This document shows positions 1-64,000 of a stretch of DNA of 64,000 nucleotides, in pieces. This DNA comes from Bacteriovorax sp. BSW11_IV. Lineage in GTDB: Bacteria > Bdellovibrionota > Bacteriovoracia > Bacteriovoracales > Bacteriovoracaceae. Below the pieces are notes generated by a model. It was not told the origin of the DNA. It saw nothing but the letters and a program-made list of their open reading frames with translations, and searched no databases. Within the stretch, counting starts at the first letter, position 1, and the number at the start of each line of letters is the position of its first letter. The DNA lies in the NCBI RefSeq assembly GCF_000447755.1, contig NZ_AUNE01000011.1, positions 1 to 64,000 on the forward strand. The letters run 5' to 3'. The translations under genes were made by a program, and so were the position numbers.

Positions 1-80
1 CTATGCTTTAGATATTGGTTTTTCATTGTAGGATTTACAGATTCTAGTGAAAAAAAATCAATATGTGCTAAGGGAAGAAC

Positions 81-1061
81 ATGAATTTCAAGGGAAGCAC
101 TCCACTCAATCAATTTTCATTTGATCCTAGTCAGCACTGGATAAGTGCTTGCTTGGCAATTGTCTTAGGAGAGTTGTGGGCCAGAGGAGTAGACTTCGAA
201 CCCAAGCTTTGGGTTAGTGATGATTGGTATTGTTTGGATGGCACAATTGGTATTGCCATCCCTTTCTATCTCGTCAGTGCTGATTTAACTCAATATATTT
301 TTCAGAAAACAGGCATTGTTGAAGGGAAGAACTCATCAGAGGCCCTTAAAATTTTACGCCATGAAATGGGTCATGCCTTAGATAATGCATTCGATTTAAG
401 AAAGTGCTCAGTGAGACAGAAACTCTTTGGACAGTCGACATTGAGCTATCCAACTTCATATTTTGCTCAAACTACTTCTCATGAATTTGTAAACTATTTA
501 GGTGGTGGCTACGCTCAATCTCATCCTGATGAAGATTTTGCTGAAACTTTTGCAGTTTGGCTAACTGATAGGCGATGGAGAAGTAACTATCGTGGAAAGG
601 CCCTGCAAAAGCTTAGATATATGGATCAGGCAATGAGTGGTCTGCGCCATCAGCGCCCTGTGAAAAAGAAGTTTTTACGAGTGGATGCTATTGAAAAAGA
701 TACGAGAACACTTTCTCAGTATATTAACAGTAAGAATACTGAGAGAAAAAATCACCTAAGAGGCAATTTTGGCAAGGTTCTTCTAAGTACATTTGCAAAG
801 AATTCATTTCGCGCCGATAATATAAAGGCAAGTGAATTTTTAAAGGCCGAACGCCAAGAAATTGTAAAAAAAGTAGCAGCCCAAACGGCACTACGAAATT
901 CGGAGCTTGTGGCCCTCATGCGCAGAATGGAGGAAACTTCTTTTGTTAATGAGCTCGTCCTTTCTAAGTCACAAGAGAAGACTAAGGAAATTCTTGTTGC
1001 AGGTTTGGCCATGAAGGCAAAGACCTTAATCGATTATGGATGGCATAAGGTACCCATGTGA
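81..1061 (+). CDS. Putative zinc-binding metallopeptidase (Peptidase_Mx-like)
   Basis: The 326-residue protein has an HExxH zinc motif in RHEMGHALD (about residues 94-102). A downstream HPDEDFAETFAVWL segment matches the conserved HPxEDFAETF block of the putative zinc-binding metallopeptidase family (PF15887-type). There is no signal peptide, so it should be cytoplasmic. A purine-rich ribosome binding site (AGGGAAG) precedes ATG 81. Its stop overlaps the GTG start of the ATP-grasp ligase by four bases (GTGA), implying translational coupling and a shared pathway. The C-terminal 100 residues are charged and helical. The substrate is unknown; a role in processing peptides or protein tails modified by the ligase is inference. 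Confidence 0.75.
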   Translation: MNFKGSTPLNQFSFDPSQHWISACLAIVLGELWARGVDFEPKLWVSDDWYCLDGTIGIAIPFYLVSADLTQYIFQKTGIVEGKNSSEALKILRHEMGHALDNAFDLRKCSVRQKLFGQSTLSYPTSYFAQTTSHEFVNYLGGGYAQSHPDEDFAETFAVWLTDRRWRSNYRGKALQKLRYMDQAMSGLRHQRPVKKKFLRVDAIEKDTRTLSQYINSKNTERKNHLRGNFGKVLLSTFAKNSFRADNIKASEFLKAERQEIVKKVAAQTALRNSELVALMRRMEETSFVNELVLSKSQEKTKEILVAGLAMKAKTLIDYGWHKVPM

Positions 1062-2071
1062 AAAAAAATAAAATCCTAGTTCTCGTACACCCTCTTCTAA
1101 TCCCGCCCGAAAATGCTCCTACTATAAAAAATAAAGAATTCGAAGATTGGTCAACAGAGTTTGACGTTATCTCTACCTTGGAAAATCTTGGCCACGATGT
1201 CCTTGTTTTTGGACTTTATAAAAATTTAGAAGAGCTAATTGAGACACTTAAATCTTTTGGGCCAGATATTGTTTTCAATTTATTAGAAGAATACGCAGGT
1301 GACGTGAATAAAGACGCTCACGTTGTCGCTTTATTAGAGATGATGAATATTGCTTACACGGGATGTTCTTCAAAGAGCTTAATGATCGGTAGAGATAAAT
1401 CACTTACTAAAAAAATATTAGCTCATCACAAGTTGAGAACACCTCAGTTTCAAGTTATTCAAAAAAAGGATAAAGATTATCAAATTGGCCAACGCTTAAC
1501 CTATCCTTGTATCGTTAAGTGTTTACATGAAGAAGCATCAAAAGGAATTGGACAAAGCTCAGTTGTAGTCAGTGAAGAGAAGCTGCGCCAAAGAGTTCAG
1601 TTTATTCATGAGAGTATTGGAGATGATGCGATCATAGAGGAATTCATTGCAGGACGAGAATTCTTTGTGGGTATTATTCCAGGGAAAAAGGCCGTGACTC
1701 TACCTGTTTGGGAGTTATTCTTTGATAATAGTGAAAATCCTGAGAAAGAATTTTATACCAACAGGGCGAAGTTTAATGAAAAGCATCGTAAAAAGTTAGG
1801 TATTCGCACAGATGTTGCAAAATTATCCGCTAGCGAAGTTAAGGCGATACAAAAGATGTGCTTGAAGGCCTATACCGTTTTAGGTCTTGATGGTCATGCC
1901 AGAATTGATTTACGAATGGATGAAAAAGGGGTTTGCTCAATTTTAGAAGTAAACACCAATCCTAATATTGGAATCCATGATGAGTATGCCTTATCGGCCA
2001 ATCACCAAGAAATTAACTATAGTGGTTTGATCAGCAAATTATTACGTGCAGGATTTCAAAGACTTAAGTAA
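1058..2071 (+). CDS. ATP-grasp ligase, D-alanine--D-alanine ligase-like
   Basis: The 337-residue protein has the ATP-grasp order of D-Ala-D-Ala ligases: an N-terminal Rossmann-like region, a nucleotide lysine near YPCIVKCL, the EEFIAGREF hinge, and metal-binding residues in ARIDLRMD and EVNTNPNIG near the C-terminus. Start is GTG 1058, overlapping the metallopeptidase stop. It lacks the usual Ddl setting (no mur or fts genes), and the paired metallopeptidase suggests it joins amino acids or peptides other than D-Ala-D-Ala. It probably forms an amide bond using ATP through an acyl-phosphate. Calling it ddl would be an over-annotation. Confidence 0.8.
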   Translation: MKKNKILVLVHPLLIPPENAPTIKNKEFEDWSTEFDVISTLENLGHDVLVFGLYKNLEELIETLKSFGPDIVFNLLEEYAGDVNKDAHVVALLEMMNIAYTGCSSKSLMIGRDKSLTKKILAHHKLRTPQFQVIQKKDKDYQIGQRLTYPCIVKCLHEEASKGIGQSSVVVSEEKLRQRVQFIHESIGDDAIIEEFIAGREFFVGIIPGKKAVTLPVWELFFDNSENPEKEFYTNRAKFNEKHRKKLGIRTDVAKLSASEVKAIQKMCLKAYTVLGLDGHARIDLRMDEKGVCSILEVNTNPNIGIHDEYALSANHQEINYSGLISKLLRAGFQRLK

Positions 2072-2105
2072 TTGAGTAAAATGTTTTTCAACTAAGGCAA
2101 CCTCT

Positions 2106-2111
2106 TATAAT
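2106..2111 (+). promoter_or_regulatory. -10 box TATAAT six bases before the yihY-like start (leaderless candidate)
   Basis: A perfect TATAAT lies at 2106-2111, six bases before ATG 2118, and no purine-rich ribosome binding site precedes that ATG. With a normal -10 to +1 distance, transcription would begin at the start codon. No convincing -35 hexamer is seen at 16-18 bases. Alternative: the real start is an internal ATG, such as 2127, which would have an equally poor binding site. Confidence 0.5.
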
Positions 2112-2117
2112 TCCGAT

Positions 2118-3032
2118 ATGTTGCTTATGAAATCAGTTGCTAAACTCAACCAATTTGGCGAACAAATTGAAAATCAAAGTGTAGAGTTCATGCGCACAAC
2201 AACGTTGCGCTTATTTAATGGACTTGTTCTTTTCAAAAAAAGGAAAGGTGAGGTTGTGGCCGGTGCTTCAACCTTCTTTACAATATTAAGTTTTGGCCCG
2301 CTCGTATTACTGCTTATCTCATTGCTAGGATATTTGTTTCACGACAACTCAATGGCCAGAGATTTTGTGATGAATGGTATTCATCTTTCCTTTCCCAAAG
2401 TAGATCCTTGGATTTTGAGAAATATTGAAGGACTCGTCGAGGCCCAGCTTGGTCCCAAGGGGAGCAATTTTGTCCAAGTGCTATTTTTGGCAGTGACTTG
2501 TATGGGTGTCAGTACAACTTTTGTTTTCGGAATCAATACCATTAGCAAAGTAGACCCAGATGGAGGCCTGTTTAGAGATGATGTTAAATCAGCATTAGTC
2601 GGCTTTTGTGTCGCTATCTTTCTCGTCTTACTTTTGATTCTTTCGCAAAGACAAATTCTTGTGGAGTATATTGTTGAGGCGGGTTTTGGTAATGGGCCGT
2701 TTACCACAATTATTGAATCCAATATTTTTGCTTCATTTGTAACATTAGTTTTTTTCACATTCTTTTATAAGCTTAGTGCATCAATAGAAGTGAAATACAC
2801 CGATGCTTTTTTTGGAGCAGCAACATTCATGTTGTGTTTTCTTATCGGCAAATCATTTTATTGGATCTATTTAACATATTTTAAAGATGACCTCGTTGCC
2901 GAACATGGTCATTTTTATAATTTTATCGTTATTTTACTTTGGGTTTATTACCTAATGTGTTCACTATTTTATGGTGCGAGTGTTGCCTATGTAGGTAAGA
3001 AAAAAGGCGCAAAATCAAGGAAGAAGAAATGA
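2118..3032 (+). CDS. YihY/virulence factor BrkB family membrane protein
   Basis: The 304-residue integral membrane protein has about six hydrophobic segments. The VAGASTFFTILSFGP region matches the conserved first helix of the YihY/BrkB (UPF0761) family, and HFYNFIVILLWVYYL matches the last conserved block. Its C-terminus is strongly basic (KKKGAKSRKKK), placing it in the cytoplasm. The function of the family is unsettled; the old RNase BN label is wrong. It sits 46 bases after the ligase and its stop overlaps the next gene by four bases (ATGA). A consensus -10 just before the start suggests its own promoter. Confidence 0.85.
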   Translation: MLLMKSVAKLNQFGEQIENQSVEFMRTTTLRLFNGLVLFKKRKGEVVAGASTFFTILSFGPLVLLLISLLGYLFHDNSMARDFVMNGIHLSFPKVDPWILRNIEGLVEAQLGPKGSNFVQVLFLAVTCMGVSTTFVFGINTISKVDPDGGLFRDDVKSALVGFCVAIFLVLLLILSQRQILVEYIVEAGFGNGPFTTIIESNIFASFVTLVFFTFFYKLSASIEVKYTDAFFGAATFMLCFLIGKSFYWIYLTYFKDDLVAEHGHFYNFIVILLWVYYLMCSLFYGASVAYVGKKKGAKSRKKK

Positions 3033-4549
3033 ATATTGATCATCTTGTTTGGGATATGGCCTTCCATGCGTTGAAAATCCCTTTAGAGGCCCGTGAAAAG
3101 TATTTAAGAGAGAAGAGCTATAAAGAAGATATTCTTTTAAGTAATGGTACACTTTTTAAAAATGGTGTGAGTGAGTATCCTAAATTTAGAACATGTGTGG
3201 AGGCCGATTCATTGGCCTTGATCAAATATGCGAATGATCACTTCTTTGTCGCAAATAGAAATTCACTTGATAGTTATATTCATTTTGAAACAGTTCTTTT
3301 CTATATCAATAAAGAAGTCACTTCTGAAAAAAAAGAAAAAATATTCACTGATGTTTGCGAGATCCTGCTCGTAGATGAATCATATAATTCATGGCGAATA
3401 AAGCTCTTAAATGAGTATTCTCGTGGTCTAGGCCTATCTGAAAAAAGAATCAAACAGATTAAAGAAGAAGTACTTCTTTATAAATATCCAAAAAGAGCAA
3501 ATATCAGACAAACTGACTATTTTCTTATGACAATGTTTGCCATCTTGTCTGGTGGCAGTATTGATAAAGATGAAAGAGCTTTTTTTGCCACATTGGAGAC
3601 GACTTCACTGCAAAGAAGAGTTTCTAAAGATCTCATGCTCTATCTCGATTATGCAAATAAAGAATTAGACTTTACCGAGGGCCAAAAAGAGAAGATTATG
3701 GCCATTTGTTCAACAGTAGTCACTTGCGATGGTGAGATATCAAAGAAAGAGACAGCGTTTTTTGAATTTGTCATGAAAGAGTTATCCATCTCAGTTCATT
3801 CGATGCAAGTTGTTCGTCAGTATTCGGGCATGGGTATTCACGATATATTAAAAAATGAAGATCCAAGTGTTATTAGTTTTTGTCTGTACTTTGCCCTCAC
3901 TATGGCATGTGCAGATGGGGTTATTCACGAAAAAGAGTACACAATTGCATGCAGACTTTTTGAACTTTTGGAAGGCCTTGAGACAACTCAAAAAGAATTG
4001 AGTGTCTTATTATTGTGTCGTTTTGTAGTGCTAAAGCATCAAATTCTTGGAACTAATAAAGCTCTGCTAACAAAAATTAATGACTTTATAATTAAAGAGG
4101 GCGTACATACATTTCAACGCGCTCTATATGTGATGAGTTTGACTGAAACTGAAGATCGATTTGATATTTTAAAGAAATATCAAGAACATCAACTCAGCAA
4201 AAAATTTGCTTGGGATGAAGAAATTGACGATGAATTACTTCTGTCATTTTGTCTTTATATGACAAAAAAAGAAGCACCAGTACCTTGGCAACAAAAAATT
4301 AAAAATGATCTGTTAAAGCTAAGTAGTACAATGAATGTTGATGATGTTAAAAGAGGATTGAGCTTTATTCTTGATATGGTGATCTTTGATGGTCATGTTG
4401 AGGTATTAGAGGATGATGCGTTTATAGACTTATGTTGTAAAAATAATATTTCTGATGATTATGTTCGTCGTGAGATTTTCCTTTCTTCTTACAGAAATAG
4501 TGACCAGATTAAGATTTCGAGCTATCTAAACTATGGGGCCTTTAAATAG
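3029..4549 (+). CDS. TerB-like helical repeat protein, unknown function
   Basis: The 506-residue soluble protein has no signal peptide. It holds several copies of an acidic helical motif of the tellurite-resistance TerB type: GGSIDKDERAFF (near 175), CDGEISKKETAFF (near 233), ADGVIHEKEY (near 295) and a weaker FDGHVEVLEDDAF near 452. The D-G-x-[IV]-x-x-x-E pattern is the TerB signature, thought to bind metal. ATG 3029 overlaps the yihY-like stop by four bases, so the two are probably co-translated and may work together at the membrane. I do not recognise a named family for the full length. Confidence 0.6.
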   Translation: MNIDHLVWDMAFHALKIPLEAREKYLREKSYKEDILLSNGTLFKNGVSEYPKFRTCVEADSLALIKYANDHFFVANRNSLDSYIHFETVLFYINKEVTSEKKEKIFTDVCEILLVDESYNSWRIKLLNEYSRGLGLSEKRIKQIKEEVLLYKYPKRANIRQTDYFLMTMFAILSGGSIDKDERAFFATLETTSLQRRVSKDLMLYLDYANKELDFTEGQKEKIMAICSTVVTCDGEISKKETAFFEFVMKELSISVHSMQVVRQYSGMGIHDILKNEDPSVISFCLYFALTMACADGVIHEKEYTIACRLFELLEGLETTQKELSVLLLCRFVVLKHQILGTNKALLTKINDFIIKEGVHTFQRALYVMSLTETEDRFDILKKYQEHQLSKKFAWDEEIDDELLLSFCLYMTKKEAPVPWQQKIKNDLLKLSSTMNVDDVKRGLSFILDMVIFDGHVEVLEDDAFIDLCCKNNISDDYVRREIFLSSYRNSDQIKISSYLNYGAFK

Positions 4550-4567
4550 TATATTTAGGAGGCAATA

Positions 4568-5149
4568 ATGAAATTGATTTACTCGATATTTGTTTTTCTC
4601 TTTCTTGGTCTTCAATCCTATGCCTTTGAATATGCTACTTTTGCTGGCGGATGTTTTTGGTGTATGGAACCGCCATTTGATAAAATAGAAGGAGTTTTGG
4701 AGACGACTTCTGGCTACATGGGTGGTCATCAAAAGAATCCAACTTACAAAGATGTCTCCAATGGCAGTAGTGGTCATGCTGAAGTCGTTCGTGTTAAGTA
4801 CGACCCGACAAAAGTGAGTTATGAAAAATTACTTGATATTTTTTGGCATAATATTGATCCAACAACGAAAGACAAGCAATTTGTAGATATTGGAAGTCAA
4901 TATAGAACGGCCATTTTTTATTATTCAGATGAGCAAAAGAAAGTTGCCATTAAATCAAGAGATGATTTAGAAAAGAAGAATGTTTTTGGGGCGAAAATAA
5001 TCACGGAAATAGTTGCTGCAACTGATTTTTTCGAGGCAGAAGAATATCATCAAGACTTCTATAAGAAGAGTCCTGTTCGCTATAAGTTTTACAGATTTAA
5101 TTCCGGACGTGATCAGTATATTCAACGAATTTGGGGAGACAAGAAATGA
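4568..5149 (+). CDS. msrA: Peptide-methionine (S)-S-oxide reductase MsrA, exported
   Basis: The 193-residue protein begins with a short signal peptide (KLIYSIFVFLFLGLQSYA), followed at once by the MsrA catalytic block AGGCFWCMEPPF. Conserved segments GYMGGHQKNPTY, GHAEVV and FWHNIDPT, and the EEYHQDF motif, are all present. It reduces methionine-S-sulfoxide in proteins, here probably in the periplasm. There is no cysteine after the GCFWC motif, so recycling must use the second Cys of that motif or an external thiol directly. It is 18 bases after the TerB-repeat gene with the ribosome binding site TAGGAGG, and its stop overlaps the next start. Confidence 0.93.
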   Translation: MKLIYSIFVFLFLGLQSYAFEYATFAGGCFWCMEPPFDKIEGVLETTSGYMGGHQKNPTYKDVSNGSSGHAEVVRVKYDPTKVSYEKLLDIFWHNIDPTTKDKQFVDIGSQYRTAIFYYSDEQKKVAIKSRDDLEKKNVFGAKIITEIVAATDFFEAEEYHQDFYKKSPVRYKFYRFNSGRDQYIQRIWGDKK

Positions 5150-6378
5150 GTGTGGACGTTAACCTTGTTGTGGGGTTTCTTGGCTCAGGAAAGACAACAC
5201 TAATCAAAAAACTTGTTTCAAGATTAGATAAGAAAGTGGCCATTATCGAAAATGAATTTGGCGAAGTTAATATTGACGAAGAAATTCTCAATGATGAAAG
5301 TCTTGTCTTTGATATGAGTTCTGGTTGTTTGTGCTGTAGTATGCGAGGGGATATTATTGTAAATCTAAAAGATATTTCTGATAAAGCACAAGAGGTCGAG
5401 CACATATTCATTGAGGCCACTGGAGTTGCTGAGCCTGGACCTATAATTGAAACGATTCTTGGAAGTGAATACTTTAATAAAAACTTTACCCTAAAATCAG
5501 TTGTCAATGTATTTGATGAATCTTCCTTTCTATCATGTCTTAAAAATAACGATCAAGATGGTATTTCTCTTATGGCCGCTCAAGTTGCGATGGCCAATTA
5601 TTGCTATCTCACAAAGAGCGTTGGTAGTGATCAAACTCTAAATTTTATTAAGGAGCAAAATCCACTTATAGAAATGGTCTTAGATGAAAATCTTATAGAC
5701 ATAGAAAAAGAATATCTATCCCAAGGAATAGATATACTCAGTCGTCTTGAAGGGAGCTATGGTTTCAATGAGATGATCGTTTTTGATCCTTCAAAACCAT
5801 TTGCCTTCAAGGCATTAAGTGCAGGTCGTTTTTGCTATACGTATGCGGCCAAAGAAATGGACAATAATATTAAAGAGGCCGTTTCTTTATTTGCCTCAAA
5901 AATGGCCATGTATTCAAATGGTAATGAATGTGATCTGGATATTCTATATAGCATGGGACAAGCGGGAGAAATTCCTCATCCAGAATTTGAAGATGGCGAT
6001 CATCTTTGTCTAATTCATAATTTTACAAAATTTGAATGTTTGAAGGCCTCAGTTATTGAGAGGAAGTATTTTAATTCTTCAGTACGTTTTCAAGCAGCAC
6101 TCACATCTAGAAGTTTTGAACTAAATGGAAAAATGAGTTTAGAAAAATTTCAAATGTTCATAAATTATATTTTATTTCAATATGGACCTCGTCTATATCG
6201 ATCAAAAGGCTTTATTAACCTTGATGATGGACGTACTATCCTTTTTCAAGGAGTCTTTTCAACTTTTACATTCGAAGAAATCTCTGGTAAGACGGAGCTC
6301 TCAAATAAGATTGTATTCATTGGGAAAGACTTGAATGGAGATGCTCTCCATGCAGGTTTACTAAACTGTATGGCCTAA
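5146..6378 (+). CDS. COG0523 (G3E) GTPase, CobW/zinc chaperone type
   Basis: The protein has the Walker A motif GFLGSGKTTLI near its N-terminus, the CxCC metal-binding motif GCLCCSMRGD, and the EATGVAEPGP block of G3E P-loop metallochaperones. The C-terminal half resembles the CobW C-terminal domain (SRSFELNGKMSLEKF region). ATG 5146 is preferred over the in-frame ATG 5131: it overlaps the msrA stop as ATGA and has GGGGAGAC at ribosome-binding distance. The likely role is GTP-driven delivery of zinc or another metal. No zur-type regulator is nearby, so the metal cannot be assigned. Confidence 0.85.
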   Translation: MSVDVNLVVGFLGSGKTTLIKKLVSRLDKKVAIIENEFGEVNIDEEILNDESLVFDMSSGCLCCSMRGDIIVNLKDISDKAQEVEHIFIEATGVAEPGPIIETILGSEYFNKNFTLKSVVNVFDESSFLSCLKNNDQDGISLMAAQVAMANYCYLTKSVGSDQTLNFIKEQNPLIEMVLDENLIDIEKEYLSQGIDILSRLEGSYGFNEMIVFDPSKPFAFKALSAGRFCYTYAAKEMDNNIKEAVSLFASKMAMYSNGNECDLDILYSMGQAGEIPHPEFEDGDHLCLIHNFTKFECLKASVIERKYFNSSVRFQAALTSRSFELNGKMSLEKFQMFINYILFQYGPRLYRSKGFINLDDGRTILFQGVFSTFTFEEISGKTELSNKIVFIGKDLNGDALHAGLLNCMA

Positions 6379-6379
6379 G

Positions 6380-7519
6380 ATGAAAAACACTTGTAATTAT
6401 TTTAATCTTAAACAATGTCAATCGTGCACTCACTTAAATGAGCGTGTGAACGATTATATTGCCATAAAAGTTGAAAATTTAAAAAAGGAAATAGGGGACT
6501 TGTCTGAGGTTGAAGTTAGGCCTGCTATTTTTTTGCAAGATCCCTTTAAATCGCGAAATAAGGCCCGACTTGTTGTCAGTGGAACAGTATCTCAACCTAT
6601 ACTTGGCATACCTGCGCCTGAAGATCGTTGGCAAACTAATGAACTTTTAGACTGTCCTTTGCATATAGATGGCATCAATGAAGTTCTTCCAACGATCAAA
6701 GAAATGATTATTAAATATTCTCTAACTCCCTACGATATTCATAAAAGAACTGGTGAATTAAAATACTTTATTGCCTATAAATCAGAATCTACCGGTGAAA
6801 TGTATTATCGCTTTGTTTTACGCAGTAAAGAGGCCTTGGACAGGCTTAAAAAGGCCGTCGGTGAGATGATGGTACTCAATTCATCTCTTAAAGTCGTTTC
6901 TTGCAACATTCAGCCAAAACCGATGGCAAGTCATGAGGGTGATGAAGAGATTTTTCTTACTGAAAATCATTTTGTACTCAATAAAATGAACGATCTTTGG
7001 TTGCCTGTTTCTACTCAAAGCTTCTTTCAAGTGACGAGCCAGATTGCAGAAAAACTCTATTACGAAGTTCAACAACATATTACAGACAGTGAGCGAGTTC
7101 TTGATCTTTTCTGTGGGGTTGGTGGATTTTCTTTTCACGTGGCCAGTAAAAGTCAATCTGTCGTAGGAGTGGAACTTTCATCAATTGCTATTGAATGTGC
7201 TAATTACGCTTGTGAATTGAATAATTCAAATAACACTCAATTTGTAGCAGAAGATGCTTTTACCTATCTTCGAAATCAAAAAGGTCAGTATAATACTATT
7301 ATTGTAAATCCTCCTCGACGAGGCCTAGGTGAGGATGTTGTACGCTTAATCCAAGACCTTTCCCCAGAGAGGATTTTTTACTCAAGTTGTAATCCTAAGA
7401 CATTTCAATCTGATAGGAATTTGCTAAAAGGGTATAGGCTAAAGTGGATACGTCCATTCGACATGTTCCCATATTCTTCTCATCTGGAGGTCCTTGGTGA
7501 GTTTGAGAAAATTTCTTAA
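6380..7519 (+). CDS. rlmC: 23S rRNA (uracil-5-)-methyltransferase, RlmC/RumB type
   Basis: The 379-residue protein is near the length of E. coli RlmC. N-terminal Cys5, Cys13 and Cys16 plus the Cys of LLDCPLH form the expected 4Fe-4S cluster. The SAM-binding motif is DLFCGVGGFSFH; NPPRRGLG is the motif IV equivalent; SSCNPKTFQSD carries the catalytic cysteine. A TRAM domain is absent, which fits RlmC rather than RlmD. It methylates a uracil in 23S rRNA. It starts one base after the GTPase stop with no clear ribosome binding site, so translation is probably coupled. The methylated position (m5U747 in E. coli) is inferred from family. Confidence 0.85.
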   Translation: MKNTCNYFNLKQCQSCTHLNERVNDYIAIKVENLKKEIGDLSEVEVRPAIFLQDPFKSRNKARLVVSGTVSQPILGIPAPEDRWQTNELLDCPLHIDGINEVLPTIKEMIIKYSLTPYDIHKRTGELKYFIAYKSESTGEMYYRFVLRSKEALDRLKKAVGEMMVLNSSLKVVSCNIQPKPMASHEGDEEIFLTENHFVLNKMNDLWLPVSTQSFFQVTSQIAEKLYYEVQQHITDSERVLDLFCGVGGFSFHVASKSQSVVGVELSSIAIECANYACELNNSNNTQFVAEDAFTYLRNQKGQYNTIIVNPPRRGLGEDVVRLIQDLSPERIFYSSCNPKTFQSDRNLLKGYRLKWIRPFDMFPYSSHLEVLGEFEKIS

Positions 7520-8255
7520 TAAAACAATTGGCCCAATATTTTGGTCCTCATATGGTCCGGACCTCTTTTTTAAGCTTTATACTAAGATTGAAGATTCCAA
7601 AGTCTTTTTGGATTATTGTTTAAAGCTTCATGGAACAACATCATGTACCTTCAATATGCTAAGTCCTACTCAAAGAGATTTCTTTTTTCAAAATATCACT
7701 AATAAAGAAAAACTTATAGTTTTAGAATTAGGTCACGGTCCAGGTGGTCTTGCTTGTGAAGTGGGGCAATTGAATAATTGCGAAAAGCTCATTGGGATTG
7801 ATTATTCTGGCTTTATTCCTAAAAAGCATCCGCGCAATGTTCATTTTTTTAAAAATGATCTAGGCAAAATCAATTTTGAATCAAAACAGTTTGATCTTAT
7901 CTACTGTGTTGATTCGTTCTATCATATTCAAAAAAAAGAACGTCTCATAAAGCGCATCCTAAACGCATTAAATGAGAATGGTGAGTTTATTCTCTTTTGC
8001 AGTTTTACCAATGAAGAGGAGAGGATTGATTTTTTTGAATTAATTAAAAAATTCAATGTTCAAACCTTCGACTTTACAGAAGACGATAGAGATTATTGGT
8101 CAAAGAACGATAATCTTTTAAAAGCAATGGAAATTGACTTTAAAGCTAATTATTTGTCTGATGTTTATGCAATGAGAGAAAAGGAGATTGAGAAATTTAA
8201 GTCTGCGCATAAGAATCAAGAAGCATCACGTTTTTGTTTTATTTTTAAAAACTAA
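7497..8255 (+). CDS. Class I SAM-dependent methyltransferase
   Basis: The protein of about 252 residues has a class I methyltransferase core: motif I VLELGHGPGGLACEVG, an acidic residue in LIGIDYS, and DLIYCVDSFYHI as motif IV. GTG 7497 is preferred over TTG 7494 because CTGGAGG lies at the right distance; either start overlaps the rlmC end by over 20 bases. The substrate is unknown. Its place at the end of the long plus-strand run fits an RNA or small-molecule methylation role (inference). It converges on the Hpt gene, and the two stops share the four bases CTAA. Confidence 0.75.
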   Translation: MSLRKFLNKTIGPIFWSSYGPDLFFKLYTKIEDSKVFLDYCLKLHGTTSCTFNMLSPTQRDFFFQNITNKEKLIVLELGHGPGGLACEVGQLNNCEKLIGIDYSGFIPKKHPRNVHFFKNDLGKINFESKQFDLIYCVDSFYHIQKKERLIKRILNALNENGEFILFCSFTNEEERIDFFELIKKFNVQTFDFTEDDRDYWSKNDNLLKAMEIDFKANYLSDVYAMREKEIEKFKSAHKNQEASRFCFIFKN

Positions 8256-8971
8256 TCCTGTTCAACAGTGCGAATAAATTCGCTAATAAGAGCTTTCAAT
8301 TCATCATCTTTACTCGTAGAAGCGGCCTTAAAATGGTCTTCTTCTAACAGATTCAAATAGTCTTTATTCTTATCCAATAAGAGTGTTGGAATTTTCTTTC
8401 TGGTTAGAAAATATTCTCTAAGTTGAATGAAATTAGTTCCTCTTGTTGATTTAGGCGCCGTAATAATTGCTTTTATTTTTTCACTTTCTAACAATGAGAT
8501 GGCCTCACTAATAGATTGGCAGCGAATAATATCAAATTGTTCAAAAGTATTTTCTAATTCGTTTATAAGTGGGTTTTGGCCGATGAGAAGGAGCTTCTCA
8601 AGAACTTGAACCTCTTTTTCAATTTCTTCTGTGATTTCAACTGAGTTTTTTTCTTTTGGTAGAAATGAGTCTCTCGAATGATCAAAAACCTGAAAAAAAT
8701 TGTCCAGTTGAAGTTCGTTGATCTCATCTTCATCATTAGATAGAGTTTGTTCAATTTTGTGCATCCATGCTTCTACTTCTTTGTAGCCAAACATGCCTGA
8801 TGCACCCTTTAAAGAGTGTGCCTTTTGAAATAGGAGACGTTTGGCATCTTTATATAAGATCTCACCACTAGAGATCTTTAGACAAAGCTGTTCCATTTCG
8901 TCCAGTATGTCGATTGCATCTACGATGAATTCGCTTATGAGCTTTTCATCAAAACAATTATCGTTTCCCAT
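8252..8971 (-). CDS. Hpt phosphotransfer protein with degenerate receiver-like C-terminus
   Basis: The first 110 residues form an Hpt helical bundle with phospho-acceptor His52 in KAHSLKGASGMFGY. After a Glu-rich linker, residues about 130-239 look like a receiver fold (LLLIGQNPLINEL, KAIITAPKSTRG, PTLLLDKN), but the acidic pocket and phospho-Asp are missing, so this half cannot be phosphorylated in the usual way. There is no kinase next to it. It is probably a phosphorelay intermediate with a protein-binding pseudo-receiver. A ribosome binding site (AAGGA) precedes the ATG. Confidence 0.75.
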   Translation of the reverse strand: MGNDNCFDEKLISEFIVDAIDILDEMEQLCLKISSGEILYKDAKRLLFQKAHSLKGASGMFGYKEVEAWMHKIEQTLSNDEDEINELQLDNFFQVFDHSRDSFLPKEKNSVEITEEIEKEVQVLEKLLLIGQNPLINELENTFEQFDIIRCQSISEAISLLESEKIKAIITAPKSTRGTNFIQLREYFLTRKKIPTLLLDKNKDYLNLLEEDHFKAASTSKDDELKALISEFIRTVEQD

Positions 8972-9061
8972 TTTGTTTCCTTATCAGGCTAATTTTATTT
9001 GTACAATGATTTAGAACATTCAACTATATGATAACCATCACGGAATATTTTTCCTTTAACT

Positions 9062-9871
9062 TTATGGGGATTTATTAATTTTTTGATAGACATAATTAGG
9101 ATAAACAATTTTTTCTAAGAATAATCCATAGGATGGAACGATAAAACCGAGCTTAAGATTAGATTGAGGTTGAAAAGATTCAGAAATATTATGCCTATCA
9201 TTCGTGCCAATCCCAATATTAATCAGTGTTCCCACCATCAGACGTACCATTTGCTTCAAAAAACCATTGCCTCTAAAGACAAATGCATCAACATAAATTT
9301 CTGGATGAAAGGGGTGTGAAACATTACGGAGAATTTCGGCATGAAAGATTTCACGAGTGTAACCGCTCTTGGTGTCACTTCTGTATTGAAAGTTGTGAAA
9401 GCTATGAACGCCAATAAATTCTTTAATGGCAAGATTCATTTCTTCATAATTGAGCTCTTCTTGGAAGTGAACTGCATGTTGAGTAATGAGTGTGGCATTA
9501 TTGTCGCGGCCACTTGTGAAGTAATAGCGATATTCTTTTTCTATTACACTTAAGGCCACTTTAAATCTTGGATCAATGAAACAAACTTCAAGCAATTCAA
9601 TTTCTTTTGGCAATTCTTCCTGCCATTTTTGTTTTAGCTCTTCTGGATTCCATTTCTCATTAAGACTTAGTTTGAAATATTGGGCAAGGGCATGAACACC
9701 ACTATCTGTTCTAGAGGCCCCAAAAGTAAAAATATCTGTTTCTATAAAGCGCAATAATGTCTCTTCAAGAACTCCTTGAATGGTGGGGAAGTACTTCTGC
9801 TTTTGCCAGCCATGATAGTTGTGGCCGTCATATTGAAGCTTTATTAAATAGTGGTATTTTCCGCGTGCCAT
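9062..9871 (-). CDS. truA: tRNA pseudouridine(38-40) synthase TruA
   Basis: The 269-residue protein matches TruA in length and order. The catalytic Asp56 is in FGASRTDSGVHALAQ, and HNYHGWQ near the N-terminus, HSFHNFQ and GNGFLKQMVRLMVGTL are typical TruA blocks. It makes pseudouridine in the tRNA anticodon stem-loop. It stands alone, between the Hpt gene and the divergent TetR gene. No strong ribosome binding site precedes the ATG; a CATAAT lies eight bases upstream of it and a TATAAA about 20 bases upstream, so the leader may be very short. Confidence 0.93.
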   Translation of the reverse strand: MARGKYHYLIKLQYDGHNYHGWQKQKYFPTIQGVLEETLLRFIETDIFTFGASRTDSGVHALAQYFKLSLNEKWNPEELKQKWQEELPKEIELLEVCFIDPRFKVALSVIEKEYRYYFTSGRDNNATLITQHAVHFQEELNYEEMNLAIKEFIGVHSFHNFQYRSDTKSGYTREIFHAEILRNVSHPFHPEIYVDAFVFRGNGFLKQMVRLMVGTLINIGIGTNDRHNISESFQPQSNLKLGFIVPSYGLFLEKIVYPNYVYQKINKSP

Positions 9872-9956
9872 GACGGGAAATTATGGCACTTTTTATACTA
9901 TCTGGCCAAGTGTCCATCTTGAATTTTCGGTCAGTTACTTCATTACTTGTTTTTGA

Positions 9957-9969
9957 TGACTAATGGTCA
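9957..9969. promoter_or_regulatory. Short palindrome TGAC-TAATG-GTCA upstream of tetR-like gene
   Basis: The inverted repeat has four-base arms and a five-base spacer and lies about 50 bases before the TetR-type gene, between it and truA. TetR proteins often bind palindromes in their own promoter region, so this is a possible operator. The arms are short and such a match can arise by chance. Confidence 0.25.
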
Positions 9970-10017
9970 CTAGAATGTTATTTGTTTAAGTTCGAACTTT
10001 TTTGGAGGTTGAACAAT

Positions 10018-10695
10018 ATGAAACCACTCAATGCTGATGCCTCAAAGGTGAGAAGGCGCTCACGTACGGCCAGCGAAAAAAATGAAAAGAAGAAGAAAAT
10101 TGTAGAAACCGCCTTAAATCTACTTTTTGAAGAACAGGGTGGAGAACTACCTTCCGTTGACCGAATTGCGAAATCCAGTTCAGTGGCCAAGGGAACCATT
10201 TACTTATACTTCAAGACTAAGGAGGAGATTTTCCTTTATGCCCTTGATGTCTATTTTAAAAATTGGTTCGAAGAAATTTGTCATGAATTAAGAGACACTG
10301 GAGTTCGTGAGGCCAAAGACTTTGCAGTGTGCTTTTCAAGACCGGTCCTTGAGAACGAGCAATTTTTGAAACTCGCTTCAATGAAAAGAATGGTTTTCCA
10401 AAGAGGACTATCTGAAGACTTGATTCGCGATCATAAAAATATGATCATCGATGGGGTAAAATCAGTCGCTGGCGAAATTTCAAAGATATCAGGTCGCGAT
10501 ATGGTTAAATGCGAAAAGCTCATCATGCGCTGTTACGCCGTTGTCCTAGGCTGTCACTACACTTCGTATCCCCCTAGAGGAGACTTAACAATTCTCTCAG
10601 CAGAAGAAAGATCAGTTCTTGTTTTAAACCTTGAAGAAGATATCCATTACATTCTAAAATGCTTGTGGACAAACTTTTTACAGGAGAATTCATGA
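10018..10695 (+). CDS. TetR/AcrR family transcriptional regulator
   Basis: The N-terminal helix-turn-helix is typical: IVETALNLLFEEQG, PSVDRIAKSSSVAKGTIYLYFKTKEEIF. The C-terminal ligand-binding part is not conserved enough to name an effector. ATG 10018 is preferred over TTG 9982 because TTTTGGAGG lies just upstream. The very basic N-terminus (KVRRRSRTASEKNEKKKK) may add DNA contacts. The stop overlaps the SDR gene start by four bases, so the regulator and dehydrogenase form one operon, and the SDR may handle the regulator's ligand or lipid pathway (inference). Confidence 0.9.
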   Translation: MKPLNADASKVRRRSRTASEKNEKKKKIVETALNLLFEEQGGELPSVDRIAKSSSVAKGTIYLYFKTKEEIFLYALDVYFKNWFEEICHELRDTGVREAKDFAVCFSRPVLENEQFLKLASMKRMVFQRGLSEDLIRDHKNMIIDGVKSVAGEISKISGRDMVKCEKLIMRCYAVVLGCHYTSYPPRGDLTILSAEERSVLVLNLEEDIHYILKCLWTNFLQENS

Positions 10696-11354
10696 GCACA
10701 GTTGTAATCACTGGTGGAAATAGAGGGATTGGTCTAGAGCTGGCGAAAATTTATCGCGAACGCAATGATGAAGTATATATTATTTGTCGCACAGAAACAG
10801 ATGAGGCCAAAGAGATTGGGGCCCAGGTTATTAGTGGTATTGATGTAACAGATGAAAAGTCTATTGCATTAGCTGTAGCTCAAATCCCAAATGAAAAGAT
10901 TGATATTTTGATTAATAATGCAGGAGTCTTTTTAAATGAAACTCTAGGCGATATGAATCTTGAAACAATTGAAAAACAATTTCAGGTAAACACATTAGCG
11001 CCATTGAAAGTTACAATGAGTTTTTTATCTAAGTTAAAGTCAGGTTCAAAACTTTTGATGATGTCTTCACGAATGGGTTCTCTTGAGGACAATACTTCAG
11101 GGTCATATTATGGCTATAGAATGTCAAAAGCAGGCCTTAATGCTTTTACAAGATCTCTTGCTGTAGACTTGAAAGGAAAAGGTATCAGTGTTGGTATTCT
11201 TCATCCTGGATACGTTAAAACACGCATGACTGATTTTCATGGAGAAATTACTCCAGAGGAAGCGGCCTGTGGTTTAACTAAAGTTATTGATGGATTAGAT
11301 TTAGAAAATAGTGGAAGCTTCTGGCACAGTAATGGTCAAAAGCTTCCATGGTAG
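10692..11354 (+). CDS. Short-chain dehydrogenase/reductase (SDR)
   Basis: The protein of about 220 residues has the NAD(P)-binding motif TGGNRGIG, the NNAG motif, the catalytic Ser in LMMSSRMG and YxxxK in YGYRMSKAGLNAF. It resembles the C-factor-like SDR subgroup in size. ATG 10692 overlaps the tetR stop (ATGA) and has CAGGAG upstream; the upstream TTG 10659 is unlikely. The substrate is unknown. A perfect hairpin follows the stop within the end of the convergent gene. Confidence 0.88.
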   Translation: MSTVVITGGNRGIGLELAKIYRERNDEVYIICRTETDEAKEIGAQVISGIDVTDEKSIALAVAQIPNEKIDILINNAGVFLNETLGDMNLETIEKQFQVNTLAPLKVTMSFLSKLKSGSKLLMMSSRMGSLEDNTSGSYYGYRMSKAGLNAFTRSLAVDLKGKGISVGILHPGYVKTRMTDFHGEITPEEAACGLTKVIDGLDLENSGSFWHSNGQKLPW

Positions 11355-11360
11355 ATTGAT

Positions 11361-11741
11361 TTAGATAAGGCCGAGTTCTCGGCCTTTTCTCATAAGTTCG
11401 GCCTTTTCGTCTTCACTCATATTTTGAAACATTTGTTGCATCTGTTGTAGTTCTTCAGTACTCATTTTTCCCATCATTTCTTGGGCCTGTTTCATAAGAT
11501 CGGGATTTGCGAATGGGCCTGCTTGTTCTTGCTGGGCAAGTTCTTTCGAGAAAATGATTTTTTCAACTTGAATATCGGCATTGATTTGATGAATTTCTTT
11601 CATCTGATCGAGAACCTTATTAAAATTGAGTCCTCTGTTATCTGCCGCTTCGTACATCTTTTCAACGGGCAGCGAAACCTTCTTTGATGGAAAACCATGC
11701 CCTTCAAGTGTTTTCATAATTTTTTCAATAAACTCGTCCAC
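11361..11741 (-). CDS. Small Gln/Met-rich hypothetical protein
   Basis: The 126-residue cytoplasmic protein starts at a GTG preceded by AGGAGG. The C-terminal half is rich in Gln, Met and Glu (residues about 85-115), predicted as amphipathic helix, and resembles the helical Sti1/DP2-like segments of co-chaperones only in style. No known family is recognised. Its last codons form one arm of the terminator-like hairpin used by the convergent SDR gene. Confidence 0.65.
   Translation of the reverse strand: MDEFIEKIMKTLEGHGFPSKKVSLPVEKMYEAADNRGLNFNKVLDQMKEIHQINADIQVEKIIFSKELAQQEQAGPFANPDLMKQAQEMMGKMSTEELQQMQQMFQNMSEDEKAELMRKGRELGLI
11367..11389 (+). terminator. Hairpin AAGGCCGAG-CTCGGCCTT inside the end of the convergent gene
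   Basis: A perfect nine-base self-complementary stem lies at 11367-11386, followed by TTC. It can end transcription of the SDR gene while also encoding the last residues of the minus-strand gene. The T-run is short, so efficiency is uncertain. Confidence 0.5.
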
Positions 11742-11911
11742 AAATCCTCCTAAAGACCATATTCACAGGCACTTTAAATGGTTTTGCTCTAAAAATGAAG
11801 AAAAAATTGAGAACGAGAAATTTAGAACTCTGAAATTTCCATAAATTACAAATTTAGGCCCACTTAATATCAATTAATTGGATAATAAGATGAAGTGTCC
11901 AAGAGGTTGCT

Positions 11912-12280
11912 ATGAGAAATATTCTGCTTGTTGATGATGAAACAGATATGTTTCCCTTATTCAATATCAAGTTTAAAAAAGAAATTAAAAAGGGAGAAGT
12001 GAAGTTTATTTTCTTCTCCTCAAGTATTGATGCTCTGAATTTCATTAAAGGAGCAAGTCCAGAAGATTTTGAATTAGTTATTAGTGATATCAGCATGCCT
12101 GATATGGATGGATTAGAACTTCTTAGAGAGATAAAACTTAATGACTTAAAACAAAAGGTCTATATCATATCAGGACTTAAAAACGAAGCTCTTGTAGACA
12201 GGGCCAGGGGTCTAGGAGCAGCAGGTTTTTTAGACAAGCCTATCGATTTTAATGAACTCAAAGAGCTGATTTTGTCATGA
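11912..12280 (+). CDS. Stand-alone response regulator receiver (CheY-like)
   Basis: The 122-residue protein is a receiver domain only. The acidic pair is in LLVDDETD, phospho-Asp59 in VISDISMPDMDG, Ser87 in YIISGL and Lys109 in GFLDKPID; all catalytic residues are intact. There is no output domain, so it acts through protein contacts. No kinase gene is adjacent. AGAGG precedes the ATG. The stop overlaps the convergent DUF2254 gene by six bases. Confidence 0.92.
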   Translation: MRNILLVDDETDMFPLFNIKFKKEIKKGEVKFIFFSSSIDALNFIKGASPEDFELVISDISMPDMDGLELLREIKLNDLKQKVYIISGLKNEALVDRARGLGAAGFLDKPIDFNELKELILS

Positions 12281-13747
12281 AGCTTTTTTCATTTTAAAAT
12301 AGTTAGAAGCTAGTTTCGTGGCCCCTTCACTCATATGAGAAAAGCTTAAAAGGCGATCATTGAGTTCCCAATGCATTTCTCTTTTGTAACATAGAAGCTC
12401 TCTTGTTGAAGCTTTTAGATGATCTTCATTTTTTATAAACTCACTAAATAACAGGGCCGCAAGATCTTCTTTCTTACGAGAGAGGGCCTCCCAGTAGGCC
12501 TTAGTCATTGTTTTGAAATAAATAGGCCCAACTTTGGATTCAAAAAACGTCGTGTCCATATTGGGAAGAATTGCATCTTTTAAAAAACTCGTCGCAATAT
12601 CTTCACCTTCATAAGAAAAGTACAGAACAATTCGCCCTAGATCAAAGAGCATGCTCTCTAAGGCGACAGTTTGATGTTTTTTAGAAGCGATTTGGGCATA
12701 ATGTAAAAAGCTTCTGGTTGCAAAATGTATATGCTGGCCGTCCGTCGGAATAAGCTCAATGGCAAGCCGATAGTAGTAACTTAAGGTCTGGATTTTTTCA
12801 TAATTTTCTTGATCGATGGCATTTCTAAAAAGAGCATTGAGGGTCATAAGATGCAACTCGACAACATTATCTCTTTTTTGTTCGATGGCCTCATCTAGTG
12901 TTTCAAGTATTTTTTCACAATAAAAAGGAATGACATCATTTTGATTACTGGAAAGCCCATTGAGAATTTTTGTAAGCCTTCCAATAAAATAGGCCTCTGG
13001 CCAATCTTTTTCTTTTTCGAGATAGAATCGTGCTTCTTGAGTCATTCCAGGGACAAAGAAAGGCTCATAAAGACGCCATGTACTTTTCTCATTGTTGTAA
13101 TTATGAATAAGGTGAGTGACGACCTCGTAAGACTCGCTTAGAACAAGAAGCAAGAGTCCTTTGTCATTTCGCTGGGCGGCCGTATAGGCCATGTTAGAGA
13201 GGACTTCAAAGCTGTGAAAGGTACTCGACTTATAATCGTAGTCCACTTTCTTGTCTCTTATAATAGATAATCGTGAAATAATTTGTTTTCTTAAAATGGG
13301 TAAAAAGAAAGTTGGCTTTATAAATTGGCTAACGTAGTACAAATAAGGAATAATTCCACCCACTGCCAGAATACAAAAAATAAATGAGGTAACATACAAA
13401 ACCTTAGACCAAATATTGTGATGTGGAACGAGCCCCCCTAATATAATGGTGAGATTCGCGAGAAGAATAAAACCCATGCCAAGAATTGTTAAAGGATGTT
13501 CTACAAAAATTTTCGCAAGCCTTGGGGTGTAGAGGTTTGATGTTAGAGTAATTATGAGCGCCATGGAGGTCAAAAGGGCCCCAAAGAAGCCGTTGAGAAT
13601 CCTACTTGTGGCATTGATCCCAATTACGGCATTATTATCACTTCCATTATTTGAAATGATAAAGAATACGCCAAAGCTTATGGCAAAAAACAATATGATT
13701 AGGGGCGTGAATCTGTATAGAAGATTCGCGGTCCATTTTTCTTTCAT
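12275..13747 (-). CDS. DUF2254 family membrane protein
   Basis: About 490 residues. Four hydrophobic helices occupy roughly the first 140 residues, including TLTSNLYTPRLAKIF, the conserved block of DUF2254 proteins. The rest is a large soluble helical domain. The function of the family is unknown. I prefer ATG 13747 (MKEKW) to the upstream TTG 13756; both follow the PH-like gene within 12 bases, so the two genes form an operon. The protein probably sits in the inner membrane with a cytoplasmic C-terminal domain. Confidence 0.75.
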   Translation of the reverse strand: MKEKWTANLLYRFTPLIILFFAISFGVFFIISNNGSDNNAVIGINATSRILNGFFGALLTSMALIITLTSNLYTPRLAKIFVEHPLTILGMGFILLANLTIILGGLVPHHNIWSKVLYVTSFIFCILAVGGIIPYLYYVSQFIKPTFFLPILRKQIISRLSIIRDKKVDYDYKSSTFHSFEVLSNMAYTAAQRNDKGLLLLVLSESYEVVTHLIHNYNNEKSTWRLYEPFFVPGMTQEARFYLEKEKDWPEAYFIGRLTKILNGLSSNQNDVIPFYCEKILETLDEAIEQKRDNVVELHLMTLNALFRNAIDQENYEKIQTLSYYYRLAIELIPTDGQHIHFATRSFLHYAQIASKKHQTVALESMLFDLGRIVLYFSYEGEDIATSFLKDAILPNMDTTFFESKVGPIYFKTMTKAYWEALSRKKEDLAALLFSEFIKNEDHLKASTRELLCYKREMHWELNDRLLSFSHMSEGATKLASNYFKMKKAS

Positions 13748-13758
13748 GGAACTCAACT

Positions 13759-14514
13759 TTAAAAAGATTCATCAAGTTTTTTATTAGGCTCTAAGACTTT
13801 GTAAAACATCTCAATTTTAATGTGTCTACTAGTTCTAACACTGACAATAAAATCACTGTCATTGAACTCCACGCTGTAGGTTTTTCTTCCGTGGCCATCT
13901 GAAAAATTATTGAAGCTATTTATTATGCGCAAGCTTTTAAATTCACTTCTCTCTAAGTCTCTGGTCACCATTCCTGCATAATCGAAGAAGAAAATTCTTT
14001 TGTCTGTTACCGTGAGAACTCCATATGTGTGTTTAGAAAAACTAGGGCAATAGCGCCCTTGTAAGGCCGCCTGTATTCTTTCTCCAGGGTAAAGCAAATT
14101 TGGCAATGTGAGAAAACGGGCAATGATTGAAGGTGGAAACATTTTTTTACATTCAATATCTTTCAAATCAACAATATCCTTCAAAAAGCTATCGATTTGT
14201 TTTTTTCCTAGAAGTTTTCCTTTGAGATAAAAGTAAACTTCCTCCGCACTTGTTAAGTCATCATCTATGGCATAACTATAAGTTGTCTTGTCATCAGCAA
14301 GCTCAATAGTTCCATGCTCTTCATTTCCTTTGGGGATACGAGGCATTGAAATATTTTTGATAAATTTAAAAGGGATCTGATGAATTATTTTTGAATGTTC
14401 GGTGAAGACGCAGTCTTCCTTCGTTGCATAGAGTCTGCCGTTCATTCCTTTGTACTTAGTATTGATGTAAAAAGGGGTTAGTCTGTCTAGTTCATCCATT
14501 GATAGCGCACCCAT
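13759..14514 (-). CDS. Protein with PH-like (YokE-type) domain
   Basis: The 251-residue protein has a C-terminal half, LYPGERIQAAL then GVLTVTDKRIFFFDY and RSEFKSLRI, with the strand pattern of bacterial PH-like domains (bPH/YokE). The N-terminal half (GMNGRLYATKEDCVFTEHSK) may be a second, weaker copy. There are no membrane segments. AAGGAG precedes the ATG. It is directly upstream of the DUF2254 membrane protein, so it may bind that protein or the membrane surface (inference). Confidence 0.55.
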   Translation of the reverse strand: MGALSMDELDRLTPFYINTKYKGMNGRLYATKEDCVFTEHSKIIHQIPFKFIKNISMPRIPKGNEEHGTIELADDKTTYSYAIDDDLTSAEEVYFYLKGKLLGKKQIDSFLKDIVDLKDIECKKMFPPSIIARFLTLPNLLYPGERIQAALQGRYCPSFSKHTYGVLTVTDKRIFFFDYAGMVTRDLERSEFKSLRIINSFNNFSDGHGRKTYSVEFNDSDFIVSVRTSRHIKIEMFYKVLEPNKKLDESF

Positions 14515-14671
14515 GATAATACTCCTTCTGGTCGTGAATTCGTCGAAATTATTGAAATTTTACCCTAATGGGCCTACAGTAATTTTGAATATATGTTAAA
14601 GGATTCTTACGATGACGGAATTTCATAGACTTTTGTAAATAAAATTCTTTTTAAAATATAAGGGAGCTATC

Positions 14672-15562
14672 GTGGCGAAAAAAGGACAAGAGGGTTTTGA
14701 GGATTTCTTTAGAGAGTATTATGGAACTCGCTGGGATGACTTGAAGTCGGCATTGGCCGCTAATGATATGAAAACTCTACGTAAGAATATTTGGGTAGAT
14801 TTCCCCACTCCTAAAGGACTTGAGCAGTTGTCGTGGCTTAAGGACTGCTTTGTAAAGAATTCTTCATATGACGATTCTTTTGATCGCAAGCTCGATGAAA
14901 ATGGCCTTCGTTATTTTTATCCTATGGATCCCGCAAGTGTGATTGTCGCCAGATCATTGAATATTGCTGATGAAGGTGTCGTACTTGATATGTGTGCAGC
15001 ACCAGGCGGAAAGACTCTAATTCTTTTTGAAACGATGAATGGCAAAGGAGAGCTTTTTTGCAATGAAGTTTCACGAAATAGAAGGGATCGCCTCAAATCC
15101 GTAATTCGCGAGTATATTCCAGATCGATTGAGAGAGGCCATTACTGTTAAAGGTATTGATGGCCTTCAGTATGGGCTACAGATGAAAGATCATTTTGATG
15201 CTATCTTAGTCGATGCGCCTTGTTCTGGTGAAAAGCATATTATTCAAGCTCCAAGTGAAGTTGAAAAATGGTCAGAAAAAAGAACTAAGCGTCTTGCGGG
15301 CTTGCAATTTGGGCTCGTATGTTCGGCCCTTCTCGCCTTAAAGTCTGGTGGTGAGATGGTTTATTCAACTTGCAGTATTTCTCCTTTTGAAAACGATGGT
15401 GTGCTTGAAAAACTAGAAAAGAAAAAAGGTGAAAATTTTAAATTCCTACCTCTTGAAGGTGAGATGTATGAAAAAGGAGAGAGGACTAAGTATGGCGTCC
15501 TCTTTCTTCCTGATAAATGTGGATTTGGCCCATTATTTGTGAGTCGAATACAAAAAAATTAA
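14672..15562 (+). CDS. RNA (cytosine-5) methyltransferase, NOL1/NOP2/Sun (RsmB/NSUN) family
   Basis: The 296-residue protein starts at GTG after AAGGGAGC. SAM motif I is VLDMCAAPGGKTL, the DAPCSG motif and the YSTCS motif supply the two conserved cysteines of the m5C mechanism, and the order is normal. The short N-terminus lacks the NusB-like domain of RsmB and the PUA-like tail of RsmF, so it is closer in build to compact NSUN enzymes. The target RNA is not known; rRNA is most likely. It converges on the ABC operon, the stops sharing TTAA. Confidence 0.88.
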   Translation: MAKKGQEGFEDFFREYYGTRWDDLKSALAANDMKTLRKNIWVDFPTPKGLEQLSWLKDCFVKNSSYDDSFDRKLDENGLRYFYPMDPASVIVARSLNIADEGVVLDMCAAPGGKTLILFETMNGKGELFCNEVSRNRRDRLKSVIREYIPDRLREAITVKGIDGLQYGLQMKDHFDAILVDAPCSGEKHIIQAPSEVEKWSEKRTKRLAGLQFGLVCSALLALKSGGEMVYSTCSISPFENDGVLEKLEKKKGENFKFLPLEGEMYEKGERTKYGVLFLPDKCGFGPLFVSRIQKN

Positions 15563-16350
15563 CTTGAGGCCGAATCATATCTTCTTAAAGCTATATCCCA
15601 AAGTTTTAAGAGTAAGAAATAGAAGATAATAATGGCGCCAATAAGTAAAAGAATATTTTCATATAGTTTATTGTCATAAAGAAATCTTACTGGAGCAGAA
15701 CCAATGACTAAAATTGGAAAAGCGATGGTAAATACCTTTTTGATTGTTCTTTGATAAATATAGTCCGGCCAGCGAGAAACTTGCTGTAACTGCATTCTTA
15801 GAAAATTAATTCCAAGCCCTTCCGTAAGCCAGAACATACTCGTTGAGATCATAATTTCTAAGATGGCCAGTAGGATAAAGGCGAGTATTACAAGAAAGGG
15901 TAAGCTTATCCAAGACAGTGTCGTCAAATTCGCCTGTAATCCAAAATAAATAAGTGTCGCCCATGTTACAAAAATATTCAATGTACTTGAGGCCCTGAAA
16001 TATCTGAAGAAGACAATGAATATTGAGTGAACGGGTTTTAATAAAGTGTAATCTAGATTTCCTGTTCTAATATCAGTGGAGAGCATCCAAAAACTTTCAC
16101 TTAGAATAACCATATGCAGATGATCTACTGCAAGCATGAATGACACGAAGAACATCAGTTGGGCCTTATTCCATGGACCAATCATACTCACGTGATCATA
16201 GATGAAGCTCACTGTGGCCAGTGCACTGATATAGAAGACGATGTCCATAAGGATTAAGAGCACAAAATTTAATCTAAAACTCGCGGCCTCAGCAAAACTT
16301 GTCTCTATAAATTTTCGATAGACGCTAAGATAATGTTTAATAGTATTCAT
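15559..16350 (-). CDS. ABC-2 type permease (COG3694-like)
   Basis: The 263-residue membrane protein has six predicted hydrophobic segments, with charged ends. It is the third gene of a minus-strand ATPase-permease-permease operon matching the COG4586/COG4587/COG3694 export set. The segment STDIRTGNLDYTLLKPVHSI is the family's conserved cytoplasmic loop. It starts 16 bases after the upstream permease. The cargo is unknown; drug, lipid or polysaccharide export is possible. Confidence 0.82.
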   Translation of the reverse strand: MNTIKHYLSVYRKFIETSFAEAASFRLNFVLLILMDIVFYISALATVSFIYDHVSMIGPWNKAQLMFFVSFMLAVDHLHMVILSESFWMLSTDIRTGNLDYTLLKPVHSIFIVFFRYFRASSTLNIFVTWATLIYFGLQANLTTLSWISLPFLVILAFILLAILEIMISTSMFWLTEGLGINFLRMQLQQVSRWPDYIYQRTIKKVFTIAFPILVIGSAPVRFLYDNKLYENILLLIGAIIIFYFLLLKLWDIALRRYDSASS

Positions 16351-16366
16351 TTAATATATTCCCGTC

Positions 16367-17164
16367 CTACATTCCCGCTGCTGTATAGTTTTTTATCCCT
16401 TTTTTCCAAACAAGGTGATTTAAAACGAATGTAATTCCTATCCAAAAAGCTATAACCAAAAAGGCCTGCATCAAATGAGAATAGTCGCCACTAAAAACCT
16501 TAACAGGGTAGTAAGTCAGATAGGGAAATGGAGTGTAATTTAAAAAAGCAACAAACTTTTGAGGATAGAGCTCTAGCGGAATAATTGCTCCCGAAAGAAA
16601 ACCGGCCACAATCTGTAAGATTACTCTGAGCATCCAAGTTTCTTCTAACCAAAAACCTAGAATTCCTGTGAGATATTGCAAGAGATACCAGAATAGACTG
16701 ACATAGAAACAAAAAAGAAAACCAATACAAAGCGTAGAGAGTGTAAGAGAAGATATCACTCCAATGGCCAACAATATACCCAATGAAATGAGGGCTATAC
16801 AAAACTGTAGAATTTGAAAACTAAAAAAACTTGCCGTGTGAAATTCCCAAAAGTTAAAAGGGTAGATTAAATAAGTCGAAATTCTTCCCAATCTAATATC
16901 TTCTGATAAATTCATTGCCGTATGCCCTTGGGCCACGAGACCTACGATAAGAGTCCACACGTGATAATTAATCATCCCTTGGAAATCATAACCCTGAATA
17001 ACCTTGTGGGGCTCTTGCGAAAAGATCGCTGACCAAAGACTATATTTTATAAAGAAAAAAACAATGGCCGGGCCAATAACTTGTAAAAAAAAGTTTAAAC
17101 GATAGGCAGTGTATCTAGACCAACTGATACGCATGGTTTGCCACCACTTAAGAAGATTCGCCAT
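16367..17164 (-). CDS. ABC-2 type permease (COG4587-like)
   Basis: The 265-residue membrane protein has about six helices and the matching loop SEDIRLGRISTYLIYPFNFW, parallel to the loop of the next permease, so the two are distant homologues forming a heterodimer. Its ATG overlaps the ATPase stop by one base (TAATG), which points to coupled translation. It forms the membrane part of a three-gene exporter. Confidence 0.82.
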   Translation of the reverse strand: MANLLKWWQTMRISWSRYTAYRLNFFLQVIGPAIVFFFIKYSLWSAIFSQEPHKVIQGYDFQGMINYHVWTLIVGLVAQGHTAMNLSEDIRLGRISTYLIYPFNFWEFHTASFFSFQILQFCIALISLGILLAIGVISSLTLSTLCIGFLFCFYVSLFWYLLQYLTGILGFWLEETWMLRVILQIVAGFLSGAIIPLELYPQKFVAFLNYTPFPYLTYYPVKVFSGDYSHLMQAFLVIAFWIGITFVLNHLVWKKGIKNYTAAGM

Positions 17165-18177
17165 TATTTTTCTCCCTCTTGTGACGAATGATCTAAAATA
17201 ATATCAGGATTTGCCATAAGCGTTTTCATCACTTTTTCAATTGGCATTTTCTCGGTGTGAAATTCAATCACAGGAAATTTTGCCAAGATTTCACTAGAGA
17301 CATTTCTTAGTTGTTGTTCATCAAGTTTGATTTCAACTTCAGTTCTGTCTTCATTCCATGTGGAGTCTAATTCATTCCAGTATGAGTCATCGTGAATTGT
17401 TTTATCTTTGAAAGTAAAGTAAACACTTTTTTTCGTCCCAAGAATTTTCTCAAAATCATTTAACGGGCCGTCATAACCTTTTGTTCCTTTGAAAATTAGG
17501 ACAAGGCGATCACACAAGGCCTGTACATCCGCCATATAGTGAGATGTCAGAATAATCGTGATATTATTTTTTCTGTGATATTCCTTAATGAAATTTCTGA
17601 TATTTTCTTGGGCCACTAAATCGAGACCAATTGTGGGTTCATCTAAGAATATAATTTCAGGTGAATGGAGAAGACTGGCCATCAATTCCAGTTTCATCCT
17701 CTCTCCGAGTGAGAGTTTGCGCACATGAACATGAAGAAGGTCTTTAACGCCCAACAAAGTTGACATATATTCGACTTTTTCGCGAAATTCTTTTTCTGGA
17801 ATCTCATAATATTTTTGCAGAAGTGAGAATGAATCCATGGCCGGAATATCCCACCATAACTGAGATTTTTGCCCCATAACCAAAGCAATTTTTTTCCTAA
17901 ATTCTTTGCTTCTCTCTGATGGTCTATGACCATTCACTAAAAGTTCACCTTCTGAAGGAACAATGATACCTGTGAACATTTTCATAAGTGTCGTTTTTCC
18001 GGCACCATTTGGACCAAGAAGTCCAATGATCTCTCCCTTTTTTATGGAGAGATTAAATTGATTAACAGCACTTTTTTTTATGGGTACGCGATGGAAAAAA
18101 GATTTTAATGTTCCTGTGATTCCATCTTGTTTCTTGTAGCTAGTAAAGGATTTTGAAAGGTTTATGGCTTCTATCAT
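17164..18177 (-). CDS. ABC transporter ATP-binding protein (COG4586-like)
   Basis: The 337-residue protein has Walker A GLLGPNGAGKTTLMK, signature KLSLGERMKLEL, Walker B EIIFLDEPTIGLD and switch His in LTSHYMADV. Residues beyond about 240 form an extra domain typical of COG4586 ATPases. It energises the two permeases downstream on the same strand. It is divergent from the HtpX-like gene, with only 39 bases between the starts, so the promoters must overlap. Confidence 0.9.
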   Translation of the reverse strand: MIEAINLSKSFTSYKKQDGITGTLKSFFHRVPIKKSAVNQFNLSIKKGEIIGLLGPNGAGKTTLMKMFTGIIVPSEGELLVNGHRPSERSKEFRKKIALVMGQKSQLWWDIPAMDSFSLLQKYYEIPEKEFREKVEYMSTLLGVKDLLHVHVRKLSLGERMKLELMASLLHSPEIIFLDEPTIGLDLVAQENIRNFIKEYHRKNNITIILTSHYMADVQALCDRLVLIFKGTKGYDGPLNDFEKILGTKKSVYFTFKDKTIHDDSYWNELDSTWNEDRTEVEIKLDEQQLRNVSSEILAKFPVIEFHTEKMPIEKVMKTLMANPDIILDHSSQEGEK

Positions 18178-18179
18178 TA

Positions 18180-18210
18180 TTCACATCTTCTAAGAGTTTT
18201 AAGGTATAAT
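18180..18210 (+). promoter_or_regulatory. Promoter TTCACA-N19-TATAAT ending six bases before htpX-like ATG
   Basis: A perfect TATAAT at 18205-18210 lies six bases from ATG 18217; a -35-like TTCACA at 18180-18185 is 19 bases upstream, a little long. No ribosome binding site precedes the ATG. This fits leaderless transcription. It also overlaps the region that must drive the divergent ABC operon. Confidence 0.5.
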
Positions 18211-18216
18211 TAAATT

Positions 18217-19065
18217 ATGTTAAATCGTAAGAAGTGGCAAGATTACATGCTTATTTTAAATATTAAAGACACCTTGTTGTTTTTGATTCTTGCTTTACTC
18301 AGTTTTACTTTTGCTTATGTTGCATTAGAAGACCTTGTTAGTGCATTGTTTGCATTAATCATTCCTACAGTTTTTTCTCTACACGCCAAACAGTCTTCAA
18401 AGTTCTTACTTAAAATTCATAACGGTGTTCTTTTGAAGTATGAAGATGTTCCATGGCTATTTGGCGTCGTCGATTTTTTAAGCGCAAAGGCCGGGCTTGA
18501 AAGCTCTCCTGAACTTTATATTCTGAACACTAAAGTTCCTAATGCCTTTACCACTGAAACAAAGGAAGGTCCCATTTTGGCCATCTCAGCAGGCCTCATT
18601 GCACGAATGGATAAGAGAGAAATAAAAGGAGTTATTGCTCACGAACTGTCACACATCATTCATAAAGACGCGACCTATTTAAAAATTGTGCAAGGTCTTT
18701 ATGCCTTTGTGGCCTTTTTAAGTACTCTTGTTCATATTTCAATTATTTTCTTTTTACCTTTCTATTTAATGGGCAGCTTTAATCTTTCAACGTCATTTCT
18801 TTTAGCGATTCTCATAGTCCCTTCAATTTTAAGATTGGTAATTTTGGCGCTTATGCGAAATAGGGAATACGCAGCCGATCTTATGGCCGTTAATTTAACT
18901 GAAGATCCTGAAGGTCTGGCGCTGGCCCTCTCAAAGCTTAACTCTATGAACCATTGGGTTGTTGGTCTGATGTTTCCTTATAATTTTGGTCGAAAAAATT
19001 CTCTCCTTGATACTCATCCTCTACCAAAACAGCGCATTCAACGTCTAATGGCCTTGTCCCACTAA
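18217..19065 (+). CDS. M48 family membrane metallopeptidase, HtpX-like
   Basis: The 282-residue protein is close in length to E. coli HtpX. The zinc motif is in VIAHELSHIIHKD, with the third ligand Glu in NREYAADLMA. There are two hydrophobic segments near the N-terminus and two in the middle, as in HtpX. ISAGLIARM before the zinc site is typical. It should degrade misfolded membrane proteins. The end LDTHPLPKQRIQRL is the conserved M48 tail. The start is preceded by a -10 box and not by a ribosome binding site. Confidence 0.88.
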   Translation: MLNRKKWQDYMLILNIKDTLLFLILALLSFTFAYVALEDLVSALFALIIPTVFSLHAKQSSKFLLKIHNGVLLKYEDVPWLFGVVDFLSAKAGLESSPELYILNTKVPNAFTTETKEGPILAISAGLIARMDKREIKGVIAHELSHIIHKDATYLKIVQGLYAFVAFLSTLVHISIIFFLPFYLMGSFNLSTSFLLAILIVPSILRLVILALMRNREYAADLMAVNLTEDPEGLALALSKLNSMNHWVVGLMFPYNFGRKNSLLDTHPLPKQRIQRLMALSH

Positions 19066-19115
19066 AATAGTGTCACATTATTGAAACTTCACACACTAAG
19101 GCCATAGAGGTGAAT

Positions 19116-19352
19116 ATGAAGTGTCGTGATGCTGTAAAACTTCTGTGGCATGAAGAAAAACTTGGAATTTGGCAAAGGGTGAATCTGTCATTTCACTTGC
19201 TTATATGCCCTAAGTGCCAATCTTCTCGTGATACTTTGTCGCGTCTTGATGAGTTGATGATCCTTAGACGAAAAGAGCAAACCCAACATACTGAAAGTTT
19301 GGAGCAAAACATCATCAATTCAATTCTTTCTAATAAAGTGTCTAAAAAATAG
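19116..19352 (+). CDS. Small putative zinc-finger (anti-sigma-like) protein
   Basis: About 78 residues. An early Cys (MKCRDA), then HLLICPKCQ gives the C-x(n)-HxxxCxxC pattern of zf-HC2 domains found in anti-sigma factors. There is no membrane helix and no sigma factor gene nearby, so its partner is unknown. ATG 19116 is preferred over GTG 19110 because AGAGG lies five bases before it. The tail is hydrophilic and basic. Confidence 0.6.
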   Translation: MKCRDAVKLLWHEEKLGIWQRVNLSFHLLICPKCQSSRDTLSRLDELMILRRKEQTQHTESLEQNIINSILSNKVSKK

Positions 19353-19459
19353 TCACTCTTAGTATGCTCCAGCGGCCAACGGCCCCTGTAGTTTCTTCAC
19401 ACTTATCACTATTGGGCCCCTATTTCTCTTACAATATTCTTACTGGGAGGATACCTAAA

Positions 19460-19825
19460 ATGAAGAAGTTCCTATTTGTACTATTTGCCCTTTCTATGAT
19501 TATTCCTGCTCTTGGAATTGAAAATTCAAACCATTTTTCTGTTCAAAAAGAGCAGATTGAAAAGGCCGTAGCATCTCTACCTTCATCATTAACCCTAGTG
19601 AAAAATTTTGATAGTCAAGATAAAGCCGTTGTTCCATTAGTGGCGGCACTAAATATTATTCACATCTCATTTGTTCAAATTCCGAAACTTATCGGTAAAA
19701 AGGCCCTTCAAATGGCCATTCATTTTAAACTTGAAGGCCTACAAAAAATTCTATTGCCTATTGTTCTTTCGAAAGAGGAACTAGCGCGTATAAAAAATCT
19801 TCTCGATTCTTCATCAAAGGCCTAA
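19460..19825 (+). CDS. Small exported hypothetical protein
   Basis: The protein of about 121 residues has a clear signal peptide (KKFLFVLFALSMIIPALG) and probable cleavage before IENSN. The mature part is helical with a hydrophobic middle (VPLVAALNIIHISFVQIPKL). ATG 19460 has GGGAGG upstream; a longer in-frame reading from 19364 lacks a signal peptide at its front and is not supported. No family is recognised. Confidence 0.6.
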   Translation: MKKFLFVLFALSMIIPALGIENSNHFSVQKEQIEKAVASLPSSLTLVKNFDSQDKAVVPLVAALNIIHISFVQIPKLIGKKALQMAIHFKLEGLQKILLPIVLSKEELARIKNLLDSSSKA

Positions 19826-19858
19826 TTTCATTTTCTTCTTATTATTTGTGCTTTTACC

Positions 19859-19886
19859 TTGAAAAATGAATTTACGGGTCTAACAT
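19859..19886 (+). promoter_or_regulatory. Promoter TTGAAA-N16-TAACAT, six bases before thpR ATG (leaderless)
   Basis: TTGAAA lies at 19859-19864 and TAACAT at 19881-19886, with a 16-base spacer. Six bases separate the -10 from ATG 19893 and no ribosome binding site is present. The protein start is confirmed by homology, since ThpR proteins begin with this same MRxLFVALE sequence, so the leader must be about zero. Confidence 0.65.
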
Positions 19887-19892
19887 ATTCTT

Positions 19893-20429
19893 ATGAGAAG
19901 ATTATTTGTGGCCCTTGAAATTCCAAGGCCAATCAGTTCAAATTTGATTAATTTAAAAACTCCAATCCCTGGTGCAAGATGGGTAGATGAGAGAAATTTA
20001 CATCTTACTCTTCAATTTCTTGGTGAGGTTGAAAATGATCGTGTTGACGAACTCATTGATGTTTTGGAAGAAATACAAACAGACTACTTTTCTTTAAGAC
20101 TTTATGATGTCGGTCATTTTGGCTCTCGCACGGCTCCTCGAGTTCTTTGGGTGAACGTCGAAAAATCATTGGCCCTTCAAGAATTGCAAAGTGAAGTGGA
20201 ATCTCTTCTAGATAAAAATGGCTTTTCAATCGAAAAAAGAAAATTTGTCCCACATGTGACCATTGCAAGGCTTAAAGAAACTCACTATGAAGATTTGGTC
20301 AACTTTACGATGGAAAACTCTTTATTTTCAACTGAGCAATTTGAGATCACTCACTTTCATCTCTACGAATCTAAATTATCTTCAGAAGGTCCGACATATA
20401 CAAAACTAAGAACCTTTGAACTTTATTAG
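19893..20429 (+). CDS. thpR: RNA 2',3'-cyclic phosphodiesterase (ThpR/LigT)
   Basis: The 178-residue protein is the usual ThpR length. It carries both HxTx motifs: LHLTLQFLGEV near residue 46 and PHVTIARLK near residue 125. The start MRRLFVALEIP is the family's normal N-terminus. It opens 2',3'-cyclic phosphates on RNA ends; 2'-5' ligase activity is also known in the family. It is ten bases upstream of the acylphosphatase gene. A -10 box sits six bases before the ATG. Confidence 0.93.
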   Translation: MRRLFVALEIPRPISSNLINLKTPIPGARWVDERNLHLTLQFLGEVENDRVDELIDVLEEIQTDYFSLRLYDVGHFGSRTAPRVLWVNVEKSLALQELQSEVESLLDKNGFSIEKRKFVPHVTIARLKETHYEDLVNFTMENSLFSTEQFEITHFHLYESKLSSEGPTYTKLRTFELY

Positions 20430-20438
20430 GGAGTTTCT

Positions 20439-20771
20439 ATGATTATTAAAGAAAGCTTTTTAGTTCACGGCAAAGTTCAGGCCATAATGTTTCGTCAAAC
20501 ATTTGTACGTGGCCTTCTCAGAAGAGGACTTTTAGGGGGAGCTACAAATAATAGAGACAATCACAGTGAAGTGGCCTGTTCCGTTGAAGGTGAAGCAAAA
20601 TCCATTGAAGAGCTCAAGGGTGCACTACTTGGTTTAGAGAAGTTAAATTCATGGGGCTCAAAGGTAGAAGAGATTATCCCTTGTGATTACTTTCCCTATA
20701 CTCAACACGAAGTAACAACTGAAAATGTTGATAGTAAAAAATGGACACCAGGAGTCGAATTCTATCTATAG
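20439..20771 (+). CDS. Acylphosphatase-like protein
   Basis: The 110-residue protein resembles acylphosphatase: FLVHGKVQAIMFRQTFVRGLLRRGLLGGATNNRD contains counterparts of the V-x-G-x-VQGVxFR block with its catalytic Arg, and of the catalytic Asn. The usual GVGFR is AIMFR here and the C-terminal half is longer and divergent, so activity is not certain. AGGGAG precedes the ATG. It is co-transcribed with thpR. Confidence 0.72.
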   Translation: MIIKESFLVHGKVQAIMFRQTFVRGLLRRGLLGGATNNRDNHSEVACSVEGEAKSIEELKGALLGLEKLNSWGSKVEEIIPCDYFPYTQHEVTTENVDSKKWTPGVEFYL

Positions 20772-20903
20772 ACTCACCGAGTAATCTTCAATATTTTCTG
20801 AAGAAATCAATCATTTTTGCCTAATTTGGCCAAGTTCTACTAGGCTTTTTCTATGAACTGGCATAGTTTAGGAGTAACAAATAATTTTTGCGAAGGAATA
20901 TTT

Positions 20904-21386
20904 ATGACTATTGCTAAAAACAAAGTTGTAGCAATGCACTACAAACTAACAAATGATGGTGGAGAAGTTTTAGATTCTTCTGAAGGAAGAGATCCACTTT
21001 ATTATCTTCAAGGGCACGGAAATATTATTCCTGGTCTAGAAAAAGAAATGGAAGGAAAAAACGTAGGCGATAAATTTTCTGTATCTATCGAAGCAAAAGA
21101 TGCTTACGGTGAATACGACGAAGGTCTAGTTCAAAATATTCCACGTGAACAATTCCAACAATTCCCAAATCTTGAACTTGGAATGAAATTCCATATCGAT
21201 AGCAACTTTGGGCCAATGGTTGTTAAAGTTGATGAAATTACTGATGAGCACGTTACAATTAACGGTAACCACGAACTAGCTGGTGTAAGACTTACATTTG
21301 CAGTAGAAGTTGCTGAGATTAGAGAAGCTTCGGAAGAAGAAATTGCTCACGGTCACGTTCATGGTCCGCACGGACACCACCACTAA
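20904..21386 (+). CDS. slyD: FKBP-type peptidyl-prolyl isomerase SlyD
   Basis: The 160-residue form starts at ATG 20904 after GAAGGA. FKBP core motifs are VAMHYKLTNDGGEVLDSS, GHGNIIPGLEKEMEG and AYGEYDE. The inserted IF chaperone domain spans about residues 75-125, and the protein ends with the His-rich metal-binding tail GHVHGPHGHHH. It catalyses proline isomerisation and acts as a folding chaperone; the tail binds nickel or other divalent metals. It is a single gene followed by a strong hairpin. Confidence 0.94.
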   Translation: MTIAKNKVVAMHYKLTNDGGEVLDSSEGRDPLYYLQGHGNIIPGLEKEMEGKNVGDKFSVSIEAKDAYGEYDEGLVQNIPREQFQQFPNLELGMKFHIDSNFGPMVVKVDEITDEHVTINGNHELAGVRLTFAVEVAEIREASEEEIAHGHVHGPHGHHH

Positions 21387-21393
21387 AAAAAAT

Positions 21394-21416
21394 GGCCAGC
21401 TTTGCTGGCCTTTTTT
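21394..21416. terminator. Bidirectional terminator GGCCAGC-TTT-GCTGGCC
   Basis: A seven-base perfect stem with a three-base loop is flanked by A-run and T-run (TTTTTT on the plus side). It lies between the convergent slyD and EamA genes and can serve both. Confidence 0.85.
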
Positions 21417-22269
21417 ATTTCTCGAATCTTGTCATCTTTGGAATTAGGGCCACGCTCACAAGCACTAGTGCACATCCAATCATTGCCATTGTCGTAAGTT
21501 TTTCAGCAAAGAACAGATAACCAAAAATGGCCGCAAAAATGGACTCCATCAAAAAAGCTAGACTTACAATATGTGGAGGCGTTCCTTGCTGAGCATAGAC
21601 TTGGAAGCTAAAAGCAATAATTGATGAGAATACTGAAAGAACTAAAAATCCAAGCAGAGGAGAAGGAAAAGCAAACGTTGATAATGGCGCGAGTGAAATT
21701 GGTCCTTCAAAGGCAAGTCCAACTATAAAACCTAATATACCCATATAAAGACATTGTAATAAATTGAATTCCACAGCGGGAAGATCTTTAGCAAATTTAT
21801 CAACGGCCAAGATATGCAATGAAAAGAAGAGGGCCGAAAGAAGAGTTAGCCAATCTCCTGCATTAAAATTTGAAAATTCAAAATCGCATAATAAGAAAAT
21901 CCCTAACATCGCCACAGATAGAAGAATCCAATAACCAATTCTGAAACGTTGTCCGTATAGAAAGAGCGTGAGTATAGGTGTGAAGATTGAATAGAATACA
22001 GTGAGAAAACCACTTTTTGCCAGTGTCGTCTGTGCTATGCCCATCGTTTGAAGCTGGAGGGCCAAAAAAAGAAGGGCCGAACAAATAAGAGGACCTTTCT
22101 TGTCTTTAATCGTTCCCTTGAGTGCAATATAGGGAATGCAAAGTAGACCTGCAAAAATATAGCGTAGTGAGTTTGACCATAGAGGAGAGTAGGATTCTAA
22201 GGTCCAGCGAGTTCCAACGAAACCCAGACCCCAAATTAATGTTGCTGTAATAAGTAGTGCTAAGCGCAA
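21415..22269 (-). CDS. EamA/DMT family transporter
   Basis: The 284-residue protein has ten predicted helices in two EamA repeats. The first repeat holds WGLGFVGTRWTLESY and the second ends in FFAEKLTTMAMIGCALVLVSV, both typical of drug/metabolite exporters. It starts at TTG, supported by GAGGAG seven bases upstream. The substrate cannot be read from sequence; amino acid or metabolite efflux is common. Confidence 0.87.
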   Translation of the reverse strand: MRLALLITATLIWGLGFVGTRWTLESYSPLWSNSLRYIFAGLLCIPYIALKGTIKDKKGPLICSALLFLALQLQTMGIAQTTLAKSGFLTVFYSIFTPILTLFLYGQRFRIGYWILLSVAMLGIFLLCDFEFSNFNAGDWLTLLSALFFSLHILAVDKFAKDLPAVEFNLLQCLYMGILGFIVGLAFEGPISLAPLSTFAFPSPLLGFLVLSVFSSIIAFSFQVYAQQGTPPHIVSLAFLMESIFAAIFGYLFFAEKLTTMAMIGCALVLVSVALIPKMTRFEK

Positions 22270-22348
22270 GTTATCGCTCCTCGATGATGTTTAAAAAATA
22301 GTTTAAAGTGAAATTATGTTTCCGTAAAGAAGTGGTGTACTCTTTAAG

Positions 22349-23479
22349 TTAAGCGACGTCAGCTTTCATTTCTTCAGTGCTAGGAATTTTAACGATAACA
22401 TGGGTAAAAGAATCTTTTTCGGAGTCTACAGAAATCGTACCTTTTTCATGGGCAAGTGCAACTCCCGCAACACACAGACCAAGGCCTTGGTTTTGTTCAT
22501 AGCATTTGGTGGTAAATAGTGGAGAGAAAATTTGTTTTTTATCTTCTTTACTAATCCCTGAACCATTATCGTAGATATTGATGACAATTTCTCGCTCTCT
22601 TTTTCTAAAATTTATTTCAATGTGACCTCTATAATCTTTTTCGTCTTTTAGCATTCGTTGTTCAATTGCATCGAGTGAATTGTCTAAAAGATTATAGAGA
22701 ATAGTTGTAATGGCCGTTGAATTTGAAATAAAGTGACAATCTTTAGGAATCATCTTTTTTATTGTCGTATGTGAAAAGCGCTCATCAGAGCGCGAGAGGC
22801 GAAGTTCATTTAAAACACCCTCAACCAGATGGTGAGCATCTAGAGTCTCATGACCATTAAGTCCCATCTCATTTCTTTTTTCAAGTGCATCGACTATTTT
22901 TCTAGCATTTTCAGATTGACGGCGAATATTGTCACAATATTTTTCGATATCTTTTAAAGCATTTTCGTTCTTATTTTGTTTTAGTTCAGCAACGACTTGT
23001 TCAATAATCGTTGCCCCATTAAGAATACTGTTTAAGGGTGAGCTCAACTCTTCTGAAATCCCTGAAGAGAAGATTCCAAGTGCTGCGAGACGCTCTTTTT
23101 GAGCGAGTTGGTATTGAGCATGTTTAAGTCGTTCTAGGAGATCGACTTGGCGGATATTTTTTTCTCTGAGTTCAATACTTTTAGAGCGAAGTAAAAACTC
23201 TGCGCGCATAAGAGATTTTTCCAATTCATCTTTTTCCTGTTGATATTGTTTCGTTCGTTGTGCTCTTAGGTAACTAAACAGACGAAGAAATAAAACAGGA
23301 ACGGTCATAACAATAAATACATAGGAAACGGCCCAAGCTTCGATATTGATATGTTTTGTTGAAAAAAAAGGCAGACCAATTAATAAGAAAAAACCAAAAG
23401 AGCATGCAAAAAGAAATTCATCGCTAAGGATGATATTTGAGAGAATTTCTTTTAATGATTTTTGCGTAAGTTTTGCCAT
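22349..23479 (-). CDS. Membrane histidine kinase-like protein lacking the phospho-acceptor His
   Basis: The 376-residue protein has two membrane helices (residues about 20-38 and 48-70), a coiled-coil linker (75-128), then a HisKA-like region and an intact ATPase domain: N box LLDNSLDAIEQ, DNGSGIS, FSPLFTT, QGLGLCVAG. The H box reads GISEELSSPLN where GxAHExNNPL is expected, so His is replaced by Glu143 (codon 23051-23053). It cannot autophosphorylate in the usual way. It may be a pseudokinase, a phosphatase or a regulator of another kinase. The start follows a TAGAAT box by six bases. Confidence 0.85.
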   Translation of the reverse strand: MAKLTQKSLKEILSNIILSDEFLFACSFGFFLLIGLPFFSTKHINIEAWAVSYVFIVMTVPVLFLRLFSYLRAQRTKQYQQEKDELEKSLMRAEFLLRSKSIELREKNIRQVDLLERLKHAQYQLAQKERLAALGIFSSGISEELSSPLNSILNGATIIEQVVAELKQNKNENALKDIEKYCDNIRRQSENARKIVDALEKRNEMGLNGHETLDAHHLVEGVLNELRLSRSDERFSHTTIKKMIPKDCHFISNSTAITTILYNLLDNSLDAIEQRMLKDEKDYRGHIEINFRKREREIVINIYDNGSGISKEDKKQIFSPLFTTKCYEQNQGLGLCVAGVALAHEKGTISVDSEKDSFTHVIVKIPSTEEMKADVA

Positions 23480-23485
23480 AACCTT

Positions 23486-23491
23486 ATTCTA
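23486..23491 (-). promoter_or_regulatory. -10 box TAGAAT six bases before the kinase-like start (leaderless candidate)
   Basis: On the minus strand TAGAAT is followed by six bases (AAGGTT) and then ATG. The AAGG is too close to the ATG to serve as a ribosome binding site. No good -35 is seen. Confidence 0.45.
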
Positions 23492-23559
23492 GAGGTTTTA
23501 GAAATTATGAATGGCCTAAAAATAGACTCTCGAATTAAGAATTTAGAGATAGTAAGGAT

Positions 23560-23922
23560 TTAGCATTCAAATAGTGATTGGAACTTTTGCTTAAGAGTCA
23601 CATCATCAAGATTTTCATCTTTTTTAAGCAATAAAAGAATTGTGGCATAGTATTCTTTTTCACTCTCATTAGTAGAACTTAAGAAAAATTCACTATAGGC
23701 CGGGTTCTCAATGATTTCTTGGATTTCATTTTGGCCAAAAAGAAATTTCATTTGAGCGAGCTGGTCTTTATAAGGGGATGAATAAGGGGATGATCCAAGT
23801 GCGAAGTGTCTTTGAATCTTTATAAAGCAGCTTCCTCTGTCTATACTAGCTGGCATTCTTTGTGATTGGTTAGCACAAGCTGTGAGAAAGAGAATTGAAA
23901 GAGTTAGATAAAGCAATTTCAT
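23560..23922 (-). CDS. Small hypothetical lipoprotein
   Basis: The 120-residue protein has a lipoprotein signal: KLLYLTLSILFLTAC, with the lipobox Cys at residue 15. The mature part is hydrophilic with a second Cys near the middle and one at the C-terminal residue (LFEC). Family not recognised. It is divergent from the 448-residue gene, 66 bases apart. Confidence 0.65.
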   Translation of the reverse strand: MKLLYLTLSILFLTACANQSQRMPASIDRGSCFIKIQRHFALGSSPYSSPYKDQLAQMKFLFGQNEIQEIIENPAYSEFFLSSTNESEKEYYATILLLLKKDENLDDVTLKQKFQSLFEC

Positions 23923-23988
23923 GAGTTTCTTATCGCAAAAAGTAAAAGGAAACCTAAGAATTTTTCTCTTTTAAGACGATAATCTTCG

Positions 23989-25335
23989 ATGAATGTATTG
24001 AAAATAGTTGCCTTATTTACTCTTGTTTTATTCTCTTTTTCGGGACTCGCTTCTCCTGAATGGAATGATCATCTACGAAAAGTTGAAGATGTCTCCCTTG
24101 CAATGGAAATTAACTCTAGTCTTTATCAAAGTACTCAAAAATTTCTTAATGAAATCAATTTAGAGCTTGATTCAACGGTGGAGAATGATGTTCTCAAAGT
24201 AGAGGCCATGTTATTAGAACAGGCCGAAATTATTATTGAGAAGAGTGCTTTATTAAAAGAAGAGAGACTTAAAGCAAAAAAGGCGCTGGCCAATGTTAAG
24301 TGGCGTGCTTTATCTCAGTGGTTTATTGAACGCCTAAAAAGCGTAAGAAGCTTTATTCGTCAAAAAGGTATCTTCTATGTGGGATATGCTTTATCGACTA
24401 ATATTTTACAATTTACTATTCCAAGTGCGCTTCTTTATGCAGATCAACCACTGATGGCCTTTGTCGTTTTTCATATTGTGGGTGATATTCCTGTTTATCT
24501 TTATTACAAGGCCGTCTCGACTTTTTTTCATCGCGAGAAAATGAGTAAAATGATTGGTAAAGAATTTAGTTATCGAGAAATTCGATTACAAGAAAGAGAA
24601 TTAAAGAAGTTACTCGCAGTGAATAAGGTTCAAGATTGGATATATACTCCAAGCTCTTTTGGCGAGAATTCAGTTCGTATCAAAAAATCTGGATTTTTTA
24701 GTAAAGTGAAACAGCGAATTGGTTTAAATACAAAAGAGGTGAGTCTTCATAATTTGACAAAATTTTTTAGCAATGATCTCCTTGAAAAATATCCTGATAT
24801 CCAACTTCTATTTGAAAGTGACTTTATTGATGAGCAGATGAAGACACTACTCATTAGCGTAAAAGCTCTTAAAGATTTTGATAGTACTGACTTGATAAGT
24901 TTTAAAGAAAAATTCAGTGATAGCTTTTTTGAAAACAGAGCTAGATTTAAGGCCTTTCCTATTAAAGAATGGATTGATGACTGTTTTATGGCCAAAGATT
25001 TTTCAGAGTTTCGATTTAAACTTTTAAATCCACCTAAGCAAGTGAAGTATGTAAGACAATATAACGAATTGTGGAAGGAAGTTATCCTTCCTCGTGTGTC
25101 TGAGAATTTTTCGCTATTAACATTCAATGAATACCGCTCACTCGTTTTACATTACGATCATTTTTATGCATCACAAATTAGAAGAGGATCGCTTCTTGTT
25201 GATGATGCTTATATGAATCTCATGAGCGAATACTTTGATCTATCAATTGAGAATATGACGACAAGTTGTGCTGAAAAATTTGATCAAAAGATTGGAAATT
25301 TAGTCGATCGAGTTATGAAAAAAATGAAAAACTAG
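23989..25335 (+). CDS. Exported or membrane protein of unknown function
   Basis: The 448-residue protein has a signal peptide (KIVALFTLVLFSFSGLAS). A hydrophobic hairpin of two segments lies at about residues 125-180 (FYVGYALSTNILQFTIPS and MAFVVFHIVGDIPVYLYY). The remainder is helical and charged. GATAAT lies five bases before the ATG and no ribosome binding site is seen, so it may be leaderless. I do not recognise the family. Transcription may stop at the hairpin after its stop. Confidence 0.6.
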   Translation: MNVLKIVALFTLVLFSFSGLASPEWNDHLRKVEDVSLAMEINSSLYQSTQKFLNEINLELDSTVENDVLKVEAMLLEQAEIIIEKSALLKEERLKAKKALANVKWRALSQWFIERLKSVRSFIRQKGIFYVGYALSTNILQFTIPSALLYADQPLMAFVVFHIVGDIPVYLYYKAVSTFFHREKMSKMIGKEFSYREIRLQERELKKLLAVNKVQDWIYTPSSFGENSVRIKKSGFFSKVKQRIGLNTKEVSLHNLTKFFSNDLLEKYPDIQLLFESDFIDEQMKTLLISVKALKDFDSTDLISFKEKFSDSFFENRARFKAFPIKEWIDDCFMAKDFSEFRFKLLNPPKQVKYVRQYNELWKEVILPRVSENFSLLTFNEYRSLVLHYDHFYASQIRRGSLLVDDAYMNLMSEYFDLSIENMTTSCAEKFDQKIGNLVDRVMKKMKN

Positions 25336-25355
25336 CATGGTCAAAAGACCATGCT
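25334..25355 (-). terminator. Hairpin AGCATGGTC-AAAA-GACCATGCT
   Basis: A perfect nine-base stem with a four-base loop lies between convergent genes. On the minus strand it is followed by AGTTTTTC and a further T-run, which fits a terminator for menB. The plus-strand side lacks a T-run. Confidence 0.7.
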
Positions 25356-25365
25356 GTTGAATCTT

Positions 25366-26271
25366 TTAGTAATGCCAAGGGAATTTAGAGAAGTCTTGAT
25401 CACGTTTTTCTAGGAACGCATCGCGACCTTCTTGTGCCTCTGTTGTCCCATAAGCTAGACGAGTGGCCTCTCCTGCAAAAAGTTGTTGTCCAACTAAACC
25501 ATCGTCACATAGATTGAAACCAAACTTAAGCATTCTCATAGCAGTAGGAGATTTGCTGTTCATTTCTTTGGCCCAACGAAGTGCTTCTTCTTCAAGCTCT
25601 GCGTGAGCAACAACTTTGTTGACCATGCCCATTTCAAATGCTTCTTGAGCAGAGTAATTAAATCCTAAGAAGAAAATTTCACGAGCACGTTTTTGTCCTA
25701 CCATGCGAGCAAGGTAAGCAGAACCATAACCAGAGTCAAAACTTGCTACATCTGGATCTGTTTGTTTGAAAATAGCGTGTTCTTTAGAAGCAAGAGTTAA
25801 ATCGCAAACAACGTGAAGTGAGTGACCACCACCAACGGCCCAACCAGGAACCACGGCCATCACAATTTTTGGCATGAAGCGGATCAGTCTTTGAACTTCT
25901 AAAATGTGTAAGCGACCTAGTTTGGCAAGGTCAGGAGTGCCTTGATCTGCACCTTCATATTTGTATCCATCTTTTCCACGAATTCTTTGATCTCCACCTG
26001 CGCAAAATGCCCAACCAGCATCCTTTGGAGAAGGACCGTTTCCTGTTAAAAGTACAACACCAACATCTGAAGTGATGCGCGCATGTTCAAGTGCTGTAAA
26101 GAGTTCATCAACAGTTTTTGGTCTAAAAGCATTTCTGCATTCAGGTCTATTAAAAGCAATACGTACAGTGCCTTGGTCTTTGGCCCTGTGATATGTGATA
26201 TCTTCAAAATTAAATCCTGGAATTTCTGTCCAAAGATCAGGATTAAAGATTTCTGAAACTTTTGTCGTCAT
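25366..26271 (-). CDS. menB: 1,4-dihydroxy-2-naphthoyl-CoA synthase MenB
   Basis: The 301-residue crotonase-fold enzyme has MenB-specific blocks: FCAGGDQRIRGKDGY, HVVCDLTLAS, QTDPDVASFDSGYGSAYLARMVG and the C-terminal FSKFPWHY. It closes the naphthoate ring of menaquinone. GAGGA precedes the ATG. No other men gene is in the window, so the pathway genes are dispersed. It indicates menaquinone-based respiration. Confidence 0.94.
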   Translation of the reverse strand: MTTKVSEIFNPDLWTEIPGFNFEDITYHRAKDQGTVRIAFNRPECRNAFRPKTVDELFTALEHARITSDVGVVLLTGNGPSPKDAGWAFCAGGDQRIRGKDGYKYEGADQGTPDLAKLGRLHILEVQRLIRFMPKIVMAVVPGWAVGGGHSLHVVCDLTLASKEHAIFKQTDPDVASFDSGYGSAYLARMVGQKRAREIFFLGFNYSAQEAFEMGMVNKVVAHAELEEEALRWAKEMNSKSPTAMRMLKFGFNLCDDGLVGQQLFAGEATRLAYGTTEAQEGRDAFLEKRDQDFSKFPWHY

Positions 26272-26312
26272 AGATACTCCTCATTTGGTGAACGGGTGGT
26301 AAAGTATCATCT

Positions 26313-26780
26313 ATGAATATTAATGAAAAGCTTCACCAACTTCTAAAGGACAACAATATAGGTTATGAGCTTATGACCCATGATCGCGCGCTCACTTGTG
26401 AACAATCGGCCATGGCCCGGGGTCTCGATCAAAAATTTGGGGGCAAGACTCTTTTATTTAAAGACAAAAATGATTTTAGGCTCTTTGTGATCAGCGCTTC
26501 GCAGCAAGTCGATTCTGCTAAAGTCCGCTCACTTCTTAAAAGTCAGAAGCTGCGCTTTGCCACAAGCGATGAGCTTGGAGAGCTTTGTGGTGTAGAGAAG
26601 GGGGCCCTCGTTCCATTTGGTGGCGGTGTGATCTATCCCTATGATCTCTATTTAGATGAATCAATATTGGCCAATGAGCTCATCGCCTTTAATAGCGGTA
26701 TACTTACGGAGTCTATCATTATGAGAACAGTGGACTATTTAAGACTTGTTAAACCGATCGTTTGTAACTTCTCGAAATAA
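26313..26780 (+). CDS. YbaK/ProX-type aminoacyl-tRNA deacylase domain protein
   Basis: The 155-residue protein is a single YbaK-type domain. GGKTLLFKDKNDFRLFV carries the likely catalytic Lys, followed by SASQQVDSAKV, and VPFGGGVIYPYDLYLDESI is the conserved GxxxPfG region. It probably hydrolyses mis-charged tRNAs or acts on a related ester. TAAAGT lies seven bases before the ATG with no clear ribosome binding site, so it is a weaker leaderless candidate. A named subfamily (YbaK, ProX, EbsC) cannot be chosen. Confidence 0.75.
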   Translation: MNINEKLHQLLKDNNIGYELMTHDRALTCEQSAMARGLDQKFGGKTLLFKDKNDFRLFVISASQQVDSAKVRSLLKSQKLRFATSDELGELCGVEKGALVPFGGGVIYPYDLYLDESILANELIAFNSGILTESIIMRTVDYLRLVKPIVCNFSK

Positions 26781-26783
26781 GAG

Positions 26784-26873
26784 AATTGAGAATAAAAATT
26801 GCCAGATTTCAGAAAGATTTTTTGACAATATTTTTAATTGGACTCGATTCTAACTTCTTAATAATTCTCAATT
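26784..26873. repeat. Distant inverted repeat AATTGAGAAT / ATTCTCAATT
   Basis: Ten-base perfect arms at 26784-26793 and 26864-26873 are separated by 70 bases, in the gap after the YbaK-like gene. A consensus -35 (TTGACA at 26822) lies in the loop without a good -10. It may be a regulatory site for the small gene at 26959, or chance in AT-rich DNA. Confidence 0.3.
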
Positions 26874-26958
26874 ACATATATTTTTTAAAATTTCCTCCCA
26901 GCTGGCCACCGATTCAGGTTCATAATGGCATTTATCCGAAAACGAAGAAGGGGGCTCC

Positions 26959-27201
26959 ATGGAGTTGAGATTATTAAAAGATGCTATTGTTGACCATTAC
27001 CGCGATGAAATCCATTCGCTCTATTCGCGCTCGTGTCATTATGGCCTTTTTAATGCTGGTGAGTTTGATAGCGGAGTAACGGAAATTTGGACGTCTGCGA
27101 AAGGCCACGGTCTTTCTCGTGAGTTTTTTAACTCGCTAGTTGAGTATGAGATTAATTCACACTATATCGAGGATAATATCGCCTTTTTAAATGCCGCTTA
27201 A
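26959..27201 (+). CDS. Small hypothetical protein
   Basis: The 80-residue protein is soluble and acidic, with mixed helices (LLKDAIVDHYRDEIHSLY, EFFNSLVEYEIN). AAGGGGG stands upstream of ATG 26959. No family is recognised. Codon use, with Cys/His/Gly content, looks like a real folded protein. It lies 54 bases before the orphan ABC ATPase and may be co-transcribed with it. Confidence 0.5.
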   Translation: MELRLLKDAIVDHYRDEIHSLYSRSCHYGLFNAGEFDSGVTEIWTSAKGHGLSREFFNSLVEYEINSHYIEDNIAFLNAA

Positions 27202-27255
27202 TCAAAGCGGCCAACTTCTCTCGTCAGAGGGCATATTTTGTGGTAAATCGCTAAT

Positions 27256-28314
27256 ATGCCTATTTTAGAAGTTAAAAAGTTAACAAAAACTTTTGATGAA
27301 AAATCACTTACAACAGTCAATGAAGTATCCTTTCACTTAAATAAAGGTGAAAGGTTCTCTGTTATCGGTCCTTCCGGTACGGGAAAAAGTACGTTAGTGA
27401 AAATGATTGCAGGACTTATTAGTCCAAAGAGCGGTGAAGTTTTTCTCGATGGCAAGTTGCTTTTAAATGAGAATTTCTATGACGAAAGCCTTGCTAAGAA
27501 AATGGCCTATGTTCCTCAAGAACTCTCTCTTGATGAGGACAAAACAATTTTTGATAATATTAAAACTAAAGTGGCCCATGAAAGTGAAGATAGTATTCAC
27601 GTAAAAGTTCGCGATATGATCGAAGTCTTTGGCCTTCAATACAAAGACTTTAAAAAACCAAGTGAACTTTCTACGGGGCAAAAACAGCGTGCTCACATGG
27701 CCTGTGCTCTTGTGAATCACCCAGAAATTTTAGTTCTCGATGAACCATTTTCAAATCTTGATAAAAGCCTAAGAGAAGAATTGAAAGCAGAGCTTTTTGA
27801 AATTTGTGAAGAAAGAGAAATTACTCTGCTCATGGTGACCCATGATTTAGAAGATGCCTTTAGTGAATCTGATCGCATTATGGTTCTTGCCGATGGTGTA
27901 GTAAAACAAATTGCACCACCACAGAACATTTATAGAAGACCTGCAAATAGTTATGTGGCCCGCTTTACTGGGGCCGTAAATCTAATTGCAGGTCCCATCA
28001 CAAGATCATCAGGCATATTAAGTACTAAAAATGCATTTGGTGAATTTTCATTTAATGAAAAAGATTATCCCCATATTACAGGAAAGTTTGCTTACCTTGT
28101 CGTAAGGCCCCATATGTGTGACGTTAAAAATGAGGGGAAATTCTCTGGTATCATCCGCCGTAAAAAATTCTACGGTGCCTATTTTGATCTTTGGCTTGAT
28201 TGTTTAGATCAAAAACGATTCATTGTTCGCGTCCCGGCCCACTCTAAACTTAAGGAAGGCCAAAAAATTCACTTCGATTTACATGTTGAAGAGCTATTTT
28301 TGTTATCAATTTAG
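27256..28314 (+). CDS. ABC transporter ATP-binding protein with TOBE-like C-terminus (PotA/FbpC type), orphan
   Basis: The 352-residue protein has Walker A VIGPSGTGKSTLVK, signature ELSTGQKQRAH (LSTGQ for LSGGQ), Walker B EILVLDEPFSNLD and switch His in VTHDLEDAF. Residues about 230-352 form a TOBE-type regulatory domain with YLVVRPHMCDVK. This build belongs to importers for polyamine, iron or sugars, but no permease or binding protein is near, so its partner lies elsewhere. No ribosome binding site is obvious. A strong terminator follows. Confidence 0.88.
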   Translation: MPILEVKKLTKTFDEKSLTTVNEVSFHLNKGERFSVIGPSGTGKSTLVKMIAGLISPKSGEVFLDGKLLLNENFYDESLAKKMAYVPQELSLDEDKTIFDNIKTKVAHESEDSIHVKVRDMIEVFGLQYKDFKKPSELSTGQKQRAHMACALVNHPEILVLDEPFSNLDKSLREELKAELFEICEEREITLLMVTHDLEDAFSESDRIMVLADGVVKQIAPPQNIYRRPANSYVARFTGAVNLIAGPITRSSGILSTKNAFGEFSFNEKDYPHITGKFAYLVVRPHMCDVKNEGKFSGIIRRKKFYGAYFDLWLDCLDQKRFIVRVPAHSKLKEGQKIHFDLHVEELFLLSI

Positions 28315-28412
28315 CAAATTGCCTGATTCCTATCATATTCTTGTTTATTAACCTTTGATATTCTGATTTTGGGATAGGTCATCTGGTTGCACATTAGATT
28401 TATCCTTTTTTG

Positions 28413-28456
28413 GCCTGGATGGTTTTAATCCCTATTTTTTCCATCCAGGCTTTTTT
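28413..28456 (+). terminator. Terminator hairpin GCCTGGATGG / CCATCCAGGC with T-run
   Basis: A ten-base perfect stem (28413-28422 and 28441-28450) with an 18-base loop is followed by TTTTTT. It lies about 100 bases after the ABC ATPase stop and just before the end of the convergent gene. Confidence 0.8.
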
Positions 28457-28850
28457 ATGCAGTCATCTCACCGCTACGATAAAATAACACAGACGACAGA
28501 ATTGTTCTTTTGAGTTCACTTTGAATTTTGTGATGATCGACTTTATAGGCACCTTTATCTACGAGAGAGAATATCCAATTTTTATTTTCTTTTGAGGCGG
28601 GAAGGTTATCGATCAGAATGACAGGGTAGTTGGGAATGAGCTTTTTTAAAAGATCGTCTTCTAAAAATTCCTTATCTTCCAAGATGACAACGATTGCGTC
28701 TGTATTAAATCCCTCTTCATACTCTCGAAATTGACGTTCATTCCAAGCCAGGGCCACCTCCCAATTGTTTTGGGAGAGAAGAAATCCAATGTCTGTGGCC
28801 TCTCTGTCATTGTTGGTAAAGACGATGACATTTAGTTTGTGGTTCGTCAT
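28455..28850 (-). CDS. Degenerate receiver-like protein
   Basis: The 131-residue protein has the alternating strand-helix pattern of a receiver: KLNVIVFTNNDREATDIGFLL, WEVALAW, DAIVVILEDKEF, YPVILIDN, GAYKVDHHK. The first acidic pair is replaced by NN-D, and the usual phospho-Asp position reads ILED with shifted context, so phosphorylation is doubtful. Lys in the AYKVDH segment may match the conserved Lys. TATAAT sits seven bases before the ATG with no ribosome binding site. Confidence 0.55.
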   Translation of the reverse strand: MTNHKLNVIVFTNNDREATDIGFLLSQNNWEVALAWNERQFREYEEGFNTDAIVVILEDKEFLEDDLLKKLIPNYPVILIDNLPASKENKNWIFSLVDKGAYKVDHHKIQSELKRTILSSVLFYRSGEMTA

Positions 28851-28857
28851 AGAGGCA

Positions 28858-28863
28858 ATTATA
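28858..28863 (-). promoter_or_regulatory. -10 box TATAAT seven bases before start of receiver-like gene (leaderless candidate)
   Basis: On the minus strand a perfect TATAAT is followed by seven bases (TGCCTCT) and ATG 28850. No ribosome binding site fits between. No strong -35 is seen at 16-18 bases. Confidence 0.5.
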
Positions 28864-29000
28864 GGGCCTATCTCTTAATGAATTGTGGGCCTAACATGCC
28901 ATGGTTGTAATTTTAGTGCATTAGTCCTTTTTTCTAAAAGGCCCAGTCGCTAAATTTTTGATTTCTTGATATTATTTGCCAATAAAAGTTATCAATAATT

Positions 29001-29489
29001 GTGGTGGACCAATTGGACTACAGATTTTCTGAAAATACACCTTTCGATTTCACTTCCATCTCTTCACTTTTTCAAAGTGAAAAAGAATTCCGTTTGGCAT
29101 GGCCTTCAGGAAAATGGCCTCTTTGTTCAGAGCAATGGCAAGAGTGGATGAATGAAAATTCTCAAACTCAATCTCTATGTTTATTGATGTTCAACGACAA
29201 AAATGAAGTCATCGGTCATAGTGCTCTTAAGCGCTACAAGGCCCCACCGCATTTATGTTATCTATGCTTTGTCTATCTATTGCCTGAGTATAGAGGCACA
29301 GGAGCGTCAACACGGCTTGTTGATCAAGTAATTGCGCTTGGCCATAAAAAATGGAATCTCCAAGAAATTCATCTGCTTGTGGAACCAGAAAACAGTCGAG
29401 CTTTTTCTTTCTACACCCGATACGGTTTTAGAGGCCTTAGTGCTAAGATGGGTGACAAGATGCGCATGAGAAAAAATATCAATTTATGA
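29001..29489 (+). CDS. GNAT family N-acetyltransferase
   Basis: The 162-residue protein has the acetyl-CoA loop in LPEYRGTGASTRLV and the later strand IHLLVEPENSRAFSFYTRYGF, typical of GNAT enzymes. It begins GTG-GTG (29001 or 29004) and lacks a clear ribosome binding site. The acceptor is unknown. It is followed after about 65 bases by a small basic protein gene. Confidence 0.82.
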   Translation: MVDQLDYRFSENTPFDFTSISSLFQSEKEFRLAWPSGKWPLCSEQWQEWMNENSQTQSLCLLMFNDKNEVIGHSALKRYKAPPHLCYLCFVYLLPEYRGTGASTRLVDQVIALGHKKWNLQEIHLLVEPENSRAFSFYTRYGFRGLSAKMGDKMRMRKNINL

Positions 29490-29554
29490 CTGCGTAGCAC
29501 TTGACCTTTGAGGAAACGAACTTATCTTGTGTGAGAATCGTGAAGGAGGACGTT

Positions 29555-29722
29555 ATGGCAAAAGCTGCTAGAATTGGAAAGGCCTTTGTTGCAAAAGAAG
29601 GTTACGTTATTAATCTTCCTCGCATCGTACGTACTAGAGTAACAAAGACTGTTGCTGTTAGTAAGGTTGTTGAGAATGTTGAGGATAAAAAAGAAAAAGT
29701 AAAAGAAGAATCTAAAAAATAA
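29555..29722 (+). CDS. Small highly charged protein (55 residues)
   Basis: ATG 29555 is preceded by the strong site AAGGAGGA. The protein has a basic front (AKAARIGKAFVAKEGYVINL, PRIVRTRVTKTVAVSKVV) and a tail of alternating Lys and Glu. It is followed directly by a strong terminator, so it is a defined single-gene unit and probably well expressed. No family is recognised; nucleic acid binding is possible from charge alone. Confidence 0.6.
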   Translation: MAKAARIGKAFVAKEGYVINLPRIVRTRVTKTVAVSKVVENVEDKKEKVKEESKK

Positions 29723-29748
29723 ACGCTCCTACAGGGAGCGTTTTTTTT
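29722..29748. terminator. Terminator AACGCTCC / GGAGCGTT with T8
   Basis: An eight-base stem with a five-base loop ends in eight T. It lies at the end of the small basic protein gene and overlaps the last bases of the convergent pseudouridine synthase gene. The minus side also has a T-run (TTATTTTTTAG). Confidence 0.88.
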
Positions 29749-30553
29749 CGTCTAATTCAAAAGCAAAGGCCTTATCTGTGATTGGGTCTGTGATTGTCAG
29801 CTTGTGAGCAATCAATTTTAATCCCTCTTCATTTTTATTCTTATTTCCGTAATCAGGATCTCCCATAACTGGGTGACCGATTAAATCAAAGTGACGACGA
29901 ATTTGGTGAAAGCGTCCAGTTTGTAGGGCCGCTTCGATGATCGTTGTTTTGTCTCTATTTTCAACGACAGTGAAATGAGTTTCACTATCTTTGTCATCAA
30001 GCTTTTTCTTAATGATTTGGACTTCTTTTGTATCTTCAATCTCTCCCAAAACTTCAGCAAGATACATTTTTTTAATTTTGTCTGTATGCCAAATTTGTTG
30101 GAAGTCACTTGCAGTTTTTGAAGAGTAGGCGACAAGAATAAGTCCGGCCGTTTCTTTATCAAGGCGGTGAACAAGAAAGACTTTCTTTCCAAGTTTTTCT
30201 AGTGCGCGCTCAAGTGAACAAGCGTCACCATATTTCGTACCTTGAGTAAGTAGATTTGCTGGCTTATACCAAACACCCCAATGGCGGTTTTCATAAATGA
30301 GTTCTGGATTTAGTTCTTCAAATTTCTCAAGTTTAGCATCGTAGTAAAATTTAACGTGAGAGCCAGGTAAAAGCTCGAAGCTTGCGCGACGAGTTCTTTC
30401 AATTTTCTTCTTACCTTTTTTCTGCACCCATACGGCCCCATTGTTGAGGTAGCGCTTAAGGCTTTGCTTTGATAGGCCAGTATCTTTGGCCAAAAGTTCG
30501 ATTAGCGTAGTTTTCTCTGTTACATCGTAACTATAGATTTTTTTGTTTTTCAT
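29729..30553 (-). CDS. RluA-family pseudouridine synthase with S4 domain
   Basis: The form starting at ATG 30553 has about 274 residues. An N-terminal S4-like RNA-binding region (LLAKDTGLSKQSLKRYLNNGAVWVQ) precedes the catalytic domain with Asp in VHRLDKETAGLILVA. LQTGRFHQIRRHFDLIGHPVMGD is the conserved RluA tail. It isomerises uridines in rRNA or tRNA; RluC/RluD-type 23S targets are most likely. The 22 extra upstream residues from 30619 lack a supporting site. Confidence 0.88.
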   Translation of the reverse strand: MKNKKIYSYDVTEKTTLIELLAKDTGLSKQSLKRYLNNGAVWVQKKGKKKIERTRRASFELLPGSHVKFYYDAKLEKFEELNPELIYENRHWGVWYKPANLLTQGTKYGDACSLERALEKLGKKVFLVHRLDKETAGLILVAYSSKTASDFQQIWHTDKIKKMYLAEVLGEIEDTKEVQIIKKKLDDKDSETHFTVVENRDKTTIIEAALQTGRFHQIRRHFDLIGHPVMGDPDYGNKNKNEEGLKLIAHKLTITDPITDKAFAFELDEKKRSL

Positions 30554-30675
30554 AAACACCTTTAATTTCGGGCAAAGTAACACGACTTGGGATTCGTGGC
30601 AATGACAAGGCATGGACATTAAAAGAAACTCATGCCATATCTACAGAGTATAACGTCTTTTTCGGGAAACAAAAT

Positions 30676-31155
30676 ATGTTGGAAACTTACTTTTGGCCAA
30701 TTCTTATCGCCCTTACTGTGATTATCGTTGTTCTGTCTTTTATTGCAGGTCGTTTGTGGCGTGAGCTTTCACACAGAAAGGCCCTACAGCTGAAAAGTGA
30801 TTTAGAAGGAGCACAAAAAGAAAAAGAGAGAAAAGAGTTTGTAGAAGAGAGCCTTCGAATAATTTCAAAAGCTATTGTAGAAGGTCAATGTGATCTGTCA
30901 GAGGGCTGTATTCGTATTCGTATGCTTATAGATAGAACAGATCGAATCAATCATAAGCATGAAGACTACCAAGTCTTCTTTGATATGTATGAAGAAATTA
31001 AGCATTTCAAAACTCATGAAGCGAGAAAAGAGTTATCTAAGCAAGAGCTTTATAATGAGGACAAAGAAAGATACATGATTGAAGAGCGCTATAGAGATTC
31101 GTTTTTAGAAGCAAGTCGACGTTTGTTGAGCTTTGTCGAGTCTTTGAGAGTCTGA
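30676..31155 (+). CDS. DUF2489-like membrane-anchored protein
   Basis: The 159-residue protein has one N-terminal membrane helix (WPILIALTVIIVVLSFIAG), then a charged coiled-coil (residues 35-60). The segment ISKAIVEGQCDLSEGCIRI matches the conserved core of DUF2489 proteins. Function unknown. The last 67 bases lie antisense to the PEGA lipoprotein gene, an unusually large convergent overlap for this window. Confidence 0.65.
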   Translation: MLETYFWPILIALTVIIVVLSFIAGRLWRELSHRKALQLKSDLEGAQKEKERKEFVEESLRIISKAIVEGQCDLSEGCIRIRMLIDRTDRINHKHEDYQVFFDMYEEIKHFKTHEARKELSKQELYNEDKERYMIEERYRDSFLEASRRLLSFVESLRV

Positions 31156-31568
31156 TGACCAAGTAGTGGGATATTTTGTTTTATTTTCGTAAGGGTAACG
31201 TGGATTTTTTCTTGTGAGTACTTCCTTAAGTTACCCATCATCGCATCTGCACTCCAAAAAAAGACATTTATCAGATTCAAAGTGGCAAGCGTATTAAATT
31301 CTTTTTCCAGCTTGAAATCTACAGGTTTGTAGCCTTCTTTTTTTACAGTAACACTTTCATTACTATTTCTTTCAAAGTTGTACTGCAGGGGAGTTTGACC
31401 GATGTAGGTATCACCTAGATACACTTGTGCGTCTAGCGGGTAAGAAGTAAGTTCGATTTTGTCCTTACTTCCCCCAATCATAGTGGCGCAGCCAGTGAAT
31501 AGGGAACAAAAGCTCGCCAGAGTGATGGTCTTCTTAACTTTTGTTTTTATGATCTTTTTTAATACCAT
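31089..31568 (-). CDS. Putative PEGA-domain lipoprotein
   Basis: The 159-residue protein has a basic N-terminus and hydrophobic segment ending in SLFTGCATM, a lipobox with Cys. SYPLDAQVYLGDTYIGQTPLQYNF and VTVKKEGYKPVDF match PEGA repeats, which often sit on cell envelope proteins. The C-terminus after about residue 135 is basic and may exist only because of the overlap with the convergent gene. TACAAT lies six bases before the ATG and no ribosome binding site is present. Confidence 0.72.
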   Translation of the reverse strand: MVLKKIIKTKVKKTITLASFCSLFTGCATMIGGSKDKIELTSYPLDAQVYLGDTYIGQTPLQYNFERNSNESVTVKKEGYKPVDFKLEKEFNTLATLNLINVFFWSADAMMGNLRKYSQEKIHVTLTKIKQNIPLLGHQTLKDSTKLNKRRLASKNESL

Positions 31569-31574
31569 TGTGAA

Positions 31575-31604
31575 ATTGTATGATTTTTGCTTATCTTCTG
31601 TAAA
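31575..31604 (-). promoter_or_regulatory. Promoter TTTACA-N18-TACAAT six bases before PEGA gene ATG (leaderless candidate)
   Basis: On the minus strand TTTACA (31599-31604) and TACAAT (31575-31580) are 18 bases apart, and TACAAT is six bases from ATG 31568. The intervening TTCACA is not a ribosome binding site. Confidence 0.55.
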
Positions 31605-31658
31605 TAGGTATAATAAAATCTTAACAATTGCTAAGTTCCCAAAAATTAAGGGAAATCA

Positions 31659-32447
31659 ATGAATTATTACGTCCACGCACTCGATCCCATGGCCTTTAGA
31701 ATAGGAAATCTCGTCTTTCCCTGGTACTGGCTTGTCTATTTTGGGGGCTACTTCTGGCTACTTTTTGGTATGGAGTTTTTGTTTAAAAGAGGAAAACTTC
31801 CCTTCAAAAGTGCCATAGACCTTTATAATTTTTTATTGATTGGCTTCTTGCTTCTCATTGTCGGAGGCCGACTTGGTTACGTTTTTATTTACAACTTCTC
31901 ATACTATTTAAAAGACCCTGTCCGAGTTTTTTATTTATGGGAAGGGGGGATGAGTTTTCACGGCGCTTTAATCGCCACAGGTTTATGGACTCTCTACTTT
32001 TCATACAAAAAGAAAATTTCATTTTTTAGCATATCAGATGCTCTCTCACTATTTATTCCACCTGTGCTTGCTTGTGGGAGAGTGGCGAATTTTATTAATG
32101 GTGAGCTCGCAGGAAGAGTGACCGATGTTTCATGGGCCGTGATTTTTCCACGCCTCTATGACAATCAACCTCGTCATCCTTCACAGCTCTATGAAGCGAT
32201 CTTAGAAGGTATCTTTTTGTGGATTGCGATTGCGCTTGTATTTAAATTTGCCAATAAAAAAGCAAGACTTACCGGCGTCTTTGTTTTTGGCTATGGCCTT
32301 AGCCGATTTATAGTGGAATTTTTTAGAGAGCCCGATAGGCAGCTGGGATTTATCATAGGGGAGCTAACCATGGGTCAGCTCCTGTGTATTGTCATGATGC
32401 TCGCAGGGGCAAGTATCTTTTATCTTAGTCAAAAAGAAAGCGAATAG
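31659..32447 (+). CDS. lgt: Prolipoprotein diacylglyceryl transferase Lgt
   Basis: The 262-residue protein has seven predicted helices. GGRLGYVFIYN, GGMSFHGAL with the essential His, GRVANFINGELAGR with the Lgt signature Arg, RHPSQLYEA and the late GLSRFIVEFFREPD are all present. It adds the diacylglyceryl group to the lipobox Cys of lipoproteins, several of which are encoded in this window. AAGGGA precedes the ATG. The 3' end overlaps the convergent lipoprotein gene by 23 bases. Confidence 0.96.
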   Translation: MNYYVHALDPMAFRIGNLVFPWYWLVYFGGYFWLLFGMEFLFKRGKLPFKSAIDLYNFLLIGFLLLIVGGRLGYVFIYNFSYYLKDPVRVFYLWEGGMSFHGALIATGLWTLYFSYKKKISFFSISDALSLFIPPVLACGRVANFINGELAGRVTDVSWAVIFPRLYDNQPRHPSQLYEAILEGIFLWIAIALVFKFANKKARLTGVFVFGYGLSRFIVEFFREPDRQLGFIIGELTMGQLLCIVMMLAGASIFYLSQKESE

Positions 32448-34269
32448 ACTTATCATCAAGATCTTTTAGATCAGATAACAATGCTCTTTCATCCATAATT
32501 TGCTCAACTTTTTGACGGTATTGCTCACGAATAGGTTGAGGAATTCCTTCATAATTGTTGAATTCAAAATTCTCAGGATCTTGTTTGTCCACAAGTTCTG
32601 TATGGTATGGACCCTCTTTCATAAGTGGGTTTAGGACATTGTTAAAGATACAAAATGGTAATCTATTTGTCGCAACGATCACACACTCTTGAAGATCATC
32701 AAGATCTGTTTGAGTGGCATCGCCAATTTTTCGTTGTGAGAGAATGAAAAGCTCTTTAATTTCTTTTTCTCTGGCCGCAATAATCTTATAGGCGTCTCTC
32801 AACTTTTTGATGCCTAAATAGTCTTCAATATACGCTGAACGAACAGGTTCAGGAATTTTCTTCATAATCGGATCTTCAGGATCGAATGGATTGAAATTTC
32901 TATTTTTAGTCGCAAGCGTAACTAGGTCAGGGTATTCTTGCTTGTAGTATTTCCACAAACAATCAAAGTATGCAGAATCATTTTTTACATCTGCTTTAAC
33001 ACACTCAATTTTATCGCCATACCACCACTTAAGGGCCTCTTCCCACATCTCGGCCAATTTATCATCGAGATTGAAAATTGTTACAACCCCACCAACAGAG
33101 AGCCCTGCAGTTGTCGTAAAGTATCCTGCACGAGCATATTTTCTATAACCTTCACTTGTAAAACGAGCACGTGAAAGATCTTTTGTTGAGAGATAGTTTT
33201 TAATCTTCTCACTCTTATCAAGAAATTTTTGGTAGTACTTACTGCTTTTTGAAGAATACTTAAATTCAGACATAAACTTCTTGTAGCTGATTCTATTTTC
33301 GGCCCAATGTGAAGGTCTATACTCTTCTTTTGCAAGAGTGAATGAAAGTTCTTTGTAGAGATCTGTAATAACTTTTTTATTTTCTTCAGAGATTGATGCA
33401 AATTCATCTCTGTTATTTAAGTTGTTATAAGCAAATTCTAATTCTCTATGTAAGATCGTCAGACGGTCTCTAAGGTACGCCTGTTTAAGAACCCTTGTTC
33501 TAAGCATTCCTTCATCAATGTGACCGATTGAAATTCTAGCAAGTCCACCTGAATCTTTGTTTGGAGATGATCTCCATCCACCATCAAATGTATTAAGTTT
33601 TGATTGTAAATCTCCAATCAAGGCCTCTAGGTTATGATCATCTTGTCTGATTGTGATAATAGTCTCTTCCCACTTTCCGTTTTTCCAAAGAGAGAATTGA
33701 ATACGATCAAAATCAGGATTCGATTTTTTATAGGTCTTTAAAATATTTAAGTTGTAGGCCAATGAGACGCGCATTTTAAGCATCTCATCTAAATCAGCTT
33801 CGTAATTTTTAAATTCTTTTAACCAAGTTGTAACGATTTTCGACGAATCTTCAAAACCACCCATGGCCTTCTCATCACCAACAAGACCTTTGATATAAAT
33901 CAAAATATTGGGAAGGGTTTCTTCATCATCGTACATATAGAAGGCATGATAGCGATTATCATTGATAATTTTTTTGAAAATATGTGAACCATAATCAAGC
34001 ATACGGGCAAACATATGCTTACCAGGTGCCTTAATCGTTAGACGCTTTGTTTTTCTTTGAACAAGCTTTTTTTCTTCAAGGGCCTTGGCCAATTTATTAG
34101 CGTAGTCATCTTCTAAGAAGCGTCCAACTGTATCAAAGCAACCACCAATATATGGTTTTTCACTTTTAACTGATGAAGGAGTTCTATCGCTGGTTTTATG
34201 GATACCAGTTGATGAACAGGCCGATAATAAAAATAAAGATGTAAGTGTTAGTGATTTAACTATTTTCAT
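32425..34269 (-). CDS. Large lipoprotein of unknown function
   Basis: The 614-residue protein has a clear lipobox (SLTLTSLFLLSACSSTG). The mature part is charged and helical, with a short hydrophobic stretch near residue 400 (TTTAGLSVGGVVTIF) and paired cysteines around it (IECVK, YFDCLW, LQECVI, PFCIFN), suggesting disulfides in the periplasm. No family is recognised. It follows the secreted HExxH protein by 32 bases on the same strand, so they are probably one operon. Confidence 0.65.
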   Translation of the reverse strand: MKIVKSLTLTSLFLLSACSSTGIHKTSDRTPSSVKSEKPYIGGCFDTVGRFLEDDYANKLAKALEEKKLVQRKTKRLTIKAPGKHMFARMLDYGSHIFKKIINDNRYHAFYMYDDEETLPNILIYIKGLVGDEKAMGGFEDSSKIVTTWLKEFKNYEADLDEMLKMRVSLAYNLNILKTYKKSNPDFDRIQFSLWKNGKWEETIITIRQDDHNLEALIGDLQSKLNTFDGGWRSSPNKDSGGLARISIGHIDEGMLRTRVLKQAYLRDRLTILHRELEFAYNNLNNRDEFASISEENKKVITDLYKELSFTLAKEEYRPSHWAENRISYKKFMSEFKYSSKSSKYYQKFLDKSEKIKNYLSTKDLSRARFTSEGYRKYARAGYFTTTAGLSVGGVVTIFNLDDKLAEMWEEALKWWYGDKIECVKADVKNDSAYFDCLWKYYKQEYPDLVTLATKNRNFNPFDPEDPIMKKIPEPVRSAYIEDYLGIKKLRDAYKIIAAREKEIKELFILSQRKIGDATQTDLDDLQECVIVATNRLPFCIFNNVLNPLMKEGPYHTELVDKQDPENFEFNNYEGIPQPIREQYRQKVEQIMDERALLSDLKDLDDKSIRFLFD

Positions 34270-34301
34270 AGGAAACTTGTCGGATGTCCTTAAGTGTTGC
34301 T

Positions 34302-35147
34302 TTAGAGATTACTAAACCAACATGATGGTCTAAATCCCTGATTTTCTGTACAAATCCAGTCTTCACTAAAAGGGTCTTTGTCGCAAAGGCCCGCTGAGAG
34401 GATGGTATCGATACGGCATTGAGGATCGGGATAGCTGTTGATAATGGTAAATTCGACGATACTGTGGCTTGGAGTATCAATAGAAATCATATTGGCCTCT
34501 GGAGACAAAAAGCTTAGAACGCGGGCAAAGCTTGAGGCCGCACGTGCAATTTGTTCACAGACATTTCTCATTCTCAAATTTTCTCCATGGGCCTTGGCAC
34601 ATAGTTCAAGAACAAAGGGAGAGAGAGGTGTGAATTCTTCAGACACAAAATCGTGAGAAAGAAAATAGCGCTTTAAGCACTGAGCGGCCGAAAAATAATC
34701 GGCCTGTCCTTCACTTGAGGCCCATGCATGATCTTTGATTGATAAGCGAGGAAGACCACCAAGGATATGGCCAACTTCATGACAAGCAGTGAAGGCCCAA
34801 CCCTCCTTTGTCATTCCAGGAATTCTTGCCATACCACCCCAGAAGTTCAGAGTGAAATGTTGCTTATCTTCTCCCATCGGTGCCGCGGCCCAAGCAGAGA
34901 AGTAGGGTGTTTCCCAGTAAAGATTGAGTTGAGTATATCTTTGTGCTTTAGAAAATTCAGTCAGGTAAAGATTGTAAATTTGAGAAGGTATTAAAGCAAA
35001 GTTGGCTTCACCCACATTTGATTGATTTGGGTTATCAACTTCGATCATATACTTGGCCGGGTCTTCTTTGTCGTCATTCATGCAAAACGGGCATGCAAAT
35101 GATGCAAGTGGAGAAAAAAGAGCTAAGAAAATCAAAAGTTTTGCCAT
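34302..35147 (-). CDS. Secreted HExxH-containing putative metalloprotease
   Basis: The 281-residue protein has a signal peptide (KLLIFLALFSPLASFA) and a mature N-terminus CPFCMNDD. The zinc motif is ACHEVGHILGGLPRL, with a likely third ligand in SSEGQADYF about 20 residues on. Cys residues in the C-terminal third suggest disulfide bonds. Family not recognised; the site suits a gluzincin-like protease. It is the first gene of a two-gene operon with the 614-residue lipoprotein. CAGGG precedes the ATG. Confidence 0.72.
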   Translation of the reverse strand: MAKLLIFLALFSPLASFACPFCMNDDKEDPAKYMIEVDNPNQSNVGEANFALIPSQIYNLYLTEFSKAQRYTQLNLYWETPYFSAWAAAPMGEDKQHFTLNFWGGMARIPGMTKEGWAFTACHEVGHILGGLPRLSIKDHAWASSEGQADYFSAAQCLKRYFLSHDFVSEEFTPLSPFVLELCAKAHGENLRMRNVCEQIARAASSFARVLSFLSPEANMISIDTPSHSIVEFTIINSYPDPQCRIDTILSAGLCDKDPFSEDWICTENQGFRPSCWFSNL

Positions 35148-35254
35148 GACGATGCCCTGTACGATTGATTGTTTGAGTTTTTTGGAGTGTAATACTAATA
35201 ATTGGTCCTGTTGGCCTAATGTATAAATTTTATAGATAAAAAAAGGGGAAAATT

Positions 35255-35755
35255 GTGGCGAAGGTTGTCATTTTAAGCGCGACAAGCGGAAATAACTTCA
35301 AATTAGCAAACGCACTATGCGAAGAAGTCGTAAAGCATGGTGGTTTATGTGAAGTTGTGAATTTAGAGGAGCTTGATCTTCCCCTTTACTCACCAAAATC
35401 AGAGGCCAATGGCGTTCCTGATAAAGCAAAAGAATTAACTGCAAAAATTGCTGAATCACACAGCATGATTTGGGTTGCTCCTGAATATAACGGAAGCATT
35501 CCTCCTGTAATGAACAATGCCATCGCATGGGTTTCACGTGCAACTGAAGACTGGAGAGATGGTTTCAATGGAAAATTTGCAGTAGTGGCCACTCACTCTG
35601 GTGGTGGCGGAGATAAAGTTTGTGCAGCAATGAAACAAACGCTCGAACACCTTGGAACAGTTGTTCTTCCAAGAACGATTGTTACAACTTACAAAAAGGA
35701 ACTTAATCCAAAATCAGCGGATGCAATTGTTACTCAACTTTTAAAGCATTCATAA
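35255..35755 (+). CDS. NADPH-dependent FMN reductase family protein
   Basis: The 166-residue flavodoxin-fold protein starts at GTG after AAAGGGG. The FMN phosphate loop is SATSGNNFKLA, and WVAPEYNGSIPPVMNNAIAWVSR is the hallmark of the FMN_red (chromate/azo reductase-like) family. It reduces flavin, quinones or metals with NADPH. It lies 14 bases upstream of the AI-2E family permease gene. Confidence 0.88.
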   Translation: MAKVVILSATSGNNFKLANALCEEVVKHGGLCEVVNLEELDLPLYSPKSEANGVPDKAKELTAKIAESHSMIWVAPEYNGSIPPVMNNAIAWVSRATEDWRDGFNGKFAVVATHSGGGGDKVCAAMKQTLEHLGTVVLPRTIVTTYKKELNPKSADAIVTQLLKHS

Positions 35756-35769
35756 GCTAAGGGTTTTCT

Positions 35770-36774
35770 ATGTTAGAAGTGCAACTTGCTCGCATTAATA
35801 ATATCTGTCTGATGATTATCGCGGCCTGCGCTCTAACATTTGGCCTTGTTTACACCAAGGCCATACTCATTCCTTTTGTTATTTCATTTTTTCTCTACGC
35901 CATTAGTAGTCCTGCCATCATGTGGTTTGAAAAGAAATTAAAGTGGCCACGCATGCTGAGTGCTCTTGCAACCATTATTTTATTTCTGGCTTGCATGAGT
36001 ATTGTGACTATTTTTGTTATTTTCTCTTTGAAAGGTTTTATCGCGGGCGCAGATGTCTATATGGCCAAGCTCGTGAAATTTTTTGATGACGTCGTTTTTA
36101 GAATCGAAAGTTTTGGCATTGAAATCGATGAAAAAATTATTCGAGAAGAATTGTTAAATCTTCCTCTTCTAAGTTATTTAAAAAAATTTACAGGCTCAAT
36201 TATGAGCTTAGTGGGCAACTCCACTCTTGTATTGATAATCACTTCTTTTTTAATTGCTGGAGAGGGTGTATCAAAACAAAGTCATGAAATGGTGACCCAT
36301 ATCCATAAACAAATCTCTCACTACGTTTCCGCAAAATTTCTTTTATCTTTTATAACAAGTTTTTTAGTTGGCCTTATTCTTTGGTTTTTCAATGTTGAAT
36401 TGGCCTTCATGTTTGCGATTTTAACATTTATGTTAAATTTTATACCAAATATTGGCTCTATCATCGCAACTCTTATTCCACTACCAATTGTCTTATTGCA
36501 ATTTGATTTCGGGGCCAAGTTTGTGTTTGTTTTAGTGCTAACACTTCTTGTTCAATTTATTATTGGTAATGTTGTTGAACCGAAAATGATGGGAGAGTCA
36601 ATGGACTTACACCCTGTTACAGTTCTTATGTTTCTAATGTTCTGGGGCCTTGTTTGGGGCATTCCTGGTATGTTTCTCGCTGTTCCGATCACATCAATCA
36701 TGAAAATTATTTTTTCAAAAATCGAGGCGACAAGATTTTTAAGTGAGTTGATGGCGGGAAGAATTTCTACTTAA
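35770..36774 (+). CDS. AI-2E family transporter (PerM/TqsA-like)
   Basis: The 334-residue membrane protein has about eight helices. The conserved NFIPNIGSIIATLIPLP and the C-terminal HPVTVLMFLMFWGLVWGIPGMFLAVP are signatures of the family. The substrates of most members are unknown; autoinducer-2 export is shown for few. AAGGGT precedes the ATG. The stop overlaps convergent rlmG by eight bases. Confidence 0.88.
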   Translation: MLEVQLARINNICLMIIAACALTFGLVYTKAILIPFVISFFLYAISSPAIMWFEKKLKWPRMLSALATIILFLACMSIVTIFVIFSLKGFIAGADVYMAKLVKFFDDVVFRIESFGIEIDEKIIREELLNLPLLSYLKKFTGSIMSLVGNSTLVLIITSFLIAGEGVSKQSHEMVTHIHKQISHYVSAKFLLSFITSFLVGLILWFFNVELAFMFAILTFMLNFIPNIGSIIATLIPLPIVLLQFDFGAKFVFVLVLTLLVQFIIGNVVEPKMMGESMDLHPVTVLMFLMFWGLVWGIPGMFLAVPITSIMKIIFSKIEATRFLSELMAGRIST

Positions 36775-37879
36775 ACGCATCAATAATAACAAATTTCTTA
36801 TTGCCTTCGACCATATCGACTTTTGAAAAAAGTCTGGCGAGTTTGATGTGATAACCAAGGTGGCGGTTACCGATGACTCTAAGCTGTCCGCCTTTTTTTA
36901 AAACTTTGGCGGCGTCATTAAACATCTGCCAAGCAATGAAATCACCGACAGTGTTGTTTTGATGAAAAGGTGGATTGCATAAAACGAGATCGAAGAAGTT
37001 TTTCTCGCCGTTTTCAAAGCAGTTTGTCCAATGAAAGAAGGCCTCATCACTAAAGTATTTTTGATAATTTTCTTTCGCACTTTTAATGGCCATGAAAGAT
37101 TCATCGGCAAAATGAATATGTGAATCGGGATTTTTCATTTTGGCCTTAATACCAATAATTCCGTTTCCACACCCAAGATCGAGGATATTTTTATAGTCAC
37201 GACTAGGAATATGCTCGAGGAGAAATCTTGAACCTTGGTCCAGTTTTTCACGACTAAAGACATTGGAGTGGTTAGAGAATTTTTCACTAAAGCCTGGCAT
37301 TTGCACTTGAATTGGATAAGGAGAGCTCAACTCTTGTGGAACTTTTTCAATCGTCGAAAATAGAAGACGCGCTTTTTTCTTCGCAAGACTAGTCGTCACG
37401 GGACCAATGTATTTTTCAAGTAAAGTGAAAGCACTTGTGGGCAAGTGTTTAATCATGGCCGCACAAATGATCTTTGTTCCAATTGGGCAGACTCTAGAAA
37501 TAGTAATAAGAAGATCTTCAAAATAAGACATATTTTTTGGCAGCTTGATCACTACAAAGTCGTATTCTTTATCTATATTTTGCAAATCATTAATGATTTT
37601 TGGTGCACTGATCTTATTAGAAAGACAGTTTTCTAGAATGCCTTTTGAGCTAACAAAAGAATCAGTGAAAATACTTTTCGTTATTTCTTTTAAACCTAAG
37701 GATAGAGCTCCGAAATTGTCTTCAATCACAAGAACATTTTGAGCGCTGCTTTCATTTTCGTGAAAATGAGAAAGAACGAGCTCATCGGACGCATCAAAGG
37801 GCATCAATGTTTCATTCTTTCTATCTGGGTAGCGTGAAAGAGAAAGAGTTTCTTGTGAGGGAAGAACTAATTTTTGCAT
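36767..37879 (-). CDS. rlmG: 23S rRNA (guanine-N2) methyltransferase RlmG-like
   Basis: The 370-residue protein is close to E. coli RlmG (about 378). The C-terminal half has SAM motif DLGCGNGIIGI, catalytic NPPFHQ and the RlmG tail GNRHLGYHIKLARLFS. The N-terminal half is a degenerate copy of the methyltransferase fold, as in RlmG/RsmC. It should methylate G1835 of 23S rRNA by E. coli numbering. Its ATG overlaps the stop of the upstream small gene (TAATG). Confidence 0.88.
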   Translation of the reverse strand: MQKLVLPSQETLSLSRYPDRKNETLMPFDASDELVLSHFHENESSAQNVLVIEDNFGALSLGLKEITKSIFTDSFVSSKGILENCLSNKISAPKIINDLQNIDKEYDFVVIKLPKNMSYFEDLLITISRVCPIGTKIICAAMIKHLPTSAFTLLEKYIGPVTTSLAKKKARLLFSTIEKVPQELSSPYPIQVQMPGFSEKFSNHSNVFSREKLDQGSRFLLEHIPSRDYKNILDLGCGNGIIGIKAKMKNPDSHIHFADESFMAIKSAKENYQKYFSDEAFFHWTNCFENGEKNFFDLVLCNPPFHQNNTVGDFIAWQMFNDAAKVLKKGGQLRVIGNRHLGYHIKLARLFSKVDMVEGNKKFVIIDAFK

Positions 37880-38082
37880 TACTTCTTTTTCTTGTTAATG
37901 GCCTCTTCGTATTTTGCAATTTCTTCAGCAGAGATAGAGCCGCGATCCATTTTTTTGAATGTATTAAGAGCATTCTTTTTCTCTTCACAGTTGTGAACAG
38001 TACCGTCACCTTCAACAGGAACGTTTTTTCTTCCTTCTTTCATCCAAGTAATTTCTTTGTTGCAATAGCGACATCTGGCCAT
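37879..38082 (-). CDS. Small putative zinc-ribbon protein
   Basis: The 67-residue protein has RCRYCNKEITW (CxxC) and a later VHNCEE (HxC), together a likely zinc site, followed by a charged helical tail. CAGGAG precedes the ATG. It is co-transcribed with rlmG, overlapping it at TAATG, and could be an RNA- or ribosome-linked accessory factor (inference). Named family not recognised. Confidence 0.65.
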   Translation of the reverse strand: MARCRYCNKEITWMKEGRKNVPVEGDGTVHNCEEKKNALNTFKKMDRGSISAEEIAKYEEAINKKKK

Positions 38083-38136
38083 GGGTACTCCTGAGTAAAC
38101 TTCACATTGAGTGCACTATTATCGCATAAAAAGGCC

Positions 38137-38958
38137 CTAATTGGCAGTGCTCTTTTGTAAACTGGGCTGAATGAGTAAAGTATTATCACTTGCCGACCAG
38201 GCCGTAAGGGGACCCCCATAAACACAGCCTGTATCTACTTGTAAAATTTTCTTTTCATGCATCCAATTGGCCCCTTCTTGAAAAGGAGTGTGACCAGAAA
38301 CCATAATTTTAGTTGGATGAATAAAAAGATCTTCTTGATCTCTATTCCAAAGAAGCTCATCGACAATATCAAAGATATGATCGATATCCTCTACATCGAT
38401 AATTTTACCATTTTTTAAATGGGGGAAGCTATGTTGCGTAACAAGGGCATGACTTAAAAAGTATTCGTCTTCTTCCAAATAAAGGGGAAGTGAAAGCATA
38501 TAATCAATGAGGGTTTTATCGAAGTACCAAGTTGTAGGATCAAGGGGGTCTACTTCAAAGCTTTTTAAAGTTTGACTACCGCCTTGCATTGTCCAATTCA
38601 CAATATGGGACTGAGCATAATCTTCTAAAGTGGGAAACTCCACAGAAAATTCACCACTCTTATAAGACTCGGCCAGTGAATGAAACCAGATGGGATACTT
38701 TTTTACATGGTCAAAATTCCATGGTGCAAAGTGGTGCGATATGACAAGAAACTCTTGTTCATGATTACCTAGCAGAGCAATATCTTCGCCATGGGTGGCA
38801 AAGTGTTCAACCACTTCAAAGGATTTTGGACCCCTATCAATAAGATCACCACAAGAGACCATGCGGATTTTATTTTTGCCAGCGTGTTCCTGACACTTTT
38901 CTCTCAGTGCCATAAACTCATCAAAGCATCCGTGAATATCGCCAACAATAAAATCCAT
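38137..38958 (-). CDS. Metallophosphoesterase (PrpA/ApaH-like)
   Basis: The 273-residue protein has the metal-binding motifs GDIHGCFDE, GDLIDRGP, LLGNHEQE and VSGHTPF in order, placing it among the PPP-type phosphatases related to bacteriophage lambda phosphatase and diadenosine tetraphosphatase. Substrate may be phosphoproteins or Ap4A. The final segment VDTGCVYGGPLTAW is typical. AAAGG lies upstream of the ATG; TATAAT is about 20 bases upstream, a normal leader. Confidence 0.85.
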   Translation of the reverse strand: MDFIVGDIHGCFDEFMALREKCQEHAGKNKIRMVSCGDLIDRGPKSFEVVEHFATHGEDIALLGNHEQEFLVISHHFAPWNFDHVKKYPIWFHSLAESYKSGEFSVEFPTLEDYAQSHIVNWTMQGGSQTLKSFEVDPLDPTTWYFDKTLIDYMLSLPLYLEEDEYFLSHALVTQHSFPHLKNGKIIDVEDIDHIFDIVDELLWNRDQEDLFIHPTKIMVSGHTPFQEGANWMHEKKILQVDTGCVYGGPLTAWSASDNTLLIQPSLQKSTAN

Positions 38959-39077
38959 AAAAAAACCTTTTTTCTTTATTATAGCATGATGTCATTGTAC
39001 TTTATCTAGTATAACACTTTCTAAAAAGATGAAATTATAATAAATTTAAGATTGTTTACTCGTAAAAGGATAACGCC

Positions 39078-40349
39078 ATGCTTGATGTTAAATTTATTCG
39101 CGAAAATGCGGATGCTGTGAAAGAGGCCTGTAAAGTAAAAGGCATTCAACTTGATATTGATAAAATGATCGATCTAGATAAAGAGATCGTTACTTTAAAG
39201 ACTGAGCTTCAAGAGCTTCAAGCGCTAAGAAATGCTCACTCGAAAAAAATTCCTTCTGCATCTGCTGAAGAAAGACCAAAGTTAATCGAAGAAGGTAGAG
39301 AGATTGGTCAAAAAGTTGATGCTCTTAAGCCTTCTGTTCAAGAAAAAGAAGATGAATTAAAAAATATGCTGTGGTTAGTTCCACAAATTCCTTCACCAAA
39401 AGCGCCGCTTGGTAAAGATGATTCAGATAATATTGAAGTTAAAAAGCATGGTAATCTTCCAGAATTTTCTTTCAAGCCTCTTGACCACGTTGAGATTCTA
39501 GAAAAACATAGCTGGGCCGAATTCGAAAGAGTTGCAAAAGTTTGTGGGAGCCGTTCATATTCACTAAGAAATGAAATGGTTCTCCTAGAGATGGCGATGC
39601 ATAGATATGGCCTAGAGAAACTTATGAAAAAGGGATTCACGATTGCATCGACTCCGGCCTTTGCTCGTGAAGAGGCCCTATATGGAACAGGACACTTCCC
39701 AACAGGTCGTGATCAAGTTTACTATCTTCCAGAAGACGATATGTATCTTTCAGGTACTGCAGAAGTTCAAATCAATAGCTTTCACACAGATGAAATTCTT
39801 TCAGAAGCAGATCTTCCAATTTTCTACGCTGGTTTTTCTCCATGTTTTAGAAGAGAGGCGGGAAGTTATGGCCGTGATGTAAGAGGACTTATTCGTGTTC
39901 ACCAATTCCAAAAAACTGAGCAATATATCATTTGTAAAAACGATGCTGCTGAGTCTGAGAAATGGCACAAGATGCTTTTAGAGACATCTGAGGAAATCGT
40001 TCAAGATTTCGAACTACCTTATAGAATAGTTGAGTGTTGTACAGGTGACATGGGGGCCGGAAAGGTTCGCATGTACGATGTGGAGTGTTGGGTTCCTTCG
40101 GAAAATAAATACCGTGAAACTCACTCTTGTTCAGCACTTCATGACTGGCAATCAAGAAGAACAAATACTCGTTATAGAGATAACGAAGGTAAAGTTCAAT
40201 TCTGCCATACATTGAATAATACAGCGGTTGCAACTCCAAGAATCTTGGTTCCATTTTTAGAGAACCACCAACAAGAAGACGGGTCAGTTCGCATTCCTGA
40301 GAAACTACGTCCATATTTGGGCGGTCTTGAGTTTATTGGTAAAAAATAA
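39078..40349 (+). CDS. serS: Seryl-tRNA synthetase
   Basis: The 423-residue protein is the standard SerRS length. A long coiled-coil arm spans residues about 28-100. Class II motif 2 is FRREAGSYGRDVRG with VHQFQKTEQY following, and motif 3 is in VATPRILVPFLEN. It charges tRNA-Ser (and tRNA-Sec if present). AAAGGA precedes the ATG. No T-box or other leader structure is seen in the 119 bases upstream. It is followed by a GC-rich hairpin. Confidence 0.97.
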   Translation: MLDVKFIRENADAVKEACKVKGIQLDIDKMIDLDKEIVTLKTELQELQALRNAHSKKIPSASAEERPKLIEEGREIGQKVDALKPSVQEKEDELKNMLWLVPQIPSPKAPLGKDDSDNIEVKKHGNLPEFSFKPLDHVEILEKHSWAEFERVAKVCGSRSYSLRNEMVLLEMAMHRYGLEKLMKKGFTIASTPAFAREEALYGTGHFPTGRDQVYYLPEDDMYLSGTAEVQINSFHTDEILSEADLPIFYAGFSPCFRREAGSYGRDVRGLIRVHQFQKTEQYIICKNDAAESEKWHKMLLETSEEIVQDFELPYRIVECCTGDMGAGKVRMYDVECWVPSENKYRETHSCSALHDWQSRRTNTRYRDNEGKVQFCHTLNNTAVATPRILVPFLENHQQEDGSVRIPEKLRPYLGGLEFIGKK

Positions 40350-40356
40350 GAATATC

Positions 40357-40378
40357 CTCCCCGCATAATTGCGGGGAG
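40357..40378 (+). terminator. Hairpin CTCCCCGC / GCGGGGAG after serS
   Basis: An eight-base GC-rich stem with a six-base loop lies seven bases after the serS stop. The following run is ATTATTGCTTTTCC, poor in T, so termination may be partial. Confidence 0.6.
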
Positions 40379-40470
40379 ATTATTGCTTTTCCTTTAGAAT
40401 TTTTAAAATCCCCACACTTAATCTTCATTTCTGCTACAATAGTTCCAAAAGAGAGAATAAGGAGATTATC

Positions 40471-40815
40471 ATGCTCTTTAACGATAAGAACTTAGTGGCC
40501 ATGTTTCACGGAGATGAAGATATCTTTCTAGAAATTAAGGCCGACTTCATTAGAACCTATCAAGAAATGGTCGACCGTATTAAAGATGCGGCCAAGCATA
40601 ATGATGCAGATGAATTACAGATTTCGGCCCACACACTTAAAGGTGTGTTGAGTACATTCTGTGCCGAACCCATTAAAGAATTGGCCTTTGAACTTGAAAC
40701 AATGGGTAAGGAAAAGGTGACATCAGGCGCTTTAGAAAAAACTCTCGCTCTTGAAGTTCAGATGAAACAATTAATAAAAGAGTTAGAGAACTTTGATTCT
40801 AGTTCAATGAAATAG
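40471..40815 (+). CDS. Hpt domain phosphotransfer protein
   Basis: About 114 residues, a single Hpt domain with phospho-acceptor His54 in ISAHTLKGVLSTF. ATG 40471 has AAGGAG upstream; the longer in-frame reading from 40369 crosses the serS hairpin and is unlikely. It is nine bases upstream of the receiver-DHp gene, so the two are one operon and the Hpt is a likely partner of that receiver. Confidence 0.85.
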   Translation: MLFNDKNLVAMFHGDEDIFLEIKADFIRTYQEMVDRIKDAAKHNDADELQISAHTLKGVLSTFCAEPIKELAFELETMGKEKVTSGALEKTLALEVQMKQLIKELENFDSSSMK

Positions 40816-40824
40816 GAGACCTCT

Positions 40825-41469
40825 ATGAGTAATAAAAAGGTCCTCATTGTTGAAGACGATATTATTTATTCAAAGTATATGTCTTTAGGCCTAGAGAAAC
40901 GCGGTTTTGACGTTGTCGTTGTTCGCGACGGAACAGAAGCGTTTGAAGAAGTTGAAAAAAACACATTTGATCTCATTCTTCTCGATATTCAGCTTCCTAA
41001 AATTTCTGGAGATCTTGTTCTTACAAAGCTGCGTGAAACCTATTCTCCATTTGAACTTCCTATTATTATGATTTCGGCCATGGATCATACATTTGATGTT
41101 GTGACTTATTTAAAGCTTGGGGCCAATGATTACATTATTAAGCCTACTCATATTGAAGTGGCGATAGCCAGAATGAATACCCAGCTTGATCTTGTTGAAT
41201 TGAATAAGAGATCGTTGGAAAAAACTGAACTTGAAACTTTGAACTCGTTGATTATTACTTATAATCATGAAATCAATAACCCTCTGACTGTTGCTCATGG
41301 CATGATTAATCTTGCTAAGAATAAAAAAGATTTCGTCTATTTGGATAAAGTAGAAGAGGCGCTTGAAAGAATCGCTGGAATCGTTAAAAAAATTAGTGAG
41401 CTTCAAAATTCAGGCGGTGTTTCTAAAGTGGATTATCTTTCTGGGCAGAAGATGATTAAATTGAAATAG
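40825..41469 (+). CDS. Receiver domain fused to an H-box DHp segment without ATPase domain
   Basis: The 214-residue protein has an intact receiver (acidic pair Asp11/Asp12, phospho-Asp54 in ILLDIQLPK, Ser84, Lys106 in IIKPTH), then a helical segment with a textbook H box: YNHEINNPLTVAHG with His148. The protein stops about 60 residues later, so no N, G or F boxes follow. It could pass phosphate between its Asp and His, or be phosphorylated by another kinase's ATPase domain. GGAGACC precedes the ATG. Downstream gene converges with a 14-base overlap. Confidence 0.85.
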   Translation: MSNKKVLIVEDDIIYSKYMSLGLEKRGFDVVVVRDGTEAFEEVEKNTFDLILLDIQLPKISGDLVLTKLRETYSPFELPIIMISAMDHTFDVVTYLKLGANDYIIKPTHIEVAIARMNTQLDLVELNKRSLEKTELETLNSLIITYNHEINNPLTVAHGMINLAKNKKDFVYLDKVEEALERIAGIVKKISELQNSGGVSKVDYLSGQKMIKLK

Positions 41470-41968
41470 TGCCCTTTATTTCAATTAGGCCTTCGCCGGC
41501 CGATTGAAATTCAAAGATTTTAAATTTTTTTAAGAGTCCAATCATTGGTGTGTTTGTATTATTCATAAGACCAGTGATGTTTTTTATTCCAACTTCTTTG
41601 GCCCTTTTAATGATTGCTTCCATTAGAATGGAACCAATTCCTTGGCCTTGATATTTATCTACAATTAAAATACCAAGTTCTGCCGTAGGACCATCTTTTG
41701 TCAAACGAACAAGACGTGCAACTCCTAGACCTTGCGCCTTAGGTTCACGAATGCAAACACTATAAGCAATATGGTTGTAATCGTCAGGGCTCGAATAGAA
41801 ATCGAGTTCCTTAGGGCTTAATTCCTTCTTTGGGCCAAGGAAACGTTGTCTCTTAGTTTCTTCAGACAGGTGCGAGAAGCCTTCTAAGAAAAGGTTTTTG
41901 TCCTCTGGGCGAACCATTTGGAGCGTGGCCTTTTGGCCATTTTTCAAAGTGACTTCTGTAATGTCCAT
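41456..41968 (-). CDS. GNAT family N-acetyltransferase
   Basis: The 170-residue protein has a GNAT acetyl-CoA loop in VDKYQGQGIGSILMEAI and a typical N-terminal strand-helix (RPEDKNLFLEGFSHLSEETKRQRF), similar to the acetyltransferase domains that act on proteins or small amines. The acceptor is unknown. TACCTT lies six bases before the ATG and no clear ribosome binding site is seen, a weak leaderless candidate. Confidence 0.82.
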   Translation of the reverse strand: MDITEVTLKNGQKATLQMVRPEDKNLFLEGFSHLSEETKRQRFLGPKKELSPKELDFYSSPDDYNHIAYSVCIREPKAQGLGVARLVRLTKDGPTAELGILIVDKYQGQGIGSILMEAIIKRAKEVGIKNITGLMNNTNTPMIGLLKKFKIFEFQSAGEGLIEIKGTISI

Positions 41969-42058
41969 TTAATTAAGGTAACATACTTTTCTATAATTTT
42001 GACACTTAAAACCTTTCTTTCTACACTCTTAATAAGATCTTATTTTTAGGAGTATTTT

Positions 42059-43168
42059 GTGGCCGAACAATATTTTACCCTCAAGAAAACAGCAGAGATG
42101 TTTGGTGGCCTGCATCTCAAGGAGAGAATTGAGGAACTTGAAGAACAAGGCGTTCTTCCAGAATCAAAGCGATTTCGCTCAGGTGCCCTTTTTCGCAAAG
42201 GTTGGGACGTTAATGAAATGCCCCTTATTGGTGAAAAGCTAGGTTATTTTAAAAAGTTTGATAGGCCTCTTGCCATTTCTGTTTTTACAACAAAAGGTGG
42301 GGTTTTAAAAAGTACTCTTGCACTAAATATAGCCCGTACAGCGGCCTTGCACGGACATAAGGTTTGTGTTGTTGGCCTTGATATCCAAGGTGACGTAACT
42401 ACGGCCCTAGGATTTGAAAATGATCTAGATAATCAACAAGATCTGCTAGAAGTCATTGAGAAGTTAAATAGAACAAAAGGTCTTTCGGACTTTTTCAATA
42501 ATCAAGTTCGTTTAAGTGAAACAATTAGACCGACAGATCTTTCTAATTTATTTCTTATTCCTGAAACTCCAGAACTTGTTGCTTTAAATGATTCTTTAAG
42601 CAATATCAATCGTCGTGAGTTTTGGTTGAAAGAAAAGGTAATCGATGCCCTTAAAGAGCACTTTGATCTTGTTGTTATGGACTGTTCTCCAAACTGGAAT
42701 AAGCTAACAACAAATGCTCTTGTTGCTTGTGATATTTTAGTGTCACCGCTTGAGTGTAAGATTAACAATTTTAGAAATTTCAAAGTCTTTAGACATTTTT
42801 TGAAAGAATTCAAAGATGAGATGAGACTAGGCTTTGAAAATATTTTTATTCCTACTCGTTATACAAAAAATAGAAAATTATCATTAGATATTCTTGAGTG
42901 GTACCGCGCTAATGTAGAAGGTTGTACAGAGCACGGTGTTCGTGAAAATATCTCTGGTGAAGAAGCGACGGCCCTAAATCTTTCCCTCAATGAACACGTT
43001 CCAGGTCAGGAAGTGGCAAAAGAAATGAGAGAACTTCTAAAAGAAGTACACGGTCGCATTGTCAATTATTGTGAGTTTTTGCAAAATAGACACGTTCAGG
43101 ATAATGATCAAGCATTTAATTACGTGCCGCCCAAAGGTGAGGCACAAAGAAATTCTTGGATGTACTAA
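42059..43168 (+). CDS. ParA-like ATPase with N-terminal DNA-binding-like domain and variant Walker A
   Basis: The 369-residue protein starts at GTG after TAGGAG. Residues 1-60 look like a MerR/HTH-type module (FTLKKTAEMFGGLHLKERIEELEEQG). The ParA core follows: KGGVLKSTLALN (79-90), GLDIQGDVTTALGF, VVMDCSPNWNKLTTNAL. Leu83 replaces the Gly of the usual KGGxGK[ST]. It is 15 bases upstream of a 120-residue partner gene. No parB and no other chromosome-origin gene are near, so it is probably an orphan ParA used for positioning of another cargo. Confidence 0.85.
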   Translation: MAEQYFTLKKTAEMFGGLHLKERIEELEEQGVLPESKRFRSGALFRKGWDVNEMPLIGEKLGYFKKFDRPLAISVFTTKGGVLKSTLALNIARTAALHGHKVCVVGLDIQGDVTTALGFENDLDNQQDLLEVIEKLNRTKGLSDFFNNQVRLSETIRPTDLSNLFLIPETPELVALNDSLSNINRREFWLKEKVIDALKEHFDLVVMDCSPNWNKLTTNALVACDILVSPLECKINNFRNFKVFRHFLKEFKDEMRLGFENIFIPTRYTKNRKLSLDILEWYRANVEGCTEHGVRENISGEEATALNLSLNEHVPGQEVAKEMRELLKEVHGRIVNYCEFLQNRHVQDNDQAFNYVPPKGEAQRNSWMY

Positions 43169-43183
43169 TACCGAGGAAATGAT

Positions 43184-43546
43184 ATGGCCTTAAGTTTAGG
43201 TGATATTCAAAAACATAGTGAAAAGGGCCGTGCTACTCGCACGGAACTTAAAGAGCGCGTTCTTAGACCTTGGGAGACATTCGACCAAAGGGGTTTACAG
43301 ACGCGCACCAATCAAGCTCAAGAGGCCGTTAAAAGGGCCCGAGAAATTGTTGAGAAGAATAATCTCATGGTCGATCGCTTACGAGAGGGCCATGTAAATG
43401 AAGAAGTAGTTAAAAATATTGAGTTTTCCCATGAGGAACGTATGAAGCGTTTTGAGGATGAGGCAACAGAATTTATTGTCGCCCCCATTCAAGTCCAAAA
43501 GGGAAAGGGATTATTTTCATTAATCAGAGATGTTTTTACTCCTTAA
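43184..43546 (+). CDS. Small helical protein paired with the ParA-like ATPase
   Basis: The 120-residue protein is highly charged and mostly helical (residues about 35-90, NQAQEAVKRAREIVEKNNLMVDRL), probably a coiled coil. It has no recognised domain and is not ParB-like. ATG 43184 has GAGG upstream and lies 15 bases after the ParA-like stop, so it may be the ATPase's adaptor or cargo-linking partner (inference). A hairpin with T-run follows. Confidence 0.65.
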   Translation: MALSLGDIQKHSEKGRATRTELKERVLRPWETFDQRGLQTRTNQAQEAVKRAREIVEKNNLMVDRLREGHVNEEVVKNIEFSHEERMKRFEDEATEFIVAPIQVQKGKGLFSLIRDVFTP

Positions 43547-43583
43547 TGCCATTAATTCTTGAAAATTTAACAGCTTAGTGTAG

Positions 43584-43609
43584 AACCTCACATAATGTGA
43601 GGTTTTTTT
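43584..43609 (+). terminator. Terminator-like hairpin abutting the rapA start codon and containing its ribosome binding site
   Basis: AACCTCACA (43584-43592), loop TAA, and TGTGAGGTT (43596-43604) form a nine-base perfect stem followed by TTTTT and then ATG 43610. The only ribosome-binding-like sequence for rapA, GAGG at 43599-43602, lies inside the 3' arm, seven bases before the ATG. The element can both stop transcription from the ParA operon and mask rapA translation. Confidence 0.75.
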
Positions 43610-46336
43610 ATGCAAGAATTTAAGTCTGGGCAACGCTGGATTAGCGAGGCCGAACCTGAATTGGGATTAGGTATTATTACTGATGTCCAATCTAAAATGT
43701 TAGTTGTTGAATTTCGCTCATCACAAACACACCGCTCTTATGGAATAAAGACGGCCCCTTTAAAAAGAGTTGTTTTTAAAGAAGGCGAAGTCATTCATCA
43801 CGGCGAACAAAATGAAAAACTAAATGTCGTTGAAGTAAAAGAAGTCGATGGGCTTTTTACCTATGTGACAGAAAGTGGAGAAATTCACGAATCTGATATT
43901 TCACATCATATTAGTTTCAATAAACCTCATGAAAAATTATACAATGGGCTTATTTCAACAAATGATCATTTCAAATTAAGAATTGAAACTTTGAAACATG
44001 TTGAGAGCTATGAAGGAAGTGATGTTAAAGGTCTTATTGGTGGTCGTATGTCACTTCTTCCTCATCAGTTCTATGTGGCCAAGAAAATTTTAAAAGAGCC
44101 TCTACCAAGAGTTCTACTTGCTGATGAAGTGGGACTAGGAAAGACAATCGAAGCAGGTCTTTGTATTCAAAATTTACTTAAAACAGGCCGTGCTTCAAGG
44201 GTTCTTGTTTTAGTTCCTGATTCACTTGTTTATCAATGGTTCTTAGAGATGAGAAGAAAATTTAATCTCTCATTTGCGACAGTGAATCAAGAAACTCATA
44301 TCGAAGAGGGAATGAATCCATTTTTTGACAATGAACTTGTTGTTGCCAGTCTCGATCTTTTAAGAGGAGCACAAAAGGCCAGAGACTTTTTAAATGTTTC
44401 TGACTTTGATGTTCTTGTTGTTGACGAGGCCCACCAATTAAAGTGGACTAAAGAAGGACCTGATCTTGCCTTCTCAATCGTTGAAGAAGTGGCCAAGAGA
44501 GTGCCTATGGTCTTTTTGTTAACGGCCACTCCTGAGCAATTAGGACAAACAGGACACTTTGCTCGACTAAAGCTTTTAGATGGCAATAGATTCTATGATT
44601 ACAAGGCCTTTAAAAAAGAGTCTGAGCACTTTCATGAAATTGCACAGATCACTAAAGCAATTCTTTCAAATACAGCTTTGTCACCTGAACATAGTGCCTT
44701 GTTAACAGATTTAGGCGTTGATCAATCAAAAGATAAAGAAGAAATCCTGTCAGATCTATTAGATCGTCACGGAACAGGAAGAATTCTTTTTAGAAATTCA
44801 AGGGCCAACCTTGCTGGAGATTATGACTTCTTTCCAAAGAGAATGCTGAAGGGTCATGCCATGAATGCAAAGACAGAAGGCTCTTACAAAGAAGTTGGAT
44901 TAATTGATGGGCTTTTCTATGAGAAGGCCATGTGGCTTTGTGAGTTCTTGCAAAAAAATAACGATAAAGTTTTATTGATTTGTAAGTCTAAGTCTAAAGT
45001 TATTGAGTTAGAAAAATTCTTAAGAGAAAACGTCTCTAGTATTAAAACAGGTGTTTTTCACTCTGATCTTTCCTTAATGGCCCGTGATAGAGGTGCCGCT
45101 TACTTTGCTGACAAAGATGGTGCACAAGTTCTTCTATGTACTGAAATTGGTAGTGAAGGGCGAAATTTTGAATTCTGTCACCATCTCGTATTATTTGATC
45201 TCCCGATTTCTGTTGACCTTCTTGAACAGAGAATTGGTCGTCTCGATAGAATTGGTCAAAAATTTGATATTAATATCCACGTACCATACGGGGTGGGAAG
45301 CTATGAAGAAGTTCTTTATCGCTGGTATCATGAAGGTTTAAATGCCTTTGAGAAAAACTGTAAAGTTGGTTTAGAAGTTCTTTCAAATGTAAGAGAAGAT
45401 CTGATCAATGCTCTTGAAGGTAATGGGAATCTTGATGAACTGATTGGTAGAACTTGTGAAATTTCTTCTGAGCTTGAAAAGAAACTTGAAGAGGGAAGAG
45501 ACCAGCTAATTGAGTACAATTCATACAATCACGATGAAGCTTTTAAAATGATCGCAAAATTGAAGGCCTGCGATAAAGATCATTCACTCCAAGATTATTT
45601 AGAAAGTGTTTTTCATCACCTCGGTGTGGATTCTGAAGATCTAGATCCTTTTACAACATATATTCATCCAAGTGATAATATGCTTCTGCCACATTTTCCT
45701 ACCCTCGATAGTGACGGTAAGAGAATGACTTTTGAAAGATCAATTGCACTTTCAAGAGAAGATGTGGAGTTCATGAGCTGGGACCATCCAATGGTGTCAG
45801 GGGTTATTGAACTTATTTTAAGTGAGGGTGTTGGGAATATGTGTGTGGCCCAACGTAAAGGGGGAAAATCAACAGGTAAGGTCTACCTTGAGTGCTTCTT
45901 TGCTCTTCGTTCATTAACTAGAAGAGGATTGGATACTGCAAAATATCTTCCAACCCAAACGATTCGTGTATTAATCAACCCGCAAGGTGAAGTGTTCACT
46001 GATAAGTGGTCAAAAGATATGCTAGATGATCTTGTTGAAGATGCTAGTGCAGATAATAAGAAAAAGGCCATGGGCTTTCCTCGCGATAAGGTTGAAACCG
46101 TATTAGAGAAAGCAAGAATGATTGCTGAAGGTGAAGCAAATAGTGCTATAGCAAATGCAAAAGAGTGCGCCATGAAAGAGCTTGGAAACGAGATTCAAAG
46201 GTTAGAAAATTTGAAAAAACTCAATCCAAGTGTTAGAGACTCTGAAATTGAGTTTTTGAAATCGAATTTACATGAGACTTTAGAGTTGATTGGAAAGTCG
46301 GAAATTACTTTCGATTCACTAAGAATTATTATTTAA
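43610..46336 (+). CDS. rapA: RNA polymerase-associated SNF2-family ATPase RapA-like
   Basis: The 908-residue protein has an N-terminal RapA-type Tudor-like start (GQRWISEAEPELGLGIITDV). Swi2/Snf2 motifs follow: I LLADEVGLGKTIEAGL, Ia VLVLVPDSLVYQW, II VVDEAHQL, III LLTATPEQLG, and C-terminal VI LLEQRIGRLDRIGQ. A long Glu/Lys-rich RapA-specific C-terminus completes it. E. coli RapA has 968 residues. It recycles stalled RNA polymerase. The start is hidden in a hairpin. Its stop overlaps a convergent lipoprotein gene by eight bases. Confidence 0.92.
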   Translation: MQEFKSGQRWISEAEPELGLGIITDVQSKMLVVEFRSSQTHRSYGIKTAPLKRVVFKEGEVIHHGEQNEKLNVVEVKEVDGLFTYVTESGEIHESDISHHISFNKPHEKLYNGLISTNDHFKLRIETLKHVESYEGSDVKGLIGGRMSLLPHQFYVAKKILKEPLPRVLLADEVGLGKTIEAGLCIQNLLKTGRASRVLVLVPDSLVYQWFLEMRRKFNLSFATVNQETHIEEGMNPFFDNELVVASLDLLRGAQKARDFLNVSDFDVLVVDEAHQLKWTKEGPDLAFSIVEEVAKRVPMVFLLTATPEQLGQTGHFARLKLLDGNRFYDYKAFKKESEHFHEIAQITKAILSNTALSPEHSALLTDLGVDQSKDKEEILSDLLDRHGTGRILFRNSRANLAGDYDFFPKRMLKGHAMNAKTEGSYKEVGLIDGLFYEKAMWLCEFLQKNNDKVLLICKSKSKVIELEKFLRENVSSIKTGVFHSDLSLMARDRGAAYFADKDGAQVLLCTEIGSEGRNFEFCHHLVLFDLPISVDLLEQRIGRLDRIGQKFDINIHVPYGVGSYEEVLYRWYHEGLNAFEKNCKVGLEVLSNVREDLINALEGNGNLDELIGRTCEISSELEKKLEEGRDQLIEYNSYNHDEAFKMIAKLKACDKDHSLQDYLESVFHHLGVDSEDLDPFTTYIHPSDNMLLPHFPTLDSDGKRMTFERSIALSREDVEFMSWDHPMVSGVIELILSEGVGNMCVAQRKGGKSTGKVYLECFFALRSLTRRGLDTAKYLPTQTIRVLINPQGEVFTDKWSKDMLDDLVEDASADNKKKAMGFPRDKVETVLEKARMIAEGEANSAIANAKECAMKELGNEIQRLENLKKLNPSVRDSEIEFLKSNLHETLELIGKSEITFDSLRIII

Positions 46337-46655
46337 GTTTAGTAGGGGGAGCATACTTTTCTAGCTCCCTCTCATTAAAGCAATTTATGATTCTTTCACC
46401 ATAAGTCTTTTTGATTTCCACAAGACCTTTTCCGTAGATCAAGTCATTAAATGCAAGTTGACATTTTTGACGAGAGTAGACGAGATCTCTTTCCATACAA
46501 TTTTCTTTAAAGACTTTCCCATATGAAGGGAGTCCTTTAAAATCTTTCATCGCAATTTCTTCACATTCAAAATCACTAATAGTTTCTGTTTTTATACAGC
46601 TTGAAAAAAGTAGGTGTGCAAATACTAAAATGATAATATATGAAAGCTTATTCAA
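46329..46655 (-). CDS. Small hypothetical lipoprotein
   Basis: The 108-residue protein has a signal with lipobox (SYIIILVFAHLLFSSC). The start is TTG 46655, supported by GAGGG five bases upstream and an eight-base overlap with the HD-domain gene end. Mature part holds four further Cys. Function unknown. It is the last gene of the kinase / HD / lipoprotein operon and may be an envelope sensor partner. Confidence 0.65.
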   Translation of the reverse strand: MNKLSYIIILVFAHLLFSSCIKTETISDFECEEIAMKDFKGLPSYGKVFKENCMERDLVYSRQKCQLAFNDLIYGKGLVEIKKTYGERIINCFNERELEKYAPPTKLK

Positions 46656-47589
46656 GTAATCCCTCGGCCTCTAGAACTTCTTTAAACTTGTTGATAAGTT
46701 CAAGAGAGTAGTTACCTACTTCATCGATCGTCATATCTTTAATAACGGCCTTGGGACCTTTATCGCTAGTGATGAGTCTTTTGTCATAGTTATTTACAAG
46801 AGAGAGAATCTCTTCAGACTTAGATAGTTTTGACTTCTTGTTAGGGCCATGACCACTGAGAACTTCTTCGTGATTGATAACAAGATCAATAATGCTTTTT
46901 GTAACCCAAGGCTTGTCTTTTAGTACAGAGATGGCGTCTTTAACGTGAAAGTTATAAAGTCTTTTATCATCATTCGAATATTGCTTTTTATCTTTTTTGA
47001 ATAGGTCTTGCTCAGATTTTTCTAGCTTTGCAATCCCAACATCATGAATGAGTGCCGCAGTTGCAATATCATCAACTTCTTTGTCTTCTAATCGACACTT
47101 CTCTGCAAGCTTAGTGGCAAGCGCCGAAACGTTTAGCGAGTGTTTAATAATTAGATCAGCATCAGATGCCTTCTTTCCAAAAATTTTCTTTAACGCATCG
47201 GGATTATTAGCAATGACCTGACGTAAACTTTTCGCAGCATTTTGAGTCATACGATATGAACTCTCACTTTCTGGATCTTTTTGCATTCTTTCTACGGCCG
47301 TTCCACAAGCTCCTTCAACGAGATTTACTTTTTCATCAGTTGTGGCCGTGGGTGAATTCATCGTTTCATTGAGTAGTTGATCAAGAAAACGTTGATAATT
47401 AGGTTCGTCTTTTTCGGTAATATAGAATTTTGCAATTTTTTGTTTTTTAAGTTTTAGATACTTTTCATCTTCAATCGCCGCACCACGATTTGTGTAGCAA
47501 AGATATGTTTCTTTAAAAAAGATATATAAATCAAAGGGAAGCTCTCTACCAGGTTTAACAGTAGAAATTCTAAGTGGTGTGTATCCCAT
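46648..47589 (-). CDS. HD-domain protein, degenerate HD-GYP type
   Basis: The 313-residue protein has an N-terminal PilZ-like or adaptor region (LPFDLYIFFKETYLCYTNRG) then an HD domain: HSLNVSALATKLA, LIHDVGIAKLE, and INHEEVLSGHGPNKK where HHExxxGxGYP is expected. The Tyr of GYP is lost and one His of HHE is Asn, so c-di-GMP cleavage is uncertain, though the HD metal residues remain. AAGGA precedes the ATG. It is 40 bases after the 7TM-DISM kinase gene and is likely part of the same pathway. Confidence 0.78.
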   Translation of the reverse strand: MGYTPLRISTVKPGRELPFDLYIFFKETYLCYTNRGAAIEDEKYLKLKKQKIAKFYITEKDEPNYQRFLDQLLNETMNSPTATTDEKVNLVEGACGTAVERMQKDPESESSYRMTQNAAKSLRQVIANNPDALKKIFGKKASDADLIIKHSLNVSALATKLAEKCRLEDKEVDDIATAALIHDVGIAKLEKSEQDLFKKDKKQYSNDDKRLYNFHVKDAISVLKDKPWVTKSIIDLVINHEEVLSGHGPNKKSKLSKSEEILSLVNNYDKRLITSDKGPKAVIKDMTIDEVGNYSLELINKFKEVLEAEGLLE

Positions 47590-47629
47590 TACAATTCCTT
47601 AAGATAATCAAATTAAGTGTAGAGTAATT

Positions 47630-49582
47630 TTAAAGTCCTTCTAATTTTTTTTCAATCGGGAACTTTTCTTTAGCTGCACAAAAGGTGAGGACAATTTTTG
47701 TGCCATTTTGGCCATTCTTATCTTGGGCAGTTGTGGATTGAATCTCAAAATGGCCACCGTAGATTTTCATATAATCCCTGATCAATGTCAGTCCATAGCC
47801 CGTTCCATGCTCTCCGTGGGTGCCTTGGGTCGATTGAATAAAGTGCCCATCTATTAAGGAACGAATTTTTTCGCGCGATATTCCGACGCCTTGATCGATA
47901 ATTTCACAATATATTTGTTGATCTTTTTGATATGTTTTTACAGATATTATGGATCGACTATGAGAGAATTTTATAGCATTTGAAATAATATTATTTAAAA
48001 CATTATTTAATAAACTCGTTTTTTCTGATCGGATTAATGGGATTTTCTCATTTAAATCCATTTGGAGAATGAGATTCTTGGCCTTGCATTTATCATTAAA
48101 ATAAAAAAGTGTTTCTTGTAAAAGCGAATTTAAACAAACCGGGCCAAGATTTATTTGGTCTTGTGTGAGGACTGCATTTTCTTGTTCTCTCACTGTCTTT
48201 AAAATATTACTCATATTTTGAGTGGCCTTATGAATCTTTTGCCAAGTTATATTTTGGTTAATGAGCTCAGGTCTTTTAAGAGCATTCTTGGTAAAACCTT
48301 GGATGATAAAGAGTGAGTTTCCAATATCGTGGCATAAAACTCTTACGAGTCTTTGATATCGTTCTTTATCTTTTGCTTGAATTTCTGCGTCTCTTTTTTG
48401 TCTCTCTAAAATGTTCAATTTATATGAGAGAGCAAAAGCAATGATAAGCATTTCAAAAATATTGCCAATTAAAATAGCATTCGTTGTGTAGAGATTCTTT
48501 GGTATTGGGCCATAATAAATTCCAAGCCAAATCAATACTCCTGCAAAGAAAAATGTCCATGAAATAAGGAAGTATTTCGCCAAAATATGGCCTTTTCGCA
48601 AAGAGAAAATACCACTTATAATTACTGCAAGAATAGTAAAAAGTATGGTGATATCAATACTGATTCCTGTAATAGTTTGCAATTTAGTATCAAAAGGAAA
48701 AAGACGAACAATAGCATGTAAAACGGCTACAACACCAATTGATGTATAAAACTTTTTCCATAAAGGATTAAGTTCATAGAGTCGTAAGAAGTAATAAGAA
48801 AAGAATAAAATTGCGACAACTGAAGCTGATGAAAAGGCCATAAGAAATTTACTGGCAGATTCTGTGTCAGAAAAAATAAAAAGATCAAGTACACCGTTTA
48901 TATTGAGAACAGTTGCAGCGATACAGCTAATGAAGATGCAATAACGTAAATAATCATTCGATTTGGAATGAAAGTAGAGAAAGAGATTATAGACAAATAG
49001 AGCAACAACAACACCTGCATAAAATGTGAGGAGAACCTTTTGCTCAAAATCATCAGCAAGAAATTTTTCGTAAGTTTTAATTAGAAATTTAACATCAAGC
49101 TGATGCAAAGACTTTCTTGTGATGACATAAGTTTTTTCTTCTTTGGCCTTAAGATTAATAGCAAAGGCCGCTTTTAGGCTTTTAAGTTCTTTTTGGATCG
49201 CGGGTAGTGAGCTACCACTTCTTTCAATGAAGTTAAATTGACCATCATCTGTTTTTTCATAAAAGCTTAGCTCTCCCGATAAAGAAGTATCAAAGACAAG
49301 AACTCGCTGAAGTGGTCCTGAATCAGTGTTTTTAAGAGTGAATTCAAACCAGAGTTTCTGAGTCGAGTAGCTTTTTACAAATTGATCAGAATCAATCGCT
49401 TTGTAAATTACATGTCCTTGAGAAATGTTGTAGGGAGTTTTATCTGCATCTGTTTCTGTAAATGAAACTTGGGACGTAATATTTAGAGTATTACGCTCGG
49501 TGCTTGTGAGATTTATGACATCTGCTTTAGTGACAACTAGTCCACAAAGCAAATATAATATGATCAATCGAAAAATAGACAT
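47630..49582 (-). CDS. 7TM-DISM sensor histidine kinase
   Basis: The 650-residue protein has a signal peptide, then an extracellular 7TMR-DISM-type domain (residues about 25-180, GHVIYKAIDSDQF and SLPAIQKELKSLKA), seven helices between about 185 and 390, a helical linker, and a kinase core: H box VRVLCHDIGNSLFIIQG, N box NNIISNAIKFS, DQGVGISREKI, TGYGLTLIRDY. All catalytic boxes look intact. It probably senses an envelope ligand and heads the operon with the HD protein and a lipoprotein. Its promoter is TTGTCA-N16-TAGAGT, seven bases from the ATG. Confidence 0.88.
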   Translation of the reverse strand: MSIFRLIILYLLCGLVVTKADVINLTSTERNTLNITSQVSFTETDADKTPYNISQGHVIYKAIDSDQFVKSYSTQKLWFEFTLKNTDSGPLQRVLVFDTSLSGELSFYEKTDDGQFNFIERSGSSLPAIQKELKSLKAAFAINLKAKEEKTYVITRKSLHQLDVKFLIKTYEKFLADDFEQKVLLTFYAGVVVALFVYNLFLYFHSKSNDYLRYCIFISCIAATVLNINGVLDLFIFSDTESASKFLMAFSSASVVAILFFSYYFLRLYELNPLWKKFYTSIGVVAVLHAIVRLFPFDTKLQTITGISIDITILFTILAVIISGIFSLRKGHILAKYFLISWTFFFAGVLIWLGIYYGPIPKNLYTTNAILIGNIFEMLIIAFALSYKLNILERQKRDAEIQAKDKERYQRLVRVLCHDIGNSLFIIQGFTKNALKRPELINQNITWQKIHKATQNMSNILKTVREQENAVLTQDQINLGPVCLNSLLQETLFYFNDKCKAKNLILQMDLNEKIPLIRSEKTSLLNNVLNNIISNAIKFSHSRSIISVKTYQKDQQIYCEIIDQGVGISREKIRSLIDGHFIQSTQGTHGEHGTGYGLTLIRDYMKIYGGHFEIQSTTAQDKNGQNGTKIVLTFCAAKEKFPIEKKLEGL

Positions 49583-49589
49583 AATAAAT

Positions 49590-49617
49590 ACTCTAACTAG
49601 TATTTGTTGAATGACAA
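49590..49617 (-). promoter_or_regulatory. Promoter TTGTCA-N16-TAGAGT seven bases before 7TM-DISM kinase ATG (leaderless candidate)
   Basis: On the minus strand TTGTCA (49612-49617, five of six consensus) and TAGAGT (49590-49595) are 16 bases apart, with seven bases (ATTTATT) to ATG 49582. There is no ribosome binding site. Confidence 0.62.
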
Positions 49618-49633
49618 GGTATATCGGTGTTTT

Positions 49634-50290
49634 ATGGAGAAAAAAATTGAATATTACTTCGATTTTCTATCGCCTTATTCCTACTTAAGTTGGACTTGGT
49701 TTAGAGAAGAGATTCAAAAACTTAAAGACAAAGGATATGCTATTGAATTTATTCCTGTGTCATTGGCCCAAGTTATTACAAGCTATGAAACAAAGGGACC
49801 GGCAGAGATTGAAACAAAGCGTAATTATCTTTTCAAAGACTGCTTACGAAAAAGTTTGAAAAGGGGAGTTCCTTTTGTTTTGCCAAGAAACTTACCTTTT
49901 AATTCTCTCTATGTTCTGCGCATGATTATGGCCGCAGATGAAAGTCAAAAAGAGTCTCTTATTGATCTCTTTTTTAGAGCAGGATGGGAGTTTGGTAAAG
50001 ATATAGGTGATTCTGATCCATTAGAAGAGATTTTAAATGAAGCAGGTCATCCAGCATCAGACCTACTTGAAAGAGTTGGTTCAAAAGAAATGAGAAAGGC
50101 CATAAAGGACAATAATCAAAGAGCACTTGCTCGCGGTGTTTTTGGTGTGCCAAGCTTCTATGTTGAAGGAGAACTTTTTTGGGGAGATGATTCTAAGGAG
50201 TTCTTTTGTGATTTCGTAAATGGAAAAGATAAATATAATGAAGATGAGTATAATTATTTTGCAAAAAATTATCCCATAATGAATAGCTAA
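49634..50290 (+). CDS. 2-hydroxychromene-2-carboxylate isomerase / DsbA-fold protein
   Basis: Starting at ATG 49634, about 218 residues. YYFDFLSPYSYLSW is the N-terminal HCCA isomerase/kappa-GST motif with Ser in place of a redox Cys, and VFGVPSFYVEGELFWGDD is the cis-Pro region and C-terminal block. It is a glutathione-dependent isomerase-like enzyme; the substrate is unknown. The longer TTG 49604 reading is less likely. TATATC lies eight bases upstream, so the leader may be absent or very short. Confidence 0.82.
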   Translation: MEKKIEYYFDFLSPYSYLSWTWFREEIQKLKDKGYAIEFIPVSLAQVITSYETKGPAEIETKRNYLFKDCLRKSLKRGVPFVLPRNLPFNSLYVLRMIMAADESQKESLIDLFFRAGWEFGKDIGDSDPLEEILNEAGHPASDLLERVGSKEMRKAIKDNNQRALARGVFGVPSFYVEGELFWGDDSKEFFCDFVNGKDKYNEDEYNYFAKNYPIMNS

Positions 50291-50299
50291 GGAAGGTTT

Positions 50300-50851
50300 A
50301 TGAAAAAGTTTATTTTTGCACTCATGGTTTTAATGCAAGTTCAAGTTATGGCCAACACTAAGGTTGTCATCGATACAAATCTTGGTGAAATTGAGGTAGA
50401 GCTCTTTGATCAGAAAGCTCCAAAAACAGTTGAGAATTTTTTAAAGTATGTTGATAAAAAGTTTTACGATGGAACTATTTTTCACAGAGTCATTGATAAT
50501 TTTATGATCCAAGGTGGAGGAATGACTCCTGATCTTAAAAAGAAAGACACTGAAGCGCCAATCATCAACGAAGCTGATAACGGTCTTTTAAATGAAACAG
50601 GAACACTTGCCATGGCCAGAACTATGGATCCTAATTCAGCAACGAGCCAATTTTTTATTAACGTAAGAAATAACCCACATCTAAACTTTACTTCAAAAAC
50701 ACCACAAGGCTATGGATATGCCGTTTTTGGAAAAGTAACAAAGGGGATGAGTGTCGTTAATAGAATTAAAAAAGTAAAAACTGGTAATAATGGACCATTT
50801 CAAAATGTTCCACTAGAAAATATCATCATCAATAAAGTCGTTAAAAAATAA
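50300..50851 (+). CDS. Exported cyclophilin-type peptidyl-prolyl isomerase (PpiA-like)
   Basis: The 183-residue protein has a signal peptide (KKFIFALMVLMQVQVMA). The cyclophilin core follows: TIFHRVIDNFMIQGGGM with catalytic Arg, ATSQFFINV and a YAVFGKV block. It assists proline isomerisation of envelope proteins. AAGGAAGG precedes the ATG. It follows the isomerase-like gene by nine bases and is convergent with srkA. Confidence 0.92.
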   Translation: MKKFIFALMVLMQVQVMANTKVVIDTNLGEIEVELFDQKAPKTVENFLKYVDKKFYDGTIFHRVIDNFMIQGGGMTPDLKKKDTEAPIINEADNGLLNETGTLAMARTMDPNSATSQFFINVRNNPHLNFTSKTPQGYGYAVFGKVTKGMSVVNRIKKVKTGNNGPFQNVPLENIIINKVVKK

Positions 50852-50874
50852 TCAATCAAGACGGGGGCAATGAC

Positions 50875-51900
50875 TTAATAGTACATTGTCCCTTCTTGAA
50901 TTTTATATTCCTGAGTTCTTAAATCTTGAATAAACACAGACCAATATTCTGGACCTTTGTAATGAGGAAAAGCATATTGGAAGGCCGGATCATCGTAACG
51001 TTTTGCAATCCATGCAGCGTAGTGGATATAGCGAAGTGATCTGAGGGCCTCAACGAGTCTTAGCTCCCCGTAATTGAATTCTTTAAACATCTCATAGCCT
51101 TCTAAGAAATGTGAACGCTTTTCGCTGGCCTCTTCTCCATCAGCAGGGATAAGTAGCCACATATCTTGTACACATGGACCCATGACCATGTCATCAAAAT
51201 CGACAAAGGTAAAACCTTCGTTTTCACGCCAGATAAGATTTCCTAAGTGACAATCTCCATGAATTCTTTGAAATTGAACATTCTCAAAAAGAGGAGTAAT
51301 CGTTTTTAACAGACTATTTGCACTCGATTCAAGCGATGGTAAAAACTCTTTTGGCACATGTGGTGTTGAAAGCAGAGTTTGAAGATTGCTGTGACCATAA
51401 GTTGCAAGATCAAGCTTTAGGCGGTGCTTCGCCTTTCTTGTTTGACCAATAAGATGAATTCTTGCCAGTGTTCTTCCTATTTGAGCAAGAGAATCTTTAG
51501 AGAGTTCGCCAAGAGTTCTTCCTCTTTTTCTTGGATAGACGCAGAAAAAAAGATTTGTTTTCTCATCAAAAAGTAGAGATGTACCATCAAAGCGCAATGG
51601 AGCGATGACAGGAATATCATTCACTTCAAGATCAAATAGGAACTGGTGCTCTTCTTCAATTTGTTCTTTAGACCATCTTCCTGGTCTATAAAATTTTACG
51701 ACGAGATGTTCAAGCTCCATATCGTTATGTGAAAAAGCTGTATCGAGTTCAATTTCATAAACACGATTTTCAAGACTGTTTAATTGAAGACAGCGACCAC
51801 TTGGTGAGGCCCCAAGTTTTTGGACACAATCCAAGATCGAATCAGGGGAGAGTTCATAGAAAAATTTTGTCTCAGTATTGCCCCACATATTTGATGCCAT
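50875..51900 (-). CDS. srkA: Stress response kinase A (SrkA/YihE)
   Basis: The 341-residue protein is close to E. coli SrkA (about 328). It holds the LVVKFYRPGRWSKEQI nucleotide Lys block, catalytic IHGDCHLGNLIW and the metal Asp in VDFDDMVMGP, typical of the APH/choline-kinase-like fold. SrkA phosphorylates proteins and protects E. coli from stress-related death. AAAGGGG precedes the ATG. Monocistronic. Confidence 0.9.
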   Translation of the reverse strand: MASNMWGNTETKFFYELSPDSILDCVQKLGASPSGRCLQLNSLENRVYEIELDTAFSHNDMELEHLVVKFYRPGRWSKEQIEEEHQFLFDLEVNDIPVIAPLRFDGTSLLFDEKTNLFFCVYPRKRGRTLGELSKDSLAQIGRTLARIHLIGQTRKAKHRLKLDLATYGHSNLQTLLSTPHVPKEFLPSLESSANSLLKTITPLFENVQFQRIHGDCHLGNLIWRENEGFTFVDFDDMVMGPCVQDMWLLIPADGEEASEKRSHFLEGYEMFKEFNYGELRLVEALRSLRYIHYAAWIAKRYDDPAFQYAFPHYKGPEYWSVFIQDLRTQEYKIQEGTMYY

Positions 51901-52063
51901 GATTTCCCCTTTGTCATTATGGACTCATAGTGCGCTACAAATAGTGAAAAATCAATGAGTTCTTGTCATGTCTGGAAGCGCTTTGGGCCAATTGTAGGCA
52001 AATTTTGTCAGAGAAAAATATATTTGTTTGGAATTGATATACTTATAGGAGACTGAGGTTAGT

Positions 52064-53899
52064 ATGGGTAAAGCATTAAATCAATCAACTATTCGTAAGA
52101 GTAAAAAAGAAGCGAGCTATCCTCGTTTCAAAAAGATTAATGGAGAGCATCCTTTTCAAAAGGCGTGTCCTGATTCATGCGTTTTGTACAAGGCCAGAAA
52201 AAGACATGGCGGGAAGGTTGCCTATTTTAATTTCGATCTCGCAAAAGAGATGGGTCTTATTCCAAAAGATCATGATGGACATGTCACGAAAGAATTAGAA
52301 GATCAAATTCTTGAGACTTTCAGTATCGTCATCATTAATGAATACGACGAAATTAATAATGTTCAGTTTAAAGAAGAAGATATTCTTCCACATAAATATA
52401 TGGCCACTCGTTATCTTCAACTCCAGCACCCAAATAAGCAGGGGAAAACTTCTGGAGATGGCAGAAGTATATGGAATGGTCAGATTTCACATAAAGGTGT
52501 AACTTGGGATATTTCTAGTTGTGGTACTGGTGCAACTCGTTTATCTCCGGCCACCCATATTAAAAAGAAATTTTTCCAAACGGGCGATCCAAGTATCTCT
52601 TATGGGTGTGGATATTCAGAAAAAGACGAAGGACTATCGACGCTATTTTTTAGCGAGATTATGAATAAGAATGGTCTTAGGACTGAGCGTTGTTTGGGAA
52701 TTATTGAATTTAATGGAGGGATCTCTATTAATATTCGTGCCCATGAAAATTTAATTCGTCCTTCTCATATGTTTAATCATTTAAAACAAGGCAATTATAA
52801 CGAATTAAAAAATGTCGTAGATTATTTTATTTCTCGACAAGAAGAAAATGGTTTTTGGACAGATGTTCCAAAGAAAGACAGTGATCGCTATACTTATTTT
52901 CTTGAAAGACAAACTGATATATTTGCAAAACTTTCTGCCGATTTTGAGAGTCATTATATCTTCTGTTGGCTTGATTGGGATGGAGATAATATATTAATGG
53001 ATGGAGGAATCATTGATTATGGTTCGATCCGTCAGTTTGGACTTTTTCATCATGAGTATCGTTATGATGATATACAACGTTTTTCAACGACGATCAAAGA
53101 ACAAAAAGAAAAAGCAAAGCATATAGTTCTAAGTTTTGAACAAATTGTTGATTTTCTCAGAAAGAAAAAGAAGAGAAGCTCTTCAGTATTTAAAGGAAGT
53201 CGCAATCAAAAGAAGTTTGATCAAATATTCAAAACAAGAAAAGAAGAGAATCTACTTGTTAAAATTGGACTAGAAAAAGATCATGTAGAATTTATGATGA
53301 GTAAGAATCGTAAACTTGTCGATAAATTTATGAAGCCTTACTCATACTTTGAAAGAGCAAAATCTCTTGAAGGCCTACAAAAAGTTGCAGATGGTATCAA
53401 TTGGTCAGCAATCTTTTGCATGAGAGATTTATTAAGAGAATTGCCTCAAATTTATCTCTCTAGAAAAGAAGCTGTTTCGGCCCAAGAATTTGTTCAAATC
53501 GGGCGATCAAATTATGCAACTGATGCAGATGTTGCATTAAGTCCTTATCGTGAAAAAATGGTTGCTCACTTTCAGAAATATTATTCAGAAATTCTTGATA
53601 AGGTGAGTATTCAATTTGGTATTCAATTTGCCGACTTATTATTGAAGATTACAATGAGATCTTCGATTATCAATAAATATGACAGAGTAACAGGTGACTC
53701 AATAACGACAATCGTTGCTAAAGTGATGAATCAGAAACCTCGATTGACTCCCGAGGACTTACATACATTGATTCATGATTTTTCAGACTATCAGGATTTT
53801 AATCCTGATGATAAACGCACTCCTCATGATATAAGAAATCAATCTTCTTTAATGAGAGGAATGTTAAAGATTGTTCGTGAATATAGAGAAGGAATATAG
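52064..53899 (+). CDS. Divergent SelO-like protein (pseudokinase-fold adenylyltransferase family)
   Basis: 611 residues. The order of SelO/YdiU motifs is visible: GDGR at 131-134, WDI at 148-150, then CGTGATRLSP where SelO has LKGxGxTPYS, FFSEIM at 195-200, LRTERCLGII and the metal/catalytic pair Asp308-Asn309 with Asp318 in DYG, spaced nine residues as in SelO. The Lys of LKG appears replaced by Cys153. The C-terminal 250 residues are helical and unlike E. coli SelO. If active it would move AMP from ATP to proteins. It overlaps no neighbour and lies nine bases before peptidase E. Confidence 0.68.
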   Translation: MGKALNQSTIRKSKKEASYPRFKKINGEHPFQKACPDSCVLYKARKRHGGKVAYFNFDLAKEMGLIPKDHDGHVTKELEDQILETFSIVIINEYDEINNVQFKEEDILPHKYMATRYLQLQHPNKQGKTSGDGRSIWNGQISHKGVTWDISSCGTGATRLSPATHIKKKFFQTGDPSISYGCGYSEKDEGLSTLFFSEIMNKNGLRTERCLGIIEFNGGISINIRAHENLIRPSHMFNHLKQGNYNELKNVVDYFISRQEENGFWTDVPKKDSDRYTYFLERQTDIFAKLSADFESHYIFCWLDWDGDNILMDGGIIDYGSIRQFGLFHHEYRYDDIQRFSTTIKEQKEKAKHIVLSFEQIVDFLRKKKKRSSSVFKGSRNQKKFDQIFKTRKEENLLVKIGLEKDHVEFMMSKNRKLVDKFMKPYSYFERAKSLEGLQKVADGINWSAIFCMRDLLRELPQIYLSRKEAVSAQEFVQIGRSNYATDADVALSPYREKMVAHFQKYYSEILDKVSIQFGIQFADLLLKITMRSSIINKYDRVTGDSITTIVAKVMNQKPRLTPEDLHTLIHDFSDYQDFNPDDKRTPHDIRNQSSLMRGMLKIVREYREGI

Positions 53900-53908
53900 G
53901 GAGAGAGA

Positions 53909-54574
53909 GTGAAGCTTGTCTTCTATAGCGGTGGTCATGAAGAAGAGAATACTCTTCTTGATCAGCAATTGTTGAAACTTGTGGGAAAGGAAGATCCTTT
54001 AATCACATTTATTCCCTCATGTTCATATGAATCTGAGTTGTATTTCAAAGAATTTATTGAGCAATATCAGCGCTTTGGTGTAAGGCGCTTTTTACACTTC
54101 CCAATTGATATTCCTTACGATGACATTCTTCTAAATGAAGTTCTAAAAAGCGATGTTATTCATCTTGGGGGGGGAAATACTTTTTACTTTATCAAGCACT
54201 TAAAAAAAACGGGAATGCTTTCTCGATTAAAATCTTTTGTAAAAGAGGGCGGAATCTTAACTGGACTTAGTGCGGGGGCGATTATAATGAGTCCTCGTAT
54301 CGATACAGCAAGCTTTCCTGAGTTTGATTGTGATGAGAACGACGATAACGTCAGAAGTTTTAAAGCAATGAATCTTGTCCATTTTGAATTTTTTCCTCAT
54401 TATAAAAACTCAAAACGCTATGACAAAGAACTTTTAAAATACTCAAAGCAAAGGGGCATTCCTCTTTATGCTTGCCCTGACGGAAGTGGGATTATTGTCG
54501 ATCATGAAAATGTGACCTTTTCTGGAAAGACGTATTGTTTTTTTCAGGGAAAGAAGACAATGATTAATAATTAG
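53909..54574 (+). CDS. pepE: Peptidase E-like (S51) dipeptidase
   Basis: The 221-residue protein matches PepE/cyanophycinase-type S51 peptidases: LGGGNTFYF, nucleophile Ser in GLSAGAIIMS, and FFPHYKN. It cleaves Asp-X dipeptides in E. coli PepE. It starts at GTG after GGGAGAG, nine bases from the SelO-like gene, so the two are an operon. Its stop overlaps the convergent DUF454 gene by 11 bases. A link between the pair's functions is not known. Confidence 0.86.
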   Translation: MKLVFYSGGHEEENTLLDQQLLKLVGKEDPLITFIPSCSYESELYFKEFIEQYQRFGVRRFLHFPIDIPYDDILLNEVLKSDVIHLGGGNTFYFIKHLKKTGMLSRLKSFVKEGGILTGLSAGAIIMSPRIDTASFPEFDCDENDDNVRSFKAMNLVHFEFFPHYKNSKRYDKELLKYSKQRGIPLYACPDGSGIIVDHENVTFSGKTYCFFQGKKTMINN

Positions 54575-54935
54575 GTCGAGTAAGAATAAATGTAAGGACA
54601 GAAATTCCTGTAAATAACACTAGTATTTTGATCCACAATTGAACTTCAACAAAAATTAAGGTGTAGCTAAAAAGACTGATAATCATCAGGGTTGAAATGA
54701 CTTTGGCACGTGGTGCTATTGCTCCATTTTCTTCCCAATTGCGAATAATGGGACCAAATGTTTTTTGATTCAAAAGCCATTCATGCAGTCTCTTACTACC
54801 TTTGGAGAAGAGAAAGGCCGCTAAAATAAGAAATGGAGTTGTCGGTAGCAGAGGTAAGAAAATTCCAACAACTGCAAGTGCAATACAAATCCAACCTAAA
54901 ATTAAAAATAAAATATTGCGACTTGAGTTGAGCAT
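54564..54935 (-). CDS. DUF454 (YbaN-like) inner membrane protein
   Basis: The 123-residue protein has the YbaN/DUF454 pattern: LGWICIALAVVGIFLPLLPTTPFLILAAF, then SKRLHEWLLNQKTFGPIIRNW, and two further helices. Function unknown. No strong ribosome binding site is seen (GGGAATT ten bases upstream). Confidence 0.88.
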   Translation of the reverse strand: MLNSSRNILFLILGWICIALAVVGIFLPLLPTTPFLILAAFLFSKGSKRLHEWLLNQKTFGPIIRNWEENGAIAPRAKVISTLMIISLFSYTLIFVEVQLWIKILVLFTGISVLTFILTRPNY

Positions 54936-55012
54936 TTCTAATGAATTCCCTTAATTATTTTACAACTGTATCTTAAACTATTGTATTATTAGTATTCAAT
55001 ACAAAATCGAGT

Positions 55013-55678
55013 ATGTGTATGGGCAATGTAAAAAAAGAACTCAAAGAGCATAATGATAGGCTCTGTGAAGCTGCTTCGAAATTTTCTCATGATGTCTCTG
55101 GTAAGCTCCATGTCTTACAGTTTTGTGTGGATGAGCTCATAGAGCAAAATGCTAATTTAGAATCTGATCCACTTTTTACTAAGTTTGCAAAAGTCATGGG
55201 TGAGTTGTGTGAGATGGGAGCATTTTATCGCGATTATTTGCCCGTTGAGCTCGATATGGAAAGTGGCAACCTTCTCGAAGAGGCCGCAAGTCGCGCAATG
55301 CGTTTAGCGCAAACTTACCATTTGAAAAAAAGAGAATACATTAATGTTCAGATTGTGGATACACTAGGTGAGTGCCCATCATGCTGGCAGCTTAGTGAAA
55401 TCCTTTTTTCAATATATAGTTACTGTTTAGATAGTCTTGAGTCTAGTAAGGAAAATCCACTGGAATTTCAACTGGGCCTTAAAGTTCTTGACTCTGGTTT
55501 AGTCACTATTAAACTTATTTTAAAGAATAATATTATTGGTGCAGCTGATCTTACGAAATATTATGAAGTGCCCAGTTACAAAGTAAAAAATATGAGAGGT
55601 CACTATGGCCTTCAATTCATCAAAAAAATGTCAATTGACCCCGTGGGGTCAGATACTAAGATAAGTATTGTTTTCTAG
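55013..55678 (+). CDS. ChpT-like histidine phosphotransferase (DHp with degenerate ATPase domain)
   Basis: The 221-residue cytoplasmic protein has a DHp-like start with His26 in KFSHDVSGKLHVLQF. The ATPase part is degenerate: the N box is lost (FSIYSYCLDSL), the DxGxG motif is absent and only GHYGLQFIKK recalls the G2 box. This build, DHp dimer plus dead ATPase fold, resembles the ChpT phosphotransferase of alphaproteobacteria. It is followed after 17 bases by an OmpR-type regulator, its probable partner. Confidence 0.62.
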   Translation: MCMGNVKKELKEHNDRLCEAASKFSHDVSGKLHVLQFCVDELIEQNANLESDPLFTKFAKVMGELCEMGAFYRDYLPVELDMESGNLLEEAASRAMRLAQTYHLKKREYINVQIVDTLGECPSCWQLSEILFSIYSYCLDSLESSKENPLEFQLGLKVLDSGLVTIKLILKNNIIGAADLTKYYEVPSYKVKNMRGHYGLQFIKKMSIDPVGSDTKISIVF

Positions 55679-55695
55679 AGAAAAGGGATTGCTGT

Positions 55696-56370
55696 ATGAA
55701 TGGAATGTTGATGGATAAAAGTATTTGGGTTCTCGAAGACGATAAGGATTGCCAGTTTGTTTACGAACAAACTTTAGATCATCGTTATAAAACCAAATAT
55801 TTTTCTAGTATTGCTGATTTTGCAAATGCTATGGATAGTAGTGAAAACAAGCCTTCAATGATTATTGCTGATTTGATGTTAGATGATGGTAATTTTTTAA
55901 ATTACCTTACGAACTCAGATGAAAGCTCTGTCTTGAATACTCCCTTTATTATTGTTTCAAGTATTGATGATATTGATGCTCTTAGATTTTGTTTCAAAGA
56001 AGGAGCATTAGATTATTTAACTAAGCCTTTTAAGAAAAATGAATTGGTCGTTAAAGTTGAGAACGTTCTTTCTGGTGCCCAAAGACAGCGCTTTGAAATT
56101 GAAGGAGCGTCTAAGTCGGTAATGCTCGATGGAAAAGAAGTGAAGAATCTCACGAGTAAGCAAAAACAGCTATTACATCTTTTTATGGACTCACCAGGTC
56201 GTTGTATTTCTCGTAATGATATTCTTGAAAAAGTTTGGGAAAGTACAAATGTACACCCTAAAACAGTAGATGTTCACCTATATAACCTTAGACGTAAACT
56301 TCACGATCTTGGCTACATGATTCGCTCAGATGGTGGTGGAAAGTGGTCACTTCTCTCTGATCGAATCTGA
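55696..56370 (+). CDS. OmpR-type response regulator
   Basis: The 224-residue protein has an intact receiver (Asp pair in LEDDKD, phospho-Asp59 in IIADLMLDDG, Ser in IVSSID, Lys in YLTKPF) and a C-terminal winged helix (LTSKQKQLLHLFMD, HPKTVDVHLYNLRRKL). It is a DNA-binding regulator. AAGGGA precedes the ATG. It is paired with the ChpT-like protein upstream, so phosphate may come from a distant hybrid kinase through that protein. Confidence 0.92.
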   Translation: MNGMLMDKSIWVLEDDKDCQFVYEQTLDHRYKTKYFSSIADFANAMDSSENKPSMIIADLMLDDGNFLNYLTNSDESSVLNTPFIIVSSIDDIDALRFCFKEGALDYLTKPFKKNELVVKVENVLSGAQRQRFEIEGASKSVMLDGKEVKNLTSKQKQLLHLFMDSPGRCISRNDILEKVWESTNVHPKTVDVHLYNLRRKLHDLGYMIRSDGGGKWSLLSDRI

Positions 56371-56414
56371 TTAAGAAGCTCAACTAATAATGACGAAAAC
56401 TTACTAAAAAAGAT

Positions 56415-56440
56415 GGCGGAATAGTGTAACTAATTCCGCC
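56415..56440 (+). terminator. Hairpin GGCGGAAT / ATTCCGCC after the response regulator
   Basis: An eight-base stem with a ten-base loop is followed by TTTCC. The T-run is short. It ends the ChpT-like / regulator operon about 45 bases after the stop. Confidence 0.6.
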
Positions 56441-56447
56441 TTTCCTA

Positions 56448-56453
56448 TATAAT
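56448..56453 (+). promoter_or_regulatory. -10 box TATAAT upstream of acnA
   Basis: A perfect TATAAT lies 67 bases before ATG 56521, after the hairpin. The -35 hexamer at 17 bases (TGTAAC) is weak and lies in the hairpin loop. A normal leader with AGGAG before the start contrasts with the leaderless genes. Confidence 0.5.
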
Positions 56454-56520
56454 TTCTATACAAATTGCGAAATCAATAATTGTGACTAATAGAATTTATG
56501 TAATCTAGGAGTTCGTCATT

Positions 56521-59187
56521 ATGAGTAAAGTAAAAAAGGATCTTAGTGTTGGTGGTAAGAAATACTCTTACTATTCACTTAATGAGGCCAAGTCCCTTGG
56601 ACTTAAAAACGTAGATAAACTTCCAAAGTCTCTAAAAGTTCTTTTAGAGAATCTTCTTAGAAATGAAAATGGTCAAAGTGTAACATGGGGTGATATTGAG
56701 GCCCTGGACAAATGGGCCGAAACAAAAAAATCATCACATGAAATTGCTTATCATCCGGCCCGCGTTGTTATGCAAGATTTTACTGGAGTTCCTGCAGTCG
56801 TGGACCTTGCGGCCATGAGAGATGCTATGAAGACACTAGGGGGAAATCCTCAAAAGATTAATCCACTTGTTCCTGTGGATCTTGTCATTGACCACTCTGT
56901 GATGGTTGAACATTTTGGGACTAAAGAGGCCTTCGATCAAAACGTTGCAATTGAATACGATAGAAATGCTGAGAGATACAATTTTCTTAAGTGGGGTCAA
57001 AAGGCCTTTAAAAATTTTCGTGTTGTGCCTCCGGGGACTGGAATTATTCACCAAGTAAATCTTGAATACCTTGCAGATGTTGTTTGGACAAATTCTGATT
57101 CGGGTGAAACAGTGGCCTACCCAGACACTTGTGTTGGAACAGACTCGCATACAACGATGATTAATGGTCTCTCTGTTTTAGGATGGGGTGTTGGAGGTAT
57201 TGAGGCAGAGGCCGCAATGCTTGGACAACCTGTCACAATGCTAATTCCTGAAGTTGTCGGTTTTAAAATGACAGGAAAACTTAATGAAGGAATTACTGCG
57301 ACGGACCTCGTTTTAAATGTTGTTGAGGCCCTACGTAAACATGGTGTTGTCGATAAATTTGTTGAGTTCTATGGACCAGGTATGAGTGCTCTATCGCTTG
57401 CTGATAGAGCAACACTTGCCAATATGGCCCCTGAATATGGTGCTACCTGTGGTTTTTTTCCAGTAGATGAAAAGACAATTGATTATCTAAGATTTTCTGG
57501 TCGCTCCGAGGAAACGGTCGCTCTTGTTGAGGCCTATGCAAAAGAGCAAGGACTTTGGGCGAAGGCCACAGATGCAGATCCTGTTTTCACATCTATTGTT
57601 GAACTTGATCTTTCAACAGTTACCCCATGTCTGTCTGGTCCTAAAAGACCTCAGGATAAAGTTGAACTTACCGTTGCCGCAGAATCTTTTGGCAAGGCCT
57701 TTGTCACTGGCTTTGGCTATAAGGCAGAGGAGATGAATCAAGAATTTGATGTGGAAGGTGCTAATTATAAGATGAAACACGGAAATGTTGTTGTCGCGGC
57801 CATTACTTCTTGTACAAATACTTCAAACCCTTCAGTCTTAGTTGCTGCTGGACTTCTAGCAAAGAAGGCCTATGAACTTGGACTTAAGAGTAAGCCATGG
57901 GTCAAGACTTCCCTTGCACCAGGATCAAAAGTTGTAACTGATTATCTTGTTGAATCAGGATTGCAAGAGTTTCTCGATAATATGGGTTTTAATCTAGTTG
58001 GTTACGGTTGTACAACTTGTATAGGAAATACAGGTCCATTGCCGAGTCCTATTTCTAAATCTATTAATGAAAATAATATTCTTGCGACCTCTGTGTTATC
58101 AGGAAATAGAAATTTCGAAGGGCGTATTTCTCCAGATGTGAAAGCGAACTACTTGGCCTCACCTCCATTGGTTGTTGCTTATGCGATAGCTGGAAACCTA
58201 AATGTTAACGTCTCTAAGGATTCATTAGGAAAAGACAAAAATGGTAATGATGTTTTTTTAAAGGATATTTGGCCCACTAATAAAGAAATTGAAGAAGTTG
58301 TTTTAAAACATATTTCTTCACAGATGTATCAAAAACGATATGCCAATGTTTTTGACGGTGATAAAGAGTGGAAAGCTGTAAAAGCTCCTGAAGGTGAACT
58401 CTATTCATGGGATAGTAGTTCAACATATATTGCTCATCCAACATTTTTTGAAAATATCAAAGATGGAATTATTAATAAGTATGAAGTTAGAAATGCATCT
58501 GTCCTTGCAGTGTTAGGTGACTCAGTAACTACAGATCATATTTCTCCAGCTGGAAATATCAAAAAAGATTCTCCAGCAGGTCAGTGGTTGATTGAAAGAG
58601 GTGTTACACCAATTGATTTTAACTCTTATGGTTCACGTCGTGGAAACCATGAAGTTATGATGAGAGGAACATTTGCCAATATCCGTATAAAAAATGAAAT
58701 GCTTGATGGAGTTGAAGGCGGTTATTCGAAACACATTCCTTCAGGTGAACAAGGTTCAATATACGATGTCGCTATGATGTATAAAATGGAAGGTACGCCT
58801 CTCGTTATCTTTGGAGGTAAAGAGTATGGAACAGGATCTTCACGGGACTGGGCGGCCAAAGGAACAAATCTTCAAGGTGTAAAGGCCGTAATTGTAGAGT
58901 CGTTTGAGCGTATCCATAGATCAAATCTTATAGGAATGGGAGTGATGCCACTACAATTTCCTCAAGGAGTGACAAGAAAGACTTTAGGTCTTAACGGAAC
59001 CGAAAAAATTGATCTCATTCCAGTAGGAGAACTTGCTCCCAAGCAACAAGTGGAAATGACAATAACACATGAGGATGGCAAGACCACGAAGGTTATGTTG
59101 AATTCAAGAATAGATACTCTTGATGAGTTGAACTATTTTAAAAATGGCGGAATTCTTCAATATGTTCTTAGAAATCTGAATAAATGA
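56521..59187 (+). CDS. acnA: Aconitate hydratase AcnA
   Basis: The 888-residue protein is the standard AcnA/IRP1 length. The iron-sulfur Cys residues are in [11 protein letters not shown] and [35 protein letters not shown] and [10 protein letters not shown] are typical. It converts citrate to isocitrate in the TCA cycle. AGGAG precedes the ATG, and a strong terminator follows. Single-gene unit. Among AcnA proteins an RNA-binding role when the cluster is lost is known. Confidence 0.97.
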
Positions 59188-59200
59188 TCTTTAAAAAAGA

Positions 59201-59228
59201 AAGGCCCCGTTAATGGGGCCTTTTTTTT
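59201..59228. terminator. Bidirectional terminator AAGGCCCC / GGGGCCTT with T-run
   Basis: An eight-base stem with a six-base loop is flanked by A-rich and T-rich runs. It lies between convergent acnA and the YceI gene and can serve both. Confidence 0.88.
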
Positions 59229-60204
59229 ATTTAAAGAATTTTAGTAGTGGATTTTCACCGTGTCCCATATAGGGCGCCGTATAGACGGAAACGATGATTA
59301 AAATGACCATGACAATAGTGGAGGAGCTTAGGTAGCAAAAAGTGTCACTCGCACCTCTTTTTTCAAAAAATCTAGAAATTTTTGATTGGAGTAAGATTCC
59401 TCCGGCAATACATAAGCTGAAAATGATAAATCCAACGACTACGTTTAATACGATTTCAGTTGTTGTTGTATCGATTGAGTCAGTCATCACATGTTGTTGA
59501 ACATCTTTTGTAACAACGACTGGAAGTGGTTGAGTTTTTGGAAGATCAAGGACGATGGCCTCATGTTGATCGACTTTTTCTCCAATTGGTTTTTTTCTCT
59601 CTTTAAAAAAACGAGAGAAGGCAGGACGCTTACCACCTTTGTAGGCCTCAAATTGCAAATTAATTGTTACTTCTTCACCTATAAGAAGATCATTTCCATC
59701 TAATTTCTTATTCCATGTAATATCGTAGTCACTGCGCTTTATTTTGAATGATCCTGAAAAGTAATGACCCTGGGCCTTTGTCCAAGGATCACTTTTTTCA
59801 CCCAAATAATTTATCTTAACTGGGACTTTTCTCACTTTGTCTTTAATTTTTAATTCTAATATTAACTCTTGTTCTTCAAGAGCAATAATGGAATTTAGTG
59901 AGTGAAATTCAATATAGGGATACTTCTTTGAATAAAAGAAATCATAATCTCTCAAGTGTTGATCTCTTTTTTTATCATCAGTAGAAATTGAATCCGTTGC
60001 AATCCTACCTTCAATGTCAGAAATTTTATTTCCGTCCATTTTGTAGTGGATTGAGTAGTCTAGAAATTTTCCTTCAACTGTTAGCATTTTCATATAAGCA
60101 ACATTAAACTTAATCGCCGAATGTTCTTTATTCACGCTATAAATTTCAGCAAAGCTCGTAGAACAGAGAAGAAATGTGATAAAATACAGAAATTGAATTC
60201 TCAT
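59227..60204 (-). CDS. YceI-like domain protein with C-terminal membrane anchor
   Basis: The 325-residue protein has a signal peptide (IQFLYFITFLLCSTSFA). A YceI-type lipocalin domain follows (YSVNKEHSAIKFNVAYMK, RDQHLRDYDFFYSKKYPYIEF, SGSFKIKRSDYDI). After a linker (200-240) two hydrophobic segments, near 250 and 300, anchor it. YceI proteins bind isoprenoid lipids, so this is a membrane-linked version, less usual than free periplasmic YceI. No other gene of a cytochrome pathway is nearby. Confidence 0.8.
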   Translation of the reverse strand: MRIQFLYFITFLLCSTSFAEIYSVNKEHSAIKFNVAYMKMLTVEGKFLDYSIHYKMDGNKISDIEGRIATDSISTDDKKRDQHLRDYDFFYSKKYPYIEFHSLNSIIALEEQELILELKIKDKVRKVPVKINYLGEKSDPWTKAQGHYFSGSFKIKRSDYDITWNKKLDGNDLLIGEEVTINLQFEAYKGGKRPAFSRFFKERKKPIGEKVDQHEAIVLDLPKTQPLPVVVTKDVQQHVMTDSIDTTTTEIVLNVVVGFIIFSLCIAGGILLQSKISRFFEKRGASDTFCYLSSSTIVMVILIIVSVYTAPYMGHGENPLLKFFK

Positions 60205-60298
60205 TTAAGGGGTCCTATTCTTAGATTATTATTTCTAATAATGCCTCTAATGACACATGGGGGACAGTTACAGTTTAGTGTAAAAGGAACCCTTACAG

Positions 60299-61714
60299 AT
60301 GGAGAAGGCCTTGAAAAAAGAGCTTCTATATAAAATTATAGCGAAAGAGGTTAGCGAAGAGATTCGTCGCGGTAACTTCAGTATAGGGCAAAAGATCACT
60401 TCATTGAGGGATCTTGCAAAGAAATATCATTGTACTGTTGAAACGGCCCTGAAGGCCTATATTGAACTTGAAAAAGAGGGTCTAATAACTTCAAGGCCGA
60501 GGTCGGGATTTGTCGTTGTAAAGGCCTTTAAAAATCAATCAAAAGCATTGGCCAAAGTTGAGGCCTCATTATTGGCTCCTCGTGATGTCTTACGACACCT
60601 TTTAGAAATGGAAGGAAAAAGTGAGATTGTAGGTCTTGGGACAGCACTGAGAACTCCAAAATTATTCCCTCTGAAAAGTATTTTCTCAGAAGTTGGCGGC
60701 AGAAAAAACTCTTTTCATGAACTTGATTCTCATTATAGTTATCCTCCTGGTGATGAAGGCCTTCGTAGCGAAATTGCCAAACGATTGAGACTTAGGGGAA
60801 TGAGCGCTGATGTTGACAATATTCTCATTTGCCAAGGTGCAACGGAGGCACTTTTTCTATCGTTGATGCTAAAAACTAAAGCTTGCGATGAAGTCGTGAT
60901 TCATGCTCCTTGCTTTTTTGGGACTCTCAATTGTATTGAAACACTCTCACTTAGGGTTACTGAATTTGAAGGAGAGAATTTAAGAACTCTAGAAATACTT
61001 TTTAAAACGAAACGTCCAAAGGTCTTTATTATCCAATGTAATTTTCAACAAAAGACTGGTCTGAGTGTTAGTGAAGCTTTCAAAAAAGGTCTTGTGAAAC
61101 TTTGTGCAAAATATAATGTGACCATAATTGAAGATGATGCTTATGGTGAGCTAGGGCATAGTGGAGAGTTTGTAAGCAATTTAAAAAAGTATGATTCAAA
61201 GGATATCGTCCTTTCTTGTGGGACGTTTTCTAAAACTCTAGGTCCAGGGCTTAGGGTTGGTTGGATATTTAGTTCAGCAAAAAATATCAATGAACTTATT
61301 CCATTAAAACTTGCGACGACTTATTCTGCGAGTGCTCACACAGAAAGGGCGGTAGAATTATTTTTAAAAAATAAAAGTTATTCTAGGCATCTTAGAAAAA
61401 TTAATAGTGTTCTCGCCAAAAATATCAGTACAGTCTCAAAAATTTTAGAGAAGAACCTTCCAAGTTCAGTTCATATCTCAAGGCCAAAGGGAGGGTTTTC
61501 TCTTTGGCTAGATCTTGGAGAGCATATTGATAGTTTTGTTCTTTATAAGAAGCTAATGAGCGAGAATATAGCTATATCACCAGGTTTTATTTTTTCGCGA
61601 CAGAGTAAGTATCAACATCACATTAGAATTAATTGTGGTTTAGAACTGACTATTGAAGTCAAGAGGGCCATCGCACGGGTTTGCGAACTTATTAATCAGA
61701 TGAGTGTTAATTAA
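60299..61714 (+). CDS. MocR/PdxR-type regulator (GntR helix-turn-helix fused to aminotransferase)
   Basis: The 471-residue protein has an N-terminal GntR winged helix (KITSLRDLAKKYHCTVETALKAYIELEKEGLI), a linker, then a fold-type I aminotransferase domain with PLP-binding Lys in SCGTFSKTLGPGLRVGW. FIIQCNFQQKTGLS and VTIIEDDAYGEL are normal blocks. MocR regulators sense PLP or an amino acid adduct. Target genes are unknown. AAAGGAA lies upstream of the ATG. The stop overlaps the convergent barstar gene by eight bases. Confidence 0.92.
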   Translation: MEKALKKELLYKIIAKEVSEEIRRGNFSIGQKITSLRDLAKKYHCTVETALKAYIELEKEGLITSRPRSGFVVVKAFKNQSKALAKVEASLLAPRDVLRHLLEMEGKSEIVGLGTALRTPKLFPLKSIFSEVGGRKNSFHELDSHYSYPPGDEGLRSEIAKRLRLRGMSADVDNILICQGATEALFLSLMLKTKACDEVVIHAPCFFGTLNCIETLSLRVTEFEGENLRTLEILFKTKRPKVFIIQCNFQQKTGLSVSEAFKKGLVKLCAKYNVTIIEDDAYGELGHSGEFVSNLKKYDSKDIVLSCGTFSKTLGPGLRVGWIFSSAKNINELIPLKLATTYSASAHTERAVELFLKNKSYSRHLRKINSVLAKNISTVSKILEKNLPSSVHISRPKGGFSLWLDLGEHIDSFVLYKKLMSENIAISPGFIFSRQSKYQHHIRINCGLELTIEVKRAIARVCELINQMSVN

Positions 61715-61982
61715 GAACGAATTCGAATTCGTAAATATCAGCGGCCGCACTTTGAAGCAAGGAAACGACGCGCTCAAAGTCATTGCCCATTTGTTTACGG
61801 CTCATTTCATGATTGATCCAATTAATACGAATATTGGGATCGATATAATGGGTCAGACACTCCCACAGGGCGTCCATTGACCTATCATAATAATGGGGGA
61901 AGCTCAAAAGTTGCTCAACTTCACGATGAAAATCATCAAGCGAGTACAAAATAGAGCCCATAATTTCTACTTCACGTTTCAT
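61707..61982 (-). CDS. Barstar family protein, orphan
   Basis: The 91-residue protein matches barstar: SLDDFHREVEQLLSFPHYYDRSMDALWECLTHY contains the helix-loop region that binds barnase, and RINWINHEM follows. It inhibits a barnase-like ribonuclease. No ribonuclease gene is adjacent on either strand. ATG 61982 is used; ATG 61961 is an alternative, and neither has a strong ribosome binding site. Confidence 0.85.
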   Translation of the reverse strand: MKREVEIMGSILYSLDDFHREVEQLLSFPHYYDRSMDALWECLTHYIDPNIRINWINHEMSRKQMGNDFERVVSLLQSAAADIYEFEFVLN

Positions 61983-62025
61983 GGCACTTTTTTACTTGGG
62001 TTCATAGTGATGGTCAACTGCGAAA

Positions 62026-62415
62026 CTAGACTTCTTGGAAAACGATATCGGCCATGGGTTTTGGAACAGGCCTTGGCCCAAGCCCGAGGACAAAGTTTTC
62101 AAGGTCTTTTTGTTTGCTCTCGGCCTCAATCAATGCCGAGCGTGTGGCCTTTTTAAGAGAAGGGCAAACCTTCTCAGATTCAAGGGTGCGCAGACGCGAG
62201 ATGTCGTTATCAATGCGTCGTAAGTATTTTTGGATCTGCCCTTTATCGAAGTTCTCTTCATTATGGGCGATGGTAAGGTCCACTTTTTCGAGGTTTAAAG
62301 TGATAGAGTGTTTTAGTCTCGCCACACGGCCTTCTCCAAAAGAACTACAGACCTCAGTAAAGGCCATAATCTTAAGAGAAAATAGAGATAAAAGAACTGC
62401 TATAAATGTTTTCAT
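62026..62415 (-). CDS. Small exported hypothetical protein
   Basis: The 129-residue protein has a signal peptide (KTFIAVLLSLFSLKIMA). The mature part is helical and charged, with Cys near both ends (TEVCSSF, EKVCPSL) likely to form a disulfide. GAGGA precedes the ATG. Family not recognised. It is 44 bases upstream of the barstar gene on the same strand, so it may share its transcript. Confidence 0.65.
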   Translation of the reverse strand: MKTFIAVLLSLFSLKIMAFTEVCSSFGEGRVARLKHSITLNLEKVDLTIAHNEENFDKGQIQKYLRRIDNDISRLRTLESEKVCPSLKKATRSALIEAESKQKDLENFVLGLGPRPVPKPMADIVFQEV

Positions 62416-62585
62416 TTTTATCCTCGTTTTTATGTAAAACTTTGCAGGCCATATGCCACTATTTTTGCCACAATAAGGTGAAATAATGTCAAAATAATAG
62501 ACAATATGATTGTAGTGTAAAAGAGTGGAACAGGATCTAAGTTTTCAGTTACAATAGATTCTGTCCGTTTAAAAAAGGTGTCCCA

Positions 62586-64000
62586 GTGCAAGAAGCGTCT
62601 TCTACCAGACCTTTTAAAAGTTTAAGTGTGAAAATACTCTTGTGGATTTTGCTCACAAGTTCCATGCTCACAACAGTCTTTACTTTCTTCTCACTCTATC
62701 TGGATTATAAAAACGAAACAGATTTGATGGACATCACCGTAGAGCAGATTAGAAAAAGTACGGTATCAAGCCTTGGCCGCTCTCTTTGGGATATTAACCT
62801 TGAACAGGTTGAGGCCCAGATTGATGGGATTATGAAAATCAATGACGTTGTTGAAGTGGCCGTCTTTGATGAAAATGGTGACAAACTTGTCTCTCAAGAA
62901 AAGACCTATAAAAAATCATTTACCAGCAAAAGAGAATTTGAGCTTACGCATTTAACAGTTGAAGGTGAGAAGCATCTTGGAAAACTTTTAATCGTTTTAA
63001 CAGAAGAAAATATCTACGACCGTTTAAAGACAAAAATCATCTATATCTTTCTTACTCAGGCCCTTAAAACATTGATGATCTCTTTTATCATTATCTTGAT
63101 TATCAATCGTTTCATTCTAAAAGATCTAACTAAGCTTTCACTGTTCTTTAAGAATTATGATGAAAAATCTATGGAAGAATATGTCATTCCTAAAAGAGAT
63201 CTTGAAGGCAGCACCTACGATGAGTTGGACATGCTTCACAGTTCTATTGAAAAGATGAATCACGTGATTATAGAATTCAATACCAAGATGAAAGAAGATA
63301 TCGAGAAAAAAGATGTCGAGCTTCAAAGGCAAAAGGCCTATGCTGAAAATGCAAGTCGTCTGGCAAGCTTAGGTGAGATGGCCGGTGGGATCGCTCATGA
63401 GATCAACAATCCATTAATGATTATTTCAAGTTCTTCAGATCTCATTAAGCGCTCATTGACTTTAGAGCAACCTGATCTGCTTAAAATTGAGAATATGAAC
63501 GATAAAATCAAAGCAACAGTAAGACGTGTTGTTGATGTTGTTCAAGGACTTAAGAAAATTGCACGCAATGCAGATGACGATGAATTAATGCCGGTAAAAG
63601 TCGATCATATATTGCATGATGCCACGACTCTGTGTTTTGAAAAATTTAGAAACGATGGCGTTAATCTTTCTGTTCAAGTTAATAATGAATTGATGTCTCA
63701 GCAGGTCTTGTGTCGTGAAATTCAAGTCAGCCAAGTGCTTATCAACCTTTTGAACAACTCGTTTAAGGAGATTGTCGAGAGACCGGATAGCTGGATTAAG
63801 ATTCAAGTTGAAGATAGAGGACAGGATATTGAGTTTGCTGTCATGGACAGTGGAAAAGGGATTCCTGTTGAGATCCGTGATAAAATCTTTGATCCGTTCT
63901 TCACTACTCGTAATCAAGGGGAAGGGACAGGGCTAGGACTTAGTATTTCGCGTACCATTATCGAGCAGCAGGGCAGCCAGCTCCACTTAGATACGGACTG
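62586..64000 (+). CDS. Sensor histidine kinase, truncated by the window end
   Basis: The frame opens at GTG 62586 and is still open at the window edge (471 codons seen). One helix lies at about residues 14-37 and a second near 160-185, bracketing a periplasmic sensor domain (STVSSLGRSLWDINLEQVEAQ). A linker leads to H box GGIAHEINNPLMIIS with His271, N box INLLNNSFKEIV, DSGKGIPVEI, FDPFFTT and GLGLSIS, all intact. AAAGGTG precedes the GTG. A possible promoter, GGAACA-N17-TACAAT, lies at 62527-62555. A receiver could follow beyond 64000. Confidence 0.85.
   Translation, partial: MQEASSTRPFKSLSVKILLWILLTSSMLTTVFTFFSLYLDYKNETDLMDITVEQIRKSTVSSLGRSLWDINLEQVEAQIDGIMKINDVVEVAVFDENGDKLVSQEKTYKKSFTSKREFELTHLTVEGEKHLGKLLIVLTEENIYDRLKTKIIYIFLTQALKTLMISFIIILIINRFILKDLTKLSLFFKNYDEKSMEEYVIPKRDLEGSTYDELDMLHSSIEKMNHVIIEFNTKMKEDIEKKDVELQRQKAYAENASRLASLGEMAGGIAHEINNPLMIISSSSDLIKRSLTLEQPDLLKIENMNDKIKATVRRVVDVVQGLKKIARNADDDELMPVKVDHILHDATTLCFEKFRNDGVNLSVQVNNELMSQQVLCREIQVSQVLINLLNNSFKEIVERPDSWIKIQVEDRGQDIEFAVMDSGKGIPVEIRDKIFDPFFTTRNQGEGTGLGLSISRTIIEQQGSQLHLDTD

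Follow-up and report, generated by a model that had tools for sequence, protein, structure and literature searches.

A terminator-like hairpin overlapping the ribosome binding site of rapA in Bacteriovorax sp. BSW11_IV

The rapA start and the hairpin in front of it

The window analysed here is a 64,000-nucleotide stretch of Bacteriovorax sp. BSW11_IV (contig NZ_AUNE01000011.1, positions 1 to 64,000), in which rapA lies downstream of an operon containing a ParA-like ATPase gene and a gene for a 120-amino-acid protein (Table 1). Judged by its protein match, the 908-codon frame is a genuine RapA gene with ATG 43610 as its true start, since it matches the RapA model, the frame offers no alternative start further upstream and the protein's N-terminus (..GQRWISEAEPELGLG) is conserved. 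The 120-amino-acid protein (43184-43543) accompanies a ParA-like gene in many genomes of this bacterial family. A literature search on rapA regulation in this bacterial group gave nothing useful.

Table 1. Features at the boundary between the parA-like operon and rapA (window coordinates).
Feature	Position	Strand	Evidence
ParA-like ATPase gene, 369 aa, first in upstream operon	42059-43168	+	Pfam AAA_31 E 7.8e-31; 82% identical in same-genus genome G001
120-aa gene, directly after parA-like gene; stop codon 43544-43546	43184-43546	+	no family match
Predicted sigma-70 promoter TTAACA-18-CATAAT	43567-43596	+	10/12 matches; predicted start ~43602-43604
Hairpin 5' arm AACCTCACA	43584-43592	+	read from sequence, RNA fold
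Hairpin loop TAA	43593-43595	+	read from sequence, RNA fold
Hairpin 3' arm TGTGAGGTT	43596-43604	+	read from sequence, RNA fold
GAGG, rapA Shine-Dalgarno, within 3' arm	43599-43602	+	sequence; 7 nt 5' of ATG
T7 run (U-tract of the terminator-like hairpin; also spacer before the start codon)	43603-43609	+	sequence
rapA, 908 aa	43610-46336	+	NCBIfam RapA equivalog NF003426 E 3.2e-294; Pfam RapA_C E 7.5e-108

A perfect 9-bp stem followed by TTTTT (43605-43609) immediately precedes rapA, the T run abutting the ATG and comprising seven residues when counted from the last G-C pair. No second Shine-Dalgarno (SD) sequence lies within reach of the ATG besides the GAGG in the 3' arm. Hairpin, T run, SD position and correct start codon are directly visible in the letters, confirming what a sequence-only reading of this DNA had described, i.e. 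a nine-base stem and T run ending at the rapA ATG and enclosing the only plausible SD. RNA folding extended the hairpin to 11 pairs by adding A-U and G-U pairs and gave an energy of -13.3 kcal/mol, compared with -3.33 +/- 2.08 kcal/mol for dinucleotide shuffles (z -4.8; reached by 0 of 200), while the 94-nt fold around it gave a z of -2.2. The hairpin combines the attributes of an intrinsic terminator (a stable G-C containing stem, a loop of 3-8 nt and an adjoining T run) and is missing from the list of our simple terminator scan, which probably counts part of the T run as stem. We also observed an 8-base perfect complement between AATTCTTG (43554-43561, coordinates to within one base) and CAAGAATT (43613-43620), a pairing that, in the fold predicted for read-through RNA, flanks the hairpin and would enclose the start codon of rapA.

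Relatives and genomic background

The sequence-only reading had proposed a compact switch that could couple RapA level to transcription state, with stem-preserving substitutions in relatives as a check. The only same-genus genome compared (G001) preserves the order parA-like gene, 120-aa gene, rapA (RapA 63% identical) but has a terminator of unrelated sequence, GGGGGCCAGTAGGCCCTC-TTTTTT, at the end of the 120-aa gene; a 120-nt gap separates this gene from rapA, whose SD (GAGGG) lies outside any strong hairpin. Three more distant genomes (G003, G023 and G027) contain the same genes followed by a small ORF and then rapA, and no terminator of such kind was seen in them between the 120-aa gene and rapA, while a scan of named genomes returned distant RapA proteins only (at most 43% identical). 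The stem was absent at rapA in G001 and in every other relative examined, so covariation at this site cannot support a RapA switch, and, with nothing conserved there, selection for SD masking is unsupported. The G001 terminator differs in position and sequence, so what the two species have in common is a terminator at the operon's end, whereas an SD hidden at rapA is not shared.

These comparisons bear on a dual attenuator, in which transcripts would begin upstream and a signal (translation, a protein or a small RNA) would set termination and ribosome binding site (RBS) access together. We consider such a device unlikely: the SD does sit in the 3' arm, ideally spaced from the ATG, and the extra helix predicted to surround the start codon of read-through transcripts would suit it, but the pairing is unconserved at rapA in G001 and the other relatives examined, neither an antiterminator partner nor a ligand domain was found in the 94-nt fold or the Rfam search, and Rfam 15 returned no family over its gathering cut-off at the hairpin nor a convincing weaker one (only GcvB, at 19.6 bits against a cut-off of 42). 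On these grounds, and given the frequency of comparably buried starts in this genome (see below), the proposed switch is not supported.

In an 835-kb sample of the same genome with crude ORF-based gene calls, a stem plus T-run criterion yielded 106 intergenic terminators of mean energy -14.3 kcal/mol, 30% of them weaker than the rapA hairpin, the flanks folded differing slightly from those used for the latter. The rapA hairpin resembles these other intrinsic terminators in shape and energy. Thirty-five precede a co-directional gene, at distances of 6, 7, 15, 19, 20, 28, 46 nt and upwards (rapA being at 7). Another alternative is a plain terminator whose overlap with the SD is coincidental; rapA would then depend on termination being incomplete, or on ribosomes and RNA polymerase keeping the hairpin partly open. 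Several counts are in its favour: 2 of the 35 co-directional terminators end no more than 10 nt from the next start, which fits a smooth spread of distances; an SD-like word occurs in the 3' arm of 23 of the 106 (22%); and the opening energy of the rapA start region (13.4 kcal/mol; mean 6.7, sd 3.5) ranks 33rd among 702 genes, placing its burial in the top 5% and therefore not making it unique, as an RBS buried this deeply is common to about 5% of genes here. Against coincidence, both closest terminators have the SD in the arm, the one at distance 6 being GGCCCTCTAAACGGAGGGCC-TTTTTT-ATG before a 101-aa ORF, and the SD is likewise buried in a hairpin at the ATG in at least two other genes. The latter are a 337-aa YkuD-like ORF and a 563-aa ORF (secreted-protein names assigned by reading, not by family search), where the hairpins have a shorter T run and the SD again in the 3' arm. 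Together with a conserved case elsewhere in the bacterial family, described below, these genes leave us rather doubtful of a coincidental overlap.

Besides rapA, three genes of this genome with the SD in a hairpin 3' arm abutting the ATG were recorded, at L160:6862-7167, L168 (minus strand, 12662-13675) and L171 (minus strand, 822-2513). The YkuD-like gene has no homologue in G001. A second in-genome match to the pattern (C45:218836) was discarded as a terminator between convergent genes, with its ATG there by chance.

A candidate promoter and a conserved parallel

The candidate promoter TTAACA-18-CATAAT was the sole sigma-70 match of at least 9/12 on the + strand when the 120-aa gene and the following gap were scanned, and only 0.9% of gap shuffles scored 10/12. 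Sites of this quality occurred in 29 of 691 upstream regions, where shuffles predict 8.2 and the opposite strand has 9; their frequency was 4.2% upstream of genes versus 0.3% mid-gene. By these counts they are real signals in this genome, and TTAACA-18-CATAAT is a likely rapA promoter. The other genes of this genome found to have a hairpin on their start show no match of at least 9/12 there. The CATAAT box reaches from the 5' arm across the loop to the first base of the 3' arm. With the predicted promoter overlapping the hairpin in this way, an mRNA started from it would be without the 5' arm and could not form the structure. A transcription start between hairpin and ATG in all conditions had been named as a result that would speak against the switch; the predicted promoter, overlapping the hairpin, comes close to this, its start being a prediction. 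Because that start would fall at or beyond the GAGG, rapA mRNA made from it would retain at most a remnant of the SD, leaving the presence of the SD without explanation; this loss of most of the SD is the weakest part of the model. The -10 box is moreover read out of a palindrome, which may mimic such a box.

The same near-perfect 21-bp palindrome over the predicted -10 box might instead be a protein-binding operator of the rapA promoter, and not an RNA structure, a reading we regard as highly improbable. The one-sided T7 fits a terminator, the CCTCAC..GTGAGG core occurs once more in this genome and once in G001, and no other near copy of the palindrome is present in the genome at up to three mismatches, an absence for which the operator was rejected.

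A pattern search in 129 genomes of the family led to a gene that appears, by protein likeness as read and not by family search, to encode an acyl-CoA carboxylase carboxyltransferase-like protein. In 17 genomes, including that of BSW11_IV, this gene is preceded by a CCTCC-stem, a loop with TAAAAT, TAGAAT or TATATT, a stem-GGAGG and the ATG, with a T run between stem-GGAGG and ATG in most of them. The -10-like box lies exactly 17 nt after TAGCCT (or a variant) in all 17 genomes and 12-14 nt before GGAGG; the constant 17-nt spacer fits a promoter whose -10 element would lie in the loop. Compensatory stem changes occur between genera, and among nine representatives pairing of the inner stem was 6.1 of 8 within genomes compared with 4.9 between genomes (permutation p 0.002, ignoring relatedness). 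An RNA started from such a promoter would have its 5' end at the margin of the 3' arm and leave the SD free. These hairpins are found at L200-L217 and L219; the copy in BSW11_IV itself (before G000:C22:16780) has a weaker stem and lacks the T run. Across the family the pattern was more frequent with ATG (58) than with a GTA control (20), an enrichment that we set aside as mostly no evidence by itself, because many of these ATGs are not gene starts and, in any case, GAGG followed by ATG is simply an SD with its start codon. In another family member, an rplJ-like gene (L137) has CCTCCAAAGCAAAAGGAGG-TTTTTT-ATG upstream, an SD-containing terminator-like hairpin for which no Rfam match was obtained.

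A probable boundary between two genes and its known relatives

The explanation we favour, to which we give about an even chance, is that the element acts as intrinsic terminator of the parA-like/120-aa operon, as RBS mask for read-through RNA and as part of a rapA promoter overlapping the hairpin. Transcripts of the upstream operon would be stopped at the hairpin and T7, those reading through would have the rapA SD hidden in the stem, and stop and masking together would insulate rapA from the upstream operon. The gene itself would be transcribed from the promoter with CATAAT across the loop, giving, if the predicted start is used, an almost leaderless mRNA with about 6-8 nt before the ATG. This explanation is supported by the likeness to the genome's other terminators, by the terminator that ends the same operon in G001, at a different position and with a different sequence, by the promoter counts given above and by the like arrangement before the carboxyltransferase gene. 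What survives of the sequence-only reading is thus the terminator shape that transcripts of the ParA-like operon would meet and the SD held in the stem on read-through, and not a switch that tunes RapA; as the hairpin is not conserved at rapA in relatives, a compact boundary between two genes appears more likely than a dedicated RapA switch.

If this is true, two neighbours would be insulated at the levels of transcription and translation within about 45 bases while the downstream gene retained its own expression, and rapA would have lost its link to an upstream operon that, in more distant relatives, adjoins it without a terminator. More tentatively, the family may repeatedly build a composite inverted repeat that combines an upstream terminator, a read-through RBS mask and a downstream -10 box in the loop, restricting translation to transcripts that begin within it; rapA would be a recent case without conservation, and the carboxyltransferase gene a conserved one, a generalization that we think possible but short of probable. 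The conserved carboxyltransferase copy makes the insulation idea testable.

Compared with intrinsic (Rho-independent) terminators in general, the rapA hairpin has the usual G-C containing stem, short loop, U run and an energy in the normal range, but it ends at the start codon of the next gene and contains its SD. In the transposase genes of IS10 and IS50, a fold-back hairpin hides the RBS in outside transcripts only, as the genes' own promoter starts inside it. The rapA arrangement may be alike, as the SD would be hidden in entering transcripts and the candidate promoter would place rapA's own start inside the hairpin, and differs in that the hairpin is also terminator-like; rapA is not part of an insertion sequence or other mobile element, being a gene whose order with the parA-like gene is kept in relatives. 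In the dual attenuator of pT181 repC, an SD in the 3' half of the terminator can give both transcription and translation control (PMC5435934). At rapA, too, the SD falls within the 3' half of a terminator-like hairpin beside the start codon, whereas neither an antisense RNA nor an antiterminator, nor a regulated leader, was found there. Unlike the rplJ (L10) leader attenuators (PMC4538822), the rapA hairpin is not known to carry an L10 binding motif and has no Rfam match, the likeness to them lying in the SD-containing terminator-like hairpin before the rplJ-like gene of the family member mentioned above. The rapA hairpin is a compact example of an already known kind of overlap.
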